A DNA stretch of 64,000 nt. It comes from Prosthecobacter vanneervenii (GTDB lineage Bacteria; Verrucomicrobiota; Verrucomicrobiia; Verrucomicrobiales; Verrucomicrobiaceae). Where the stretch lies: positions 248,001-312,000 of the forward strand of contig NZ_JACHIG010000004.1 of assembly GCF_014203095.1 (NCBI RefSeq), in the 5' to 3' direction. Positions 1-64,000 of the stretch are shown piece after piece (the first letter of the stretch is position 1; every line of letters starts with the position of its first letter). The position numbers were made by a program, and so were the translations under genes. The notes under the pieces were generated by a model. That model worked only from the letters and a program-made list of their open reading frames with translations. It was not told where the DNA came from and searched no databases.

Positions 1-164
1 CCATTTTGGGGAACAAAACCTAAATATATTCCAATGTTTATGGTTGTTGCTCCCGTAAAGAGGTGTGCCACAGTACTTCACTGATGCGTCTTACCAGCAG
101 TTCCAGCACCGCCGCGCCTCTCGTGACGCGCTCCGCGCCGCCCACGTCGCAGGAGCTTACCGTC

Positions 165-1379
165 ATGATGCCGTTTGGACGGTATTCCGTGCAGGCGCAG
201 GTGGGCATCGGCGGCATGGGCACCGTGTACCGGGGCACCCAGCTCAGCCTGGGCAGGCCGGTGGCCATCAAGGTGCTGCGTGTGAGCGACGGCTACGACT
301 TCGCCTTTGAAGACCGCTTCCGCAGGGAGGCACGGGCCATGGCCACGCTGAACCACCCGAATATCGTGGCCATTTACGACTACGGCCACATCGGCACCGA
401 GTTCCTCTTCTTCGTCATGGAGTACGTCGATGGCACGGACCTCGGTGACATCATGCGCACCGGCCGCATGACGCGCGAGCTGGCGCTGCAACTGCTGCCG
501 CAGATCTGCGCGGGGCTGGAGTACGCGCATTCCAAGGGCATCGTTCACCGCGACATCAAGCCCGCCAACATCATGCTTACCCGCCAAGGCGAGGTGAAGA
601 TCACCGACTTTGGCCTGGCGAAGGATGTGATGCGCGCCCCTTCCATGGTGACGGAGACGCACATGGTCATGGGCACGCCGGAGTACGCTGCGCCGGAGCA
701 GTTCAATGCGCACCGGCACGTGGACCACCGGGCTGACATCTACGCCCTGGGTGTGCTGATGTACCAGATGCTGACTGGGGCGCTGCCGCGTGGCTCCTGG
801 CAGCCGCCCTCCAGCCTGCTGCCCGGGCTGGACCCCCGGCTGGACGCCGTTGTCATCCGGGCGCTGATGACCGACCCCGGGCACCGCTTTCAAAATGTAG
901 GCGACATGCGCCGTGCCATCGAGGCCGCCATGGTGCCAGCCGCTCAGGCTCCCAGCAGGCCCATGCCCGTGGCCCAGCCCAGCGCCGGGCGCATCCTCCT
1001 TCTGGAGGACGATCTCATGGTGCGCGATCTGATGCGGCGTGCGCTGGAAAAGGCGGGTTACGAAGTGGTCGAAACGGGAGACGGCAAGGACACACTGCGA
1101 CTCTACCAAGAGGCCATGCACCAGGGGCAGCCCTACGATCTGGCCATCCTCGACCTCACCATTCCCGATGGCATGTGCGGGCGTGAGACGATGCTCTACC
1201 TCCGCCGCATGGACCCGCAGATCCTCGCCATCGTCTCCTCCGGCTACCGGGACGATCCCGTGATGAAAGACTGCGGTGCCTACGGTTTTGCCGCCGCCCT
1301 GCCCAAGCCCTACCAGGTGGAGGGCCTGCTGCAGATCGTGAATGGTGTGCTGGCTGTGGGACGAAGGAGGACGCTATAA
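165..1379 (+). CDS. Ser/Thr protein kinase with C-terminal receiver domain
   Basis: Hanks-type Ser/Thr kinase fused to a response-regulator receiver domain. Numbering from the ATG at 165: glycine loop GIGGMG at 14-19, Lys in VAIKVL, catalytic loop HRDIKPAN with Asp130, DFG at 148-150, and APE segment GTPEYAAPEQ. The receiver domain spans about 277-396. It has the acidic pair (LEDD), phospho-acceptor Asp330 (LDL), Ser in VSSGY and Lys in LPKPY, so it should be phosphorylatable. There is no membrane segment or PASTA domain, so the protein is probably cytoplasmic. Start chosen for AGGAG at 151-155, nine bases upstream. A GTG at 63 and an ATG at 84 would add a Ser/Thr-rich leader. The kinase and receiver calls are firm; the signal it joins is unknown. 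Confidence 0.9.
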   Translation: MMPFGRYSVQAQVGIGGMGTVYRGTQLSLGRPVAIKVLRVSDGYDFAFEDRFRREARAMATLNHPNIVAIYDYGHIGTEFLFFVMEYVDGTDLGDIMRTGRMTRELALQLLPQICAGLEYAHSKGIVHRDIKPANIMLTRQGEVKITDFGLAKDVMRAPSMVTETHMVMGTPEYAAPEQFNAHRHVDHRADIYALGVLMYQMLTGALPRGSWQPPSSLLPGLDPRLDAVVIRALMTDPGHRFQNVGDMRRAIEAAMVPAAQAPSRPMPVAQPSAGRILLLEDDLMVRDLMRRALEKAGYEVVETGDGKDTLRLYQEAMHQGQPYDLAILDLTIPDGMCGRETMLYLRRMDPQILAIVSSGYRDDPVMKDCGAYGFAAALPKPYQVEGLLQIVNGVLAVGRRRTL

Positions 1380-1419
1380 GCACATTGCCAGCAAGGGCTT
1401 CCTGTCTTTAAATAAACGG

Positions 1420-2904
1420 ATGCTGACCCGGCTTAGAATCAAAGGCTTCAAAAATCTCTCAGATGTGGAGGTGTTTTTTGGCCCCTTCACGTGCATTGCG
1501 GGTGCAAATGCGGTGGGGAAATCGAACCTTTTTGATGCCATTCGCTTTCTTTCCCTGCTAGCGGATATGAAGCTGGACGAAGCGGCACGTTCTATCCGGG
1601 CCGAAGACGATCGTAACGGAGACGTTCGCTCACTTTTCACTAATGACGGGTACGCCGTTGCCAAAGAGATCGAATTCGATCTGGACATGATTGTTCCTCG
1701 TGAAGCAGTGGATGAACTTGGACAGACTGGAGAAGCCTCCACTACCTGCCTCAATTACAAGCTGAGGATTGGTTACCGTGAAACTGCAGACGATCGCAGA
1801 CAGCTTGGCGAACTTGAGCTGTTGTTTGAGGAATTAAACTACATCACACACACTGATGCAAGAAAACGACTGCGTTTTCATCCTTCCAGGGCTTGGCTTG
1901 AATCGGTCATAGTTGGCCGTAAAACCAGCAAGCTCATTTCCACGCTGTCTGAAAGTGGAAAAACATTCGTGGTGCTGCATCAGGACGGTGCCGCGCGCAC
2001 AGGGCTTAATAAACGTGGTGTTGGCTACAAGCGTGTTGCACGGCAGCTTCCACGTACTGTGCTTTCTGCGGGTGATGCGGACAGCCCGACGGTTCTCTGC
2101 GCGCGTGTCGAATTGCGCAGCTGGGAATTGCTGCAGCTAGAGCCTTCTGCGATGCGAGAGAGTGACAGCATCAATCAATCAACTGGTGTGGATGCCAGCG
2201 GTGCTCACATGGCGGCGACGCTTTATGAATTGGGTCGCATACCACTCATTCCAGGAACCCCGGCTGATCCTGAAGCTGTTTATCAACGGGTAAGCAACCG
2301 TCTTTCAGAACTTCTGGGTGATGTTCGTGGTGTTGGGGTTGATGTGGATGAGAAGCGCGAACTTCTTTCCCTCTACTTGGTTGATCGCATGGGGGTCCGG
2401 ACTCCGGCTCGTTCCCTGTCTGATGGCACCCTGAGTTTTATCGCATTGGTCATCAAACAAATGGAAAGCCGTGGCAACAGGCTGCTTTGCATGGAAGAAC
2501 CTGAGAATGGTATTCATCCACGCAGGATACCAGCGATCCTGGATCTGCTTCAGGATATTGCAGTGGATGTCTCGTCAGCGGTGGATGATGCCAATCCGCT
2601 TCGGCAGATAATAGTTAATACTCATTCTCCATCAGTGGTTCAGCAGGTGCCAGATGAGTCGGTCCTTTTTGCCGAGACCGTTCCGTCATGGACTCCCGGT
2701 AGAAAGACTTTTGAGAGGCTCGTTTTTCGTATCTTGCCTGATACTTGGCGCTCCAAGGGTAACGATGACGAGATGATTGTAAAAAAAGCATCTCTGCTCG
2801 CATATTTGCGGGTGCCCGGCAAAAGGCGTGAATCAGAAGACGAGGAGCACAAGGAGCGTCGTGTCATTGACAGCGCGTATGTGCAGACAGTCCTTGAACT
2901 ATGA
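1420..2904 (+). CDS. AAA family (OLD/RecF-like) ATPase, first gene of AAA-TOPRIM pair
   Basis: ABC/SMC-type ATPase of the AAA_21 kind. Opening LTRLRIKGFKNL is typical of OLD/RecF-like proteins. Walker A is GANAVGKS at 28-35, the ABC signature LSDG at 333-336, Walker B LLCMEEPENG with Glu359/360, and the H-loop NTHSP lies near 403. The ATG at 1420 is preferred because family homology begins there; an in-frame ATG at 1342 lies inside the upstream kinase gene. The stop overlaps the next gene's start by ATGA, so the two are translationally coupled. Base composition is visibly more AT-rich than the neighbours, which suggests acquisition. The family commonly pairs with a TOPRIM-fold partner in defence loci; the function here is inferred. 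Confidence 0.88.
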   Translation: MLTRLRIKGFKNLSDVEVFFGPFTCIAGANAVGKSNLFDAIRFLSLLADMKLDEAARSIRAEDDRNGDVRSLFTNDGYAVAKEIEFDLDMIVPREAVDELGQTGEASTTCLNYKLRIGYRETADDRRQLGELELLFEELNYITHTDARKRLRFHPSRAWLESVIVGRKTSKLISTLSESGKTFVVLHQDGAARTGLNKRGVGYKRVARQLPRTVLSAGDADSPTVLCARVELRSWELLQLEPSAMRESDSINQSTGVDASGAHMAATLYELGRIPLIPGTPADPEAVYQRVSNRLSELLGDVRGVGVDVDEKRELLSLYLVDRMGVRTPARSLSDGTLSFIALVIKQMESRGNRLLCMEEPENGIHPRRIPAILDLLQDIAVDVSSAVDDANPLRQIIVNTHSPSVVQQVPDESVLFAETVPSWTPGRKTFERLVFRILPDTWRSKGNDDEMIVKKASLLAYLRVPGKRRESEDEEHKERRVIDSAYVQTVLEL

Positions 2905-3542
2905 ACGACGAGCAAAGGATGACGCGACGCTTTACACTGCTTGCAGACGGACCTGGAGACGAGGCTTTAATGCCTGTATTGCACTGGCTTTGGAAGGAAC
3001 ATCGTCCTGACGAGTTGTGCATAGGACACTTCGCCGATCTGGAGTACAGCAACCTCAAAAGCCGTGCACTCGAAGACAGGCTTGTGCCAGCACTGGATAT
3101 ATATCCTTGTGATTTGCTGTTTGTGCATCGTGATGCCGAAAGGGAGGGGGCTGAAAAACGAATGAGAGAAATTCAGGCTGCGATGGCTGCTAAGTTGGCG
3201 GCAGGCAGCAGTCCTCCTGTCGTCTGCGTGGTGCCTGTGCGCATGAGCGAGGCATGGATGCTTTTCGATGAAAGAGCCATACGCAAAGCTGCTGCGAATC
3301 CCAACGGAACGATGCGCTTGCATCTGCCTCCCATATCCAAGGTGGAGCAAATGCCTGATCCAAAAGCCAAGCTTCGCGAATTGCTACAAGAAGCGTGTGG
3401 TCTTCCCACTCAGCGTCTTCGTGGGTTTAATGCCTCTCGCGCTGCAAGGCTGGTAACTGAGTTTATCGAGGATTTTTCACCACTTCGTGAGCTTACTGCT
3501 TTTGCGCGCATGGAAGCAGAGTTCAAACGAGTGAAGCTTTAA
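2901..3542 (+). CDS. DUF4276/RloB-like TOPRIM-fold protein paired with the AAA ATPase
   Basis: A 213-residue protein recognised by pattern as the TOPRIM-like partner of AAA_21 ATPases. It opens with LLADGPGDEALMPVL, in the place of the acidic VEGxTE motif of TOPRIM proteins. CDLLFVHRDAEREG follows, in the place of the DxD motif, then VPVRMSEAWMLFDE with conserved Glu and Trp. It ends with DFSPLRELTAF, a segment I recognise from related proteins. Its ATG overlaps the stop of the ATPase gene. In studied AAA/TOPRIM pairs the ATPase senses infection and the TOPRIM protein is the nuclease effector. Whether this one cleaves nucleic acid is unproven, because its acidic residues deviate from classical TOPRIM spacing. 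It also shares the lower-GC composition. Confidence 0.75.
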   Translation: MNDEQRMTRRFTLLADGPGDEALMPVLHWLWKEHRPDELCIGHFADLEYSNLKSRALEDRLVPALDIYPCDLLFVHRDAEREGAEKRMREIQAAMAAKLAAGSSPPVVCVVPVRMSEAWMLFDERAIRKAAANPNGTMRLHLPPISKVEQMPDPKAKLRELLQEACGLPTQRLRGFNASRAARLVTEFIEDFSPLRELTAFARMEAEFKRVKL

Positions 3543-3550
3543 CCCTCCTC

Positions 3551-4582
3551 TCACACCACCCTCACTGCGGCCTGGGATTCCATGGCCTGCCATACGGCGT
3601 GCACCACGCGCATGTAGTTCATGCCTTCGCCAAAGTCGGGGCGGGGACGCGGGGCTTTGGCGTCGCGCACGGCGGCGATGAAATCGCGCTCCACCGTCCA
3701 GGTGCGTTGTCGTTCCGTGGGAACTGACACGGATTCCAGTTTGCCGCCGCGTTTGCCCAGCTGCAGGTCGTCTGTGTTGAAGTCATAGCACAGCGTGCCC
3801 TCGGAGCCGAAGATCCACAGCTTGTCCGTGGGTGCGTGCGCGGCCACGCCGCTGAAAAGCATCGTGGCCTCGATGCCGCTGCGGAATTTTGCCATCACAT
3901 GCACAAAGTCCGGGATGTCCACCTCCACGCCTGAGCGCTCGGGGATCACCACATTGCCGCGTGCCTCCACCTCCACGATGTGGCCCAGCCACTGCTGCAG
4001 CACCTCGGTGTAGATGCCCAGCGTGAGGATCTGGATGCCGCTCAGCTCTGACTGCTGGCGCCAGTGGACGGGCTTTGAGGCATCCAGCCAGGCGTCATTA
4101 AAGCTGTGCAGCAGCACCTGGTGCGGTTTGCCGATGGCGCCGTCTTCCAGCAGCTTTTTCACCAGCTCCCCGCCCTTCATGCCGTGGGGTGCGGGGCAGA
4201 TGGCGGTGACCAGCTCGGGGTAGCGCATGGATGCCTCCCACATCTGGTTGGCTTCCGGCAGTGAGGCAGCCATGCGCGCCTGGGTAAAGACGTGCTTGCC
4301 ATGCTGGAGTGCGTAGCACGTCATCTCCGCATGCATGTAGGGATGCGTGCCGATCCACACTACGTCCACATCGCGTGAGGAGGCCACCTCCTCCCAGCGC
4401 TCCACCGCCTGCGCTTCGGGGGCAAACTCCCGGCAGAAGGCCTCTGCGCTGGCCAGGCTCCGGTTGGTCACCTGCACGATTTGCACGCCGGGGATGGCGC
4501 GCAGGCCGGGCATGTGGCGGGATTTGACGATGCCACCGGCGCCGATGATGCCGATGCGGACGGGTTGCTCTGTTGCACTCAT
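3551..4582 (-). CDS. Gfo/Idh/MocA family oxidoreductase
   Basis: Predicted NAD(P)-dependent sugar or inositol dehydrogenase of 343 residues. The N-terminal Rossmann motif is GIIGAGGIVKSRH, followed by a segment resembling the EKP motif region (GKHVFTQARM), although the usual catalytic EKP Lys is not evident. The C-terminal half has the alpha/beta domain typical of the family. Start at 4582 (MSATEQ) places the Rossmann strand at residue 10; an upstream in-frame start at 4666 would add an unconserved leader overlapping the divergent MOSC gene. No signal peptide is seen, so it is cytoplasmic. It converges on the TOPRIM-like gene with only 8 bp between stops. The substrate cannot be read from the sequence. 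Confidence 0.85.
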   Translation of the reverse strand: MSATEQPVRIGIIGAGGIVKSRHMPGLRAIPGVQIVQVTNRSLASAEAFCREFAPEAQAVERWEEVASSRDVDVVWIGTHPYMHAEMTCYALQHGKHVFTQARMAASLPEANQMWEASMRYPELVTAICPAPHGMKGGELVKKLLEDGAIGKPHQVLLHSFNDAWLDASKPVHWRQQSELSGIQILTLGIYTEVLQQWLGHIVEVEARGNVVIPERSGVEVDIPDFVHVMAKFRSGIEATMLFSGVAAHAPTDKLWIFGSEGTLCYDFNTDDLQLGKRGGKLESVSVPTERQRTWTVERDFIAAVRDAKAPRPRPDFGEGMNYMRVVHAVWQAMESQAAVRVV

Positions 4583-4628
4583 GGTCGTATGAAGTGTGGC
4601 ACCTTTGGAGCCAACATCCAAGCCCCGC

Positions 4629-5087
4629 ATGCAAATCCTGCACATCTTCATCTCCCCCGAGCACATTTATGTGGGCCACCACGGCCTGCCCCCGGGCACC
4701 ACACCCATGACCGAGGTGCCCGAGGTGGAATGCGTGACCGGCAAGGGGTTGCGCGGCGACCGCTATTTCGGCTGGAAGGAGGATTTCAAAGGGCAGGTGA
4801 CCTTCTTTGAGCACGAGCAGTACGAGCGCTTGTGCGAGCAGTTCAGCGTCATGGGCGTGCCGCCTTCCGCCTTCCGCCGCAATATCATTACCAAGGGCAT
4901 CGACCTCAACACGCTCATCGGCACCGAGTTTGAGGTGCAGGGGGTGCGTTTTCTCGGTACACAGGAGGCCGCGCCCTGCCACTGGATGAACCAGGCCTTT
5001 GCTGAAGGCGCCGAGGCCGCGCTCAAGGGCCACGGCGGCCTGCGCGCCAAAATCCTCAGCGACGGCACCCTGCGCCCTACTTCATGA
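4629..5087 (+). CDS. MOSC domain protein
   Basis: A single MOSC domain of 152 residues, related to the C-terminal domain of molybdenum cofactor sulfurases and YiiM-like proteins. Visible markers are VTGKGLRGDRYFG near the start of the domain, FRRNIITKGIDLNTLIG in the middle, and the conserved Cys in APCHWM expected to bind sulfur or molybdopterin. The start at 4629 gives MQILHIFIS; a more upstream ATG at 4596 would add a poorly conserved stretch. The stop overlaps the next start (ATGA) with mobA, which supports a molybdenum-cofactor role. It may transfer or sense the cofactor; enzymatic activity is not shown by sequence alone. Confidence 0.88.
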   Translation: MQILHIFISPEHIYVGHHGLPPGTTPMTEVPEVECVTGKGLRGDRYFGWKEDFKGQVTFFEHEQYERLCEQFSVMGVPPSAFRRNIITKGIDLNTLIGTEFEVQGVRFLGTQEAAPCHWMNQAFAEGAEAALKGHGGLRAKILSDGTLRPTS

Positions 5088-5677
5088 CACCTCCACCCCT
5101 CCCCTTTGCCGCAGCCCTGCTGGCCGGCGGCCGCTCCACCCGCATGAAGCAGGACAAGGCCCTGCTGCACTGGCATGGGCAGGACCTGTGGCAGGCGCAG
5201 CTGCACAAGCTGCAGTCCATCGGTGCCGAGCGCGTGCTGCTCTCCTGCCGCAGCGAGCAGCCCCTTTACGTGAGTCCCAGCGAGGGTGTGGAGGTGGTGC
5301 ACGATCCCGAGGATGTGGATGAAGGCCCGCTGGGAGCCATCACCCGATGCCTGGAGCTGGTGCAGATGCCGCTGCTCGTGCTGGCGGTGGACATGCCCTG
5401 GATGACCGCTGCTTTTTTGCGCGAGCACCTTGTGCCGCATGCGGAGCCGGTGACAGGCTGCTTCTTCCGCGGCCCGCATGGAGATGAAACTCTCTCTGGT
5501 CTCTACGTGCCCGCCATGCTGCCGCTGATGCAGAAGGCGCTGTGCGAAAAGCACCTCGCCCTGCAGCCGATCATCGAAGCCGCTGTACACTCAGGACTGG
5601 CCGTGACTCACCCGCTGGAAGAGGCACAGATGCCCTTCTTCCACAATGTGAACACGCCGCATGATCTGAAGCATTGA
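5084..5677 (+). CDS. mobA: Molybdenum cofactor guanylyltransferase
   Basis: Predicted to attach GMP to molybdopterin, giving the guanine dinucleotide form of the cofactor used by DMSO-reductase-family enzymes. The nucleotidyltransferase signature AALLAGGRSTRMKQDKAL sits at residues 9-26, followed by the conserved acidic turn in VLAVDMPWM and the C-terminal NVNTPHDL typical of MobA. At 197 residues it has the normal length. It overlaps the MOSC gene by 4 bp and converges on rsmE with 8 bp between stops. No other cofactor biosynthesis gene or molybdoenzyme lies in the window. Confidence 0.9.
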   Translation: MTPPPLPFAAALLAGGRSTRMKQDKALLHWHGQDLWQAQLHKLQSIGAERVLLSCRSEQPLYVSPSEGVEVVHDPEDVDEGPLGAITRCLELVQMPLLVLAVDMPWMTAAFLREHLVPHAEPVTGCFFRGPHGDETLSGLYVPAMLPLMQKALCEKHLALQPIIEAAVHSGLAVTHPLEEAQMPFFHNVNTPHDLKH

Positions 5678-5685
5678 GGATGGAA

Positions 5686-6411
5686 TTACCTCAGCTCGTG
5701 TCCCAGAATCGCCAGCGTGGCGATGCCTGCCGTCTCGGCGCGCAGTACTAGCGGCCCGAGTGTCACCGGCACAAAGCCAGCCGAGAGAGCCTGCGTTTCC
5801 TCCTCGGGCGTGAAGTCTCCTTCAGGCCCGATCAGCACGGCCACGCTGTTTGGCTTGGCCACAGACAGCGCCTGCTTGAGCGTGCGCGTGTGCTCGCTCA
5901 GCGCCGGGATGAGCTTGCATTCGGCCTCAAACTTCAGCGTCTTGGAAAAATGCACCGGTGCATGCAGCTCCGGCACAAAGGGTGTGTGGCACTGCTTGGC
6001 ACTCTCGATCATATGCCGACGCCACTTGGCCAGCTTTTTCTCCGTCTGCGCTGCATCCAGATGAATCACGGTGCGCTCGGTGATGACGGGTTGGATGCTC
6101 GCAGCCCCTAGCTCCACCGCCTTCTCCAGCAGCCACTCAAAGGGCTCCGCCTTGATCAGCGCGGGCAGCAGATGGATCGAGGTGGCAAAGGGAGGCACCG
6201 CGCTCTCGCTGAGAATGCGCGCCTGCACCTCGGCTTTGGAGACGTGCGTGATCTCGCACACGGCCACGCGGCCTGCGCCGTCAAAGATCTCGATGCTGTC
6301 GCCGGGTTGCTTGCGCATCACCCGGCCGCAGTGCTGCGCCTCATCACCGGTCAGGGTGAGATGAGGCACGGTCCATTCGGAGGCAGGAAGATGAAAGCGC
6401 GGCAGGGACAT
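5686..6411 (-). CDS. rsmE: 16S rRNA (uracil-1498-N3)-methyltransferase
   Basis: SPOUT-class methyltransferase that methylates U1498 of 16S rRNA. The 241-residue length is normal. It carries the N-terminal PUA-like region (PRFHLP, then HCGRVMRKQPGD), the internal KAEPFEWLLEKAVELG motif, and the C-terminal SAM-binding knot IGPEGDFTPEE followed by LGPLVLRAETA. The start lies 1 bp downstream of the pepP stop, so the two are read from one transcript and are probably translationally coupled. This is a housekeeping gene with no oddities. Confidence 0.95.
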   Translation of the reverse strand: MSLPRFHLPASEWTVPHLTLTGDEAQHCGRVMRKQPGDSIEIFDGAGRVAVCEITHVSKAEVQARILSESAVPPFATSIHLLPALIKAEPFEWLLEKAVELGAASIQPVITERTVIHLDAAQTEKKLAKWRRHMIESAKQCHTPFVPELHAPVHFSKTLKFEAECKLIPALSEHTRTLKQALSVAKPNSVAVLIGPEGDFTPEEETQALSAGFVPVTLGPLVLRAETAGIATLAILGHELR

Positions 6412-6412
6412 G

Positions 6413-7702
6413 TCAGCGCTTCATGAGGGCTTCGATCTCATCCGCCTCGATGGGGATGTGCGCCATGAGGTCGATGTTTTCCTTCTCGCCGATGAAGATG
6501 TTGTTCTCCAGGCGCACACCCAGCTTCTCCTCGCGGATGTAGATGCCGGGCTCCACGGTGAAGACCATGCCGGGCTGCACGGGTTTCCACATGTGGCCCA
6601 CGTCATGCACGTCGATACCCAGCGGGTGGGAGGTCCCGTGCGGGAAGTATTTTTTATATGCGGGCTTTTCGGGATCCTGCTTGGCCACGTCTTCTTTCGT
6701 GATGAGGCCCAGCCCCAGAAGCTCCTGCTCCATGAGCTTGCCCACCTGCTCCTGATAGTCGCGGATGATGATGCCCGGGCGCAGGATCTTGCAGCACTCC
6801 TTGAAGACGCGCAGCACTGCGTCATACACCTGGCGCTGGCGCGGGGTGAACTTGCCGTTCACCGGGATCGTGCGCGTCAGGTCTGCGTTGTAGTTGCCGT
6901 AGTTGGCGGCCACATCCAGCAGCAGCATCTCGCCGTCCTGGCACTGGCAGTGGTTGGTGATGTAGTGCAGCACGCAGGCATTGGCCCCGGTGGCGATGAT
7001 AGGCGTGTATGCAAAGCCGCGGGCACGCTGACGGATAAACTCGTGGCAAAGCTCCGCCTCGATCTCAAACTCATGCACGCCGGGCTTCACAAACTTCAGC
7101 AGGCGGTCGAAGCCATCTCCCGTGATGCGGATGGCCTCGTTCAGCGCGGTGATTTCATGCGGGCTCTTGATGACGCGCAGCTCGTGCATCAGCTGCGCCA
7201 GGCGGTGATAGCGGTGCAGCGGGTACTCATGCTGGCAGCGCCGCGTGAAGCGCATCTCCCGCGTCTCCGTGGGGATGGTGGCGCGCGCGTGCTCGTTGGA
7301 GTTGAGGAAGACGTGGTCCGCCTGGCACATGACGGAGCGGAACTGTGTTTCAAAATCCTCCAGCCAGTGCACGCGCTTGATGCCGCTGCGCTCCATGGCC
7401 TGCGCCTTCGTCAGCTTTTCGCCCTCCCACACAGCGATGTGTTCGTTCGTTTCCCGCACAAAGAGCATCTCGCGCTGCTTTGGGTCTGCGGCATCGGGAA
7501 ACAGCACGAGGATGGTCTCCTCCTGGTCAATGCCGCTCAGGTAGAACTGATCGCTGTTCTGGATGAAGCTCAGTGAGCCGTCCGCATTCGTCGGCAGCAC
7601 GTCATTGGCATGCACAATCACCACCGACTGCGGCGGCAGCTTGGCGTAGAGGTGCTCACGGTTCGAGACAAACAGTTCGGCGGGCAGTGGTTGGTAGCGC
7701 AT
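6413..7702 (-). CDS. pepP: Xaa-Pro aminopeptidase (M24B)
   Basis: Cytoplasmic metallopeptidase that removes an N-terminal residue preceding proline. An aminopeptidase P N-terminal domain fills about the first 180 residues and the pita-bread catalytic domain the rest. Metal ligands are visible in order: Asp pair in DVAANYGNYNADLTRT, His in HGTSHPLGIDVHDVG, Glu in FTVEPGIYI, and Glu in RLENN. Start at 7702 (MRYQPLPAELF) is preferred over a TTG at 7717; neither has a clear Shine-Dalgarno. It is cotranscribed with rsmE (1 bp gap). Confidence 0.93.
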   Translation of the reverse strand: MRYQPLPAELFVSNREHLYAKLPPQSVVIVHANDVLPTNADGSLSFIQNSDQFYLSGIDQEETILVLFPDAADPKQREMLFVRETNEHIAVWEGEKLTKAQAMERSGIKRVHWLEDFETQFRSVMCQADHVFLNSNEHARATIPTETREMRFTRRCQHEYPLHRYHRLAQLMHELRVIKSPHEITALNEAIRITGDGFDRLLKFVKPGVHEFEIEAELCHEFIRQRARGFAYTPIIATGANACVLHYITNHCQCQDGEMLLLDVAANYGNYNADLTRTIPVNGKFTPRQRQVYDAVLRVFKECCKILRPGIIIRDYQEQVGKLMEQELLGLGLITKEDVAKQDPEKPAYKKYFPHGTSHPLGIDVHDVGHMWKPVQPGMVFTVEPGIYIREEKLGVRLENNIFIGEKENIDLMAHIPIEADEIEALMKR

Positions 7703-7741
7703 AGGAAGGTAGGGCAAGCGTCCTGCTTGCGGCAGCGCCGA

Positions 7742-7763
7742 AATTGCACGCGGCTTCGCAATT
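7742..7763. other. Small hairpin in pepP/pseudoprotease gap
   Basis: A 6-bp stem (7742-7747 pairing with 7758-7763) lies between the stop of the protease-like gene and the start of pepP, next to a GCAAGC/GCTTGC repeat at about 7714-7738. There is no T-run, so it is more likely an intergenic repeat or weak transcript-end structure than a classical terminator. Confidence 0.3.
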
Positions 7764-7771
7764 GCACCACC

Positions 7772-8857
7772 TTATTTCGCCAGCACTGCCTTCGGCGGGT
7801 GGCGATCGGCGTGGATCCATTGCTGGGTCTCAGGCCAGAAGACTTCCACGGGCAGGGCAAAGGTGGTCACGCGGTCCACGCGGGCGATGTTGATGCCCAC
7901 GATCTTGCCCTCCAGCGTGGCGACCGGGCCGCCCATGTCTGTGGGCAGCAGGGGGATGTCGTGCTGCAGGACTTCGGGGAAGTTGTCGTTGCGCAGGGAG
8001 ACGCCGCCGTTGGCAAAGTCCTCGCCGTTCCAGTTGTCCAGCACCTTGGTGCGGCTGGCCAGGCGCACGCGGCAGGTTTCCTCCTGCTTCTCGCGCTGAA
8101 TGCGCAGCTCCAGGGTTTCGCCCGGCTGTCGCTGTTTGATGATGTCATGCACGCGCTGGAAATCAGACGCGTTTTCTCCTGCGATGCTCAGCAGCACATC
8201 CCCCTCCTTCAGGCCGGCGGCTTCGGCGGGGCTGTCGCTGGCCACGCCGACGATGCGTACTCCCTTGCCGGCTTTGGCGGGCTTTTCCTCCATGCGGATG
8301 CCCATGGCGGCGCCTTCGCCACGAATGCGGCGGGTCCGGGCGCTGACGATGCCCAGGCGTGTCTCCGTGCCGGCATGGGCCACACTGCACAGCCATTGCC
8401 CCAGCGGCAGGGTGCGCGCGGCAGCCTCGAGTGATGCCGGATGCAGGCCGGTGATGCCCACCGCCTGGGCCAGCACCAGGTCCAGGCGGGGCTCGCGGTG
8501 CACCTCACGGAGGTCGGCTTTGCGCCCGTCGCTGAACTTGATGCGCGTTTTCTCTAGATCCGGCACCTCGCTGGCCTTCATGAGGACATACCCGTCATTT
8601 CCGACAATGGTGGCGGTGCCAATCGTGCGGCCCAGCAGGCTCTCCACACGGGCGGCGCATCCGACCGTGTGAGGCTTGAGATTTTCAATGGCTGCCAGGG
8701 TGTGTTTGCCGTTTGTGCGGTCTTCAGGTGGCAGCGTGGGGCGGGAGGGGTCGGCATGCAGCAGCGGGTTGAGCAGGAGAAGAAAGAATGCCGGAAGCTC
8801 CAGCGCACAAATCAGGGCCGGTCGCTTGCTGGCAGAGCTGGTGTTCCCCTTCGTCAT
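7772..8857 (-). CDS. Exported HtrA/trypsin-like pseudoprotease with internal PDZ
   Basis: Secreted protein of 361 residues (hydrophobic stretch about 15-34) with a degenerate chymotrypsin/HtrA fold. The histidine position reads LMKAS rather than LTAAH. The acidic residue may be Asp126 (RLDLVLA). The nucleophile loop that should be GNSGGP reads TDMGGP at about 306-311, so Ser is Met. A PDZ domain (about 186-262) sits between the GIVSARTR strand and the nucleophile loop, that is, inside the protease fold rather than after it. It lies 28 bp downstream of an intact HtrA-like protease on the same strand. A non-catalytic partner or regulator of that protease is likely. The fold call is firm; the role is inference. 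Confidence 0.85.
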   Translation of the reverse strand: MTKGNTSSASKRPALICALELPAFFLLLLNPLLHADPSRPTLPPEDRTNGKHTLAAIENLKPHTVGCAARVESLLGRTIGTATIVGNDGYVLMKASEVPDLEKTRIKFSDGRKADLREVHREPRLDLVLAQAVGITGLHPASLEAAARTLPLGQWLCSVAHAGTETRLGIVSARTRRIRGEGAAMGIRMEEKPAKAGKGVRIVGVASDSPAEAAGLKEGDVLLSIAGENASDFQRVHDIIKQRQPGETLELRIQREKQEETCRVRLASRTKVLDNWNGEDFANGGVSLRNDNFPEVLQHDIPLLPTDMGGPVATLEGKIVGINIARVDRVTTFALPVEVFWPETQQWIHADRHPPKAVLAK

Positions 8858-8885
8858 TCAAATGTGCTCGTTCGTCATGGCTTGC

Positions 8886-9887
8886 CTACTGCCCTTCATC
8901 CTGGGGCTTTTGCGCCAGCTTTACGGAGATTTCATGCTCCTTGCCCTGGGTGCGCAGCTTGAGCTTCAGCTGATCACCCGCAGCCCGGGCGCGTACGGTG
9001 GCGCTGAATTGCTGCTGGTCCGTCATGGGGTCGCCATTCACACTCAAAATTACATCTCCAGTGCGGATGCCAGCTTTCAGGGCGGGCGAGCCCTCGATCA
9101 CATCTGCCACGGCCACCTCCAGGTCATCGCTCATCACGGTGGCCACTCCCAGGTAACCTCCGGCGCCGACGCCCCAGGTCTTGATCACCTGGGACTTCTG
9201 CATCGCATCCCAGGAGCGCAGAAAGGGAGCCATGGAGACGTGTACGTTCTGGTCCCGGCCTTCCCAGATCTGGCTGTGGATGCCGATGACCTCGCCGTTG
9301 AAATTGAAAAGCGGTCCGCCCGAGTCGCCACCCATCAGCACGCAGTCGCTGTGCAGGCCGTTGGCGGTCTGCTTGATGATTTTGCCCACGCGCAGAACGG
9401 GGCCTCGCGCCTTGTCAAAGCCGCCGGGATGCCCCAGCGCAAAGCACCACTCACCGGGCTGCGCCTTGGTCACCTCGCGGCTCAGATTCACAAAGGGCCA
9501 GGGCTTGCCCCGGTCTTTCAGACGGGCCAGCGCGGCGTCGGTCGTCTTGTCCAGGCCCAGAGATTTGGCTGTGGTCACGCTGCCGTCTTCCAGCACCACT
9601 TTCAGGTCCCGGCCGGGCTTGTCGGGCACATGGGCGGCAGTCAGCACCAGACCGTCGGCGGAAATGATGACCCCACTGGCCGTGCCGTTCCCCGCCTGGA
9701 TGGCCACCACTGCCTGACGTACGCGGGGCAGGAGCTGCTGCACCTCCTGCTGGATGTGCTGGAGGGTGGCGATGTCCGTCAGCGTGGCAGGGGGCGCATC
9801 TGCGGCCGCCAGCGTGGAGGCAAAAAGGCCCGCCGCTACGATCATCGTAGCGGCTTTGCAGGCCGGGAAGGTGCCAAGAGGGAACAT
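8886..9887 (-). CDS. HtrA/DegP-like serine protease with one PDZ domain
   Basis: Exported serine protease of 333 residues with an N-terminal signal sequence (about 1-29, ending ASTLAAAD). The catalytic triad is intact: His86 in LTAAH, Asp117 in KTTDAAL, Ser189 in GGDSGGP. A single C-terminal PDZ domain (about 245-325) includes GSPALKAGIRTGDVILSVNG. It is probably periplasmic, degrading or holding misfolded envelope proteins. It is the upstream gene of a tandem pair with the inactive paralogue and diverges from lpdA, 129 bp away. Confidence 0.9.
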   Translation of the reverse strand: MFPLGTFPACKAATMIVAAGLFASTLAAADAPPATLTDIATLQHIQQEVQQLLPRVRQAVVAIQAGNGTASGVIISADGLVLTAAHVPDKPGRDLKVVLEDGSVTTAKSLGLDKTTDAALARLKDRGKPWPFVNLSREVTKAQPGEWCFALGHPGGFDKARGPVLRVGKIIKQTANGLHSDCVLMGGDSGGPLFNFNGEVIGIHSQIWEGRDQNVHVSMAPFLRSWDAMQKSQVIKTWGVGAGGYLGVATVMSDDLEVAVADVIEGSPALKAGIRTGDVILSVNGDPMTDQQQFSATVRARAAGDQLKLKLRTQGKEHEISVKLAQKPQDEGQ

Positions 9888-10016
9888 TGCGCGTCGCGGA
9901 TTTTACGTTCTCCCGCCCGGCAGGTCAAACTGCGATCATATAGGGGGAATCTGCGGTTGAATACGGTGCCGGGCTGCGCTTCTCTCATGCGTCATACCCC
10001 CACACATACTGTTTAC

Positions 10017-11393
10017 ATGAACTACGACCTCATCGTCATCGGCGGCGGGCCTGCGGGCTACGTCGGAGCCATCCGTGCAGCACAGCTTGGCAAGAAAGTG
10101 GCCTGCGTCGAAAACGACCGCGCCGGGGGCACCTGCCTGAACTGGGGCTGCATTCCCACCAAGGCCCTGCTGAAAAACGCCGAACTCTACCACACCCTGA
10201 CCCACCGCGCCGAGGAGTTTGGCCTCAAGATCGGCAGCGTGGAGTATGACTGGTCCAAGGTGATCGGCCGCAGCCGCGGCGTGAGCGACAAGCTCAACAA
10301 GGGCATCGAATTCCTCTTCAAAAAGAACAAGGTGGACTACCTGCGCGGTACCGCCAGCATCCCTGCCGCCGGCAAGGTGGAAGTGACCGCTGCCGACGGC
10401 AGCAAGGAGACCCACGACGCGGCGAACATCCTCATCGCCACCGGCGCCAAGAGCCGCCCGATGCCCGGATTCCCCTTCAATGGCAAGACCGTGATCGGCA
10501 GCAAGGAGGCCCTCACGCTCGCCACGCAGCCCAAGAGCGTCATCGTCATCGGCGCAGGCGCCATCGGCATTGAGTTTGCCTACTTCTTCAACGCCTACGG
10601 CACCAAGGTGACCGTGGTGGAAATGCTGCCTGACATCCTTCCCGTGGAAGACACCGAAGTCAGCAAGACCCTGGAAAAGAGCCTGACCAAAGCTGGCATC
10701 CGCATCCTGACCAACACCAAGGTCACCGGCACCTCCGAAGACGGCAAGGGTGTGAAGATCAGCGTGGAAGGCGCGGCCAATGAGACCCTCGAGGCAGACG
10801 TCTGCCTCGTCGCCATCGGCGTGGCCCCGGTGCTGCCCGGCGGCATCGAGCTCAAGCTCACCGAGCGCGGCTGGCTCCAGACGGACGACCGCTACCAGAC
10901 CTCGGTCAAAGGCATCTACGGTGCCGGCGACATCATCGGGCCACCCTGGCTCGCCCACGTGGCCAGCTACGAGGCTGTGCAGGCCGTGGAAGGAATCTTC
11001 ACCAAGCACAAGCCCAAGAAAGTCGGCGTCTTCCCCGGCTGCACCTACTGCCATCCGCAGGTGGCCAGCATCGGCCTCACCGAGCGCGCGGCCAAGGAGA
11101 AGGGCCTCAAGTTTAAGGTGGGCAAGTTCCCGTATGTGGCCAGCGGCAAGGCCCTCGCCGCCGCCGAGCCCGAAGGCTTCGTCAAGATCCTCTATGGCGA
11201 ACCGCACGGCGAGATCATCGGCGCGCACATGATCGGCAGCGAAAGCACCGAAATGATCGCCGAGATCGGCCTCGCCATGAACCTGGAAGCCACCTGGGAC
11301 GAAATCGAAGCCACCATCCACGCCCATCCGACCCTGTCGGAAATGGTCAAGGAGGCAACGGAAGTCGCCAAGGGGCATCCGATTCACGTGTGA
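10017..11393 (+). CDS. lpdA: Dihydrolipoyl dehydrogenase (E3)
   Basis: FAD-dependent E3 subunit that reoxidises dihydrolipoamide in pyruvate and 2-oxoglutarate dehydrogenase or glycine cleavage complexes. Length is 458 residues, normal for the family. FAD-binding LIVIGGGPAGYVGA is at the N terminus, the redox disulfide is in GGTCLNWGCIPTK, the NAD-binding GAGAIGIEFA is central, and the C-terminal dimer/catalytic motif is HAHPTLSE. Start at 10017 places the FAD motif at residue 4; the same reading frame stays open far upstream, but only antisense to the protease genes. No E1 or E2 gene is adjacent. A strong terminator follows. Confidence 0.95.
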   Translation: MNYDLIVIGGGPAGYVGAIRAAQLGKKVACVENDRAGGTCLNWGCIPTKALLKNAELYHTLTHRAEEFGLKIGSVEYDWSKVIGRSRGVSDKLNKGIEFLFKKNKVDYLRGTASIPAAGKVEVTAADGSKETHDAANILIATGAKSRPMPGFPFNGKTVIGSKEALTLATQPKSVIVIGAGAIGIEFAYFFNAYGTKVTVVEMLPDILPVEDTEVSKTLEKSLTKAGIRILTNTKVTGTSEDGKGVKISVEGAANETLEADVCLVAIGVAPVLPGGIELKLTERGWLQTDDRYQTSVKGIYGAGDIIGPPWLAHVASYEAVQAVEGIFTKHKPKKVGVFPGCTYCHPQVASIGLTERAAKEKGLKFKVGKFPYVASGKALAAAEPEGFVKILYGEPHGEIIGAHMIGSESTEMIAEIGLAMNLEATWDEIEATIHAHPTLSEMVKEATEVAKGHPIHV

Positions 11394-11423
11394 TCGGATG
11401 ACGATCTGATGAGTTCGTTTTCA

Positions 11424-11454
11424 AACGGGCGGCCGCAAATGGCCGCCCGTTTTT
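11424..11454 (+). terminator. Rho-independent terminator after lpdA
   Basis: A perfect 11-bp GC-rich stem (11424-11434 with 11441-11451, core ACGGGCGGCC) with a 6-nt loop, followed directly by a T-run. It lies 31 bp after the lpdA stop. Confidence 0.85.
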
Positions 11455-11533
11455 ATGCTCTCGGTTCGGTGAAGGCACGACTTCCTGACAAGCACGTCAT
11501 TTGAATCCCGTATACGTATCTCCGTCCTCCACC

Positions 11534-12505
11534 ATGAACCGTCGCCAGTTCCTCCACGCCGCCTCTGTGTCTGCCGCTTCCCTCGCGGTCTCATCTTGCA
11601 CCACCACGACCAAGCGTGCGGACAAGCTGATCATCGACACGCATCAGCACCTCTGGGGCGGAGACTTCGTGAACCCTCCGTGGGTCAAGACTGCGCCGGA
11701 AGTGCTGCAGCACACCTTCCTCACGCCGGAGTATCAGGAGGCCACTCACGGCCTCAATATAAAGGCCATCTACATGGAGGTGGATGTGGCTCCGAAAGAC
11801 CACGTCAAAGAAGCCGACGCCATCGTCGCGCAAATCCGCGCGCGCAACACCCCCACCGTCGCCGCCACCATCGGCGGGCGTCCGGCTTCCGCCGACTTCG
11901 AAAGCTACGTACAGCGCTATGCTGGCACTGGCATTGTTAAAGGTCTGCGTCAGGTGCTGCACGGCCCCAGCACACCTGCAGGCTACTGCCTGCGCCCGGA
12001 GTTTGTGCGCGGTGTGCAGACGCTCGGCAAACACGGCCTCAACTTTGAACTCACCATGCGCCCGACGGAACTGCACGATGCCGTGAAGCTCATCCAGCAG
12101 TGTCCCGAAACGCACTTCGTTCTCGACCACTGCGGCAATGGCGATCCCAAGGCCTTCAATCCCAAGCTCGGTCCCGACCTGCCGCGTACCTGCACGGCTG
12201 ATGGCTGGAAGCGTGGCATCGATGCCGTAGCCGCATGTCCTGGCGTGATGTGCAAGATCAGCGGTATTGTCGCCTTCGTCCCGCCCGGCCATTGGCGTGC
12301 CGAAGACCTCGCCCCTGTGGTGAATCATTGCCTTGATGCTTTTGGCCCTGACCGCGTTTTCTTCGGTGGGGACTGGCCGGTGTGCCTGCTTGGCAGTCGC
12401 GTACGCGGCTGGGTGGAGGCCCTGGATCAGATCGTGGCAGAACGCCCCTTCAGCCACCAGCGCAAGCTGTGGTCGGGCAATGCGAGCAAGTTTTACCGTT
12501 TGTAG
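11534..12505 (+). CDS. Tat-exported amidohydrolase-family lipoprotein
   Basis: Amidohydrolase_2 (PF04909-like) TIM-barrel hydrolase of 323 residues. The N terminus is a twin-arginine signal (MNRRQFLHAAS) ending in a lipobox-like VSSC, so it is probably exported folded and lipid-anchored. Metal-binding motifs are DTHQHLW near residue 36, FVLDHCGN in the middle and FFGGDWPVCLL near the C terminus, as in lactonase/decarboxylase-type members. Start at 11534 begins exactly at the Tat motif; an in-frame start at 11501 would add residues before it. The substrate is unknown; in this phylum such enzymes often sit in sugar-acid or aromatic breakdown pathways. It stands alone after the lpdA terminator. 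Confidence 0.85.
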   Translation: MNRRQFLHAASVSAASLAVSSCTTTTKRADKLIIDTHQHLWGGDFVNPPWVKTAPEVLQHTFLTPEYQEATHGLNIKAIYMEVDVAPKDHVKEADAIVAQIRARNTPTVAATIGGRPASADFESYVQRYAGTGIVKGLRQVLHGPSTPAGYCLRPEFVRGVQTLGKHGLNFELTMRPTELHDAVKLIQQCPETHFVLDHCGNGDPKAFNPKLGPDLPRTCTADGWKRGIDAVAACPGVMCKISGIVAFVPPGHWRAEDLAPVVNHCLDAFGPDRVFFGGDWPVCLLGSRVRGWVEALDQIVAERPFSHQRKLWSGNASKFYRL

Positions 12506-12558
12506 ATGCCGTTTTATCTGACCGAATTGCGTGATCAAAGTCATTTCTAGTGGCTCCC

Positions 12559-12830
12559 GGAGGGAGCAGAGAAATTAGCCGGTGGTGAAGCGAGGCTTGC
12601 CGAGCGAGAACCACCGGATTGGGTCATCAAATGGGTCAAGTGCCAAGGGCGCATGCCGGAGGTATGCGAGAATCGTGCGCAAACTTATTGCGTGCGCTGG
12701 GTGAATGAAAGCTTCTCGCATACCTTCGGCATGCATCGTTGAGGCGTTGAGAGATGTTCCTAATCCGGTGGTTTTCGCTGCACCGCTTCGCGGTTTCGCT
12801 TCACCACCGGCTAATCTCTCTGGTCCCTTC
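12559..12830. repeat. Nested inverted repeat (REP/BIME-like element)
   Basis: The 371-bp gap 12506-12876 holds no gene. Most of it is one large imperfect palindrome. Outer arms (12559-12620 and 12762-12830) are inverted copies of each other, and each is itself a hairpin bounded by CCGGTGGT and ACCACCGG (12579-12586 with 12610-12617 on the left). Inner arms 12653-12672 and 12713-12732 pair over 20 bp with one mismatch. The layout matches bacterial interspersed mosaic elements mobilised by RAYT (TnpA_REP) transposases, but no transposase is present here. Confidence 0.75.
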
Positions 12831-12876
12831 AGGACTTCATGCAGCAGAGCGGTTTATGTGACGTGTGATTTTCTTC

Positions 12877-14013
12877 TCAATCCAGCGTCTGCCTGTACCT
12901 CAGCACGCCCACGATCAGCGCCACGATCGCAAACAGCCCGATTTGCCAGAGCTGCAGCGAGATGTCCGCAAAGGTGTTCCCCTTCAGCAGCACTCCACGC
13001 ACGATGCGCAGGAAGTGCGTGAGCGGCAGCACCTCGCCGATTGCCTGTGCCCACTGCGGCATGCCGCGGAAAGGGAACATGAAGCCGGAGAGCAGCAGCG
13101 AAGGCAGGAAGAAAAAGAACGAGCCCTGCACCGCCTGAAGCTGATTGGTGGCCAGTGTGGAGAAGGTGATGCCCACCGCGAGATTGGCCGCGATGAAAAC
13201 AAACGCGGCCACAAACAGCAGCCCGATGTTCCCCACAAACGGCACATGAAACAGAAAGTGCGCCGCTAGCAGGATCAGCACCACCTGGATGTAGCCCACA
13301 AACAGGTAGGGGATGATCTTGCCCAGCAGCACCTCAAACGGGCGCGTCGGCATTGATAGCAGGTTTTCCATTGTGCCGCGCTCCCGCTCTCGTGTGATCG
13401 CCAGCGCGGTGATCATGACCATCGTCATCGTCAGCACCACGCCCATGAGGCCGGGCACGATGTTGTACTGCGTGATGGCCTCGGGGTTGTACAGCGCGTG
13501 GATGCGCAGATCGATGGGCGCATCGCTTTGCGCCAGGTAGGACAGCGGCCCCTTGAAGTCATTCATCAGCGCCGTGGTCAGCAGCGGGCGCAGGATGTTG
13601 ATGGCGTTGCTCGTGGCCGCTGGGTCCGTGGCATCCGCTTCGATGAGCACCGTCGGCTTGTCGCCGCGCATCAGGTCGCGTGAGAAATCCTGCGGGATGG
13701 TGATGACAAACTGCACCTCGCCATGCTCCAGCACCTCGCGCGCCTCGTCCTCGCTCTGCACCTGCCGCACAAACTCGTAGTAGCCGCTGTTGCGGATGGC
13801 GCTGAGCAGCGTGCGTGCCTGCGGGCCGTGGTCATTCACCAGCACCGCGGCGGGCAGGTGCTTGGGGTCGGAATTGATGGCGTAGCCAAACAGCGTGAGC
13901 TGCAGCAGCGGAATGCCCACCATCATGCCAAACGTCACGCGGTCCCGCCGCATCTGGATGAACTCCTTGATGATGATGGCCAGGAAGCGGGTGATGGAAA
14001 AGTAGCGCTTCAT
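12877..14013 (-). CDS. ABC-2 type transporter permease
   Basis: Inner-membrane permease of 378 residues, similar in plan to YbhS/YhhJ. One N-terminal membrane helix (about 28-48) is followed by a large extracytoplasmic domain (about 49-170), then five or so helices including GVVLTMTMVMITALAITRERERGTME, the typical ABC-2 motif with the polar RERERGTMEN turn. It ends near SLQLWQIGLFAIVALIVG. The start overlaps the ATPase stop by 4 bp. It is the last gene of a HlyD-ATPase-permease operon. It presumably exports a drug or envelope compound. Only one permease is encoded, so a homodimer is likely. Confidence 0.9.
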   Translation of the reverse strand: MKRYFSITRFLAIIIKEFIQMRRDRVTFGMMVGIPLLQLTLFGYAINSDPKHLPAAVLVNDHGPQARTLLSAIRNSGYYEFVRQVQSEDEAREVLEHGEVQFVITIPQDFSRDLMRGDKPTVLIEADATDPAATSNAINILRPLLTTALMNDFKGPLSYLAQSDAPIDLRIHALYNPEAITQYNIVPGLMGVVLTMTMVMITALAITRERERGTMENLLSMPTRPFEVLLGKIIPYLFVGYIQVVLILLAAHFLFHVPFVGNIGLLFVAAFVFIAANLAVGITFSTLATNQLQAVQGSFFFFLPSLLLSGFMFPFRGMPQWAQAIGEVLPLTHFLRIVRGVLLKGNTFADISLQLWQIGLFAIVALIVGVLRYRQTLD

Positions 14014-14939
14014 GCGGCAGCGAAGTTGTCCTTCGATTGATCCATCAGGTGGATGAACACGTCCTCAAGGCCGGAGCGGATCAGTGTCCATTCATGATCT
14101 TTGCGGAAAGGCGCAATCGCCTGGTCCAGCGCCGACGCATCTCCACCGCTGACATGCAGCGAAGTGCCAAAGGCCACCGCCTGATGCACGCCCGGCTTTC
14201 CACGGAGCGCCCAGGCAAGCTTCAGCAGATCGCCGCCCTTGACCTGCCATGTCGTCAGGTGCGCGCTATCAATCACCTGCTGCACCGTGCCATGGGTGAG
14301 CAGATCGCCATACGCGATGTAGGCCAGCCGATGGCAGCGCTCGGCCTCGTCCATGTAGTGCGTGGTGATGAGAAACGTCAGCCCCTCAGCGGCTAGCTGG
14401 TGGATTTGCTCCCAGAAATCGCGCCGCGCCTTCGGGTCCACCCCGGCGGTGGGCTCGTCCAGCAGCAGCAGCTTGGGCTCATGGATGAGACAAGCCGCCA
14501 GTGCCAGCCTCTGCTTCCAGCCACCGGACAACTGACCCGCCAGCTGGCGGTCGCGTCCGGCCAGACCCAGGCGCTCGATGGAGGCGGCCACCGCCTCTTT
14601 GCGGTTCTTCACGCCATACATGCGCGCCACAAAGTCCAGATTCTCGCGAATGCTCAGGTCCTCGTAAAAGCTGAAGCGCTGCGTCATGTAGCCCACCTGC
14701 TTTTTGATTTCCTCGCTCTGCTTGATCACATCAAAGCCCAGGCACGAGCCGCTGCCGCCATCGGCCTTCAGCAGGCCGCACAGCATGCGGATAAAGGTGG
14801 TCTTGCCACTGCCATTGGGTCCTAGAAAGCCGTAGATCTCGCCGGTGCGCACCTGCAGGTCGATCTGGTTCACGACCGTGCGCGTGCCGAATCTCTTCGT
14901 CATGCCCTTCACGTCGATGGCCAGATTTTCGCTCATCAT
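14010..14939 (-). CDS. ABC transporter ATP-binding protein (exporter)
   Basis: Cytoplasmic ATPase of 309 residues. Walker A GPNGSGKTT near residue 41, Q-loop YMTQRFSFYEDL, signature LSGGWKQRLALA, and Walker B LLLLDEPTAGVDP are all intact. A C-terminal extension of about 80 residues after the H-loop (LITTHYMDEAERC) is typical of YbhF/NatA-like exporter ATPases. ATG at 14939 follows the HlyD stop after one base; another ATG follows immediately at 14936. Its stop overlaps the permease start. It pairs with the downstream permease. Confidence 0.93.
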   Translation of the reverse strand: MMSENLAIDVKGMTKRFGTRTVVNQIDLQVRTGEIYGFLGPNGSGKTTFIRMLCGLLKADGGSGSCLGFDVIKQSEEIKKQVGYMTQRFSFYEDLSIRENLDFVARMYGVKNRKEAVAASIERLGLAGRDRQLAGQLSGGWKQRLALAACLIHEPKLLLLDEPTAGVDPKARRDFWEQIHQLAAEGLTFLITTHYMDEAERCHRLAYIAYGDLLTHGTVQQVIDSAHLTTWQVKGGDLLKLAWALRGKPGVHQAVAFGTSLHVSGGDASALDQAIAPFRKDHEWTLIRSGLEDVFIHLMDQSKDNFAAA

Positions 14940-14940
14940 T

Positions 14941-15900
14941 TTAGGGGGCGAATTCCACATCCACCGGCTGTCCTGGATGCAGCGTGGCCGCTACGGCATC
15001 GTCAAAGCGCAGCTCGATCATGAAGACCAGCTTGCTGCGGTTTTCCTGGCTGTAGATCACCGGTGGTGTGTACTCGGCCTGTGGGGCGATGAAGCTCACC
15101 TTTGCATTCAGCGCTTCTGCCGCGCCATCCAGATGCACCTTCACCGCATCGCCCACCTTCAGCTTTGCCAGCCTTGTCTGCGGCACAAAGGTGCGCACCT
15201 TGATGTTGGCCGGCGGCAGCAGGGACACCACGGGCCGGCTTGCCGCCACCATCTCTCCCTCGCGATACAGCGTATCATTCACCACGCCGGCCTGCGGGGC
15301 GCTCTGCTGCTTTTGGGAGAGATCCCACGCCGCCTTGGCCAGCGTAGCCTCGCGTGCCTTCACCTCCGCTTCCAGTGCAGCGACAGCATCGCTTCGCATG
15401 CCCAGATTAGCGGTCTTCAAATCCGCCTCCAACTGCTCCACGCGTTTGTGGTTTTGAATGTTCGCGCTGCGGGCCTGGTCCGTGCTGTCCACCGCCACCG
15501 CGCCCGACTTCGTCAGCTCCATCTGTCGCGCAAACTCGATCTCCGCCAGAGCCGAGGCCTCGCGCGCCTGCTTCAGCTGTGCCTCCAGAGATGCGATCTC
15601 GGTTGGCCGCTTGCCTTTCTTCGCATCTTCCAGCGTGTTCTTCGCCTGCTGCAGTCGTTGCGCCGCTTCATCACGCACCGCCGTCTCCGCGACATCCTCC
15701 AGCGCAAACAGCACATCCCCCAGCTTCACCTGCGCACCACGCTGAACGTTCAGCTTCGTCAGCTTGCCACCGAGTGGCGCAGACACATACACAAACTCAC
15801 CTTCCACATAACCTTGCAGCACATTCGACGGTGGCTTCTCACAGCCACACAGCCCGAGGATAAAGACCAGGACGCCGAGGGAGAGAAACAGCTGCTTCAT
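14941..15900 (-). CDS. HlyD-family periplasmic adaptor lipoprotein
   Basis: Membrane-fusion protein of 319 residues. The N terminus is a lipoprotein signal with lipobox LCGC at about 17-20. The biotinyl-lipoyl-like half motif follows (YVEGEFVYVSAPLGGKLTKL), then a long Ala/Glu-rich alpha-helical hairpin (about 60-200) and the second lipoyl half plus beta-barrel (AGVVNDTLYREGEMV). This is the YbhG/YhiI arrangement, linking the inner-membrane ABC pump to an outer-membrane channel encoded elsewhere. It is first in the operon, behind a strong terminator. Confidence 0.92.
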   Translation of the reverse strand: MKQLFLSLGVLVFILGLCGCEKPPSNVLQGYVEGEFVYVSAPLGGKLTKLNVQRGAQVKLGDVLFALEDVAETAVRDEAAQRLQQAKNTLEDAKKGKRPTEIASLEAQLKQAREASALAEIEFARQMELTKSGAVAVDSTDQARSANIQNHKRVEQLEADLKTANLGMRSDAVAALEAEVKAREATLAKAAWDLSQKQQSAPQAGVVNDTLYREGEMVAASRPVVSLLPPANIKVRTFVPQTRLAKLKVGDAVKVHLDGAAEALNAKVSFIAPQAEYTPPVIYSQENRSKLVFMIELRFDDAVAATLHPGQPVDVEFAP

Positions 15901-15902
15901 GG

Positions 15903-15936
15903 AAAAAGTGGAACGGGACAGCAGTTATCCCGTTCC
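15903..15936 (-). terminator. Rho-independent terminator after the cytochrome c dehydrogenase gene
   Basis: Read on the minus strand, a perfect 9-bp stem (15928-15936 with 15910-15918, core GGAACGGGA) is followed by a five-base T-run at 15907-15903, just before the ATG of the HlyD gene. It should end transcription from the dehydrogenase gene, implying that the exporter operon has its own promoter or is fed by read-through. Confidence 0.75.
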
Positions 15937-15960
15937 GGCTAGGATGCAAGGAGCGGCCGG

Positions 15961-18531
15961 TTAAGGCTTCTTCACCACCCCCAACACCTCCAGCTCATGA
16001 ATGGACCAGTAGGTGCCTTTCGCTTCGCCGGTCTGTGAGATGCGGATCGCCTTGGCTTTGGTCGGATTGGGGAAGAGGTATTCCACGGAACCTGCTTCGC
16101 CTTTGGCCTGGAGGACGGGCTTCTCCCATTCGGTGCCGTTCAGCGTGAGTTCGATCTTGTACTGGCGCGGGTAGTCGTTGTGAGATTTGCCGGTGTCGAG
16201 TACCAGGCCGGAGATGTCGGTGGCTTCGGGCAGCTCGATCTGGAGCCACATGTCTGGGCTCTGCGGCTTGTGGGTGTCCCAGCGGGAGGTGATGTCTCCA
16301 TCAATGGCTTTGCCAGCTTCCTTTTCGCCATGGCTGGCGGTGAGCTTCCAGGCACTGCGGTTCTTCAGCGGCTGCGGATACAGAGCCTGCAGCTCCTCGA
16401 TGGTCCAGGCCGTGGTGCGCTTGGAGAGTTCCTTGCGCAGCTTTTCCACTTCCTTCTTCTGCACCAGCTTGCCGTTGTTGCCAAAGGCCTTGCGGATGTA
16501 GCTCGTCACGTCGGCGATCCACTGGTCGTTGTTGCTGGACATCGGTACCATCTGCGCCTCGTAGGTCTTGCCGTTGATGGGTCCGGTGAGGCCGTTCATC
16601 ATCACGCGCACGATGGCGTCTCCCTGCACCGCCGTCTTGGAGCCGGCAAGCGGCGGGGCCAGTGTGGCGCCTTCACGGCCTGCAATCGGCATGCCCGCGC
16701 CGTCAAAGCCATGGCAGGCAAAGCACAGCGAGCGGTAGATCTCCTGGCCGCGCTCCAGCTGCTTCTTCTCATCCTTGCTGAAGCTGCCGCTGATTTTCGG
16801 CGCTTCTACGAGAAGCTGCGCACCGATCTCCTTCACGCCGAGGCTCGGCGATGTCATGAGCAGCGTCTGCGCTTCGAGCTTCCAGCTGGGCCAGTTCAAA
16901 AGTCGGCTGGTGTAGAGCGTCTGCAGCACCACGGTCGGATCTTTGTCGGTGCGCATCGCCTTGATGTCCGCGATCAGTGCGGTGTCACCTTTCTTCAGCA
17001 GTGTCTCCGCCACGCGGATGCCGCTGGCGCGGAGCTGAGGGTGCTTATCCTTCATCGCCGTGCGGACGATTTCTGGTGTGATGGCGTCCAGCCCTTCCAG
17101 CGTCCACAGCGCATGCAGGCGGGCCAGGTGGTTCTCATGCTTCGAGGCCATCTCAATGAGCGCAGGCACCACGGACTTGTCGTTCTTCACCACCAGCATG
17201 CGCTGCGCGGTGTCGCGCCAGAAGCCGTTGGGGTGCATGAGATGCGCCACCAGCTGCGCGGGCGTTTCACCGATCATCTTCGGCTGCGGGCCGGGTTTGA
17301 AATCTTTGAACACCAGACGCCACACGCGGCCGTGGCCGATGACGTGCTGCATGCCGGTGGGCTCGATGGCTCCGCGCAGGAAGCTGCCCGGCTTGACCCA
17401 GTTGCCCTCCTGAATGATGCCACGATAGGCATCCACGATGTAGAGACAGCCATCCGGTCCGGTGGTCATGTTCAGCGGGCGGAAGTTCGGGTCGCTGCTG
17501 CGGATGAACTCGCTCATCTGCTCCTCATACGGATTCGTCACCGTGGTGATGCCGTCTTTCATCTCCACAATCGAGCGGCGGATCAGGCGGCCTACCGGCT
17601 CAGGCAGGAAGGCATTGCCATAAAGCTCCTTTGGCAGGCGGTCGCCACGATAGATCGTCTGTCCGGCGCAGCCAGTGAAGTGGTTCAGGCGCAGGTCGTC
17701 TGGTGCATGGAAGCGTCCGGGGCCGCCCTGGAAATCTCCGAGCGCCACGATGGGCCACACGGTGTCAAACTTCTCGCTCTTCTGCTGCGGCACGTTGATG
17801 GCGGCATAGAGAATCGGCGCCTGGTAGTTCCACAGGCCCTTTTCACCACCGGCATTGCTCCACCACATCTTGCCGTAGTCATCCTGCGCCAGGCCCCACT
17901 GGCCGCCATTGGGGGCGGTGTTTTCCTTCAGCGGAGCATCCGCGCCGTTCCAGCGCAGGCGGTAGCCGTTGTAGGTGGTGTAGATCCAGTTGTCCAGACC
18001 CCACACCAGGCCGCTGGGCTGATGCTCCATGTTGCCGCCGCGTGGCCCGCCCACATACCAGAGTGCTTTTTCATCCGCCACGCCGTCGCCATTCGCATCG
18101 CGGTGCAGCGTGAGGTCGTTTGTGTCCGTGATCCCCACCAGCACGCGGTCATCCAGCGGCAGCACCATGCGGGGCAGCAGCACGTTGTCCAGATAGACGC
18201 TGTGCTTGTCAAACACGCCGTCGCCTTTCGTGGATTCATGCAGGGAGATGCGGCTCTTTGGCGTCAACTCGTCCGTGCCGTCGATGTCCTGCATGTACGT
18301 GCGCATTTCCACCACGTACATCTTGCCGTTGCCATCAAAGGCGATGGCCGTCGGCTCCTTGATCAGCGGATCGCTGAGCACCAGCTCAAGAGAATAGCCA
18401 TTTGGCAGTTCGATCGTTTTCAGCTCCTCCTCAGGGCTCAGCGCCTTGATGGGAAAAGTGTAGGTCGGCTTGGTCTGCGCAAACGCGGCGGCGCTGGCGA
18501 AGAGGAGGCTGGTGAGAAGACGGAGGTGCAT
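15961..18531 (-). CDS. Secreted PVC-type membrane-bound dehydrogenase / cytochrome c fusion
   Basis: Exported protein of 856 residues with a Sec signal (cleavage likely after AAAFA, residue 18). An N-terminal beta-propeller of the PVC membrane-bound-dehydrogenase type starts with GYSLELVLSDPLIKEPTAIAF and carries a calcium-like DANGDGVADE loop. A HEAT-like helical region follows (about 400-580). The cytochrome c domain has the haem motif Cys603-x-x-Cys606-His607 (CFACHG), with axial Met probably in AQMVPM. A C-terminal F5/8-type (discoidin) carbohydrate-binding domain begins near 735. It presumably oxidises sugars in the periplasm; the substrate is unknown. It is divergent from a PAS-AraC regulator 93 bp away, the obvious candidate controller. 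Confidence 0.9.
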   Translation of the reverse strand: MHLRLLTSLLFASAAAFAQTKPTYTFPIKALSPEEELKTIELPNGYSLELVLSDPLIKEPTAIAFDGNGKMYVVEMRTYMQDIDGTDELTPKSRISLHESTKGDGVFDKHSVYLDNVLLPRMVLPLDDRVLVGITDTNDLTLHRDANGDGVADEKALWYVGGPRGGNMEHQPSGLVWGLDNWIYTTYNGYRLRWNGADAPLKENTAPNGGQWGLAQDDYGKMWWSNAGGEKGLWNYQAPILYAAINVPQQKSEKFDTVWPIVALGDFQGGPGRFHAPDDLRLNHFTGCAGQTIYRGDRLPKELYGNAFLPEPVGRLIRRSIVEMKDGITTVTNPYEEQMSEFIRSSDPNFRPLNMTTGPDGCLYIVDAYRGIIQEGNWVKPGSFLRGAIEPTGMQHVIGHGRVWRLVFKDFKPGPQPKMIGETPAQLVAHLMHPNGFWRDTAQRMLVVKNDKSVVPALIEMASKHENHLARLHALWTLEGLDAITPEIVRTAMKDKHPQLRASGIRVAETLLKKGDTALIADIKAMRTDKDPTVVLQTLYTSRLLNWPSWKLEAQTLLMTSPSLGVKEIGAQLLVEAPKISGSFSKDEKKQLERGQEIYRSLCFACHGFDGAGMPIAGREGATLAPPLAGSKTAVQGDAIVRVMMNGLTGPINGKTYEAQMVPMSSNNDQWIADVTSYIRKAFGNNGKLVQKKEVEKLRKELSKRTTAWTIEELQALYPQPLKNRSAWKLTASHGEKEAGKAIDGDITSRWDTHKPQSPDMWLQIELPEATDISGLVLDTGKSHNDYPRQYKIELTLNGTEWEKPVLQAKGEAGSVEYLFPNPTKAKAIRISQTGEAKGTYWSIHELEVLGVVKKP

Positions 18532-18624
18532 TAGCGGACGGAGGTTGAAATATCGCCAACAACATACTCCTCAGGCTCTTCTTTCGTTTGGTGACAGCCT
18601 GCCAATCTTTGTTAAAATCCGGAC

Positions 18625-19365
18625 ATGCCGCTGCCGCGCCTCCAAGCCGAGTTCTTCGCCCGGATCGCCGACCCCCAGGGCGTCCGCGCCATCTTTGAGC
18701 ACATGCCCGGCGTCTTCTTTTTTATGAAGGACGACCAGGGGCGCCACATCGCCGCCAACAGCGCCACCTTTGAGCGCTTCGGCATCAAAAGTGAGCGAGA
18801 ACTGGTTGGTGCGATGGATGAGAAATTTTTCCCGTCCGAGGTCGCCAAGGCCTACCGCGAAGACGATCAAAGAGTGATCCGCAGCGGCAAGCCGCTCATC
18901 AACCGCCTCGAAGTTTGGTACGATGAACAGCGCAACCTCAGCTGGTTTCTCTGCACCAAGCTTCCTGTGCTCGACAAACGTGGCAAGGTCATCGGCGTCA
19001 TGGGCATCACCCGGCGCGATGAAGACCGAATGCGCCATCATGATGTGCGTGAGGTCACCGTCGCGCTCCAGTATGCGGACCAGCACTGCCATGAAGCCAT
19101 GACGACAGGAGATCTGGCTCGTGCGGTGGGCGTGTCAGAGCGCCATCTGCACCGCAAGCTCCGCGCCGCTCTCGGCCTCAGTCCTTACGAGCTCTTGCTG
19201 CGCACGCGCATTCAGTCTGCCGCTGAGGACCTTGCTAAATCCTCCACTCCCATCATCCAGATCGCGCTGGATCATGGTTTCTGTGATCAGAGCGCCTTCA
19301 CCCAGCAGTTCCGCAAACGCACTGGCATGACTCCCAAGGAGTTTCGCCGCAGGCATCAGGGTTGA
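18625..19365 (+). CDS. PAS domain AraC-family transcription regulator
   Basis: A 246-residue regulator with an N-terminal PAS domain (about 20-130; FEHMPGVFFFMKDDQGRHIAANS at the start, GVMGITRRDED at the end) and a C-terminal AraC/XylS helix-turn-helix pair (about 145-245; GDLARAVGVSERHLHRKLRAALG, then ALDHGFCDQSAFTQQFRKRTGMTPKEFR). PAS-AraC fusion is common in Verrucomicrobiota and Planctomycetes. It diverges from the secreted cytochrome c dehydrogenase and probably regulates it. The PAS ligand or redox cofactor is not predictable. Confidence 0.92.
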   Translation: MPLPRLQAEFFARIADPQGVRAIFEHMPGVFFFMKDDQGRHIAANSATFERFGIKSERELVGAMDEKFFPSEVAKAYREDDQRVIRSGKPLINRLEVWYDEQRNLSWFLCTKLPVLDKRGKVIGVMGITRRDEDRMRHHDVREVTVALQYADQHCHEAMTTGDLARAVGVSERHLHRKLRAALGLSPYELLLRTRIQSAAEDLAKSSTPIIQIALDHGFCDQSAFTQQFRKRTGMTPKEFRRRHQG

Positions 19366-19379
19366 TGCTGCGGTCTGTA

Positions 19380-21668
19380 TCACGCCGCTTGCGCACTCAG
19401 CACTTGGTTCAGCGCATGGAGTATTTCCGGCGTGGTGAAGGGCTTGGACAGCACCTGGTTGATGCCCAGCCTTTGCAAATGCTCAATAGAACCTTCTTTG
19501 GCGACACCACTGCAGGCGATGATTTTGACCTCGGGGTTGATCCGGCGCAGCAACTGCACGGTGGTTTCTCCGCTCATCACCGGCATCATCAGGTCCGTGA
19601 TCACTGCCGCCACCTCGTCCCTGTGCTCCAGGTATAGAGCCAGCGCCTGGGCCCCATCCGCTGCCACCAGCACCCGGTAGCCAAAGACCTCCAGTGTCTG
19701 CTGCGTGATGGTGCGCACAGCCTGCTCGTCATCCACCACCAGGATCAGCTCTCCCTTCCCATGCGGCGCAGGCTCCAGGCTCTCAGCCGCTTTGCCGCCT
19801 GCAGGTACAAGCTCCAGCGGCAGGTAGATGGCAAAGGTGGTGCCCATCCCCTGCACGCTGCGCACCTCCAGCATCCCACCATGGCTCTTGATGATCGAGA
19901 GCACCGTGGAAAGTCCCAGACCCGTGCCTTTGCCGATTTCCTTGGTCGTATAGAAGGGGTCAAAAATCTTCTCCACCACTTCCGGTGGCATGCCCGTGCC
20001 GGTGTCCGCCACTTCGATCAGCACATACGGTCCGGACTTCTTCCCGCCATGCTTTGCCACCAGGGCTTCGTCCGCCATGATCTCCGTCGTGGCGATGCTC
20101 AGCCGCCCGCCGGACGGCATGGCGTCACGCGCATTCACGCAGAGGTTCAGCAGCACCTGATGAATCTGTGTCTGGTTTCCCAGAACCGGGCGCGATATTT
20201 CCGCCACCTCGGCGACGCTCTGAATGTTCTTGGGGAAAGTTTCGCGGATCAGGTGCCCGATGTCGTGAATGATCTGGCGCAGGTCGATCTGCGTGTGCTG
20301 GCTTTCTGAGCCGCGCGCAAAGGAGAGAATCTGTCGCACCATGTCCGCACCGCGCCGCGCGCTCGCGTCGATGGTCGAGAGCATGCACTGCGAGCGCTCG
20401 TCCTGGCAGGCCATTTTCAGGAGGTCGATCGACATCAGGATGGGGGAGAGCACGTTGTTCAGGTCATGGGCGATGCCGCTGGCCAGTGTGCCGATGTTTT
20501 CCAGCCGCTGCGCACGGAGAAACTGCTGCTCCAGGCGCTTCTTTTCGGTGATGTCCGTGTTGATGGAGAAAATGCCGATAGGCCTGCCATCGTCGTCGCG
20601 CACCAGTGTCCAGTGGGACTCCACCAGAACAGTCTTTCCATCTTTGGTCAGATGCTGCAGTTCGCCTGCCCATTCGCCGTGCACCATCACGTTCTGCATG
20701 GCGGCCTGCAGCTGCGCCGGGCTGCGATACAGCAGGTCCATGACCAGGCGGCCCACAGCCTCCTTTGCTGTCCATCCATAGAGGCGTGTGGCACCTTCGT
20801 TCCAGTAGATCACCCGGTTCTGCAGGTCGCGCACCAGAATGGCGTCCTTGGCCTTGTCCAGCAGAGAGGCCTGCTGGCGCAGCCGGTCATGGGTCAGTTT
20901 GCTTTCCGTGATGTCCTGTGCCACCCCAACTATGCGCAGAGCCACCCCCGTTGCGTCACGCACCGGAAAGGCACGGGCCCTTATCCATCGCATGGTGCCG
21001 TCAGGGCGTATGATACGGTAAATCTCATCATACTTTCCGGCTGTTTGTTTGGAGGTCTGGGCCAGTCGCACCCGTTCACGGTCATCTTGATGAATGGAGT
21101 CCATCCATGAGAGCGGGGCCGTGTACAGGCTTTCGCGTGAGCGTCCCCAGATCACCTCGTAAGCGGAGCTGACATAGAGCACGCTGCCCAGTCGTGCATC
21201 GGCGCTCCAGAAAACTTCCTGAATGTTCTCTGCCATCTCCCGGAAGCGCTCCTCGCTCTGGCGCAGCCGCTCCTGCATGCGCGTCTGCTCCTGCCGCAGG
21301 CGGGACTGCTCCAGTGTATGTTTGATGGATGATCCCAGGCGCGTTAGACGGTCCTTCAGCAGATAGTCGGCGGCTCCGCGGCGCATGCATTCCACGGCCT
21401 GCTCTTCTCCCACAGTCCCGGAGACAATGATGAAGGGAATGTCTCTCCCGCTTTGCAACAGCAGTTCCAGCGCCTGTGGAGCGTCGAAAGTTGGCATGTT
21501 GTAGTCGGAGAGAATGATCTCAGGGTTGGTGGAAAGTGCCGCTAAAAAATTTTGTGCATCATCCGCACAGGCCCACTCAAGCTGAAAATCACGACGCAGC
21601 TCGCGGATCAAAAGTTCGACATCCGCGAGGTTGTCTTCCAGAATCAGGACTCGAAGTTTAGGATTCAT
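19380..21668 (-). CDS. Hybrid histidine kinase (REC-PAS-PAS-HK-REC)
   Basis: Cytoplasmic hybrid kinase of 762 residues. The first receiver domain (about 6-125) has phospho-acceptor Asp55 in SDYNMP. Two PAS domains follow (about 150-270 and 275-390; FREMAENIQEVFWSADARLG and AKDAILVRDLQNRVIYWNEGATRLYG). The HisKA helix has His401 in SGIAHDLNNVLS, then the ATPase domain has VLLNLCVNARDAMP, DTGTGMP and GTGLGLSTV. A final receiver (about 642-760) has Asp692 in TDLMMP. There are no membrane segments. The start at 21668 matches the first REC strand. It is the last gene of a three-gene sensor cluster, 10 bp after the stand-alone receiver gene. Confidence 0.93.
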   Translation of the reverse strand: MNPKLRVLILEDNLADVELLIRELRRDFQLEWACADDAQNFLAALSTNPEIILSDYNMPTFDAPQALELLLQSGRDIPFIIVSGTVGEEQAVECMRRGAADYLLKDRLTRLGSSIKHTLEQSRLRQEQTRMQERLRQSEERFREMAENIQEVFWSADARLGSVLYVSSAYEVIWGRSRESLYTAPLSWMDSIHQDDRERVRLAQTSKQTAGKYDEIYRIIRPDGTMRWIRARAFPVRDATGVALRIVGVAQDITESKLTHDRLRQQASLLDKAKDAILVRDLQNRVIYWNEGATRLYGWTAKEAVGRLVMDLLYRSPAQLQAAMQNVMVHGEWAGELQHLTKDGKTVLVESHWTLVRDDDGRPIGIFSINTDITEKKRLEQQFLRAQRLENIGTLASGIAHDLNNVLSPILMSIDLLKMACQDERSQCMLSTIDASARRGADMVRQILSFARGSESQHTQIDLRQIIHDIGHLIRETFPKNIQSVAEVAEISRPVLGNQTQIHQVLLNLCVNARDAMPSGGRLSIATTEIMADEALVAKHGGKKSGPYVLIEVADTGTGMPPEVVEKIFDPFYTTKEIGKGTGLGLSTVLSIIKSHGGMLEVRSVQGMGTTFAIYLPLELVPAGGKAAESLEPAPHGKGELILVVDDEQAVRTITQQTLEVFGYRVLVAADGAQALALYLEHRDEVAAVITDLMMPVMSGETTVQLLRRINPEVKIIACSGVAKEGSIEHLQRLGINQVLSKPFTTPEILHALNQVLSAQAA

Positions 21669-21678
21669 CGGAGGTTGT

Positions 21679-22119
21679 TTAAAAGAGGGCAAGGTTTAGC
21701 TGCAGCCAGTATTTCGCGGCACTCTGCACGGTTCGGGAAAAATGGTCGGGGTCCATGGACTTCACGAGATAGCTGTTCACTCCCAGTGCATAGCACCGCG
21801 CCACATCCACATGCTCCAGGGAGGAAGTCAGCACCACCACAGGGAAGTGCCGGGTGTGTTCATCCTGCTTGAGGCGTTGCAGCACCTCCAGGCCGCTGAC
21901 TTTGGGCAGCTTGAGATCCAGCAGCACCAGCCTGAGCCGTGGAGGGCTGCGCTTGGAGGAGTCTGCAGGAAACAAAAAATCCAGAGCCTCGGCTCCGTCT
22001 CGCGCGATGTGCTGCCGGCTTCCCAGCCCCGCTTTTCTCATGGCTCGGCAGATCAGCTCTGCATCCTCCAAGCTGTCCTCCACGAGGAGCACATCGGCGT
22101 TTGTTTCTTCTGTGTTCAT
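21679..22119 (-). CDS. Single-domain response regulator (Rcp1-like)
   Basis: A 146-residue receiver domain without output domain. Acidic pair in [11 protein letters not shown], phospho-acceptor Asp68 in [15 protein letters not shown], Thr/Ser in VVLTSS, and Lys in NSYLVKS. The inserted [13 protein letters not shown] loop before the phospho-Asp strand is typical of Rcp1-type regulators that partner with phytochrome-like kinases. The start overlaps the upstream kinase stop by 4 bp, making it the likely cognate phosphate acceptor, perhaps a shuttle to the downstream hybrid kinase. Confidence 0.92.
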
Positions 22120-25115
22120 GCCGATACATCTCCTTCCAGCGTAAAGTGGAAGGTGGCCCCCTGGTCCACCGCAGCTTCCGCCCATACCCGGCCGCCATGT
22201 CTGGCGATGACTCGCTGCACGATGGCCAGCCCCACGCCCGTCCCCTCATAGTCCTCGGCACGGTGCAGACGCTGAAACACGCCAAACAGCTTGTGGGCAT
22301 AGCGCATGTCAAAACCGCTGCCGTTGTCCCGCACAAAAAAAGTATCGTGCCCGTTCTTCTGCTCACAGCCCACGCTGATGACTGCCTTGTCCTTCCGGCG
22401 GCTGTACTTGAGGGCGTTGGACAGCAGGTTGATCCACACCTGGCGCAGCAGCACCGGATCGCCGCCGCATTCAGGCAGCTGCCCCATATCAAACTCCACC
22501 ACCCGTCCTGCGCGCTCAGAGGCCAGGTCTTCCCAGGTCGCTGCCACCAGCTGGTGCATGTTGATTTTCTGTTTGTTCAGGGGCATTCGGCTCAGTCGTG
22601 AGAACGAAAGAAGATCATCGATCAGGCAGCCCATTTTTTGCGCATTGCTGCGTATGATTTGGAGCTGACGCTGGCATTCCTCCGGCAGCTGCGGCCCAAA
22701 GTCCTCCATCACCGCATTGGCAAACCCATTCACCGCCCGCAGTGGCGCGCGAAGGTCGTGGGACACCGAGTAGGAAAAGGATTCCAGCTCCCTGTTGGCC
22801 GCTTCCAGCTGCTTGTTGGCCGCCTGCACGTTCAGTGCACTTTGATACATCTCCGCCTCCATCTGCTGCATACGTACCTCCAGTCCTGCATCGGCTGGTG
22901 CAGGGGCCCGGCTGCGTTTCACAAACTCCGTCACGTCTTCCGCCCTGTGGATGATGTATTTGATGTTGCCGTCTGCATCGAGAAGCGGCGAATTGACCGG
23001 CGTCCAGTGTCGCTCCTGAAATATCCCGTCAGCATCCCTCACGTCATAGCGCTGGATCGGCATCGTGTCGGCCTTGCGTTCGTGCAGCACACGTTGCAAA
23101 GAGGCCCGAAGATTGGACGAGCCGTCGGCATTGGGATCGCCGGGATTGTCGGGAAAAACCTCCAGCATGGTCCGGCCAATAATGTCCTTTCGCGTTGTCA
23201 GGGTGGACTTCAGGTAGGCGTCACTGACGGCCACGATCTTCAAGTCGGGATCCATCACCAGGTAGAGGCCCGGCAGCGACTCAAACAGGCTCTGCAGCTC
23301 GGCTCTCTTGTTAGATAGTTCTGCATTCGCGGTTTTCAGCTGCTGGGTGCGCTCCATCACGCGGGCCTCCAGCTCGGCATTTAGCTCATGCATCCGGCGC
23401 TCCACCTTTTTACGCTCGCTGATGTCCAGAGAGAGAATGAAGACACCTTCTGGCACAGACTGCAGGAAAAGCTGGAATTCCGCCACATATCCGTCCGGAT
23501 AGGAAAACAAATTTTCCATCTGTTCGGCATTCGGCTGCTCCAAGCAGCGCTGCACAGAGGCAAAGACCGCTGTATTTTCGATCCCTGGAAAGCACTCCAT
23601 CATCGTCCGTCCTAGCAGCTCCTCGACGGGCTTTCGCGCCTGTTTGCAGGCCTCGGTGTTCAGATAGAGGTAGCGGAAATCGCGCCCGATGATCTGGCAG
23701 CCTTCCAGCATCTGGTCCAGCGTCTGGCGGTAGCGGGCCTCTGTCTGCGCACGCTTTTCATGTTCCAGAATGCGGTCCAGCACCGCCGCTGCATGCCCGG
23801 CTACGGCGGCGAAGTACTCGCGCTCTGCCTCGGTCAGGACCCGGACTCCTTCATCACCAAAGGTGCCGCTGCCCAGAGTGCCCAGTCTTCGTCCGGCCAG
23901 GATCACAGGCATGTTGAAGATCGAGCGGTTGCCGTTCTTTTCCACCAAGGCTTTGTTGGTCCTCGCATCAGTTCGGGCGTCTTCCACCACCACGAGCTGC
24001 TGTGCTGTGGCTATCTCCTCCAGCATGCGGTCACCTCCAACGGTCAGCTCTTCGTCTTCATGCACCACTTGGCTTTCGGCCTGGTTTTTCACAGCCTTCG
24101 CCAGTCGCAGATGCTGCCGGTCTTCAGAGAAAAGATAGAACCACACGGCATTCAGCCCCAGGATCACCTGCAGCTCCCTCAGCACGGCTTTCAAAATGTC
24201 GGCAATGCCCCCTGCCTGTTCCAGGCTCTGGGCTAAATTCAGTCGGGATCGGGCATGCGCCTCCTGTGTGCGTAGCATCTGCTCGGTCTTCAGGCGAGCG
24301 CTGATATCGCGGATGATCACCGTGTAGTGCCGGCGCCCTCCCACCTCGGCATGGGAGATCGAGGCCTCGATGGGAAACTCCACATCATCCGCCCTCAGCG
24401 CGTGCAGTGTGCCTAAGGAGCCCATTGCGCGTGCTGTGGCCCCTTTCTTCCCAAATTTCTCCACATGATGTGCGTGCGCGTGGCGGTGCTTCTGCGGAAT
24501 GAACCGGTCTAAAGGACTGCCGATGGCCTCCGCAGCTGAGCAGCGGAACATGTTTTCCGCCGCTTTGTTAAAGATCAGGATGTTTTGGTCCTCATCGACG
24601 CTGATGATTGCATCCATGGCGGAGGTGATGATCGCTTTCAGGCGGTCCTTGTTCTCCCGAATGGTCTTTTTAGAGAGCTGTAGGTCGGCAGTCCTCTCCA
24701 TCACCTTTTTGCTCAGATCGCGTCGTGCTTCCTGCAGGCTCTCATGCAACCAAGACACGGCTGCTCCCACGGAGAAAAAAATGCCGTAGCGGGCCAGTTT
24801 ATGAAAGGTGCCCATCGTGGCAGTATCTGGCGGAGCAAAGAAATACCAGGCCAGCAAGGTTGACAAAGCTGTGCCCGCCAGTCCTCCCCACAGCCCCCTA
24901 ATCCAGGCGCTGCAGAATACCGCTGGGTAGAACAATAGAAACTGCAAGGGGCTGAGCCACGGCCAAAGCCAGCTCTGCAAAACGGCTGCTACCGCTGGAG
25001 GCAGCAGTGCCACGAGCACATTTCTCCAAGAGGTGGAAAAATCAGGGGGAGGATTCTGGCTTGGCTCCCCGGTCGCGTTTTGCTCCCTCGTTTTTTTCGG
25101 TGTATTAATAGTCAC
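22116..25115 (-). CDS. Membrane sensor histidine kinase (DUF4118-PAS-GAF-PAS-PAS-HK)
   Basis: Sensor kinase of 999 residues. A DUF4118/KdpD-like block of three or four helices (about 30-125) anchors it. Coiled coil and a PAS domain follow (about 155-270; [23 protein letters not shown]), then a GAF domain (about 295-450; [15 protein letters not shown]), then two more PAS domains (about 455-580 and 610-740). The HisKA box has His786 in [18 protein letters not shown], and the ATPase domain has [21 protein letters not shown] and GTGVGLAIV. The GAF domain shows no obvious bilin cysteine. It leads an operon with the response regulator (4-bp overlap) and the hybrid kinase. The stimulus is unknown. 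Confidence 0.92.
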
Positions 25116-25171
25116 GACTTTTAAGATTTAAAAGCGGAGGGCGGGTAAAATAATAAAAGCGCGTCGGCTAA

Positions 25172-25201
25172 TAATAACCATATCACTAAATGGGCTTTCA
25201 A
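25172..25201 (-). promoter_or_regulatory. Possible sigma70-type promoter of the sensor kinase operon
   Basis: On the minus strand, TTGAAA (25201-25196) is followed after 18 bp by TTATTA (25177-25172), inside an AT-rich island of about 110 bp that stands out against the GC-rich surroundings, 57 bp ahead of the kinase start. Match quality is moderate and no transcription data support it. The rest of the 268-bp gap 25116-25383 holds only a short tandem repeat. Confidence 0.35.
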
Positions 25202-25310
25202 ATAAATAAGTATTTATGACTCGAGGAGCAAGTCCTTGTCTCAGAGGGTTCTATGCCTGAAAGCCTGCGGTATTCCTGCCGGGTTTTTATGCGCTGTTTC
25301 TCATCCGGAT

Positions 25311-25340
25311 GGGTGGGGGGCCTATGGGTGGGGAGCCTAT
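25311..25340. repeat. 15-bp tandem duplication
   Basis: Two adjacent copies of a 15-bp unit (GGGTGGGGRGCCTAT) with one mismatch, in the non-coding stretch between the GNAT and sensor-kinase genes. Probably a simple slippage repeat; no function is evident. Confidence 0.6.
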
Positions 25341-25383
25341 GGTTTGCAGCCTCGCCCACGAGAAAGTGTCATTCCCTACGCTT

Positions 25384-25986
25384 TCAGGCCGCTTTAGATG
25401 CAGCGCGTAGACCTGCCATTGTGCGCCGCAGGCTGCCAGCCGCAGAAGTGTCCGGCAGCAGGCTTTCATCCAGCCTTAGCGTCAGCTCCCATCCGCCATG
25501 GGGCTGCCTCTCATGTGCCGCTCCCAGACTGGCCCACCACGTCAGCATCACATGGTTTTCATCCAGCACGTAGGCCACAAACTGGCGTATCCCGGATTCC
25601 AGCGCTTCCACCCACAGCACCGCCAGCAGAATCGTTCCCACTCCCTGGCCCTGAAATTCATCCGCCACTGTAAACGAGACCTCGGCACTGTCTTCAGACC
25701 CGTCTGAGCGCCAGTAGGAGCCACCGCCTACGCCGGGGATCTCGTCATTGTTCTCGATCACGATCACCCACGTCCGGTGCTGGCCGTCGTCATCGGCACA
25801 CAGCCGCTCGATGAATTTTGGATTGGCCCCCTGCACCCGCGTCCAAAACCTGAAGTACATGGATTCAGGCGATAGCCGCCTGAAGGCATCCGTGATCCTC
25901 TCGCGGTCGTCCGGCGTTAGAGGGCGCAGGATCACCGGGAGCTCGTCACGCAGCAGCAGGCGGTAGCGGGAAAGCAGGGAGGACAT
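25384..25986 (-). CDS. GNAT family N-acetyltransferase
   Basis: A 200-residue GNAT fold. It opens VILRPLTPDDRERI, has YFRFWTRV, then the acetyl-CoA binding motif A strand EVSFTVADEFQGQGVGTILL with the Q/RxxGxG/A loop (QGQGVG), and motif B AYVLDENHVMLTWWASLGA. It resembles the acetyltransferase domain of protein-lysine acetyltransferases of the Pat type but lacks any ligase or cyclic-nucleotide domain. The start at 25986 is the ATG nearest the conserved domain; the reading frame stays open further upstream, where it runs antisense to recD2. The substrate is unknown. Confidence 0.85.
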   Translation of the reverse strand: MSSLLSRYRLLLRDELPVILRPLTPDDRERITDAFRRLSPESMYFRFWTRVQGANPKFIERLCADDDGQHRTWVIVIENNDEIPGVGGGSYWRSDGSEDSAEVSFTVADEFQGQGVGTILLAVLWVEALESGIRQFVAYVLDENHVMLTWWASLGAAHERQPHGGWELTLRLDESLLPDTSAAGSLRRTMAGLRAASKAA

Positions 25987-26124
25987 GGAAACGGAACACA
26001 ATAGACGCTCATCGGTTACGTGATCAAACGTCTGCTGGTGACACATGAATAGCGGCGCATTTTCACAGCATCGCGGCCAGCAATCGTATTTGTGAGCAGC
26101 CGTATCTGTGGCTAGCCTGCCGCC

Positions 26125-28287
26125 ATGCCGCCACCACGCTCCACCACCAAATCCGAAGTCCTGCGGGGGCTGGTGGATCGTGTGGTGTTTCACAATGAGG
26201 ACAACGGCTACTGCATCCTCAAAGTGGTGCCCGAAGGCCGTCGCGATGTGGTCGGCCTTGTGGGCAAGGCACCACGTGTGGTAGCGGGCGAAGAATTCGA
26301 GGCCCGCGGCGTGTGGGAGCCCAACCGCGACTTCGGCCCCCAGTTCAAGGCGGACGCACTCAAGCTCCGGCGGCCGGATTCCCTGGCAGGGATCGAGCGC
26401 TACCTCGGCAGCGGATTGATCGAGGGCATCGGGCCCAAGTATGCCAAACGCATGGTTGAAAAGTTCGGCCCCAAGATCTTCGACATCATCGAAAACGAAT
26501 CGAAGAAGCTCGAAGAGGTGGAGGGCGTGGGCACCAAGCGGCGCGCGGAGATCCGCGAGTCCTGGATGAAGCAGAAGTCCATTCACGGCATCATGCTCTT
26601 CCTGCATCAGCACGGCATCAGCTCCTCGCGCGCTCTGCGCATCTATCGGACCTACGGCGAGGATGCTCAGGCCGTGCTGAAGGAGAACCCCTACCGGCTG
26701 GCGCAGGACATTCGCGGCATCGGCTTTAAAACGGCGGACGACATCGCCTATCAGCTCGGCGTCGCTGAGGATGCGCCTGAGCGCATCAAGGCGGGCATCC
26801 TGCACGTGCTGGAGACAGCCGCTGGAAACGGCCACTGCTGCTTTCCCGAATCAGAAGTCGTCATCAAAGCCGCCGAGCTGCTCGGTGTGGAGGCTCTCAT
26901 CGCTCCACAGGTCGAGGCGCTCATCTCCAGCGATCACATCGAGCGTCATGGAGCCTTCCTATACCTGCCCCACCTGCGCGCAGCGGAGCAGAGCATCGCG
27001 GCCAGCGTGAAAAAACTCACCGCTTCTCCTGCGGCCTATCCGTCCCTGGATGAAGACGCCGCTCTCGGCTGGGTCATGAAAAAGACCGGCAAGGAACTGG
27101 CCGAGAGCCAGCAGCGCGCCGTGCGCGAGGCCTTGCACCAGCGCCTGCTCATCATCACTGGCGGCCCCGGCGTGGGAAAGACCACCATCCTGCGCAGCAT
27201 CCTCCTCATCCTGCAGAGCAAGCAGGTCAAGCTCGTGCTCGCCGCCCCCACGGGTCGCGCTGCCAAGCGCCTCGCGGAAAGCACCGGCATGGAGGCCAAA
27301 ACCCTGCACCGCCTGCTGGAGTATCAGGGGGACGGCCGCTGGGGCCGTCATCGTGGCAAGCCACTCGCAGGCGATCTCTTCGTGGTCGATGAGGCCTCCA
27401 TGATTGATGCGCCGCTCATGGCCCAGTTTCTCGCCGCGCTGCCAGACGGGGCGCACCTGCTCATCGTGGGAGATGCCGACCAGCTCCCCTCCGTGGGCCC
27501 CGGCATGGTGCTGCACGATCTCATCGCCAGCGAAAAGGTGCCCTGCGTCAAGCTCACCGAGATCTTCCGCCAGGCCGCCAGCAGCCGCATCATCACCAGT
27601 GCGCATGCCATCAATCGTGGCCAGATGCCTGACCTGAAGTCCTCACGCACCAGCGACTTCTTTTTCCTCCAGCACTCCGAGCCAGAAGAGATCAAACATA
27701 CGCTGGTCGAGCTGGCTCACACGCGCCTCGCTGCCAAGTACGGCCTGGACCCCATCCGCGACATCCAGGTGCTCACGCCGATGAATCGCAATCTCCTCGG
27801 CACCATCTCCCTCAATCAATCTCTCCAGCTAGCGCTCAATCCCCCCAACGAGCTCAAATTTGAGATCGAGCGCTTCGGCATCACTTTCCGCGTGGGGGAC
27901 AAGGTTATCCAGACGCACAACAACTACGACAAGGAAGTCTTCAACGGAGACATCGGCCACATCGTCACCATCGATTCCGATCCCGTGAAGGTGCACGTTC
28001 GCTACGATGCCGACCGCATCGTGGCTTACGAACCCGGAGAGCTCGATGAGCTGCAGCTCGCCTACGCTTTGAGCATCCACAAAAGCCAGGGCAGCGAGTT
28101 TCCCTGCGTCATCATCCCCGTCAGCACGCAGCATTATGTCCTGCTGGAGCGCAGCCTCATTTATACAGCCATCACCCGGGCAAAAAAACTGTGCGTCCTC
28201 GTCGGCGACGAACGCGCCCTCTCCCTGGCCGTGAGCCGCCAGGAAAGCCGCAAGCGCTGGACGGGGCTGCGGGGAATGATTGGATGA
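26125..28287 (+). CDS. recD2: RecD2-type ATP-dependent helicase
   Basis: Superfamily 1B 5'-3' DNA helicase of 720 residues, the RecBC-independent RecD2 type. An N-terminal OB-like domain (GLVDRVVFHNEDNGYCILKV) precedes helix-hairpin-helix repeats (LIEGIGPKYAKRMVEKFG, VEGVGTKRR, IRGIGFKTADDIA). Walker A is GGPGVGKTT at 346-354, motif II is VVDEASM, motif III is IVGDADQLPSVGPG, and near the C terminus lie LAYALSIHKSQGSEFP and YTAITRAKK. It probably acts in replication-fork repair or mismatch/UV tolerance. It stands alone. Confidence 0.95.
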   Translation: MPPPRSTTKSEVLRGLVDRVVFHNEDNGYCILKVVPEGRRDVVGLVGKAPRVVAGEEFEARGVWEPNRDFGPQFKADALKLRRPDSLAGIERYLGSGLIEGIGPKYAKRMVEKFGPKIFDIIENESKKLEEVEGVGTKRRAEIRESWMKQKSIHGIMLFLHQHGISSSRALRIYRTYGEDAQAVLKENPYRLAQDIRGIGFKTADDIAYQLGVAEDAPERIKAGILHVLETAAGNGHCCFPESEVVIKAAELLGVEALIAPQVEALISSDHIERHGAFLYLPHLRAAEQSIAASVKKLTASPAAYPSLDEDAALGWVMKKTGKELAESQQRAVREALHQRLLIITGGPGVGKTTILRSILLILQSKQVKLVLAAPTGRAAKRLAESTGMEAKTLHRLLEYQGDGRWGRHRGKPLAGDLFVVDEASMIDAPLMAQFLAALPDGAHLLIVGDADQLPSVGPGMVLHDLIASEKVPCVKLTEIFRQAASSRIITSAHAINRGQMPDLKSSRTSDFFFLQHSEPEEIKHTLVELAHTRLAAKYGLDPIRDIQVLTPMNRNLLGTISLNQSLQLALNPPNELKFEIERFGITFRVGDKVIQTHNNYDKEVFNGDIGHIVTIDSDPVKVHVRYDADRIVAYEPGELDELQLAYALSIHKSQGSEFPCVIIPVSTQHYVLLERSLIYTAITRAKKLCVLVGDERALSLAVSRQESRKRWTGLRGMIG

Positions 28288-28453
28288 ATGAGAAGTTCGC
28301 GCCTGGTAATGCTCAGATGAATGCCTGAGTGTCTTTGTTCCAGATTCTTTTCCAACGCCTCATGGTACTAAACTGCCGTTCTTTGCCTTTCGAGACAAAG
28401 AATTCGGCGTGGCAGCGTACGTTGGGAGACATTTCAACCCGCCGTCGCTCACC

Positions 28454-29815
28454 ATGCCCACGTCCCGCCGTTCTTTCCTGAAAAACTCCACGCTTGCCTC
28501 CGCCGCAGCCGCTTTCCCGGCCTTGGTGCGCGGGCAGAATCTCAACAGCAAGCTGCAGGTGGCCTGCGTCGGGGTGAACGGCATGGGTTACAGCGACCTC
28601 CACAACGTGGGCTCTCACGCGGCCGTGAAGTTCGTCGGCTTCTGCGACGTGGACGCCAACCGCTTTGACAAGGCGGACAAGGAGTTTCCCGGCGTGAAGC
28701 ATTTCTCCGACTACCGCGAGATGTTCAGCACCCTCGGAGACGGCTTTGACGCGGTCACTGTCGGCATTCCCGACCACATGCATGCTCCTGTGGCCGTGGC
28801 CGCCATGCAGCGTGGCAAGCATGTTTACTGCCAGAAGCCCCTGGCCCACACGGTATGGGAAGCACGCCAGATGCGCCTCTGGGCGGAGAAAAAGAACCTT
28901 GTCACCCAGATGGGGAATCAGATCCACTCCTCCATCGAGTACCGCATGGGCACGCGCCTGATCAAGGAAGGGGCCATCGGCAAAATCAAAGAGGTCTATT
29001 CCTGGGTGGGCGTCACCGGCAATGAGCGCACGCGCATGTTCCAGCCGCCGCCCTCCGCTCCCGTCCCCGCCAATCTGAACTGGGATCTCTGGATCGGTGC
29101 CGCGCCCATGCGCGAGTACGCCCCGGCCTACCATCCCTTCATCTGGCGCGACTGGCAGGACTTCGGCGGCGGCGGCCTCGGAGACTTCGGCTGCCACATC
29201 ATGGACCCCGTCTTCACCGCGCTGGATCTCACCGCGCCGATCAGCGTTCATGCCAAAAACAGCGGCATCAACAACCAGATCTGGCCCACGCATGAGACCA
29301 TCAACTACGTCTTCCCCGGCACCCAGTACACCGCCGGCAAGACCATGAAGCTCACCTGGATGGATGGTGGCCTCAAGCCCAGCCACAAGCTGGCGCAGAT
29401 GCCCGGAGACATCGACCTCCCCGGCAGCGGCTCCATCTTCATCGGCGAAGGCGGCACCATGGTGCTGGCCCACGTGGCCGGTCCGCGCCTCTACCCGCTC
29501 GACAAGTTCACCGGCTTCAAATACCCGAAAGAGGAAGGCCGCAGCCACTGGCACACCTGGGTGGACGCCTGCCTCTCCGGACAGAAGACCAGTGACGGTT
29601 TCCACTACGCCGGGCCTCTGGCCGAAACCGTGCAGCTTGGCAACGTGGCCACACGCCTTGCTATTCCGAAGATCGACCCGATCACGGGCCGCATGGAAGA
29701 GGCCAACAGGGTGCTCGAATGGGATGCCGCAAATCTCAAGTTCACCAACGCTCCGGAGGCCGACAAGCTCCTCACCAAGACCTACCGTCCTGGCTTCGAA
29801 GTGCCTGCCGCATAA
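28454..29815 (+). CDS. Tat-exported Gfo/Idh/MocA oxidoreductase
   Basis: A 453-residue periplasmic oxidoreductase typical of Verrucomicrobiota and Planctomycetes. The twin-arginine signal (SRRSFLKNSTLASAAAAFPAL) starts the protein. Rossmann motif VGVNGMGYSDLHNVGSH, the IPDHMHA and conserved QKPLAHTVWEARQM (EKP-like) motifs follow, then a C-terminal substrate domain with GDFGCHIMDP. Start 28454 is set by the Tat motif; an upstream start at 28409 would bury it. It probably works on sugars or sugar acids from polysaccharide breakdown, with a tightly bound nicotinamide cofactor. A terminator follows. Confidence 0.9.
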   Translation: MPTSRRSFLKNSTLASAAAAFPALVRGQNLNSKLQVACVGVNGMGYSDLHNVGSHAAVKFVGFCDVDANRFDKADKEFPGVKHFSDYREMFSTLGDGFDAVTVGIPDHMHAPVAVAAMQRGKHVYCQKPLAHTVWEARQMRLWAEKKNLVTQMGNQIHSSIEYRMGTRLIKEGAIGKIKEVYSWVGVTGNERTRMFQPPPSAPVPANLNWDLWIGAAPMREYAPAYHPFIWRDWQDFGGGGLGDFGCHIMDPVFTALDLTAPISVHAKNSGINNQIWPTHETINYVFPGTQYTAGKTMKLTWMDGGLKPSHKLAQMPGDIDLPGSGSIFIGEGGTMVLAHVAGPRLYPLDKFTGFKYPKEEGRSHWHTWVDACLSGQKTSDGFHYAGPLAETVQLGNVATRLAIPKIDPITGRMEEANRVLEWDAANLKFTNAPEADKLLTKTYRPGFEVPAA

Positions 29816-29847
29816 GCAAAGCACCGCCGCATCTTCTTGAACCACAG

Positions 29848-29883
29848 GCGCGCTGGACCTCACAATCCAGCGCGCATTTTTTT
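29848..29883 (+). terminator. Rho-independent terminator after the Tat-exported oxidoreductase
   Basis: Perfect 10-bp stem (29848-29857 with 29866-29875, core GCGCGCTGGA), 8-nt loop, then A followed by a run of seven T. It lies 32 bp after the oxidoreductase stop and ends about 50 bp before the YqgE start. Confidence 0.85.
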
Positions 29884-29931
29884 CGGTGCTTAATTCGAGC
29901 GTCTGGCGTAAATATTGCGTCAGACATCCAT

Positions 29932-30495
29932 ATGAATTCGGCAGATAAGAACGAATCATCGTCTTCCCTCAGTGGAAGCCTCCTGCTCGCCTCACCGGCC
30001 ATGCGCGACTCGAATTTCGCCCGCTCCGTGGTCTTCATGGCGGCACACAACGCCAAGGACGGTGCCTTTGGCTACATTCTCAACCGTCCGCTGGACCAGT
30101 GTGTTTCTGATCTGCTGCCAGACCAGGATCTCGGCGCGCTGGGAGATGTGCCCGTCTTCCTCGGTGGGCCCGTTTCCACAGACAAGCTCGCTTTCGCCGC
30201 CCTGCACTGGAACAAGCGCCGCCGCACGCTGCGCTGCCAGACCCACCTCTCCGTGCCGGACGCCCTGCACGCTCTCAGCCTCGGACATGATGTGCGCGGC
30301 TTCGTCGGCTACTCCGGCTGGAGCGGCGGCCAGCTCGAAAGCGAGCTGGAGGTGCGCTCATGGATCACCACCACCGCTCGTCCGCTGGTGCTCACCGTCG
30401 AAAAGCCCACCCAGATGTGGTCCGCCATCCTCAAGGATATGGGCCCCGTCTATCAGGTGATGGCCGGCATGCCTGAAGATGTGAGCCTGAACTGA
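29932..30495 (+). CDS. YqgE/AlgH family protein (DUF179)
   Basis: A 187-residue protein of the widely conserved YqgE/AlgH family, whose biochemical role is still unclear (AlgH was once linked to alginate regulation). Conserved motifs are visible: GSLLLASPAMRDSNFARSVV near the start, GAFGYILNRPL, VFLGGPVS, and FVGYSGWSGGQLESEL. The ATG at 29932 precedes the conserved region by about 15 residues. It converges with the next gene with just 2 bp between stops. Confidence 0.92.
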   Translation: MNSADKNESSSSLSGSLLLASPAMRDSNFARSVVFMAAHNAKDGAFGYILNRPLDQCVSDLLPDQDLGALGDVPVFLGGPVSTDKLAFAALHWNKRRRTLRCQTHLSVPDALHALSLGHDVRGFVGYSGWSGGQLESELEVRSWITTTARPLVLTVEKPTQMWSAILKDMGPVYQVMAGMPEDVSLN

Positions 30496-30497
30496 GC

Positions 30498-33400
30498 CTA
30501 CTTCGAGAACTCCTTGTCGATCGCGTCCAGGTACTTCGAGATTGGATCTTTGCGTTCAGGGAGTTCTTTCTTGATGGTCTCGGGCAGTCCCAGGTACCCG
30601 TCAAACTTGCCGGAGAGGCGGCCGCTTTCGCTGGCCTCAAACCAGTCCACGTAGTCGCGCACTGCAACGGACTTCTGGTAGGCTACGAGGGCAAACTCGT
30701 GCAGCGTGGCCAGGCGCTTGTCCATGTCCTTGGTTTTACCTGCTTCAATGTCCATCACGGCCGCCAGGTAGGCGCGCACCACGGGGCGGAAGAGCACGCT
30801 CACACGCATCTCCAATGCACGCAGGGAGGCGATGTTATAGGACAAGATCTTGGTCTTGTCCGGATGGTTGAGGATGTGCTTGTACTCCTCGATTGGCAGG
30901 GTCACCTGTACCAGGGCTGGATCAGTGGTGGCTGGTGCAGCGGTTCCAGATGCAGCAGCGGTTTGTGCCTGCTGGGTGGTCGCTGGCCTGGCCTGCGGGT
31001 TGTTGGTTCGCGGCTTGTCTTCGGCTTTGGCAGCAGACTTGGAGGCTGGTTTGGCGTTCGGGTTGGTCGTGTGGGGCTTGCTGCTCTTCTTGGCCGCAGG
31101 CTTGTCTTCAGAATCAGCCTTTTTAGGAGAGGATTGGGTCTTTTTCTCCCCGGCATTTTCTTCCTTGGGCTCCTCTTTCTTCTCCTCGTCTGGATTCGTT
31201 TTGCGTTTACGGAAGTCAAAGAGCGGCTCCACTGTCTGGCGCGGACCTGCGGGCGCAAAAAGCTGCCAGGCGTCTGCCAGCAGCGGTGAAATCAGGCGTG
31301 CGACATCGACCTCGTCTGGCTCGGCGTAGGAGGTCTGCTTCTCTTTGGCAGGTTTCTCAGCCGGCTTTTCCTCAGGGGTCTTCTTATCGCCACGGAACCA
31401 GTTCATCGGATTGAGCTTGGTCGGCTTCTTCTCTTCTTCCTTCTTGGCTTCCTCTTGGGGCTCCACGTCTTTCTTGGCGGTTGTCTTGGGCTTCTCGATG
31501 GCCGCAGCTTTTTCCTTTTCCGCAGGGGAGAGCTTTTTGTCTTTCACGGGCGTTGCTTCGGCAGCCTTCGCCTTGCCCTCTTTGCTGGCGGTATCTCCAG
31601 CATCTTTTTTCTCTTCACTGCTGCCAAAGAGCCTGCCCATCAGCCCGGGCTTCTTGTCTTCATCGGCCTTCTTGTCCTTGCTGGTGGCGGCGGTGTCACT
31701 GGCCTTTTCGATGGGCTTCGATTTGTCCTTGGCACCGGCTTCTGTAGGAGTCTTCTTCTCCTCGCTGGCAGAGCTGCTGAAAAGCCTGTCCATGAGCCCT
31801 GTCCTGGCTCCTTCTTCGGCTTTCTTCTCCTTCTCGGTCACTGTGGTGGCAGCCTTCTCCACGGGTTTGGGTTTCGCATCCTTGGCGGCAGCTTCTGGAG
31901 CATCCTTTTTGTCCTCGCTGCCAGAGCTGCCAAACAGACGACCCATAAAGCCGGGTTTCGCATCCTCCTCAGCTTTCTTTTCCTTATCGGCTGCGGTGGC
32001 CGTAGTCTTGTCTGCGGGCTTGGTGTCCTGAGGTGCGGCATCTTTTTTCTCCTCGCCAGAGGACCCGCCAAACAGACGGCCCATAAAGCCAGGCTTTGCT
32101 TCTTCCTCGGCTTTCTTTTCCTTCTCAGCAGCAGACTTGGCTTTGCTGTCTTTGGCAGGTTCTTCCGCAGAATTTTTTTCTTCGCTGCCAGCCCCAAAGA
32201 GGCGGCTCATAAAGCCCGGTTTGTTTTCCTCTTCGGCGGTCTTGTCCTTGTCAGGCTTCTCTGCAGCTTCCTTGCTGTCAGCATCTCCCAGGAAAAGAAG
32301 GCGGCGGATCAGGCTGCGTTTCGGCTTCTCGGCGGTCTCTGCTGTTTCCTCCTTGGCTTCTTCTTTCGTTTTGGGCTTGGCGGTTTCAGCCGCAGAGGGG
32401 GCTGGCGGCGGCGCACTGGCGGAGGCCACCTGAAGCGGTGCCGGCAGGATGAAGGGGTGCTGCTGGATGTTCTTTGGCACGGCATTGGGTGCCGCCTCGT
32501 AGTGGATAAAAATGGCTTCCTCGATGGCCTTGACGCTTTCTGCAGGGCTGAGAGGCTCGCCAAAACCGGGCTTGGCCAGCGCAGCCAGCTGCAGCGACCA
32601 CCATTTGTTCAGGCTGGAGGATGACACCGCCAGATTCGGAAATGCCGTGCCAATCAGCTCACGCTCGGTGCGCTGATCCACAGCCAGGGCGTTGAGAAAT
32701 TTGTTCAGCCGCTGCGGTCCTTCCGGCTGCTCCACCAGCGCCAGCACGAGTGCGCAGCAGGAGGTTTCGTAGATCGTGCGCGAGAGGCCGTCCATGTCCA
32801 CGGGAGAGGCTTCAATGATCTCCTCGATGCTGTAGATTTTACCGCTGCGGTAGAGAGCGGAAAACATCGCGCTCGGATTGGCGCTGGAGCGGTAGTCCAT
32901 CGCCAGCAGCACGCCCGTCATCACCCAGTCCGGAAGCAGCATGCGCCCCTGCGGAGCCTCGATCCTCTGGTGGTTGCGCAGAATGCGCTCTGCCAGCAGT
33001 GCACGCACCACTTCCTTGCGAAGGTCCGCCGCATTCAGCCCTGGCTTTTCATTGATCGTCACCTGGATGTGAAAGCCGCCGAAATTCAGCTCGGAGATGG
33101 TGGTGGCCACCGGCGGGCCTTTCGCCTTGGCTGCTTCCTCTCCCGTGTTCAGCAGCACCACGATGGGCAGCACCCACGGATCTTTGTCATTCAGGGCCTT
33201 GCGCACCTCCTGGGCGATCTCATCGCACCGCGAGGACATGCCGCTGCGCGTCTCAAAGACCTTCCCGTGCACAATGAACTGCCGGCTGCTGCTTGTAGAG
33301 CTGGTCACCGGGATTTTGTCTGACGGAGTCAGGACACGCGGCGCCTCCACCACACTGGGCTTCTGAGTCACCGCTTCCAGCGCCTGCATCTTGCTGGCAG

Positions 33401-33689
33401 AGCTGGAGGAAGGCACCGGCGCTGCGGGCACGGGCGGCAGCGTGGGCGCGGCCGGAGGGCTGCTGGGCGCGGGGGCCTGATCTGCAGGTTTAGCAGGGGC
33501 ATTGCTCTTCAGCTGGCCTGGCAGCGGCGGCGGCACCAAGGTCTTGGGTGCCTCGATGGCGGCTGCGGCCTCCTTTTGCGCCTGTGTCAGCGGCGGTACG
33601 GGCGGCGCAGGGGCCTGTCCGGCAGCGGTCAGAGCGGTACAGATGAACGAGAGCACGCCCGTCCGGGCGGATGTCAGGCGGCGTTTCAT
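30498..33689 (-). CDS. Large secreted protein with disordered GFMGRLF-repeat region
   Basis: I do not recognise this as a named family. It is a 1063-residue exported protein with a signal-like start (MKRRLTSARTGVL..TAAGQA) and a Pro/Ala-rich linker. A folded block follows at about 140-420, containing LLPDWVMTGVLLAMDYRS, and then a Lys/Glu/Ala-rich disordered region at about 440-800. In that region a short hydrophobic-basic motif (P/T)G(F/L)M(G/S/D)RLF recurs five times, at residues 490, 532, 578, 630 and 680, spaced 42-52 apart, with weaker versions near 455 and 760. A C-terminal helical block (about 940-1063) holds the remaining order. The start overlaps the upstream gene's stop by 4 bp. A peptidase-like or scaffold role is possible but not shown. 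Confidence 0.7.
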   Translation of the reverse strand: MKRRLTSARTGVLSFICTALTAAGQAPAPPVPPLTQAQKEAAAAIEAPKTLVPPPLPGQLKSNAPAKPADQAPAPSSPPAAPTLPPVPAAPVPSSSSASKMQALEAVTQKPSVVEAPRVLTPSDKIPVTSSTSSSRQFIVHGKVFETRSGMSSRCDEIAQEVRKALNDKDPWVLPIVVLLNTGEEAAKAKGPPVATTISELNFGGFHIQVTINEKPGLNAADLRKEVVRALLAERILRNHQRIEAPQGRMLLPDWVMTGVLLAMDYRSSANPSAMFSALYRSGKIYSIEEIIEASPVDMDGLSRTIYETSCCALVLALVEQPEGPQRLNKFLNALAVDQRTERELIGTAFPNLAVSSSSLNKWWSLQLAALAKPGFGEPLSPAESVKAIEEAIFIHYEAAPNAVPKNIQQHPFILPAPLQVASASAPPPAPSAAETAKPKTKEEAKEETAETAEKPKRSLIRRLLFLGDADSKEAAEKPDKDKTAEEENKPGFMSRLFGAGSEEKNSAEEPAKDSKAKSAAEKEKKAEEEAKPGFMGRLFGGSSGEEKKDAAPQDTKPADKTTATAADKEKKAEEDAKPGFMGRLFGSSGSEDKKDAPEAAAKDAKPKPVEKAATTVTEKEKKAEEGARTGLMDRLFSSSASEEKKTPTEAGAKDKSKPIEKASDTAATSKDKKADEDKKPGLMGRLFGSSEEKKDAGDTASKEGKAKAAEATPVKDKKLSPAEKEKAAAIEKPKTTAKKDVEPQEEAKKEEEKKPTKLNPMNWFRGDKKTPEEKPAEKPAKEKQTSYAEPDEVDVARLISPLLADAWQLFAPAGPRQTVEPLFDFRKRKTNPDEEKKEEPKEENAGEKKTQSSPKKADSEDKPAAKKSSKPHTTNPNAKPASKSAAKAEDKPRTNNPQARPATTQQAQTAAASGTAAPATTDPALVQVTLPIEEYKHILNHPDKTKILSYNIASLRALEMRVSVLFRPVVRAYLAAVMDIEAGKTKDMDKRLATLHEFALVAYQKSVAVRDYVDWFEASESGRLSGKFDGYLGLPETIKKELPERKDPISKYLDAIDKEFSK

Positions 33690-34261
33690 GCAGAGGGGAA
33701 ACGGGGATCGAGCACGAGCTTGTCTTTGGCGATGGTGATCTTGGTCATCTGAAACAGCGCGCGGATTTCAGGATCCAGCGCATCCGTCACCACTTTCAGG
33801 GAAGGATACAGTGGCCGCATCATGCCGCGTGGCAGCCGCAGGTGGCCGTAGGCCCCGCGCAGCACCTCCACATGGAAATGGTCTTCTTCGCGCTCCACGG
33901 CCAGGTCCACACTGGCCGTGCGGGTCTGTCCCTGGATCTTCCAGATCAAAATCAGCCGTGCGTATCCCGCTTCCAGATCAACCCGTACGCCTTCAAACGC
34001 GATCCATCCTCCAGCTGCTCCATTGATTTTACCGGAGAGCGTTTGGGCCAGGTGGCGGTTGAGTTCTGCCTCGCTGATTTCGATGACGGCCGCCCGCTTG
34101 ATCGCTGTCTGCCTTAGGTTGTCCAGCAGGTCTTCCGTCTTGCCATTTTTGGCAGGTGCAGCGGCCTTTGGCAGATCCGCAGGCCGTTGCGCCACCCAGG
34201 CAGCACCAGCCAGCAGGCTGATGCCGACCAGCCGCAGGATCATGAAAAGATGGCGAATCAC
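33686..34261 (-). CDS. Membrane-anchored hypothetical protein
   Basis: A 191-residue protein with one N-terminal hydrophobic segment (MILRLVGISLLAGAAWVA) that should anchor or export it. The rest resembles small beta-rich envelope domains: ISEAELNRHLAQTLSG, then GGWIAFEGVRVDLEAGYARLILIWKIQGQ, reminiscent of DUF2140/lipid-binding domains, though I cannot assign it firmly. A second ATG at 34243 could also serve. It overlaps the large repeat protein by ATGA, so the two proteins are made together and may interact in the envelope. Confidence 0.7.
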   Translation of the reverse strand: MIRHLFMILRLVGISLLAGAAWVAQRPADLPKAAAPAKNGKTEDLLDNLRQTAIKRAAVIEISEAELNRHLAQTLSGKINGAAGGWIAFEGVRVDLEAGYARLILIWKIQGQTRTASVDLAVEREEDHFHVEVLRGAYGHLRLPRGMMRPLYPSLKVVTDALDPEIRALFQMTKITIAKDKLVLDPRFPSA

Positions 34262-34309
34262 AGCGGCTGCAGGGTGGGGGAGGGATGAGTGAGGGGCTCA
34301 GAGGCAGGC

Positions 34310-34630
34310 TCAGGCCGCCGTGCTGCTCTTGGCAGGTGCGGGACTGCTGGCGGCTGGCGCAGGGCTGGATGACGCCGTGGAACTCGAAGAACTCGAACTC
34401 GACGCGCTTTCAGAATCCTTCTTCGCCGCAGCCTTGTACGAGTCACTGCGGTAGTCCGTGATGTAGAAGCCGTTGCCTTTGAAGATGAAGCCTGATCCCA
34501 GGCCGATCTTGCGTTTCACCGGACCCGGGCAGCCCTCTTTCGGGCAGTCCGTCAGGTGCGGGTCTTTCATGGATTGTCTGGCCTCAAACTGATGGCCACA
34601 CGTCTGGCATTCGTAGTCGTAGGTGGGCAT
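34310..34630 (-). CDS. FmdB-family zinc ribbon protein with Ser/Ala tail
   Basis: A 106-residue protein. The first 45 residues are an FmdB/CxxC zinc ribbon: MPTYDYECQTCGHQFEARQSM, then CPKEGC completing the four-Cys site. The middle, FIFKGNGFYITDYRSDSYK, is also typical of the family. The remaining third is a low-complexity Ser/Ala/Pro tail of unknown role. Start 34630 is fixed by the conserved MPTYDYEC. Family members were named for regulation of formamidase/amidase genes, but the general function is unknown. It is upstream of, and cotranscribable with, the membrane hypothetical gene. Confidence 0.9.
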   Translation of the reverse strand: MPTYDYECQTCGHQFEARQSMKDPHLTDCPKEGCPGPVKRKIGLGSGFIFKGNGFYITDYRSDSYKAAAKKDSESASSSSSSSSTASSSPAPAASSPAPAKSSTAA

Positions 34631-34758
34631 GGTGTTTTTTTTGAAAAGGCTGCGCGGGGATTGAGAGGTTGCGCAGCGGGGGTGGAGTATGCCGCTTTGC
34701 CTCATGGGCTGCAAAAGGATTTTCCCCTCCACTTGACCCTATTTGCAATCAAAGCTCG

Positions 34759-34780
34759 ACATCGACGTGGTGGTCGATGT
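34759..34780. promoter_or_regulatory. Inverted repeat overlapping the AraC-gene start
   Basis: Perfect 8-bp inverted repeat (ACATCGAC at 34759-34766, GTCGATGT at 34773-34780) with a 6-bp centre. The right arm contains the ATG at 34777. It could be an autoregulatory operator or an RNA hairpin hiding the start codon; if the latter, translation may begin at the ATG at 34792. Confidence 0.4.
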
Positions 34781-35652
34781 ATTATCCGGCCATGGCTTCG
34801 CCGTTTCAGGAAACCACATTCTTGAGGAATCTTTATGCCACTCCCGCCGACTGGCAGCGCGATTTGTTTTATTCAGTAGTGCGCGCAGGCCATCTGAAGG
34901 CAGGCTATGAGCACCGCATCGAGCGCGAGACCTACCCCGGCCACGAGCTCATTCTCTGTCTCAAAGGTCGCGGCTGGGTCCAGATCGCGGGCAAGCGCCA
35001 CGAAGTCGGCCCCGGCGCGCTCCTGTGGGTCAACTGCCACCATCCTCACCTCTACGGTGCTGCAAAAAAGGATCCCTGGGAGCTCTACTGGATGCGTGTG
35101 GAAGGCCGTCCGCTGGACCGCATTGCCGAGCTCCTGCAGGTGCGCTCCCAGCCCGTGCTGGAGGGCATCAATGAGCAGCTCGTTGCCAGTGAATTTGAGT
35201 GCGCCTTTGAGCAAATGAGCGGCACCCGCCCCAGCGATGCCGCCCAGGCCAGCGCCGCCGTGGCCTCCATCATCGGCCAGGCCTTCCACGTCCGCCTTTC
35301 GGAGCCGGGCCAGGTGCAGCCCGAGCTGCCCTCCGCCGTCTCCAAGGCCCTCGAGCGCATGCGCCTCTACTTCCATCTCCCCATGCGTGTGGTGGAGCTG
35401 GCCCAGCTCAGCGGCATGAGCGAGAGCCACTTCAGCCGCCAGTTCAAAGCCGCCATCGGCACCAGCCCCATCGACTGGCTGCGTCGGGAGCGCATCAATC
35501 AGGCCAAGCGCCGCCTCATCGAATCCGACGACCCCGTCAAGGAGATCGCCCGTCAGGTGGGCTACCACGACCAGTTCTTCTTCTCCAAGGACTTCAAGAA
35601 GATGACCAAGCTCACTCCCACGCAGTTCCGCGAGCAGGAAAAGCAGTCATAA
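34777..35652 (+). CDS. AraC family transcriptional regulator
   Basis: A 291-residue one-component regulator. The N-terminal cupin-like AraC-binding domain (about 30-130; YPGHELILCLKGRGWVQIAGKRHEVGPGALLWV) should sense a small molecule, perhaps a sugar. The C-terminal HTH pair (about 195-290) reads MRVVELAQLSGMSESHFSRQFKAAIG and then EIARQVGYHDQFFFSKDFKKMTKLTPTQFR. Starts at 34777 and 34792 are both possible; neither has a clear Shine-Dalgarno. It is divergent from the FmdB-type gene (147 bp). Its target genes are not evident. Confidence 0.9.
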   Translation: MYYPAMASPFQETTFLRNLYATPADWQRDLFYSVVRAGHLKAGYEHRIERETYPGHELILCLKGRGWVQIAGKRHEVGPGALLWVNCHHPHLYGAAKKDPWELYWMRVEGRPLDRIAELLQVRSQPVLEGINEQLVASEFECAFEQMSGTRPSDAAQASAAVASIIGQAFHVRLSEPGQVQPELPSAVSKALERMRLYFHLPMRVVELAQLSGMSESHFSRQFKAAIGTSPIDWLRRERINQAKRRLIESDDPVKEIARQVGYHDQFFFSKDFKKMTKLTPTQFREQEKQS

Positions 35653-35658
35653 TAGCCC

Positions 35659-36063
35659 TCAGCTCGGCAGCGACTTGTGCTGCTTCACCCGCTCCTCCAG
35701 CCACGCATGCGTGCGGCGGAAAATAAAGTCCAGCAGCAGCGCCAGCACCGCGCCTGCAAACGCCCCGCCGATCCCGCCATACACGGCGATCATCCAGCTC
35801 TCATCCACCTTCTCCAGCACCGCACGGCCCACCCAGGCAGTCACGGCTCCGGCAGGGATGCCCGCCAGAATGCCACACTGCAGCAGTAGCGCCCGCACGG
35901 CGGTGGCAGGCCGCTTGGTCAGGAAGCCCAGCGCCACAGAGCTGGAAATCACCCCCAGCATCGTCAGCCCCGCGGCGATGGCACAGGCAAAAAGGCCTGC
36001 TCCGATCCCGATGCCGATGAGAACAACCATGACAAGCAGCATGATGAGGCCGGGAAAGATCAT
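35659..36063 (-). CDS. Small integral membrane protein
   Basis: I do not recognise a family. The 134-residue protein has about four hydrophobic segments (about 5-25, 28-48, 58-80 and 88-112), Gly/Ala-rich, and a basic C-terminal tail (FRRTHAWLEERVKQHKSLPS). It is compatible with an inner-membrane protein with a cytoplasmic tail. It converges on the AraC gene (6 bp) and is divergent from rlmN (63 bp). Confidence 0.65.
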   Translation of the reverse strand: MIFPGLIMLLVMVVLIGIGIGAGLFACAIAAGLTMLGVISSSVALGFLTKRPATAVRALLLQCGILAGIPAGAVTAWVGRAVLEKVDESWMIAVYGGIGGAFAGAVLALLLDFIFRRTHAWLEERVKQHKSLPS

Positions 36064-36126
36064 GACATCAGCATCAAACTCAAATCTCGAATTTCAAATC
36101 CCCATTTCATCGCCACTGTCAGCACC

Positions 36127-37254
36127 ATGAGCACCACACACGAACCCCAGGGCCTCCTCGGCATGAAGCCGGAGGAGATCGCCGCCGTGTTTGCGGAGCT
36201 GGGGCAGCCCGCTTTTCGTGCCAAGCAGCTTGTCGAATGGGTCTTTGCCAAACGCGCCGCCAGCTTGGAGGAGATGACCAATCTGCCCAAGGCCACCCGC
36301 GAGGCCCTGGCCACCCGCTTCGTCACGCGCACCATGAGCATCGCCAAGGTTACCGGCTCTCGCGATACGACTCGTAAATTCCTCCTCAAACTCCGCGACG
36401 GCCGCTATGTCGAGACCGTGCTCATCCCGGCCAATCCTGCCCTCTACGGCGGTGCCTCCGACCGCCGTACCCTCTGCGTCTCCAGCCAGGTGGGCTGCGC
36501 CTACGACTGCAAATTCTGCGCCAGCGGCCTCGCCGGCTTCACCCGTAATCTCACTGCGGCCGAGATCGTCGAGCAGATCGTGCAGGTGGAGGCCTACGCT
36601 GGAGAGCGTGTGGACAACCTTGTCTTCATGGGCATGGGAGAGCCCCTGGCCAATTTCTCCAACGTCACCAAGGCCATCGAGATCCTGAATGCAGAGTGGG
36701 GCATCGGCATCGGTGCGCGGCACATGACCGTCAGCACCAGCGGACTGGCCCCGCAGATCAAAAAGCTGGCGGATTTCCCGCTGCAGATCCGCCTGGCCAT
36801 CTCCCTGCATGGCGCCACCGACGAGGTGCGCGACCAGATCATGCCGGTGAACCGCAAGCACAACCTCGCCGAACTCTTCGAGGCGCTCGACTACTGGAAC
36901 CAGAAGCGGAAGCAGTTCCTTACCTTTGAGTTCATTCTCATCGCCAATGTGAATGACAGTCTGCCGCAGGCCCAGGCCCTGGCCAAACGCGCCCGCAGCG
37001 CCAATGCCAAGGTAAACCTCATCCCTTACAACACCGTCGATGGCCTCGACTGGGTGCGCCCAAGCGAGGCCAGTCAGGATGCCTTTCTCGCTGTGCTTAC
37101 GAATGCGGGTGTCACCGCCACGCTGCGCCGGGAAAAAGGCCACGACATCGCTGCAGCCTGCGGTCAGCTCCGTCTCAAGCAGGAGACAGAGCTTGGCATC
37201 ATCGAATCGCCCATCCCCGCCAAGCGCATCACCATCGGCGGCGGCGCTGGCTGA
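36127..37254 (+). CDS. rlmN: 23S rRNA (adenine-2503-C2)-methyltransferase
   Basis: Radical SAM methyltransferase that modifies A2503 of 23S rRNA and A37 of some tRNAs. Length is 375 residues. The iron-sulfur cluster motif is Cys124-x3-Cys128-x2-Cys131 (CAYDCKFC). FMGMGEPLANF and STSGLAPQI follow, and the C-terminal region is ATLRREKGHDIAAACGQL with the catalytic resolving Cys. The N-terminal domain has QPAFRAKQLVEWVFAKRA. All conserved elements of RlmN are present. Confidence 0.95.
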   Translation: MSTTHEPQGLLGMKPEEIAAVFAELGQPAFRAKQLVEWVFAKRAASLEEMTNLPKATREALATRFVTRTMSIAKVTGSRDTTRKFLLKLRDGRYVETVLIPANPALYGGASDRRTLCVSSQVGCAYDCKFCASGLAGFTRNLTAAEIVEQIVQVEAYAGERVDNLVFMGMGEPLANFSNVTKAIEILNAEWGIGIGARHMTVSTSGLAPQIKKLADFPLQIRLAISLHGATDEVRDQIMPVNRKHNLAELFEALDYWNQKRKQFLTFEFILIANVNDSLPQAQALAKRARSANAKVNLIPYNTVDGLDWVRPSEASQDAFLAVLTNAGVTATLRREKGHDIAAACGQLRLKQETELGIIESPIPAKRITIGGGAG

Positions 37255-37263
37255 GATCTGGTC

Positions 37264-37863
37264 TTATCGTACTTTGCTTCGTGTAGGTTTCCGCACCGCT
37301 GCGGCAGGGGCGCGTTTCACGGGGCGCTTGAGCTTGGGCACCACGGGCTTGGAGACAGGGGCTGCCTGCGCTTCCTTCAGCTCACGCAGCTCTTTTTCCA
37401 CCTGCGCCAGACGGCGGGAGGTGGCTTCCAGCTTGCGCACCACGAGGCGGGCCACAAACTCATAGAGGGCCGCGTGGAAATCCGGATCCTGCTCGCGCGG
37501 ATGGATGTCCTGCAAAAACTTCTGGTCCACCGCCAGGCATACCGCCTTTGAAGAGGCGAGCACGGAGGCGAGACGCTTGTCATGGTTCACGAGCGCCAGC
37601 TCGCCAAAAACTTCCCCGATGCGGGTGATGGAGGCCACCTTCTTGGTGCCGACCCGCACCTCCAGCTCACCGCTGAGCAGGACGTAGATGCGGGAGTCGA
37701 TGCTGCCTTCTTGGATGATGCAATCTCCTGGCTCGCACTGCAGCAGGCTGCTGGAATTGAGCACATCATCGAGCTGGTCATCGCTGAAACTGGCGAGAGC
37801 CGGAACCGCACGCAGAGGCGACGGGTTGTGCTTCTCGTCATGGATGTAAGCAAACTCTTTCAT
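37264..37863 (-). CDS. Cyclic nucleotide-binding (Crp-fold) protein without HTH
   Basis: A 199-residue protein. One cyclic-nucleotide-binding domain spans about 15-125: PALASFSDDQLDDVL, GDCIIQEGSIDSRIYVLLSGELEV, then the phosphate cassette-like FGELALVNHDKRLASVLA. A short coiled coil (KLEATSRRLAQVEKELREL) and a Lys/Arg/Pro-rich basic tail follow. Unlike Crp/Fnr regulators it has no DNA-binding helix-turn-helix, so it probably acts by protein or membrane contact, although the basic tail could touch nucleic acid. Start 37863 chosen at MKEFAYI. The upstream in-frame start would overlap the LRR gene. Confidence 0.85.
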   Translation of the reverse strand: MKEFAYIHDEKHNPSPLRAVPALASFSDDQLDDVLNSSSLLQCEPGDCIIQEGSIDSRIYVLLSGELEVRVGTKKVASITRIGEVFGELALVNHDKRLASVLASSKAVCLAVDQKFLQDIHPREQDPDFHAALYEFVARLVVRKLEATSRRLAQVEKELRELKEAQAAPVSKPVVPKLKRPVKRAPAAAVRKPTRSKVR

Positions 37864-37916
37864 GGAACTACGGGATTGTGTCAGGAGGAAGGCGGCGTGG
37901 ACAAGATAAATTTTGG

Positions 37917-38846
37917 TCAATTTCCGCCACTTTTCACAGCGGCATCATAGGCGGGCCAGAAGCTCGCAGGGGGCATCAGGTCCTTGCCACCATCGTCAAA
38001 ACGCGTGCCGATCTCCTGCAGCGGCAGCTCTTTCGCCACATCAATGCCTGCCTTGATGCTCGCAGGGCTGAAAACCAGCCTTGTCAGCTTCATGCCCTTT
38101 AGCGGTGTCAGATCTGTCACAGGCGTTTCGCCAATGTGCAGGCGCTGCAGCGCCGTGCCGCTCAGCGGGGAGAGGTCCTTCACCTTCGTGCGGTGCAGCG
38201 TTACGCTTACCAGCGGCACCGTTTTTAGGGCACGGATGTCTTCCACTGGGCAGTCTGTCAGCCACAGCATCTGGATCGGGCAGTGCGCGATCCCCGAAAT
38301 GTCTCCGATCGGGCAGCCCACCGCGTTCAGCTCCACCAGCGGCATTTTTTCCAGCGCCGCCAGGTTCTCCACGGGCGTGCGGCTCAGGTAGAGCTTCTCC
38401 AGCGGCATGCCACGCAGGGCGGAGAGATCTTTGACCTTCGTGTCCTCCAGGTACAGCTCCACCAGCTTTTTGCCCTGCAGCGGCCTCAGGTCGGTGATCG
38501 GTGTCTCGCTCAGATCCAGCGCCAGCGGCTCGATATGCTCCAGAAACTTCACATTCTCGATCTTCGCCCCGCGCAAGCTCAGCGCGATCACGTTGCCATT
38601 CTCGATGTTAAACTGCCCGTCCCCCAGGTACCCCGGGTTGTGGTACTTGATCTCCGTGTGCATCATCTCCTGCGTCCAATAGACCTTCTTTGGCTCCTCT
38701 TTGGCAGGCGCTGGGGCAGGAGCAGCAGGGGCCGCTGCCTTGTTTTCCGCTGCAGGCTTGGCCGCCTCCGCAGGCGCATTTTTCTTGGGCTCATCACCAC
38801 ACTGAGTCAGGAGCAGAGGCAGTACAAGGAGCAGGCTGGGCTTCAT
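37917..38846 (-). CDS. Leucine-rich repeat lipoprotein
   Basis: A 309-residue lipoprotein. The signal MKPSLLLVLPLLLTQC ends in a lipobox (LLTQC). A Lys/Ala/Pro-rich linker follows, then about nine leucine-rich repeats of 21-23 residues with the pattern L-x-L-x2-T-x-V-x-D-L-x-x-L (for example ELYLEDTKVKDLSALRGMPL and RLHIGETPVTDLTPLKG), as in internalin-type bacterial LRR proteins. It probably binds proteins or polysaccharides at the cell surface. Divergent from the sulfatase gene (83 bp). Confidence 0.88.
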   Translation of the reverse strand: MKPSLLLVLPLLLTQCGDEPKKNAPAEAAKPAAENKAAAPAAPAPAPAKEEPKKVYWTQEMMHTEIKYHNPGYLGDGQFNIENGNVIALSLRGAKIENVKFLEHIEPLALDLSETPITDLRPLQGKKLVELYLEDTKVKDLSALRGMPLEKLYLSRTPVENLAALEKMPLVELNAVGCPIGDISGIAHCPIQMLWLTDCPVEDIRALKTVPLVSVTLHRTKVKDLSPLSGTALQRLHIGETPVTDLTPLKGMKLTRLVFSPASIKAGIDVAKELPLQEIGTRFDDGGKDLMPPASFWPAYDAAVKSGGN

Positions 38847-38929
38847 GGCACCGGCATGCCGGATTTCCCCGCTCCTTGCAAGCCGGAAGTGAAACAACAA
38901 CGGCAAACGGACGTTTTCGCACCATCATC

Positions 38930-40291
38930 ATGCGCCCGCTTCTTCTCCTTGCCTCACTGTTTCTCGTATCGTCCGCCTTCGCTGCCAAACCCAACGTCCT
39001 GCTCATCATCGCCGACGATCTGGGCTACAACGATGTCGGCTTTCAGGGTTCCAAGGAGATCACCACGCCCAATCTCGACAAGCTGGCCGCACGCAGCCTC
39101 GTCTGCACCAATGGCTATGTCTCCCACCCTTTCTGCAGCCCCACGCGCGCAGGCATCATGACCGGGCGCTACCAGCACCGCTTTGGCCATGAAAACAATC
39201 CCGCCTGGGTGCCGCAGGATACCGTGGCAGGCCTTCCGCTCACGGAGACCACCTTTCCGCAGCTCATGCGCCAGGCCGGCTACGTCACGGGTGCCGTGGG
39301 CAAGTGGCACCTCGGCGCGCATCCGCAGTTCCACCCGAATGAGCGCGGTTTTGATGAATACTTCGGCGCTCTCGGCGGCGGGCATCAGTACTTTCCCGGA
39401 GACAAAGGCGGCGTGGAGTACACCATCCCTCTCAATCGCAACGGCAAGGACGAAGCGCAGACCAAGTACCTCACTGAGCAGTTTGGCGATGAGGCTTCGT
39501 CATTCGTGGAGCGCCACGCTGGCAAGGACAAGCCCTGGATGCTCTATCTCGCCTTCAATGCCCCGCACACACCTCTCCAGGCTCCGCAGAAGTGGCTGGA
39601 TAGGTACTCCCAGCTTGCCGACAAAAGCCGCCAGACCTACGCCGCCATGGTCTCGGCCATGGACGAAGCCATCGGTGCCGTGCTCGCCAAACTGGAAGCC
39701 ACCAAGCAGGACGAGAACACACTCATCTATTTTGTCAGCGACAACGGAGGTCCTAATCTCCAGGCGAAAAGCGGCACCAACTTCACCAGCAACGCTCCCC
39801 TGCGTGGGGCCAAGGGCATGGTCTATGAAGGCGGCATGCGTGTGCCCTTCCTCGTCAGCTGGCCCGCAAGGATCAAGCCCGGCAAATACGAGCAGCCCGT
39901 CATCGCACTCGACTTCCTGCCCACCTCTCTGGCCGCTGCAGACTCCGCAGAGCTGACGCCGAAAAATCTGGATGGCGTGAATCTGCTGCCCTTCCTCAGT
40001 GGCGAAAAACCCGCCGCTCCTCATGACCTCCTCTTCTGGCGCACTGGCGGCCCCGGAGGCAACAACGCCGTGCGTCGTGGCAGCATGAAGCTCGTGCGTC
40101 TCGGCAAGGCGGAGCCTGAACTCTACGATCTCGCTGCAGACATCGGCGAGTCCAAAAACCTCGCCGCTGATAAGCCCGAAGTGGTCAAGGAACTCGTCTC
40201 CGCCATCGCCGATTGGGAAAAAGGCACCATCGCCCCCATCTTCGAAAGCCCCAAGCAGGGCAAACCTGCCGCGAAGAAGAAAAAGAAATAG
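38930..40291 (+). CDS. Exported sulfatase (arylsulfatase family)
   Basis: A 453-residue type I sulfatase with a Sec signal (cleaved after SAFA, residue 17). The formylglycine motif is Cys69-Ser-Pro-Thr-Arg (HPFCSPTRAG), so activation by a formylglycine-generating enzyme is required. Metal ligands include the Asp pair in LLIIADDLGYND, and DNGG in VSDNGGPN. GKWHLG is the conserved lysine/histidine motif. The C terminus is Lys-rich. It presumably desulfates algal or host glycans. It is first in a run of secreted genes on the plus strand; a maturase is not in the window. Confidence 0.92.
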   Translation: MRPLLLLASLFLVSSAFAAKPNVLLIIADDLGYNDVGFQGSKEITTPNLDKLAARSLVCTNGYVSHPFCSPTRAGIMTGRYQHRFGHENNPAWVPQDTVAGLPLTETTFPQLMRQAGYVTGAVGKWHLGAHPQFHPNERGFDEYFGALGGGHQYFPGDKGGVEYTIPLNRNGKDEAQTKYLTEQFGDEASSFVERHAGKDKPWMLYLAFNAPHTPLQAPQKWLDRYSQLADKSRQTYAAMVSAMDEAIGAVLAKLEATKQDENTLIYFVSDNGGPNLQAKSGTNFTSNAPLRGAKGMVYEGGMRVPFLVSWPARIKPGKYEQPVIALDFLPTSLAAADSAELTPKNLDGVNLLPFLSGEKPAAPHDLLFWRTGGPGGNNAVRRGSMKLVRLGKAEPELYDLAADIGESKNLAADKPEVVKELVSAIADWEKGTIAPIFESPKQGKPAAKKKKK

Positions 40292-40316
40292 CCTGATTCG
40301 CAGCGTTTCTGGCAGC

Positions 40317-42575
40317 ATGAGGTTCATCATGCTGCGCCCGTTCCTTTTCCTTCTCTTCGTCTCCGTCGCCATGGCGGACGACTTTGATTCGCTGCGCGCC
40401 GTGGTGTCCAAAGCTGTCACCAAACAAAACCCTGCCGGTGCTGTGCTGTGGTTGGAGAGCGGAGATCAAAAGCTCACTCTCGTCGAAGGCCAGCGGGCAC
40501 TCCTGCCGGCCAAAGAGGCCATGACTGAAGACACGGTCTTTGATGCGGCTTCTTTGACCAAGGTCGTTGCCACCCTGCCCAGCGTTTTGATCCTCATGCA
40601 GCAGGGAAAGATCGATCTGGAGGCCGAGGCACGGCGCTACATCCCCGAGATGCGTGCTTGCATCACACTGCGGCACCTGCTTACCCACACCTCCGGCTTC
40701 AAGCCGGGCATCCCCAAGGAGCCCGAATGGTCGGGCTACGCGGCGGGCATCGAGCGCGCCATCGCCACCGAGCCCGATGGCCCGCCCGGCCGCTTCTTTC
40801 GCTACTCGGACATCAATTTCATTCTGCTTGGCGAGATCGTCCAGCGCGTCAGCGGCATGAAGTTAAACGAGTTCGCCGCGCAGTACGTCTTCGAGCCCCT
40901 GCACATGGACTCCACCCGCTTCCTCCCGCCTGATGAGTGGAAGCCACGCATCGCCCCCACGGAGAAAGACGAGAGCGGCACCATGCTGCGTGGCGTGGTG
41001 CATGATCCCACCTCTCGCAAAATGGGCGGCGTCGCCGGGCACGCCGGCCTCTTCACCACCGCAGGCGATCTGGCCAAATATGCGCGCATGCTCCTCCAGG
41101 GCGGAGCCGGTGTGCTGAAACCGGAAACGGTCAAGCTCATGACCGCACCGCAGACTCCAGCCACCGTCTTTGAGCGCCGCGGCCTCGGCTGGGACATCGA
41201 CTCCGCATTTAGCAGGCCACGCGGCAAGATTTTCCCCCTCGGTTCCTACGGCCACACCGGCTTCACCGGCACCAGCCTGTGGATCGATCCCGCCTCGCAG
41301 TCCTTCGTCATCTTCATGAGCTCCCGCCTGCATCCGCATGGCAAAGGCAGCGTGCGTGACTTGTATGAAGACATTGGCACCACCGCAGCTCAGTGCCTCA
41401 AGCTCGCTCCCGCAGCGGGCTCGCTCTGGCCTCGGGCAGAAAAGGAAGTGCCCACCGTGCTCAATGGCATCGACGTGCTTGCCCGCCGAAAATTTGCCGA
41501 TCTCAAAGGACTTCGCATCGGCCTCATCACCAATCAGACCGGCATCGACGCCCGTCGGCAAAGCACCATCGATCTCCTCGCCAAGGCCCCCGACGTGAAG
41601 CTGAAAAAACTTTTCAGCCCCGAGCACGGCATCCGTGGCGAGCTGGACCAGGAAAAGATCAGCAACTCCACCGACAAAAAGACCGGCCTGCCCATCATCA
41701 GCCTCTACGGCACCCAGCGCGCACCCACCCAGGAGCAGCTCGCCGACGTGGACGCCCTCGTCTTCGACATCCAGGACATCGGCTGCCGCTTCTACACCTA
41801 CATCGGCACCATGCGGCTCTGCATGGAGTCCGCCGCCAAGGCCAAAAAAGCCTTCTATGTGCTCGATCGCGTCAACCCCATCGGCGGCCTCCAGGTGGAA
41901 GGCCCCGCCGTCATCGATGCCGAAAAACCCACCTCCACCCACGCCATCCCCCTTCGTCACGGCATGACCGCCGGCGAACTCGCCGCCATGATGAACGCCG
42001 AGCGCGCCATGCAGTGCGATCTGAAAATCATCCCCGTCGAGGGCTGGCAGCGCTCTCTGCTCTTTGATCAGACAGGTCTCCCCTGGATCAATCCCTCGCC
42101 CAACATGCGCTCGCTCAATGCCGCGCTGCTGTATCCTGGTATCGGCCTGCTGGAGTTCAGCATCACCGTCGGTCGCGGCACAGACACCCCCTTTGAAGTC
42201 TTTGGCGCACCTTATGTGGATGACCTGCGCCTGTCCTATGAGCTGAACAAACTCGGTCTCCCTGGTGTGCAGTTCACCCCCGTCTGCTTCACCCCCACCG
42301 CCAGTATCTTCAAAGGCCAGCCCTGCGGCGGCGTGCGCATGACCATCACCGACCGCGAGGCGCTCCGCCCCGTGGAGCTCGGCGTGGCCGTGGCTTGCAC
42401 CCTGCAGCGCCTGTATCCCAAAGCCTTCGACCTTCCCAAAGTGGACACCCTCATGAACCGCGCCACCAGCGTCAAAAAAATTGCTGCCGGAGATTCCTGG
42501 CGTCAGGTCTTGGCAGACTGGGCGGAGGGTACGCAGGCCTTTGAGCAGCGCCGCAGCGCATTTCTCCGCTACTGA
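40317..42575 (+). CDS. Exported beta-lactamase-fold hydrolase fused to DUF1343 (NamZ-like)
   Basis: A 752-residue exported fusion. Residues about 25-370 form a beta-lactamase/AmiE-type serine hydrolase, with nucleophile motif S79-LTK82, Y163-SD and H313-TGFTG (the KTG-type triad). Residues about 380-752 are a DUF1343 domain, as in exo-N-acetylmuramidase NamZ (Bacillus YbbC), with SPEHG Glu436, VFDIQDIGCRFYTYI and NPSPNMRSLNAALLYPG. In Bacillus, the amidase AmiE (YbbE) and NamZ are separate neighbouring genes for murein recycling; here they are joined. It should remove peptide from, and cleave, muropeptides. Signal at the N terminus; an alternative start lies at 40329. Confidence 0.9.
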   Translation: MRFIMLRPFLFLLFVSVAMADDFDSLRAVVSKAVTKQNPAGAVLWLESGDQKLTLVEGQRALLPAKEAMTEDTVFDAASLTKVVATLPSVLILMQQGKIDLEAEARRYIPEMRACITLRHLLTHTSGFKPGIPKEPEWSGYAAGIERAIATEPDGPPGRFFRYSDINFILLGEIVQRVSGMKLNEFAAQYVFEPLHMDSTRFLPPDEWKPRIAPTEKDESGTMLRGVVHDPTSRKMGGVAGHAGLFTTAGDLAKYARMLLQGGAGVLKPETVKLMTAPQTPATVFERRGLGWDIDSAFSRPRGKIFPLGSYGHTGFTGTSLWIDPASQSFVIFMSSRLHPHGKGSVRDLYEDIGTTAAQCLKLAPAAGSLWPRAEKEVPTVLNGIDVLARRKFADLKGLRIGLITNQTGIDARRQSTIDLLAKAPDVKLKKLFSPEHGIRGELDQEKISNSTDKKTGLPIISLYGTQRAPTQEQLADVDALVFDIQDIGCRFYTYIGTMRLCMESAAKAKKAFYVLDRVNPIGGLQVEGPAVIDAEKPTSTHAIPLRHGMTAGELAAMMNAERAMQCDLKIIPVEGWQRSLLFDQTGLPWINPSPNMRSLNAALLYPGIGLLEFSITVGRGTDTPFEVFGAPYVDDLRLSYELNKLGLPGVQFTPVCFTPTASIFKGQPCGGVRMTITDREALRPVELGVAVACTLQRLYPKAFDLPKVDTLMNRATSVKKIAAGDSWRQVLADWAEGTQAFEQRRSAFLRY

Positions 42576-42625
42576 TGGACTCCGGGCTTGCCTCCAGACC
42601 GCCAGCCTGTGCTAGCATGTACACG

Positions 42626-43576
42626 ATGAATCTACGCCGCTGTCTCCTCGCCTGCACTCTCCTGATCGCCGCCTGCGGCAAAGAAGGCAGCGGGCGCGCT
42701 GAATCGCGCGGCACCATCGCCGTCTCGCTCCTCTCTCTGCAAAATCCCTTCTTCAAAGTCATCGGCGACAACGTCGCCGCCGAGGCTGCAAAGCATGGTT
42801 ACGACACCCTCGTGGTCAGTGCCGACCACGACGTCGCGCGCCAGAGCAATCAGATCAAAGACTTCGTCGTCAAAGACGTGGCCGCCATCGTGCTCAGCCC
42901 CGCCGACTCCAAGGCCATCGTTCCCGTCATCCAGGAGGCCAACAAGGCCGGCATCCCCGTCTTCACCGTGGACGTGCCCTGCAACGAGCCCGGCGTCAAA
43001 ATCACCACCCAGGTGGCCACGGACAACTACGGCGGCGGCAGGATGGCGGGCGAGGCCATGATCGAGGCTCTGCAAGGGAAGGGGGGCAAGATCGGCGTGC
43101 TCGACCTCAAGGCGGTCGAATCTTGCATTCTTCGCGTGAAGGGATTCCGCGAAGTCATCGACGCCCACAACGCCACCGCCGTGAGCAAGATCGAGATCGT
43201 CAGCCAGCTCGACTGCGGCGGCGCCAATGACAAAGGCTACAAGGTCACCGAAGACATGCTCCAGGCCCAGCCGGATCTCGTGGGCATCTTTGCCATCAAT
43301 GACCCCGGTGCTCTCGGCGCGCGCGGAGCCCTCGAAAAAGCCGGAAAGGCAGATCGTGTGGTGATCATCGGCTTCGACGGCCAGCCCGAAGGCAAGCAGG
43401 CCATCAAAGACGGCAAAATCTACGCCGACCCCATCCAGTTCCCCGACAAGATGGGCCAGGAAGTCGTGCGCGCCTACATGCGCTATTCCAGAGGCGAAGA
43501 CCTGCCGCCTGCGCTCCTCATTCCCACAAGCCTATACCGCAAAGCCGATGGCGCGGCAGATGCTTCACTCCACTGA
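42626..43576 (+). CDS. Sugar ABC transporter substrate-binding lipoprotein
   Basis: Ribose/fructose-type periplasmic binding protein (Peripla_BP_4) of 316 residues. It opens MNLRRCLLACTLLIAAC, a lipobox signal. VSLLSLQNPFFKVIGDNV, ADHDVARQSNQIKDFVVKDV and VVIIGFDGQPEGKQAIKDGKI follow, all typical. It lies 50 bp after the NamZ-like fusion and 8 bp before a small secreted gene. No ABC permease or ATPase is adjacent, so it may pair with a distant transporter or act as a sensor subunit. Alternative ATG at 42617. Confidence 0.9.
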   Translation: MNLRRCLLACTLLIAACGKEGSGRAESRGTIAVSLLSLQNPFFKVIGDNVAAEAAKHGYDTLVVSADHDVARQSNQIKDFVVKDVAAIVLSPADSKAIVPVIQEANKAGIPVFTVDVPCNEPGVKITTQVATDNYGGGRMAGEAMIEALQGKGGKIGVLDLKAVESCILRVKGFREVIDAHNATAVSKIEIVSQLDCGGANDKGYKVTEDMLQAQPDLVGIFAINDPGALGARGALEKAGKADRVVIIGFDGQPEGKQAIKDGKIYADPIQFPDKMGQEVVRAYMRYSRGEDLPPALLIPTSLYRKADGAADASLH

Positions 43577-43584
43577 TCTTCACC

Positions 43585-44127
43585 ATGTCCCTTCACACAC
43601 CATTCACCCTCATCGCTCTGCTGCTCCTCAGCTCAGCCACGCTCCGCGCTGACGAGCCCAAACCTGATTCCGAATTCACCACCACCGATCCCAAGAAGGT
43701 CAAAATCCTCGAAGACTCCTCGCGCGAGAAAGATACCGAGATCGACCACTTCCGGCACCTCTGCCCAGGCCTCGGTGGCTATCAGATCATCCATGAAGGC
43801 GGCGACCTCCGCAGCTGGATCAATCTCATCTACGACGGCGGAAAGACCGACCTCATGAACGACACCCTTAGCGCCTGCCCAGGTCAGTTTCCAGCCAAGG
43901 CCAATAATGTGGTGCAGTGGCGCGGCTTCCGCAAAGGCGGCTCCTTCATGCCTTACGCCGTCATCTACCGCATGATGTCCAGCGCCGATGACGCCAAACA
44001 GACTCGCTTGGAGACGCTCGTCATCATCAAGCTCGATGGTCGGAAGTCTCGCGTTGTTGGCCATGTGGATTCCAAGGAAGGAAATGAAAAAGCCGAGATC
44101 TTGGCCGACAAGCTCTGCATGCCTTGA
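43585..44127 (+). CDS. Secreted hypothetical protein
   Basis: Unrecognised 180-residue exported protein. The signal (MSLHTPFTLIALLLLSSATLRA) is followed by a mature domain of about 155 residues. Visible features are three cysteines, of which CPGLGGYQIIHEGGDLRSWI and SACPGQFPAKANNVVQWRGF look like a compact conserved core. It lies in the run of secreted genes, 8 bp after the binding protein and 10 bp before the SGNH hydrolase. No function can be assigned. Confidence 0.75.
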   Translation: MSLHTPFTLIALLLLSSATLRADEPKPDSEFTTTDPKKVKILEDSSREKDTEIDHFRHLCPGLGGYQIIHEGGDLRSWINLIYDGGKTDLMNDTLSACPGQFPAKANNVVQWRGFRKGGSFMPYAVIYRMMSSADDAKQTRLETLVIIKLDGRKSRVVGHVDSKEGNEKAEILADKLCMP

Positions 44128-44137
44128 GCACTCACGC

Positions 44138-44986
44138 ATGAAACCACCGGCCCCACTCCGTCTTCTGCTGCTTTCAGCGTTCGTCGTCTTCGCCTGCTCA
44201 CTCCGCGCAGCTGAAGAAGGCCCGCCCCATGTCCGCATCCTTTTCTTCGGCAACAGCTACACCGCCTTCAACCGCATGCCCGGCATGGTGGGGGAGCTCA
44301 TGTCTTCCTCCGGAATGCTGTCTCCACACATCGGCAGCAGTGTGCATGGCAACTACACCTTGGAACAGCACGCCCACAATGAAGAAGGCCTGGCACTATT
44401 GAAAAAAGGGGCCGACGACGGCAAACCTTGGGACGTCGTCGTGGTGCAGGAGCAGAGCATCATCTCCGCCGCCGCCGCTGTGGAGGCAGATTCCAGAAGC
44501 CTGATGGAAAGCGGCTTTTCCAAGCTCGTCAAACTGGCCCGCGAAGCCAACCCCAGTGTCCTGATCGTGGATTTCCAAGTCTGGCCACGGCATGAAAAGC
44601 TCTGGAAGGAGCAGAGCAAAGAGGCCCGTCTCACAGGTGCCAGTCAAGCCGAGGCCCGTGTCAATATTCATCTCGCCAATGTGCGTGTCATGAAAGCAGC
44701 TCTGGAAAAAAATCCAGGCGCTCAGATTCTCATCAGCCCGGTGGGAGACTTCTGGTGGCTTGTGCACGATCAATATCCCGCACTTTCGCTTTACGCCGAA
44801 GACGGCACCCACGCCGACATGCTTGGCACCCTGCTCGGGGCCTACGTCATCGCAGGCAGCATCGGTGGTCGTGAAGTCATCGAGCACGCCACCTGGATGC
44901 CCCCAGACTGCCCCTCCATGCAGGTGCTCCGCCTCAAGAAAGTCGTCCTCGACCATCCCGAACTCTTCAAGAACGCAGGAAAGTAG
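44138..44986 (+). CDS. Exported SGNH/GDSL-like hydrolase
   Basis: A 282-residue secreted protein. The signal (MKPPAPLRLLLLSAFVVFACSLRA) precedes block I FFGNSYTAFN, where the GNS replaces the GDS nucleophile motif. Block III is VVVQEQS and block V is EDGTHAD with the catalytic Asp-His. It is probably an esterase acting on carbohydrates, as is common in Verrucomicrobiota polysaccharide loci. It is last in the plus-strand run, and a hairpin follows at 45009. The start at 44138 is well before the hydrophobic segment; the reading frame also opens upstream but overlaps the secreted protein gene. Confidence 0.85.
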   Translation: MKPPAPLRLLLLSAFVVFACSLRAAEEGPPHVRILFFGNSYTAFNRMPGMVGELMSSSGMLSPHIGSSVHGNYTLEQHAHNEEGLALLKKGADDGKPWDVVVVQEQSIISAAAAVEADSRSLMESGFSKLVKLAREANPSVLIVDFQVWPRHEKLWKEQSKEARLTGASQAEARVNIHLANVRVMKAALEKNPGAQILISPVGDFWWLVHDQYPALSLYAEDGTHADMLGTLLGAYVIAGSIGGREVIEHATWMPPDCPSMQVLRLKKVVLDHPELFKNAGK

Positions 44987-45008
44987 GCGGCAGCTCTTTT
45001 CTTTGCCG

Positions 45009-45033
45009 GGAGCGCCGGTTTTTAACCGGCTCC
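45009..45033. terminator. Hairpin between convergent genes
   Basis: A 7-bp perfect stem (GCCGGTT at 45014-45020, AACCGGC at 45024-45030) with a 3-nt loop, extended by 3 bp across a small bulge, in the 79-bp gap between the convergent SGNH and pseudopilin genes. It is placed where a bidirectional terminator would be expected but has no good T-run. Confidence 0.45.
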
Positions 45034-45065
45034 GGTGAACGCTGCAGCGCCACAAAAACTCTGTC

Positions 45066-45686
45066 TCATTTCGGCCGCCACGACGTGATGTCATCGCTCG
45101 TGCGCGGCTGCTGATCTTTGCCGTTGCTATAAACAGCGATCTTCAGCGGCAGATGCGCCGGCTGGTTGGCCGAGATCCTGGGATCGCTGTTGCTGATGTC
45201 GGGATTCTTCACCTGGTTGTCACCGTTCGTATCCAGCAGGATGTGGTAGGGCTGGCCGTACAGGTCCGCCAGCTTGAAGGGGCGTGCCGCACCCACCAGC
45301 CCATGGCGGCCATTGTTCGCTGGCGGAAAGGTGGCGTATTGGACGCGCTTGGGGTTCATGTCCATCGTCCCGCTCGAAGAAGGTGGAATTCCCATGAGCG
45401 TGTCCACCAGGGCATTGTTTCCATCCGTGAGCAGTTCGGGCGCGTCTTCCCCATTGGCGCCACTGACGTTGGAGTCGGTGGGATAGCGCCCATAGTCAGT
45501 CTGGAAGTGGTCAATGCCGTTCCTCAGATCCATGATGGCCGCTCGCACTTTCACACGATTGGCTTGTTCGGTGATTTGGGTGACTCCCACCGCCGTCAGG
45601 CTGGCGAGAACCGCGATGATGGTGATCGTGATGAGCAGTTCGATCAGGGTGAACGCTCTCGAAGCATGCTTACGGTGCGTTTTCAT
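45066..45686 (-). CDS. Type II secretion pseudopilin (GspG-like)
   Basis: A 206-residue major-pseudopilin-type protein. A short basic leader is cut before Phe in SRA|FTLIELLITITIIAVLA; the -1 residue is Ala rather than the usual Gly, and Glu+5 is present. The rest fits the GspG fold: RAAIMDLRNGIDHFQTDYGRYP, then a C-terminal DNGD-like calcium loop (DTNGDNQV) and SNGKDQQPRTSDD near the end. It probably forms the fibre of a type II secretion or type IV pilus-like machine encoded elsewhere. It lies 32 bp downstream of a mini pseudopilin on the same strand. Confidence 0.9.
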   Translation of the reverse strand: MKTHRKHASRAFTLIELLITITIIAVLASLTAVGVTQITEQANRVKVRAAIMDLRNGIDHFQTDYGRYPTDSNVSGANGEDAPELLTDGNNALVDTLMGIPPSSSGTMDMNPKRVQYATFPPANNGRHGLVGAARPFKLADLYGQPYHILLDTNGDNQVKNPDISNSDPRISANQPAHLPLKIAVYSNGKDQQPRTSDDITSWRPK

Positions 45687-45718
45687 GATCCGATATTACC
45701 GGAACTGCCACCGGCGGG

Positions 45719-45898
45719 TCAATGCTGCTTTTTCTCCGCATCATGCACACGCACAGGACTCTCTCTGAGCTGGCTCTGCCGGTGGCACCTGCTGATGAGA
45801 GTCATGGCCACGCTCGCCAGAATCGCGAGGATGGTCAGCGCCACCAGATACTCCGGATTGGAAAAGGCCCGCGAACACCGCACTTGTTGCGTATTCAT
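45719..45898 (-). CDS. Mini pseudopilin-like protein or remnant
   Basis: A 59-residue reading frame starting at MNTQQVRCSRA. The segment FSNPEYLVALTILAILASVAMTLI matches a type IV prepilin N-terminal helix: a short basic leader ending in SRA, Phe at +1, Glu at +5, then about 20 hydrophobic residues. After it only about 18 polar residues remain, so it lacks the globular head. It precedes the GspG-like gene on the same strand. It could be a truncated pseudopilin or a functional minimal component; this is short and needs comparison with relatives. Confidence 0.5.
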   Translation of the reverse strand: MNTQQVRCSRAFSNPEYLVALTILAILASVAMTLISRCHRQSQLRESPVRVHDAEKKQH

Positions 45899-45990
45899 GC
45901 CTCTAAAATACTCGGAATGAAGGGGCCAGGTCAATCCTGCTCTTTTCACCCTTGATCCCCCGCCTGAATCAGCGCAGGGCTGCCTGCTCC

Positions 45991-46461
45991 GTGAACAAAG
46001 AAACCGTCCTCGCTCAAATCGTCTCCGTCCTCAGCACCGAGCTCGCCACCCTCACCCGTGCCGCGCAGGGCTCCTTTGCCGCAGCCACAGACCCCGACAG
46101 CAAGGCGGAAAACAAATACGACACCCGTACCCTCGAGGCCTCTTACGTCGCCCGCGGTCAGGCCCAGCGCGTGGCCGAGCTTCAAGAGGCCGTGCGTGCC
46201 TTCGGCGCATTGTCAGGAAACACCCTCGAGTCAGGTGCCGCCATCACACTCGGAGCCCTCGTCACCTTGGAAACTTTCGGCGAACAAACACACTACTTCC
46301 TCGGTCCCTTCGCAGGCGGTACGGAGGTTGTGCATGCAGGCCAGGAAGTCGTCGTCATCACCCCCGCATCCGCCTTGGGTCAAAAACTCATCGCCAGGCG
46401 GGCAGGGGACACCATCGCCATGCGCCCCGGCCTTTCTGCAAAGGTGACCGCAGTGGCTTGA
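45991..46461 (+). CDS. GreA/GreB C-terminal domain-like protein
   Basis: A 156-residue protein starting at GTG 45991 (MNKETVLAQIVSVLSTELATL). An N-terminal helical region includes KAENKYDTRTLEASYVARGQAQRVAEL, a motif shared by small GreAB-like proteins in many bacteria. The C-terminal half is the FKBP-like Gre domain: VVVITPASALGQKLIARRAGDTIAM. It lacks the acidic-tipped coiled coil of true GreA, so it probably binds RNA polymerase without stimulating cleavage in the usual way. An in-frame TTG at 45952 lies upstream. Confidence 0.82.
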   Translation: MNKETVLAQIVSVLSTELATLTRAAQGSFAAATDPDSKAENKYDTRTLEASYVARGQAQRVAELQEAVRAFGALSGNTLESGAAITLGALVTLETFGEQTHYFLGPFAGGTEVVHAGQEVVVITPASALGQKLIARRAGDTIAMRPGLSAKVTAVA

Positions 46462-46467
46462 TCACGC

Positions 46468-47520
46468 CTAGCAGTCACACCCGCAGCATCCACATCCGTC
46501 GCCGTCGCAGGGATTGCAGTCGATCATGGAACTCCCGCCTCTGGTCCATCCGGGGCGGCAGCAGTCACAGCAGTCACTGCAATCGCCGCAGTGGCACCCA
46601 TCGCATTTGTCCCAGCACGAGCGTTTCCGCCGGGTGCCTTCAATGGGTGACTGCACATGCTTCGTGCCTTTCTTCGTGTCTCCCGCCACCTGCACCACCC
46701 GCGCTTCCGCACCAGCGATCAGCACCGTCTGCAGCAGGTCGCGATGTCGCCGCAGCGGCAGGGCATCAAACGCACACCGCAGGCTGGCCAGTGCCTGCTC
46801 AAGCTTAGGCAGTAACGCCGCCCGCCGCCCCACGAGATCAGGAAAGGCATGCAGCGGATTGAACTGTCCACGCTTCTTGTCCCGCGCCCAATCCTCCCAG
46901 GCATCCTGCGCGTAGATGAGAAAACCCAGGCTCTCACCGAGTTGATGCAGCAGCGGTTTCGCACCCGGTGCACCCGACACCTGCGCCAGGTGCCCCACGA
47001 TCTCACCATACGCCGCACACGTCGGCCTGGCGCATTCATGGAGGCTGGCCGATGAATGCTCAATGTCAGCCTGTCCGGCCATCCAGCCGCGAACGTCTTG
47101 CACCGGAAAACGCATCGCATGCAGCAGACCCAGCGCGTCGCCGATGGGCCTGTCGAGCGCTCTCGATCCCACACGCGCCGCATGGCGTCGCCACCCCCGC
47201 TCATCCTGCGCATCGTCATCCAGCTTCGCGCTCAGGCCGCAGACAGTCACAGCGGCGGTGTATTGCAGCACCGGGCTGTCCGCCACGAGATCACGCGGCG
47301 TGGCAAATGCATTGCAACACGTCGTCCGGCACAGCACCGGCGGTGCTTCCGCCAGGGCGGAACCCAGCAGCGTCAGAAAAGCACTGTCCCGGTTCACCAG
47401 CCAGCGCGCCCACGCGCCATAGTGACGGTGCAGACTGGTGCCCAGACCGCAGAAGTGTGCGCGGTACAGAGAGGCTGCCTTCTGGCAGCACATGGCAGGA
47501 CCTGGGAGATGGCCGAACAT
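46468..47520 (-). CDS. DUF5685-family protein with cysteine-packed C-terminal tail
   Basis: A 350-residue DUF5685-type protein (mostly known from Actinobacteria, no established function). It opens with the family motif YRAHFCGLGTSLHRHYG. Two acidic segments, LDDDAQDE (101-106) and AQDAWEDWARD (from 205) ahead of GQFNP, resemble the metal-binding DDxxD and NSE motifs of isoprenoid synthases; that is my inference. The last 49 residues hold 16 cysteines in closely spaced CC and CxC patterns (302-350), a metallothionein-like tail. It lies 46 bp downstream of a CarF-type desaturase gene on the same strand, so the two are probably cotranscribed. Confidence 0.75.
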   Translation of the reverse strand: MFGHLPGPAMCCQKAASLYRAHFCGLGTSLHRHYGAWARWLVNRDSAFLTLLGSALAEAPPVLCRTTCCNAFATPRDLVADSPVLQYTAAVTVCGLSAKLDDDAQDERGWRRHAARVGSRALDRPIGDALGLLHAMRFPVQDVRGWMAGQADIEHSSASLHECARPTCAAYGEIVGHLAQVSGAPGAKPLLHQLGESLGFLIYAQDAWEDWARDKKRGQFNPLHAFPDLVGRRAALLPKLEQALASLRCAFDALPLRRHRDLLQTVLIAGAEARVVQVAGDTKKGTKHVQSPIEGTRRKRSCWDKCDGCHCGDCSDCCDCCRPGWTRGGSSMIDCNPCDGDGCGCCGCDC

Positions 47521-47566
47521 TCACAAACATGGCGCAAGCACCTGCTGCCACGAGCAAAAAATTCGA

Positions 47567-48172
47567 TCACCCCGCCCGCCGCATCTCCACGATCCACGCC
47601 GGCGCTGCTCCCTGGCCGGGCACTGACGTGTCCGGCTGCCGCTTCAGCCCCACCGTGTGCTTCAGAAGCCACTCCAGACCTTCCCAGAAGCGCACCGCAT
47701 CCAGCACCGGATTCAGCACATTCGTTACCGGGCAGTAATGCACATCCTTCGGGTTGGTGTGATGCACCGCATGATGCTGCGGCGTCTGAAGTATGCGCAC
47801 ATCCTGCAGCCATGAAATCACCCGCCCGTTCTCCTTCCGCGTGCGGTGCGCCCACTTGTGCACCTCGTTCGCATTCCCGCCCACCAGCGCAAACAGCCAC
47901 ACATGCCACGTCAGGCAGCCCAGCCACGCCGCCGCGATGATGAGCATCCCCATCGTCATCACCAGCTCCTTGTTGCTCTCCCACCACGTGTTGTGCGTCA
48001 TGTGCCGTGGCAGGTGATGATGCACAATGTTCGGCCTGCCCAGCCACCGCCCCAGCCACGGCGTGTCCTCCCGCACATACGCGTCCTCAAACCAATGAAC
48101 CAGCCCCGCCGCAAAATCCGCCGCCAGCACCACACCTGCTGCTTGTAGAGAGAGTAAGATAAGGTCTTTCAT
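47567..48172 (-). CDS. CarF/TMEM189-like lipid desaturase
   Basis: Membrane di-iron desaturase of 201 residues, related to the plasmanylethanolamine desaturase CarF/TMEM189 that makes the vinyl-ether bond of plasmalogens. The conserved histidines are all visible: HWFED (His26), HHHLPRHMTH (51-60), HKWAH (105-109) and QHHAVHH (133-138), with three or four hydrophobic segments between. The start at 48172 (MKDLILLSL) is preferred over an upstream start at 48202. It is first of a two-gene unit with the DUF5685 gene. Plasmalogens are known in some anaerobes and myxobacteria; a different lipid substrate is possible. Confidence 0.85.
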   Translation of the reverse strand: MKDLILLSLQAAGVVLAADFAAGLVHWFEDAYVREDTPWLGRWLGRPNIVHHHLPRHMTHNTWWESNKELVMTMGMLIIAAAWLGCLTWHVWLFALVGGNANEVHKWAHRTRKENGRVISWLQDVRILQTPQHHAVHHTNPKDVHYCPVTNVLNPVLDAVRFWEGLEWLLKHTVGLKRQPDTSVPGQGAAPAWIVEMRRAG

Positions 48173-48290
48173 GACCCCGCACCTCTGTCTCAGCCTTCGC
48201 AAATCAGGATATTGATAGTCTTGAAGCTGCGATTGAGGGGATCAATGGAACGGCCACAGACGCCATCAAGTCATGAACGGTCCTGGTTGT

Positions 48291-49031
48291 TTAATACAAC
48301 AGGTCGAGTTTTATCAGCGTGTTGATCCTGGCTTCGGTGTTGTCGAAATAGAAGTGAGCATCGATCGGGTTCAGCCATCCGGTGCTGTCCTGGATGACAT
48401 TGTTGGGATGCAGATCAAAGACATCCACTTCTCCAACCAATGGGTCATCAAAGGTGAAATTTCCTCCAAGTGATCTTGGGTATGGGTCGCGCAGATTGTG
48501 ACGAAGAAGGCCTGCTTTGAGTTCTGGCCACTCGGGGTGGATTCCGTTGATATAAGGCTGTGTAATGACCGTGTGGAAACGACTGCCCTCCGTAAAAACC
48601 CCTTCAAGCTGGATGTCATCGGCAAAGAAATGATTGGAGAGCAGCAGGTCGGTCAGATAGTCGAATAAAGACTCCGTGGCCAGCATGTGCGCATCGGCAA
48701 CTTTCATGACACGGCCTGTCTCGGGAATATAAGCCACCCGATGCTCTTTTCCGCCTTTCATGGGAAAGGCACCAAGTCTTGCTCGGACGTCTGCTGAATC
48801 GAGTTGAAGGCCTGTGCTCTCAATAAAAACGCTCAAGGTACGGATTTCATCGTCAATTGATTGATCCGCACTTTCTCCATGGTCACCACGCCTTGCGTCT
48901 GCAAGGCTCTTCGCCGCGCTTCGGAGAAGCTCTTGCGAACCACGGAAAGATCCGAGGCTGTTTCCTGAGTCGGCTTTTGGGTGGGTGTACTTTTCTTGTT
49001 CAATATCCCACTTTGCCTCATTAGCATGCAC
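48291..49031 (-). CDS. Polyvalent-protein-type kinase-fold protein
   Basis: A 246-residue protein starting at a GTG. It fits the Ser/Thr/Tyr kinase found in polyvalent proteins of phages and mobile elements: HRVAYIPETGRVMK with a candidate ATP-binding Lys110, VITQPYINGIHP, then DLHPNN (Asp206, His208, Asn210) as a catalytic-loop equivalent and PIDAHF (Asp224) as a DFG equivalent. Such domains normally sit inside huge mobile-element toxin proteins; here it is stand-alone with an 85-residue N-terminal region. It is lower in GC than its neighbours and lies by itself between two other transcription units. Function and substrate unknown. Confidence 0.65.
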   Translation of the reverse strand: MHANEAKWDIEQEKYTHPKADSGNSLGSFRGSQELLRSAAKSLADARRGDHGESADQSIDDEIRTLSVFIESTGLQLDSADVRARLGAFPMKGGKEHRVAYIPETGRVMKVADAHMLATESLFDYLTDLLLSNHFFADDIQLEGVFTEGSRFHTVITQPYINGIHPEWPELKAGLLRHNLRDPYPRSLGGNFTFDDPLVGEVDVFDLHPNNVIQDSTGWLNPIDAHFYFDNTEARINTLIKLDLLY

Positions 49032-49083
49032 CTGTCAAAAAGCCGCAGCCCACCGGGGCCCTTTGCAGTCGGCTTTGTCCGAC

Positions 49084-49121
49084 AAAAAAGGGGCATGCAA
49101 GCCCCGCAGGGCTTGCATGCC
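49084..49121 (-). terminator. Rho-independent terminator after pyruvate carboxylase
   Basis: On the minus strand, a perfect 13-bp stem (GGCATGCAAGCCC at 49121-49109 pairing with 49104-49092) with a 4-nt loop is followed by CC and six T (49089-49084). It sits 18 bp after the pyc stop and insulates the kinase-like gene downstream. Confidence 0.88.
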
Positions 49122-49139
49122 TAAGATCATCTCGGCCCG

Positions 49140-52100
49140 CTACTTCACCAGCCTCACCATCAGATCCTTGCTCTCCACGCTTTCGCTGATCTTGACGCAG
49201 ATCTCGCTGACGGTGCCCGCGATCGGTGACGCCACGGCGGCAAACATCTTCATGGCCTCCAGCGTCAGAAGAGTCTCCCCTTCCTTAACCTTCTGACCCA
49301 CGCTCACCGCAATGCTCGCCACCATGCCTGGCATCGGCGCGCCGACTTGAGTCGGGTCTGCCGGGTCCGCCTTGGTCTTGGTCACGGCGTTCTTCGCCAG
49401 TGCCTTGTTCGTCACCGTCGTGTGGCGCGGGTAGCCATTGAGTTCAAAGATCGCCGTCTGCTGGCCGTTCTGATCGGCCTCAGTCATGTTGAGCAGGCGC
49501 ACAAACAGCGTCTTGCCCTCTTCCAGGTTGATGTGGATCTCCTCCTTGTCCTGCAGGCCGTAGTAGTAGGCCGGTGTGGGCAGTGCGGAGACATCGCCGT
49601 AGGTCTTGCGGAAATCCGCAAACTTCAGGAACACATCCGGATACATGAGGTAGCTCCACACATCATCATCGGTGGGGTCCTTCTTCAGCTTGCCCTTCAG
49701 CTCGGCGCGCACTTCGGTCAGGTTCACCTTCGCCGCATGGGTGCCGGGGCGGCCCTTGATGCGCTTGCCGTCCTTGCCCACGATGGCGTCGGCCAGCTTG
49801 TTCCACTTCTTGCGTGAATCCGCCGCCTTGGCGGGCTCCATGCCGTAGAAGGGCTCTCCCAGCCAGCCTTCAAACATGCTGGTCACGTCCTTGCTCCACT
49901 TCGTGCCGGTCAGGTTGAAGACATCGCTCGGTTTCACACCGCGCGCTACGCACTCGATCGCCAGGTCGCCCACCACCTTGCTGGACGGTGTCACCTTCAC
50001 GATGTCACCGCAGAGCTGGTTCACTTCCGCATAGGCGTGCGCGATCTCCGGCCAGCGTGGCCCCAGGCCCATGCCGATGGCCTGCTCCTTGAGGTTCGTG
50101 TACTGGCCGCCGGGCATCTCGTGCAGGTACACTTCCGCCGTGCCATACGGCTCCGCAGTATCAAAGGGCTTGTAGTAGGCGCGCACCGCTGCCCAGTAGT
50201 CGCTGAATTCCTGCAGGGCCTCGCTGTCCAGTCCAGTGTCACGCGGCGTGTTCTGCATTGCCGCCACGATGGAGTTCAGGTTCGGCTGCGAAGTGCCGCC
50301 GGAGAGCGATGAGATCGCCGCATCCACCACATCCACACCCGCCGTGGCGGCTTCCAGAATGCTGGAGGCATTCAGGCCGCTGGTGTCATGCGTGTGGAAA
50401 TGGATCGGCAGGCCCACCTCATCCTTCAGCGCTTTGACAAGTTTCTTTGCGGCAAAGGGGCGCACCAGGCCCGCCATGTCCTTGATGCAGAGCATGTGCG
50501 CTCCCATCTTTTCCAGCTCCTTGGCCAGGCGCACGTAGTACTTCAGGTCATACTTGTCGCGCTTCGGGTCCAGGATGTCGCCGGTGTAGCACAGCGTGCC
50601 TTCGCAGATGGAGTTCGTCTCCTCGCGCACCGCATCCATCGCCGCCTTCAGGTTTGGCAGGTAGTTCAGCGAGTCAAAGATGCGGAAGATGTCCATCCCG
50701 TTCTCTGCAGAGTGCTTGATGAAGCCCTTCACCACGTTGTCCGGGTAGTTCGTATAGCCCACCGCGTTCGAGCCGCGGAACAGCATCTGCAGCAGAATGT
50801 TCGGCACCTTGGCGCGGATCGAGCGCAGGCGCTCCCACGGATCTTCACGCAGGAAGCGCATCGTCACGTCAAAGGTCGCACCGCCCCACATCTCCAGGGA
50901 GAAAAGGTTCGGCGTGCGGCGTGCCACGCTGTCCGCCACGGCCAGCATGTCATAAGTGCGCATGCGTGTCGCCAGCAGGGACTGGTGCGCGTCGCGCATC
51001 GTCGTGTCCGTCAGCAGCAGCTTCTTCTGCTTCGCCACCCAGTTCAGGCAGAATTTCTCCGGGCCCATCTCCGTCAGCAGCTGCTTGGTGCCCTTGGCAG
51101 GCTCCACGCGGTGGTCATACTTCGGAATCGGCGGCGCCGTGAAGGCCTTGGAAATCTTGTGCCCCTTCGCAAACGGATTCCCGTTCACGATCGTGTCTGC
51201 CAGATAGCTCAGCATCTTCGAGGCACGGTCCTTGCGCGCCACAAACTTCAGCAGGTCCGGGTTGTTGTCGATGAAGCGCGTCGTCGCCTGCCCGGACATG
51301 AAGTCCGGGTGGTGCACCACGTTCATGAGGAAGGGGATGTTCGTCTTCACCCCGCGGATGCGGAATTCGCGCAGGCCACGGTCCATGCGGTCCAGCGCCT
51401 GCTTGTACGTGCGGGCAAAGACCGTCATCTTCACCAGCATCGAGTCATAGTAGGGTGTGATCACCGCATTCGTCGCCCCCAGCGCACCGTCCAGGCGGAT
51501 GCCAAAGCCACCCGCGCTGCGGTAGGTCAGGATCTTGCCAAAGTCCGGCGTGAAGCCGTTCTCCGGATCTTCCGTGGTGATACGGCACTGGATGGCAAAG
51601 CCGCTCTTCTCGATCTTATCCTGCGCCGGCAGCGCCAGCGGTTCATCGTGCATCTTGTGCCCCTGCGCGATCAGGATCTGGCTGCGCACGATGTCGATGC
51701 CCGTGATCTCCTCCGTCACCGTGTGTTCCACCTGGATGCGTGGATTCATTTCAATGAAGTACCACTCGCCCGACTCGTGATCCACCAGGAACTCCACCGT
51801 GCCCGCATGCGTGTAGTTCACCTCCTGCGCCAGCTTCACCGCCGCATCGCACAGGCCGTCGATGATCTCCTGCTTGATGCCGTAGCTTGGTGCCTGCTCG
51901 ATCACCTTCTGGTGGCGGCGCTGCACGGAGCAGTCGCGCTCATGCAGGTGCAGCACGTTGCCGTGCTTGTCCGCCAGGATCTGCACCTCGATGTGCTTGG
52001 CCTTGCCCACAAATTTTTCCAGGAACACCGCCCCGTTGCCAAAGGCGCGTTCGGCTTCCGTCTGCGCCTCGTCCAGCAGCTTCTCCAGGTCCTTCGCCTC

Positions 52101-52655
52101 GCGCACCACGCGCATGCCGCGCCCACCGCCGCCAAAGGCCGCCTTGATGATCAGCGGAAAGCCGATCTTCTTCGCCGTCGCCAGCGCCTCCTTGCGGTCG
52201 CTCACCGGCTCATCCGTGCCTTCCAGGATCGGCACCCGGAGCTTGCGCGCCACATTGCGGGCCGCCGTCTTGTCTCCCATCATCTCCAGGATTTTCGAGT
52301 CCGGGCCGATGAAGATGATCCCGGCATCCGCGCAGGCCTTGGCAAACTGCGGGTTCTCAGACAGGAAGCCGTAGCCCGGATGGATGGCGTCTACGCCTTT
52401 CTCCTTGGCCAGCGTCACGATGCCCTCGATGTCCAGATAGGCTCCCAGGGGTCCCTTGTCCTTGTTCAGCTCATAGGCCTCGTCCGCCTTGAAGCGGTGC
52501 GGGCAGAAGCGGTCCTCCTGCGCATAGATCCCCACCGTTTTCAGCCCCAGCTCGGTGGCCGCCCGCATCACGCGGATGGCGATTTCAGAGCGGTTCGCCA
52601 CCATCAGTTTCTTGATGGGGCGGATCGTGGAGGCGGCTGGTGCTTTCTTGGACAT
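49140..52655 (-). CDS. pyc: Pyruvate carboxylase
   Basis: Biotin- and ATP-dependent enzyme making oxaloacetate from pyruvate, for anaplerosis and gluconeogenesis. At 1171 residues it is full length. Biotin carboxylase domain: KLMVANRSEIAIRVMRA at the start, GGGGRGMRVV, EMNPRIQVEHTVTEEITGID. Carboxyltransferase domain: TTMRDAHQSLLATRMRT and FHTHDTSGLN. The C-terminal biotin domain carries the biotinylated Lys1136 in EAMKM. Start 52655 (MSKKAPAAS) is preferred over one 18 codons upstream. It ends at a strong terminator and has no adjacent partner genes. Confidence 0.96.
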   Translation of the reverse strand: MSKKAPAASTIRPIKKLMVANRSEIAIRVMRAATELGLKTVGIYAQEDRFCPHRFKADEAYELNKDKGPLGAYLDIEGIVTLAKEKGVDAIHPGYGFLSENPQFAKACADAGIIFIGPDSKILEMMGDKTAARNVARKLRVPILEGTDEPVSDRKEALATAKKIGFPLIIKAAFGGGGRGMRVVREAKDLEKLLDEAQTEAERAFGNGAVFLEKFVGKAKHIEVQILADKHGNVLHLHERDCSVQRRHQKVIEQAPSYGIKQEIIDGLCDAAVKLAQEVNYTHAGTVEFLVDHESGEWYFIEMNPRIQVEHTVTEEITGIDIVRSQILIAQGHKMHDEPLALPAQDKIEKSGFAIQCRITTEDPENGFTPDFGKILTYRSAGGFGIRLDGALGATNAVITPYYDSMLVKMTVFARTYKQALDRMDRGLREFRIRGVKTNIPFLMNVVHHPDFMSGQATTRFIDNNPDLLKFVARKDRASKMLSYLADTIVNGNPFAKGHKISKAFTAPPIPKYDHRVEPAKGTKQLLTEMGPEKFCLNWVAKQKKLLLTDTTMRDAHQSLLATRMRTYDMLAVADSVARRTPNLFSLEMWGGATFDVTMRFLREDPWERLRSIRAKVPNILLQMLFRGSNAVGYTNYPDNVVKGFIKHSAENGMDIFRIFDSLNYLPNLKAAMDAVREETNSICEGTLCYTGDILDPKRDKYDLKYYVRLAKELEKMGAHMLCIKDMAGLVRPFAAKKLVKALKDEVGLPIHFHTHDTSGLNASSILEAATAGVDVVDAAISSLSGGTSQPNLNSIVAAMQNTPRDTGLDSEALQEFSDYWAAVRAYYKPFDTAEPYGTAEVYLHEMPGGQYTNLKEQAIGMGLGPRWPEIAHAYAEVNQLCGDIVKVTPSSKVVGDLAIECVARGVKPSDVFNLTGTKWSKDVTSMFEGWLGEPFYGMEPAKAADSRKKWNKLADAIVGKDGKRIKGRPGTHAAKVNLTEVRAELKGKLKKDPTDDDVWSYLMYPDVFLKFADFRKTYGDVSALPTPAYYYGLQDKEEIHINLEEGKTLFVRLLNMTEADQNGQQTAIFELNGYPRHTTVTNKALAKNAVTKTKADPADPTQVGAPMPGMVASIAVSVGQKVKEGETLLTLEAMKMFAAVASPIAGTVSEICVKISESVESKDLMVRLVK

Positions 52656-52757
52656 GGTGGGGTTGGTTGGAATGCGCGCGCACAGTCCCGCGAAATCCTT
52701 TGGTGGCAAGGAGGAGGTGCGCTCTTGTGCAGACGTTTATACGACGTCCCAGCCTGC

Positions 52758-55460
52758 TTACGCGCGCCGCCGCCGCAGCATGAGGCCTCCCAGGGCCAGC
52801 AAGAGCAGGCTGGCGCGGCCAGGTTCGGGGACGACGGCGATGTTCCCAGAGGTGGTGAACTGGCTCACATCCCAGATCAGACCGCTGGCGCTGATGTCCG
52901 GCAGGTCAAACTGGCTGCCGTTGTCGCCGCTCCCATCGCGGTAGTTGGTGCCCACGGAGAAATTGCTGAAATCCGTGGTCAGCAGGGCCGACCAGTCCAG
53001 TAAGTTGAAAACATCCCCCGCATGCGGGGTGTAGCCGCTGGCCAGCACGACGATGTTCCCGGCCACGGTCAGCGTGCCACTGCTGCCGTTGAAGACCAGC
53101 CTGTCATGCCCGCCCACGCCTGTCACGGAATTCAGCCAGGTGTTGTAGCCCGCGCTGCCCACCGCATTACCCCCAAAGTTTCCATCGCTGGCGGTGGCTG
53201 TGGTCAGGTCGAGAGAGATCTTGGAGCCGGCCGCCAGATTATACGAGGCCGTGGAGACAGGGGTGAAGGTCAGCGTGCCATGGCTGGCAGCCGTCGTGCC
53301 ATCACCTGCGTAAAGGGTGGCGCTGGCGCTCAGTGTGAAGCTGCTGCCCCGTACCACCCCGGTGCCGGAGAGGCTGGCGTTGGCGGCCACAGTCACCGCG
53401 CCTGTTCCCGTCTGTCCCACACCTGCCTTGCCCACCTGCAGCGTGCCTGCGTTTACGCTGGTGGCGCTCGTGTAGGTGTTCGCCCCGCTGAAAACCCACG
53501 TGCCTGTCCCCGTTTTGTTGACGGCAAGCGTGTTTGACAGCACGCCCTGGACTTCCCCGGAGCCGGAGCCCGTCATCGTGAAGGTGTGGTTGGTGCTGTC
53601 CGTGGACGCGGCGTTCACATTACCCTGGATCAGAAGGCTCCCGGCCGCCGCATCCAGCGTCAGTGTAGCACCCACCGTGGCGCGCACAGAGCCTGCCCAG
53701 GTGTTGTTTCCAGACACGTTTTCCACGTAAGGCGTGATCACCGACTCTCCAGTGACGGTGATGCTGTTTCCCAGCTGCAAATGGCCGGTCGTGGAGGAAA
53801 TCAGGACACCATTGCCCGTGGAGCCCAGCGCACCATTGCTCAGCACCAGCAGATTGCCCGCACTGACAGTGACCAGCCCGGAAAACGTTCCGGTGCCGCT
53901 TAGCGCCAGGGTGCCAGCCCCTGCTTTGGTGATTCCAGTGGCAGTGCTGCCATCCGCGATGCCTCCGCTCAGCGTCAGGGTGCCTGCCGTGACGGTGATG
54001 GTGCGCGTGGTCCCTGCTGCCGTGCCCAGACTGACAGCACCCGTGCCGAGATCCAGCGAGTTGGTGAGCGTGGCGGTAAAGTCTCCGTTGATCACAATGG
54101 CGTTGCTGTTCGCGATCGCCACCGCCGCTCCGCTGCTGTTGCCCAGCGTGCCTCCATTGATGGTGAAGGTGCTTGCGGTGGCACCCAGGGCGGTGCTGCT
54201 GTTTACGTTGAGCCCGCCTTGATTGAGCGTCAGGCCGCCAGTGAAGGTGTTGGTGCCGCTCAGGCTCTGCGCAAACGAGCCCGTTTTGATCACCGAAAGC
54301 GCTCCGCCGCCAGTGCCATCCGCCAGGCTGCCGGCAAACACGGCGTCCGCAGTAGAGTTGATAGTCAGAGTGGCGGCGGTGGCATTTTGATTGCGCACGG
54401 TGCCAGCCCCTGCTCCCGCTGTGGAGGCCAGCCCGCTGAGGGTGATGGAGTTGCCGTTGAGCGAGAGGCTTTTCACCAGGGTGCTGCTGGCAAAGGTCAC
54501 CTTGTTGGGCGTGGTGGAGTTCAGCGCCCCTGCGCCGTCGATGCGTACGTTCGTCACATCGACCGACAGCCCGCCGGTGAAGGTGTTGTTTCCTGCCAGC
54601 GCGATTGTTCCCGTGCTGGTCCCCTGGGTGCCAAGGCTCAGCGTGCTGCCGGCGGTGGACTCACCGATATTCGAGCTGATAACTGAGGCGACGGCGCTGG
54701 TGTTTTGCGTAATCAGCGTACTGCCTGCCAGTGTGATCGCCCCGGAGAGCGTGAGGTTGTTCACATCCAGGCGGATGGCCCCGCGCCCTCCGGCACCCGA
54801 GCCGCTCAGGGTAAAGGGCACCTGCCAGTTGCCGCTGGCACCCAGCACCAGCGTGGTGTTCGTGCCCACGTTCACACTCGTCAGCGTGGCGGAAGGCAGC
54901 GAGTTCACACTATTCACCTGCACAAACAGCCCGTTGGTGTCTGCCGACGTGAGCGAAAAGGTGCCGGAGAGCGTGGAGGCGCTGCCAATGGTCACGAGCG
55001 CAAAGGCGCCAGTGGCTTTTTGCAGGGTGATGTTGCTGCCGCTGAGCGTCGAATTGATCGTCAGGCGCGAGTTGAGCGAGCTGGACCCGTCCTGAACCGT
55101 GATCGCGGAACCGGAGGCGAGTGAGATCGTGCCCCCCGTCAGGGTGTAAGCCGAAGTAACTGCCCTGAAAATCAATCCATTGGCATTCACCGTGCCAGAA
55201 ACGATGATCGTGCCGCCTGCTCCGCCTGCACCTATCGCTGCCGTATTTCCCGCTGAGTTCGACCAAGTCTGGTTCTGCTGCGGCGTTGTTTCATCAAACC
55301 AGTTGCTGGCACCATCCGTCCAGTTTCCAGAGCCATCTTGGGCACCGTCTGTACCTTTGTTCAAATCCCACACAAAGGTGGCTCCTCGGGCTTGAAAAAC
55401 GGACATCGCTCCGAAAAGGAGAGCGGCCAGTGTCAGATGGAGGTTTTTGAACAAGAACAT
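52758..55460 (-). CDS. PEP-CTERM protein with autotransporter-type beta-strand repeats
   Basis: A 900-residue exported protein. The signal ends near SVFQARG, residue 26. The mature part is a long beta-helix of autotransporter-associated strand repeats, rich in Gly, Thr, Ser and Asn (GNNTFTGGLSVDVTNV, GTNTFTGGLTLNQGGL, GANTYTSATSVNAGTLQVG and similar). The C terminus is a PEP-CTERM sorting signal: VPEPGRASLLLLALGGL followed by RRRR, for exosortase processing. There is no outer-membrane beta-barrel translocator. It is a probable surface or matrix protein. The exosortase is not in the window. It is divergent from the transglutaminase-DUF2126 gene. Confidence 0.92.
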   Translation of the reverse strand: MFLFKNLHLTLAALLFGAMSVFQARGATFVWDLNKGTDGAQDGSGNWTDGASNWFDETTPQQNQTWSNSAGNTAAIGAGGAGGTIIVSGTVNANGLIFRAVTSAYTLTGGTISLASGSAITVQDGSSSLNSRLTINSTLSGSNITLQKATGAFALVTIGSASTLSGTFSLTSADTNGLFVQVNSVNSLPSATLTSVNVGTNTTLVLGASGNWQVPFTLSGSGAGGRGAIRLDVNNLTLSGAITLAGSTLITQNTSAVASVISSNIGESTAGSTLSLGTQGTSTGTIALAGNNTFTGGLSVDVTNVRIDGAGALNSTTPNKVTFASSTLVKSLSLNGNSITLSGLASTAGAGAGTVRNQNATAATLTINSTADAVFAGSLADGTGGGALSVIKTGSFAQSLSGTNTFTGGLTLNQGGLNVNSSTALGATASTFTINGGTLGNSSGAAVAIANSNAIVINGDFTATLTNSLDLGTGAVSLGTAAGTTRTITVTAGTLTLSGGIADGSTATGITKAGAGTLALSGTGTFSGLVTVSAGNLLVLSNGALGSTGNGVLISSTTGHLQLGNSITVTGESVITPYVENVSGNNTWAGSVRATVGATLTLDAAAGSLLIQGNVNAASTDSTNHTFTMTGSGSGEVQGVLSNTLAVNKTGTGTWVFSGANTYTSATSVNAGTLQVGKAGVGQTGTGAVTVAANASLSGTGVVRGSSFTLSASATLYAGDGTTAASHGTLTFTPVSTASYNLAAGSKISLDLTTATASDGNFGGNAVGSAGYNTWLNSVTGVGGHDRLVFNGSSGTLTVAGNIVVLASGYTPHAGDVFNLLDWSALLTTDFSNFSVGTNYRDGSGDNGSQFDLPDISASGLIWDVSQFTTSGNIAVVPEPGRASLLLLALGGLMLRRRRA

Positions 55461-55649
55461 TCGAAAGGAAAGGGGGGAGAGACAATGGCAGGCCCTGACC
55501 GTTGGAAAAGTACTAGAACATAAGCGCCTCCTTTATTCTGCTTGGAGGCAGGGAATGATGTTTTCCCCGTGCCTGGACCAAGATTGGCCGTGAACTTGCT
55601 AATTGATGTCTGGCAGGCACTGAGTTCCCCCGTCTGCACCAGCCCCCGC

Positions 55650-58600
55650 ATGTCCATCCACGTCGCCCTCCACCATCGCACCAGCTACCGGTACGAACGC
55701 CCCGTCGAGCTGGGGCCCCAGATCATCAGGCTGCGTCCTGCCCCGCACTCCCGGACGCGCATTCTGAGCTATTCGCTCAAAGTCACGCCCAAAAAACATT
55801 TCCTAAACTGGCAGCAGGACCCCCAGTCCAACTACCTCGCACGCCTCGTCTTCCCGGAAAAAACCGACGAATTCACCGTCGAGGTGGACGTCGTCGCCGA
55901 AATGACGGTGTTCAACCCCTTCGACTTCTTCCTGGAGCCCGAGTGCGAGCACTTTCCTTTTAAATACGACGCCGTCCTCGACCACGAACTGGCCCCCTTC
56001 GTCAAGGCCGCTGATTTCACCCCCAAGTTTGGAGAATACTTCAAGCGCCTTGAGACCGACCTGCTGGAGATGAAACCCTGGCCGCCACGCACCATCGACG
56101 TGCTGGTCTTCATCAATCAGCGCTTATGGAAGGACATCGGCTACACCGTCCGCATGGAGCCCGGCGTCCAGACCCCTGAGGAGACGCTCACCAAGCTCAC
56201 CGGCTCCTGCCGCGACACCTCCTGGCTCATGGTCCAGGTCCTGCGCCGCCTGGGCTTTGCCGCGCGCTTTGTCAGCGGTTACCTCATCCAGCTCAAGCCA
56301 GATGTGAAATCCCTCGACGGCCCCAGCGGTACCGAGGTCGATTTCACCGACCTCCACGCCTGGTGCGAGGTCTATCTCCCTGGCGCTGGCTGGGTCGGCC
56401 TCGACCCTACCTCCGGCCTCTTTGCAGGGGAGGGGCACATCCCTCTCGCGGCCACACCAGACCCCCAGAGCGCCGCCCCCATCTCCGGCTTGGTGGAGCC
56501 CGCCGAGACCAAGTTTGAGTTCGAAATGAAGGTGGACCGCGTCTTCGAGTCCCCCCGTGTCACCAAGCCCTACACCGATGAGCAGTGGGCGGAGATCGAG
56601 GCTCTCGGTCACGCTCTCGACAAGGAGTTGGAAGCATCTGACGTCCGCCTCACCATGGGTGGCGAGCCCACCTTCGTCTCCATCGACGATGCCGAAGGCG
56701 CCGAGTGGAACACCGCTGCCGTGGGTCCTATGAAGGCCCGCCTTTCGGATGAGCTCATCAAGCGCCTCAAGGCGCGCTTCGCCCCCGGTGCCTTCCTCCA
56801 CTACGGCCAGGGCAAATGGTATCCCGGCGAATCCCTTCCCCGCTGGTGCTACGCCAGCTACTGGCGCAAGGACGGCGAGCCCCTCTGGGGCCACCCGCAA
56901 CTCTTTGCAGACATGCAGAAGGACTACGGCGTGAATGAGACCCACTCCGCACGCTTCATCCATGCTTTGGCGGAGCGCCTCGGCTGCGGCGGCAAATGGA
57001 TCATGCCCGCCTACGAAGACGCCTTCTACTACCTGTGGCGGGAGCGTCGTCTGCCCTCCAACGTGGACCCGCACAAATCCAACCTCAAAGACGAGGAGGA
57101 GCGCTCGCGGCTGGCCAAAGTCTTCGAGCAGGGGCTCGATAAGATCATCGGCCACGTCCTGCCACTCAAGCCTGCCTACAATGGCTGGGAAACCGGCCCC
57201 TGGTTCCTGCGTACCGAGCGCTGCTACCTCATCCCCGGAGACTCCGCCATGGGCCTCCGCCTTCCGCTGGATTCCCAGCCTTGGGTCAAAACCACCGACT
57301 ACCCCTACCACCATGAGCAGGACCCCATGGAGGATCGCGATCCGCTCCCAGACCGTCAGCACTTCGTGCGCGGCATCGGTGGTGTCCCCGCCTCCTTCTG
57401 GAAACGGCTGGCCCTTTCTCAAAAAGGCCCCAAAGGCCTCGGAGATCTCACGGAAGAAGAGCGCAAAGCCCTCGATGAGGAGCTTCAGCAGCGCATCGAC
57501 CCCGCCTTTCAGCCCCCTACCGTCGGCCAGTCTGCCGACTGGGTCGTTCGCACCGCCCTCTGCGTGGAGCCGCGCGATGGCAAGCTCCACGTCTTCATGC
57601 CCCCCACCAAGACGCTGGAGGAGTACCTCTCCGCCCTCGGTGCTGTGGAGGATGTGGCGCTCGCTTTGGATCAACCCATCGTTCTGGAAGGCTACCCGCC
57701 GCCCTACGATCCACGCGTGAACGTCCTCAAGGTCACACCCGACCCCGGCGTCATCGAGGTGAACGTCCATCCCGCCAAGAACTGGGACGAGATGGTCAAT
57801 ATCACCGAAACCCTCTACGAAGAGGCCCGCCAGACCCGTCTCGGCACCGAGAAATTCATGGTAGATGGACGTCACACCGGCACCGGTGGGGGCAATCACA
57901 TTGTCATGGGCGCCGAATACCCCAAGGACAGCCCCTTCCTCCGTCGCCCGGACCTCCTGCGCAGCCTCGTCACCTACTGGCAGAATCACCCCGCGCTCTC
58001 CTACATGTTCAGCGGTCTCTTCATCGGCCCCATGAGCCAGAGCCCGCGTATCGACGAAGCCCGCAACGACTCCCTCTACGAGCTCGAGGTCGCCTTCAAA
58101 GCCGCCTCCGAATCCGGCCATGTGCCCCCTTGGCTGGTGGACCGCCTCTATCGTAATCTCCTCATCGACTCCTCTGGCAACACTCACCGCGCCGAGTTCT
58201 GCATCGACAAGCTCTACTCCCCGGACAGCAGCACCGGCCGCCTCGGCCTGCTGGAGATGCGTGGCTTTGAGATGCCACCGCACTCACGCATGAGCCTCGC
58301 TCAGGCCCTCATGCTCCGCACCCTCATCGCCCGTTTCTGGAAGGAGCCGTACGAGGCACCCCTCGTGCGCTGGGGCACCGACATCCATGACCGCTGGATG
58401 CTCCCTCACTTCGCCTGGAGCGACATCGAGGACGTCTGCCACGACACCCGCCAGGCCGGCTACGAGCTCAAGCCCGAATGGTTTGCTCCACACTTCGAGT
58501 TCCGCTACCCGCTCAGTGGCGACTGGTCCTCACGCAATGTGCACATCGAGATCCGCCAGGCGCTCGAGCCCTGGCACGTGCTCGGAGAAGACGCCGGCAT

Positions 58601-59045
58601 GGGCGGCGCGGTCCGTTACGTGGACTCCTCCTTGGAGCGCATCCAGATCAAGGCTCAGGGCTTGGTCGAGGGCCGCTACGCCATCACCTGCAATGGCCGC
58701 ACTGTCCCGCTGCACCCCACCGGCACCAATGGCGAGTACGTCGCCGGAGTGCGCTACCGCGCCTGGCAGCCGCCAAACTGCCTCCAGCCTACCGTTGGCG
58801 TGCACTCACCGCTCACGATTGATCTCGTGGACCAGTGGAATCAGCGCTCCCTCGGCGGCTGCACCTACCACGTCGCCCATCCCGGCGGCCTCAGCTACGA
58901 GGTCTTTCCCGTCAATGCCTACGAGGCCGAAAGCCGCCGCTACGCCCGCTTTTTCCGCCACGGCCACACGCCTGGGAAGATCAAAGTGGCCCCCGCCACG
59001 CCCAATCCGGAGTTCCCCTTCACCCTGGACCTGAGGCACGCATGA
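55650..59045 (+). CDS. Transglutaminase-like / DUF2126 (putative amidoligase) fusion
   Basis: A 1131-residue cytoplasmic protein and first gene of the cluster. N-terminal transglutaminase-type beta region (HVALHHRTSYRYERPVELGPQ) plus a papain-like core: Cys187 in TGSCRDTS, His236 in LHAWCEVYLPG, Asp252 in LDPTSG. From about residue 340 the DUF2126 region begins (DVRLTMGGEPTFVSIDD), which runs to the C terminus and includes GTGGGNHIVMG and RFWKEPYEAPLVRWG. DUF2126 has been proposed as a glutamine-synthetase-fold amidoligase. The combination predicts making and breaking of amide bonds on a peptide. ATG at 55650 sets the conserved MSIHVALHHR; the in-frame start at 55542 adds an unrelated leader. 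Confidence 0.9.
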   Translation: MSIHVALHHRTSYRYERPVELGPQIIRLRPAPHSRTRILSYSLKVTPKKHFLNWQQDPQSNYLARLVFPEKTDEFTVEVDVVAEMTVFNPFDFFLEPECEHFPFKYDAVLDHELAPFVKAADFTPKFGEYFKRLETDLLEMKPWPPRTIDVLVFINQRLWKDIGYTVRMEPGVQTPEETLTKLTGSCRDTSWLMVQVLRRLGFAARFVSGYLIQLKPDVKSLDGPSGTEVDFTDLHAWCEVYLPGAGWVGLDPTSGLFAGEGHIPLAATPDPQSAAPISGLVEPAETKFEFEMKVDRVFESPRVTKPYTDEQWAEIEALGHALDKELEASDVRLTMGGEPTFVSIDDAEGAEWNTAAVGPMKARLSDELIKRLKARFAPGAFLHYGQGKWYPGESLPRWCYASYWRKDGEPLWGHPQLFADMQKDYGVNETHSARFIHALAERLGCGGKWIMPAYEDAFYYLWRERRLPSNVDPHKSNLKDEEERSRLAKVFEQGLDKIIGHVLPLKPAYNGWETGPWFLRTERCYLIPGDSAMGLRLPLDSQPWVKTTDYPYHHEQDPMEDRDPLPDRQHFVRGIGGVPASFWKRLALSQKGPKGLGDLTEEERKALDEELQQRIDPAFQPPTVGQSADWVVRTALCVEPRDGKLHVFMPPTKTLEEYLSALGAVEDVALALDQPIVLEGYPPPYDPRVNVLKVTPDPGVIEVNVHPAKNWDEMVNITETLYEEARQTRLGTEKFMVDGRHTGTGGGNHIVMGAEYPKDSPFLRRPDLLRSLVTYWQNHPALSYMFSGLFIGPMSQSPRIDEARNDSLYELEVAFKAASESGHVPPWLVDRLYRNLLIDSSGNTHRAEFCIDKLYSPDSSTGRLGLLEMRGFEMPPHSRMSLAQALMLRTLIARFWKEPYEAPLVRWGTDIHDRWMLPHFAWSDIEDVCHDTRQAGYELKPEWFAPHFEFRYPLSGDWSSRNVHIEIRQALEPWHVLGEDAGMGGAVRYVDSSLERIQIKAQGLVEGRYAITCNGRTVPLHPTGTNGEYVAGVRYRAWQPPNCLQPTVGVHSPLTIDLVDQWNQRSLGGCTYHVAHPGGLSYEVFPVNAYEAESRRYARFFRHGHTPGKIKVAPATPNPEFPFTLDLRHA

Positions 59046-59050
59046 AAGTA

Positions 59051-59084
59051 AAGAATCGGGATGCACAAAGCATGAACGATTCTT
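59051..59084. other. Hairpin-forming sequence in the cluster gap
   Basis: Inverted arms AAGAATCG (59051-59058) and CGATTCTT (59077-59084) with an 18-nt loop, in the 69-bp gap ahead of the ATP-grasp-alpha-E gene. There is no T-run. It may do nothing; listed because it is the only structure in the gap. Confidence 0.25.
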
Positions 59085-59114
59085 ACAGTCGCTACCCGCA
59101 CCGTTGCACACGCA

Positions 59115-61706
59115 TTGATCTTCCAATCCCAAAGCTCCACTTCCGCCGCACCTCCTGCCACACCCCGGGCTGCTCCTCCGCAGCTCGACGGCACGGCGGT
59201 TGAGGGGCATTACGATGAACTCCGCGAGGCTGGTGGCAAAGTGCGCTCCCACTACGAGCCCGTCATCGCCGACCTTCAGAAGCGGGACGTCGCCGGGGTC
59301 AAGCGCCTCGCAGACACCGCCCGCCGCCTGCTGGCGGAGCGCGGCGTCACCTTCAACATCTACGACGCCAAGGGCCTCGATACCCCCTGGCAGATGGACC
59401 CGGTGCCCTTCGTCATCTCCGCCCGTGAGTGGGAGGCCATCGAAAAGGCGCTCATCCAGCGTGCCACGCTGCTCAATGCCATTTTGACAGACAGCTACGG
59501 CCCTCAGCAGCTCATCAAGGACGGCAGCATGCCGGCGGCCATGGTGCTCGCCCAGCCCAGCTACATCCGCGCCTGCCACGGCATCAAGGTGCCCAATAAC
59601 AAGCCTCTCCAGGTTTACGGCGCCGACATCGTTCGTGCCCTGGATGGCCAGTGGTGGGTCATCTCCGACCGCACTCAGATTCCCACCGGCTCCGGTTACG
59701 CGCTGGAAAACCGCCTCATCACCTCCCGTCTGCTGCCCGATGTCTTCCGCGACGCACGCGTCCGCCGTCTCGCCGGTTTCTTCCGCCAGATGCAGCAGTC
59801 CCTCGCCGCCCTGGCTCCGCGTCCGGTCGAGGAGCCCCGTGTCGTCCTGCTCACGCCCGGCCCCTACAACGAGACCTACTTCGAGCAGGCCTACCTGGCC
59901 CGCTATCTCGGTTACACGCTCGTCGAAGGCGAAGACCTCACCGTGCGCGATGACCGCGTCTATCAGAAGACGCTCAACGGCCTCGAACCCGTCGACGTCA
60001 TCCTGCGCCGTGTGGACGACGATTTCTGCGATCCCCTGGAACTTCGCAACGACTCCATGCTTGGTGTCCCAGGCCTCGTGCGCGCTGTGCGTGCGGGGAA
60101 TGTGGCCCTGGCCAATTCCCTCGGCTCCGGCCTTGTCGAAGCTCCGGCCATGATGGCCTTTCTCCCCAGTCTCAGCCGCAAGCTCCTCGGAGAAGAGCTC
60201 CTCATGCCCTCCGTCGCCACTTGGTGGTGCGGCCAGGAGAATCCAAAAGCCGAGGTGGAGAAAAACATCGACCATCTCGTCATCAAAAACGCCTTCAAAG
60301 TCCGCGGACGCGAGATCAACTTTGGCGAACACTTGACCGTCACTGAGCGCACTGCCCTCATCGAACGCATGCGCTTTGCCCCGGACCGCTGGGCCGCGCA
60401 GGAAAAGATCTCTTTCTCCACCGCCCCCGTCTGGGAGGACGGCCACCTCGTCCACAAACCCGTCAGCGTGCGCGTTTATCTCGTCGCGACCCAGGACGGC
60501 TACATGGTCATGCCCGGCGGCCTCACCCGCGTGGCTGCCAAGATGGACTCCTCCCTGGTCTCCATGCAGAAAGGCGGCACCACCAAGGACACTTGGGTGC
60601 TCAGCGACGGTCCGGTGGACAATGTCACCCTCCTTTCCAATACCAGCACACCCGTCGAGCTCCGCCGCACCGGGCATAATCTCGGCAGCCGTGTGGCCAA
60701 TCATCTCTACTGGCTTGGACGCTATGCCGAGCGCGCAGAGTCCAGCGCCCGCCTGCTGCGCTCCACCCTTCTGCGCTGCTCGCCGGAGAGTGGCATGAGC
60801 GAGACCCCGCTGCTGCTGCCGCTGCTTGAAGCGCTCAAAAATCTTACCGTCCTCGATGACGTCAATGATGTCGCCGCACTCGCCTCCCAGCAGGAGCAGC
60901 TGGAGGCCCGTCTGCTGGAGGCCATCTTCGACCCCGATCACCCCTCCAGCGTCCGCTCCTGCGTGGCCCACATCCAGCGCATCGGCGTTCTGCTTCGTGA
61001 TCGCATCTCCGTCGATACCTGGCGCGTCATCAGCCAGCTTGGAGACGCCTTGGACACTTATGAGAACACCCCCAGCGTCACGCCCATGTCGGACGCTCTC
61101 AATGTGCTCACCCGCATCATTCTGGAGCTGGCCTCCTTCCACGGCCTTGCCAAGGAGAACATGACGCGCGCCCAGGGCTGGATGTTCCTCGACATGGGCC
61201 ATCGCCTTGAGCGCACTGTTTACATCTGCGAGCTGCTTCGCTCCGGACTGCGTAGCGCTGATGCGGAAAACCCCAGCCTCCTGGAGGCCATTCTTGAGGT
61301 CGGAGACAGCACCATCACTTACCGCAATCGCTACAGCCTCCTCCCTCAGCTCGCTGCCGTCTATGACCTCCTCATGCTCGATGAGCTCAACCCCCGCGGT
61401 CTCCGCTTCCAGTTCGAGCGCATTCGTCAGCAGTTTGAGCACCTCCCCCACGAGCAGAAATCCGCGCTTCTCACCCCGGCCATGCGCATCTTCCTGGAGC
61501 ACAACACCCGCCTCCAGCTCTGCGATCCTACGGAACTCGCCCGCGTCGAGCACGGCACCTGGGCGCAGTCCCAGGTCGCAAAGCTTCTCACCCAGCTCAT
61601 TGAGGCCATGCCCCAGCTCAATGACGCGTTGACCGCTTCTTACTTCGCACACTCCACCATCAGCAGCAGCGAGGTCGCTCCTCCGGCTGAACCTGCGTCC
61701 ACGTGA
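59115..61706 (+). CDS. Circularly permuted ATP-grasp / alpha-E domain fusion
   Basis: An 863-residue fusion. Residues about 30-500 are a circularly permuted ATP-grasp ligase (DUF404/DUF407): QVYGADIVRALDGQWWVISDRTQIPTGSGYALENR, VILRRVDDDFCDPLELR, then VMPGGLTRVA. Residues about 518-845 are an alpha-E domain (DUF403): NLGSRVANHLYWLGRYAERAESSARLLR and RAQGWMFLDMGHRLERT. These two domains are normally separate adjacent genes. Expected activity is ATP-dependent amide bond formation; the alpha-E role is unknown. The apparent start is a TTG at 59115, with no earlier ATG in frame close by. The stop overlaps the next gene. Confidence 0.9.
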   Translation: MIFQSQSSTSAAPPATPRAAPPQLDGTAVEGHYDELREAGGKVRSHYEPVIADLQKRDVAGVKRLADTARRLLAERGVTFNIYDAKGLDTPWQMDPVPFVISAREWEAIEKALIQRATLLNAILTDSYGPQQLIKDGSMPAAMVLAQPSYIRACHGIKVPNNKPLQVYGADIVRALDGQWWVISDRTQIPTGSGYALENRLITSRLLPDVFRDARVRRLAGFFRQMQQSLAALAPRPVEEPRVVLLTPGPYNETYFEQAYLARYLGYTLVEGEDLTVRDDRVYQKTLNGLEPVDVILRRVDDDFCDPLELRNDSMLGVPGLVRAVRAGNVALANSLGSGLVEAPAMMAFLPSLSRKLLGEELLMPSVATWWCGQENPKAEVEKNIDHLVIKNAFKVRGREINFGEHLTVTERTALIERMRFAPDRWAAQEKISFSTAPVWEDGHLVHKPVSVRVYLVATQDGYMVMPGGLTRVAAKMDSSLVSMQKGGTTKDTWVLSDGPVDNVTLLSNTSTPVELRRTGHNLGSRVANHLYWLGRYAERAESSARLLRSTLLRCSPESGMSETPLLLPLLEALKNLTVLDDVNDVAALASQQEQLEARLLEAIFDPDHPSSVRSCVAHIQRIGVLLRDRISVDTWRVISQLGDALDTYENTPSVTPMSDALNVLTRIILELASFHGLAKENMTRAQGWMFLDMGHRLERTVYICELLRSGLRSADAENPSLLEAILEVGDSTITYRNRYSLLPQLAAVYDLLMLDELNPRGLRFQFERIRQQFEHLPHEQKSALLTPAMRIFLEHNTRLQLCDPTELARVEHGTWAQSQVAKLLTQLIEAMPQLNDALTASYFAHSTISSSEVAPPAEPAST

Positions 61707-62584
61707 TGAAATACCGCATCACCCATCGCACCACATACAGCTACAGCTCCCAGGTGGCGGTGTCCCACCATGCCGCTCGCCTGCGTCCGCGAGATACCGA
61801 GACGCAGCGCTGCATGGAGTTCAGCCTCAGCTTTGATCCCGATCCCGATCTCCGCACTGAGCACATCGACTCCTTTGGCAATCAGGTCGCCTGCTTCTCC
61901 GTGCAGAAACTTCACAATCACTTTGAGGTCACCTCCCGCAGCTTCGTCTCGCTCACGCCCGTGCTGCAGCCCGACCCTCTGCAGACACCGCCTTGGGAGG
62001 AGGTGGCTGGTTTGTTCCGTGATCCCGTTTCCGCAGACCTGCTCGACCCCTGCCAGTATGTTTACGTCAGCCCGCTGCTCGTGCCGGAGATGCAGTTGCG
62101 GGACTTCGCACTGCCCAGCTTCACCAAAGGCCGGCCCCTCCTCGCAGCCACTGCGGATCTCTTCCGCCGCATCTACAAGGAGTTTGTTTTCGACTCCAAG
62201 GCCACCACCATCAGCACACCGCTCAAAGAGGTGCTGGAGAAGAAGCGCGGCGTCTGCCAGGACTTCGCCCATCTAGCCATCGCCAGCCTGCGCGCCATTG
62301 GGCTGCCGGCGCGTTATGTCAGCGGCTATCTTCGCACCCACCCCCCGGCCGGCAAGCCTCGTCTCCAGGGCGTCGATGCCTCCCATGCCTGGGCCTCCTG
62401 CTTCGTGCCAGGTTTCGGTTGGGTGGACTTTGATCCCACCAACAACTGCTTCACCTCCCTCGATCACGTCACCGTCGCCATCGGCCGCGACTTCTCAGAC
62501 GTCAGCCCCGTGCGTGGCATCATCACCGGTGGCGGCAGGCACACCGTCGGCGTCGGCGTCGATGTCGAGCCCGTCGGCGACTGA
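61706..62584 (+). CDS. Transglutaminase-like cysteine protease-fold protein
   Basis: A 292-residue protein with the N-terminal bacterial transglutaminase-like domain (MKYRITHRTTYSYSSQVAVSHHAARLRPR) and a C-terminal core carrying Cys184 (RGVCQDFAH), His227 (DASHAWAS) and Asp243 (DFDPTNN). The triad is intact, so it can act as a peptidase or transamidase. The ATG at 61706 shares one base with the preceding TGA; an in-frame GTG at 61703 also exists. It is tightly coupled to the ATP-grasp-alpha-E gene. It has no signal peptide, so the substrate is cytoplasmic. Confidence 0.92.
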   Translation: MKYRITHRTTYSYSSQVAVSHHAARLRPRDTETQRCMEFSLSFDPDPDLRTEHIDSFGNQVACFSVQKLHNHFEVTSRSFVSLTPVLQPDPLQTPPWEEVAGLFRDPVSADLLDPCQYVYVSPLLVPEMQLRDFALPSFTKGRPLLAATADLFRRIYKEFVFDSKATTISTPLKEVLEKKRGVCQDFAHLAIASLRAIGLPARYVSGYLRTHPPAGKPRLQGVDASHAWASCFVPGFGWVDFDPTNNCFTSLDHVTVAIGRDFSDVSPVRGIITGGGRHTVGVGVDVEPVGD

Positions 62585-62659
62585 TCAAACTCGGGCCACA
62601 CCTCCTATTTTTAAAGCGTTTGAAACTCTGGCACAGGGGCTGCTAAATAATAAGATCCC

Positions 62660-64000
62660 ATGTCGTCACTGTTTAACGACTACCAACCAGAGAGCTTCTT
62701 CGACGAGGTGTTTTCCCAGACAAGGAAGGCGCGCACGCACTACGGAGCCATGCTTGATAGTGTAGGTTCACTCACTCCCTCCGAATATTCTGCGCGTCAA
62801 AAAGCCGTGGATGCCGCCTTCCTCCGTCAGGGCGTCACATTCACCGTCTATGGCGATGACCAGGGTACCGAACGCATCTTCCCCTTCGACCTCATGCCGC
62901 GTATCATTCCGCAGCGTGAATGGGAGACCGTGGAGGCCGGACTGATCCAGCGCATCACCGCGCTGAATCTCTTCCTCAACGATGTCTATCACGGTCAGAA
63001 GATCATCAATGACAAGGCCGTCCCCGCTGAGCTCGTGCTCTCCGCCTCTCATTACCGGCCGGAGTTCCGTGGCATCAAGGTGCCCCACGGCATCTACATC
63101 CACATCTGCGGCACCGACCTCGTCCGCGATGGCAAGGGGGACTACTACGTCCTTGAGGACAACGGCCGCTGCCCCTCCGGCGCCTCCTACATGCTGGAGA
63201 ATCGCAACGCCATGAAGCGCGCCTTCCCCGGCCTGCTTCAGTCGCTCCCTGTGCGTCCTGTGGACGCCTACGGCTCCATGCTGCGGGAGACCCTCGCGCA
63301 CCTCGCCCCCAGCAGCGTGCTCGATCCCGTCATCGTCGTGCTCACCCCGGGCATCTACAACAGCGCCTACTTCGAGCACTGCTACCTCGCCAAGCAGATG
63401 GGCGTGCCCATCGTCGAAGGCCGTGATCTCATCATCCGCAATGACCGCGTCTTCATGCGCACGACCAAGGGCCTGGAGCAGGTCCACGTCATCTACCGCC
63501 GAATCGACGACGATTTCCTCGACCCCCAGGTCTTCCGCAAAGACTCCCTCCTCGGCGTCCCCGGCATCATTAATGCCTACCGCAAAGGCAATGTCGCCCT
63601 CGCCAACTCCATCGGCACCGGCGTAGCCGATGACAAGGCCGTCTATGCGCTCGTGCCGAAGATGATCAAATACTACCTCGATCAGGACCCCATCCTGCCG
63701 AATGTGCCCACCCATCTCGGCGTCGAGCCCAAGGAGTGCGAGTACATCCTCGACAATCTCGACAAGCTCGTGGTCAAGGCCGTCAATGAATCCGGTGGCT
63801 ACGGCATGCTTATGGGCCCGCACGCCTCCAAAAAGGAGCTCGCCGAGTTCGGCGAGCGCATCAAGAAGAACCCGCGCAACTACATCGCGCAGCCCGTTCT
63901 TCAGCTCTCCCGCCATCCCGTCTTTGTGGACGACCACTTCGAAGGCCGCCACATCGACCTCCGCCCCTACGTGCTCTGCGGCGACCGCGTGCGCGTCGTC
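62660..64000 (+). CDS. Second circularly permuted ATP-grasp protein (3' end beyond window)
   Basis: The gene starts at ATG 62660 (MSSLFNDYQPES) and stays open to the last base, giving at least 447 codons. It is a circularly permuted ATP-grasp ligase (DUF404/DUF407): GVTFTVYGDDQGTERIFPFDL, HGIYIHICGTDLVRD, YVLEDNGRCPSGASYMLENR, VIYRRIDDDFLDPQVF. It is a full relative of the ATP-grasp half of the previous gene but without a fused alpha-E domain in the visible part. It has no Shine-Dalgarno; an AT-rich stretch with TTGAAA and TAAATA lies right upstream, so it may have its own, nearly leaderless transcript. An alpha-E gene may follow outside the window. Confidence 0.9.
   Translation, partial: MSSLFNDYQPESFFDEVFSQTRKARTHYGAMLDSVGSLTPSEYSARQKAVDAAFLRQGVTFTVYGDDQGTERIFPFDLMPRIIPQREWETVEAGLIQRITALNLFLNDVYHGQKIINDKAVPAELVLSASHYRPEFRGIKVPHGIYIHICGTDLVRDGKGDYYVLEDNGRCPSGASYMLENRNAMKRAFPGLLQSLPVRPVDAYGSMLRETLAHLAPSSVLDPVIVVLTPGIYNSAYFEHCYLAKQMGVPIVEGRDLIIRNDRVFMRTTKGLEQVHVIYRRIDDDFLDPQVFRKDSLLGVPGIINAYRKGNVALANSIGTGVADDKAVYALVPKMIKYYLDQDPILPNVPTHLGVEPKECEYILDNLDKLVVKAVNESGGYGMLMGPHASKKELAEFGERIKKNPRNYIAQPVLQLSRHPVFVDDHFEGRHIDLRPYVLCGDRVRVV

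Follow-up and report, generated by a model that had tools for sequence, protein, structure and literature searches.

Cysteine-rich tails of DUF5685 proteins, in cis or on a neighbouring J-domain protein, and a probable isoprenoid-synthase-like core

Introduction

The window analysed here, the whole 64,000-nucleotide stretch of Prosthecobacter vanneervenii DNA, raises the question of why a 350-residue protein encoded on its reverse strand (46468–47520, ATG start) should end in a string of cysteines, and what kind of domain carries that string. The ORF had been assigned to DUF5685 in an initial annotation and indeed matches Pfam PF18937 over residues 14–274 with an E-value of 3.7e-30 and a score of 105.7 bits, against a curated Pfam cut-off of 26.7. 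The Pfam entry assigns no function to its members, of which the window protein is one, and the match stops at residue 274, so that the Cys tail lies outside it. The literature searched gives no function for DUF5685 and leaves PF18937 unnamed; the one mention of the family is an entry in a list of the superfamilies represented among hypothetical proteins of C. difficile (PMC9403866). No second DUF5685 gene was found in the 6.66-Mb genome of the host. The parts of the gene and its product are the following.

46468–47520, reverse strand: DUF5685 gene, an ORF of 350 residues (Pfam PF18937, E 3.7e-30)
46672–47520, reverse strand: core domain, residues 1–283, predicted to be all-helical and isoprenoid-synthase-like (alignment of 38 sequences, AlphaFold2 core model, fold neighbours)
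47449–47451, reverse strand: Cys24 of the FCGL motif (38/38 aligned sequences, 44/47 overall)
47386–47406, reverse strand: R39..N43-x-D45 motif, RWLVNRD (invariant in the 38 aligned; of 47 sequences, R in 41, N in 42, D in 43)
47314–47319, reverse strand: Cys68-Cys69 of TCCN (each in 36/38)
47200–47226, reverse strand: first Asp motif KLDDDAQDE, residues 99–107, D102xxxD106 (D102 in 47/47, D106 in 45/47)
46855–46905, reverse strand: second Asp motif DAWEDWARDKKRGQFNP, residues 206–222, with D206, D210 and D214 (D206 and D214 in 47/47, D210 in 45/47)
46618–46671, reverse strand: variable linker, residues 284–301, K/R-rich in relatives (mean of 8.5 K/R vs 4.6 D/E in the 30 residues before the tail cysteines, 36 proteins)
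46471–46617, reverse strand: Cys-rich tail, residues 302–350, with 16 Cys (sequence, shuffles, relatives)

A cysteine-rich tail conserved in two phyla

The initial annotation had drawn attention to 16 cysteines in the last 49 residues, and sixteen of the 26 cysteines of the protein do fall between residues 302 and 350. None of 20,000 shuffles of the protein placed 16 Cys in any 49-residue stretch, the maximum being 13. The tail recurs in Verrucomicrobiota relatives with 33–91% core identity, and for this reason it is not an artefact of the reading frame.

Among Verrucomicrobiota sequences with a readable C-terminus, a Cys-rich tail is present in 38 of 41, where duplicate records of a species were counted once and L032 and L036 were left out because their contigs stop short of the tail. 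All 34 distinct complete sequences in the alignment have 8–23 Cys beyond the core, and four further C-termini are tailed (L193, L194, the fragment L195 and the interrupted gene L196). The tail-less sequences are L080, L079, in which 6 Cys scattered over the last 40 residues were scored as no tail, and L006, a contig-edge fragment that runs on into a different C-terminal region. The four Actinomycetota sequences (L044, L046, L168 and L167) are all tailed, the weakest tail being that of L167 with 6 Cys in its last 22 residues, and none of the six clostridial-type sequences is (L043, L045, L169–L172). All five motif Asp residues are kept in L079, L080 and the fragment L006 without a real tail; L080 is without R39, N43 and D45, and L079 without N43. 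Three side observations concern these sequences: genome G453 has two DUF5685 genes, the tailed L023 and the divergent, tail-less L080; Sel1/TPR-looking repeats, judged by eye, stand in L006 (11–1183) where the Cys tail would be; and L167 lies on a 69-kb Nocardia plasmid beside TPR and recombinase genes.

In 36 proteins the tail has a median of 46.5 residues and 16 Cys, and its pooled composition (36.5% Cys, 16.2% Asp, 13.6% Gly) is acidic and polar. The region from −6 to +9 around the first tail Cys contains a Trp in 24 of the 36, against 0.23 expected per protein, although the proteins are kin and the expectation is crude. A distal block, DC.PCDG..C, is found repeatedly across several genera. 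When the codons of six close species (the window and L011–L015) are compared, raw non-synonymous/synonymous counts give 1.53 for the whole tail vs 0.63 for the core, so the tail evolves faster, and within it the 17 columns with Cys in at least three rows have a non-synonymous fraction of 0.16 vs 0.34 in the other tail columns. The tail is thus fast-changing with its Cys columns kept, and Cys content is held while spacing drifts.

These properties bring in the main rival to the reading that we favour below, namely that the tail, joined to an isoprenoid-synthase-like enzyme, would bind Zn, Cu or Fe as a metal-thiolate domain of metallothionein type and would store the metal or deliver it, perhaps to C24, C68 and C69, or would sense metal or redox state. 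The dense, hydrophilic CC and CxC pattern with its drifting spacing argues for such a domain, as does the conservation of the core cysteines, and the polar, acidic character of the fused tails together with their excess of Cys suits it. Against it, 17 tails compared with Pfam gave no match at E up to 10, neither to a curated metallothionein family nor to any other, and a profile of the tail has no convincing relative in the PDB (best E 0.82). On balance we consider the metal-thiolate domain rather unlikely.

The tail profile, which misses some true tails, matches a single gene in the host genome, that of DUF5685. Its occurrence on other proteins was considered and rejected: across 189 genomes of the host's order, 14 of 16 matches lie in DUF5685 genes and the others are L187, a short frame within a larger unrelated ORF, and L188. 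Since true tails are missed by the profile (that of G455 is unmatched), absence elsewhere is weak evidence.

Conserved residues and fold of the core

Thirteen residues never vary among the 38 aligned cores: C24, G25, L26, R39, N43, D45, D102, E154, G199, D206, A207, D210 and D214. The acidic motifs noticed in the initial annotation are both present (residues 99–107 and 206–222), and in 47 sequences their five Asp residues are near-invariant. DUF5685 thus has both the first Asp-rich motif and the second metal motif of the class I isoprenoid synthase superfamily; in its i, i+4, i+8 spacing the second motif agrees with the NSE/DTE triad of terpene synthases.

The core probably belongs to the isoprenoid-synthase superfamily, with a distant likeness to squalene/phytoene synthases, as judged from the sequence comparisons and predicted models that follow; taken singly, none of these matches, whether by sequence or by fold, reaches significance. 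A DUF5685 profile run against PDB sequences gave seven matches, none significant, of which the best four (E 0.04–0.19) and the seventh are trans-polyprenyl diphosphate synthases, while a prefoldin subunit and a designed helical bundle make up the rest. The two alignments printed have both Asp motifs in register. In hhalign, DUF5685 and an SQS_PSY profile built from sequences of the host's order score 33.8 (P 5.6e-4, own probability of hhalign 30%) with both Asp motifs aligned in the same order. None of 60 column shuffles reaches this score (maximum 21.2), the reversed alignment gives 16.1 and a citrate synthase control 12.7. Polyprenyl synthases reach 23.9 with 1 of 60 shuffles at or above, and this match is therefore weak. 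The Pfam model PF00494 (SQS_PSY) matches none of the 38 DUF5685 cores at E up to 1.

AlphaFold2 models, for which the input alignment held 6 close sequences, have a pLDDT of 45.8 and pTM of 0.50 for the whole protein and a pLDDT of 54.0 and pTM of 0.59 for the core alone. The best Foldseek E-values are 0.021 (whole model) and 0.027 (core model), none being ≤0.001. By title, isoprenoid synthases account for 47 of the 50 matches listed for the whole model and 46 of the 50 listed for the core, the exceptions being three for the former and four, all UbiA-type membrane prenyltransferases, for the latter. In VIA-align, which re-aligns Foldseek's own candidates, all 50 matches listed for each of the two models are isoprenoid synthases by title. 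The best is 3apz_A for both, with Z 13.2 over 204 residues (3.3 Å) for the whole model and Z 13.4 over 224 residues (4.8 Å) for the core, and the matches listed for the low-confidence core model span Z 13.4–11.2. A fold that is not among the matches listed is not thereby excluded. Because helical models can score Z 13–14 without kinship, the fold assignment rests on the agreement of separate lines.

The initial annotation had likened the domain to isoprenoid synthases; the fold evidence points there, on models that are weak (pLDDT 46 and 54) and with no match that is significant by itself. The contrary outcome that it had named in advance, an unrelated fold and no Cys tail in close relatives, did not emerge from the analysis.

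Distribution and genomic neighbourhood

DUF5685 was found in 10 of the 387 genomes sampled from the phylum and in 34 of 386 from the order; a second order has it in 6 of 12 genomes and a class in 1 of 197. Its occurrence is patchy within the genus, with 10 carriers, the host included, and at least 20 genomes without the gene. Thermotoga maritima is the only carrier among 14 named control genomes, and the family is known from at least three phyla. No relative was found in the viral contigs scanned. Three of the clostridial-type sequences, L169–L171 (MT835652.1, MT835850.1 and MT835749.1), come from phage-collection records titled 'Bacteriophage sp.' that have bacterial-looking housekeeping genes, e.g. 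glmS (by eye).

Directly upstream of the window gene lies a CarF/plasmanylethanolamine-desaturase-like gene (47567–48202, reverse strand; Lipid_desat, E 2.7e-37). As an operon partner it was rejected: it is adjacent in L011, L012, L013 and L015 (plus duplicate records), and a search around the remaining DUF5685 genes, some truncated by a contig end, did not find it. It is treated as shared synteny. Neighbours common to the close species include this desaturase, a pilin, a GreA-like protein, pyruvate carboxylase and others. In the window, a gene for a small GreA/GreB C-terminal-like protein (45952–46461, forward strand; weak match, E 0.015) stops 6 bases short of the 3' end of the DUF5685 gene, with which it converges. 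A gene at 48291–49031 (reverse strand), beside a pyruvate-carboxylase-like gene (by eye), matches Kinase-PolyVal (E 3.1e-10), a domain of polyvalent proteins that are usually tied to mobile elements, and 52758–55460 (reverse strand) encodes a 900-residue repetitive protein with a PEP-CTERM-like sorting tail at its end (by eye).

The neighbourhood bears on a second alternative, in which DUF5685 would be an ordinary small-molecule terpene or prenyl synthase and its tail a mere anchor or stability tag, unlinked to catalysis. The intact DxxxD, the Asp triad and the SQS_PSY-like profile match are all consistent with this, and in one clostridial-type locus (L045, 1–849) two genes for making isoprenoid precursors, ispD and ispF, are located about 4–5 kb upstream of DUF5685. 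However, the four window neighbours that were scanned include no terpenoid gene, the neighbours common to close species look like plain synteny, and the Cys tail returns in trans beside tail-less enzymes, as described below. An ordinary synthase is, in our judgement, quite unlikely.

A cysteine-tailed J-domain protein beside tail-less DUF5685

In four clostridial-type loci (L043, L045, L169 and L170) DUF5685 is tail-less with intact Asp motifs, and the gene directly downstream encodes a J-domain protein in each case (DnaJ match, E 9e-14 to 5e-21, 4/4). The C-termini of these J proteins are Cys-rich, with 9, 7, 8 and 5 Cys, respectively, in the last 26 residues, compared with 0–1 elsewhere, and are rather hydrophobic, more so than the fused tails. 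This hydrophobic character and the low number of Cys, just 5–9, argue against the metal-thiolate domain, and with the Cys tail on the J neighbour a role as lipid acceptor or anchor is, in our judgement, at least as likely as one in metal or sulfur handling. As a separate observation, a small membrane-protein gene lies directly upstream of DUF5685 in L169 (2577–2987) and L170 (401–796); the C-terminal part of the L169 product matches zinc-ribbon-type domains weakly (E 0.007–0.035).

The remaining clostridial-type sequences, L171 and L172, belong to DUF5685 by Pfam (E 2.7e-31 and 4.7e-30) and are tail-less, and tblastn finds no J gene in their 6.7- and 5.2-kb stretches. Both have lost C24, R39, N43, D45, E154 and D210, and L171 has also lost D106. 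With L079, L080 and the fragment L006 as exceptions, DUF5685 thus has the tail fused to it, has it on the neighbouring protein, or lacks it along with part of the motif.

Searches with two J-protein C-terminal regions, one per collection, and with one whole J protein against the phage records found the Cys-tailed J family at the same four loci; the whole protein also matched the J domain of two Acinetobacter phage records. When 37 Verrucomicrobiota and 4 Actinomycetota loci were searched with the J proteins, one of the former and none of the latter had J-domain genes close to DUF5685. In the single case, L047, an Hsp70-like gene (by eye) is directly followed by a J-domain gene, and another J-domain gene converges on the tailed DUF5685 gene (7720–8727, reverse strand) at a distance of 39 bases (2159–7680, forward strand, for the Hsp70-like and J-domain genes). 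The J proteins of L047 have no Cys tail, and none of the three J proteins of the host genome has a Cys in its last 40 residues. The link between DUF5685 and J proteins is strong in the few clostridial loci reached and rare elsewhere. What is new is the Cys tail kept across two phyla and the Cys-tailed J protein beside tail-less enzymes.

A third alternative takes its cue from these chaperone genes: the tail would be a module of disulfides or thiols through which the protein oligomerises, is cross-linked or binds clients, and the core would have the isoprenoid-synthase fold but either no enzymatic activity or another mode of action, working with J-domain chaperones. The J-domain neighbour at the four loci, the J-domain and Hsp70-like genes of L047 and the fast evolution of the tail are consistent with it. 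The near-invariance of the five motif Asp residues argues for catalysis, and the cytosol is reducing; we regard a thiol module as distinctly improbable.

A proposed enzyme and acceptor

The simplest reading of a prenyl-diphosphate-type active site that comes with a Cys-rich segment, whether in cis or in trans, is that of an enzyme and its acceptor. The reading that we tentatively favour, and give somewhat less than an even chance, is that DUF5685 is a Mg2+-dependent enzyme acting on a prenyl diphosphate and that the Cys tail, in cis or in trans, is its partner and probably its acceptor. The soluble enzyme would bind the prenyl diphosphate through D102xxxD106 and D206xxxD210xxxD214, the Cys-rich tail would be a dedicated partner segment and most likely the acceptor, and prenyl groups would be put on tail Cys residues or on the Trp often found at the start of the tail. 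The prenylated tail would then hold the protein at the membrane. Enzyme and acceptor would be fused in Verrucomicrobiota and Actinomycetota, and in Clostridia the acceptor would be the Cys-rich C-terminus of the J-domain protein from the adjacent gene. The fold that this mechanism calls for is supported but not proven, and we infer the substrate, the transfer to the tail and the anchoring.

In favour of the enzyme and acceptor are the near-invariant Asp motifs, the profile and fold comparisons that point to isoprenoid synthases, the occurrence of the tail both in cis and, at four loci, in trans, the loss of D210 and of five other conserved residues in the two clostridial-type sequences L171 and L172, which lack both tail and J gene, the chaperone genes beside the tailed DUF5685 of L047, and ispD and ispF upstream in L045. 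ComQ and PalQ, described below, are a precedent. Eukaryotic J proteins are lipidated at C-terminal Cys, Ydj1 being farnesylated and cysteine string protein palmitoylated. On the other side, 16 Cys far exceed the need of one acceptor, the fused tails are more metallothionein-like than membrane-like, and the second Asp motif is intact, whereas that of ComQ is degenerate. Furthermore, the Cys-tailed J gene comes from four loci and J genes elsewhere are rare (1/37, 0/4) and tail-less, the five Asp persist without a real tail in L079, L080 and L006, and the fold has neither a match significant alone nor a match to the Pfam SQS_PSY model.

In a more specific form of the proposal, which we think unlikely, DUF5685 would be a bacterial S-prenyltransferase of proteins, with an isoprenoid-synthase fold, and would lipidate a Cys string: in Verrucomicrobiota and Actinomycetota its own, in Clostridia that of a J-domain chaperone. 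With the enzyme and acceptor, a functionally unassigned family found in at least three phyla gains a testable mechanism. Its likeness to isoprenoid synthases, together with the Cys-packed tail, hints at a means of attaching lipids or metals to proteins that is undescribed in the literature searched. Those searches found nothing on a bacterial 'cysteine string' with J-domain and prenyl, and no metallothionein-like domain fused to a prenyl-synthase-like fold. Should the tail be the acceptor, bacteria would have Cys lipidation by an enzyme of isoprenoid-synthase fold.

Comparison with known systems

In the alignment with squalene/phytoene synthases (PF00494) both Asp motifs of DUF5685 stay in register and keep their order (hhalign P 5.6e-4), and DUF5685 differs from these enzymes in its extra N-terminal Cys and R..N.D motifs and in its Cys tail. 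A precedent is given by ComQ and PalQ, enzymes of the isoprenoid-synthase superfamily that prenylate a Trp of a peptide (PMC5331326, PMC10853753, PMC13290415), the peptide being encoded beside the enzyme (PMC5331326, PMC10853753). The second Asp motif of ComQ is degenerate (PMC5331326, PMC10853753). In the parts available, PMC13290415 reviews eukaryotic enzymes and two bacterial families that act on peptides, and names no bacterial enzyme of isoprenoid-synthase fold acting on Cys. DUF5685 probably shares the superfamily with ComQ and PalQ, and it shares the first Asp motif with ComQ. Unlike these enzymes, which act on the Trp of a small peptide, it is accompanied by Cys-rich tails, in cis or on a J protein, and the second motif, degenerate in ComQ, is intact in DUF5685.

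Metallothioneins are small, free-standing, Cys-dense proteins with CC and CxC patterns; the DUF5685 tail shares the density and both patterns but is fused to a larger protein. The eukaryotic cysteine string protein consists of a J domain and a C-terminal Cys string that is palmitoylated, and the clostridial neighbour genes resemble it in encoding a J domain followed by a C-terminal Cys-rich string (4/4). To our knowledge, no isoprenoid-synthase partner is known for the eukaryotic protein. If DUF5685 were an S-prenyltransferase that lipidates a Cys string, the system would be a bacterial counterpart of the eukaryotic cysteine string proteins, built with an unrelated enzyme.
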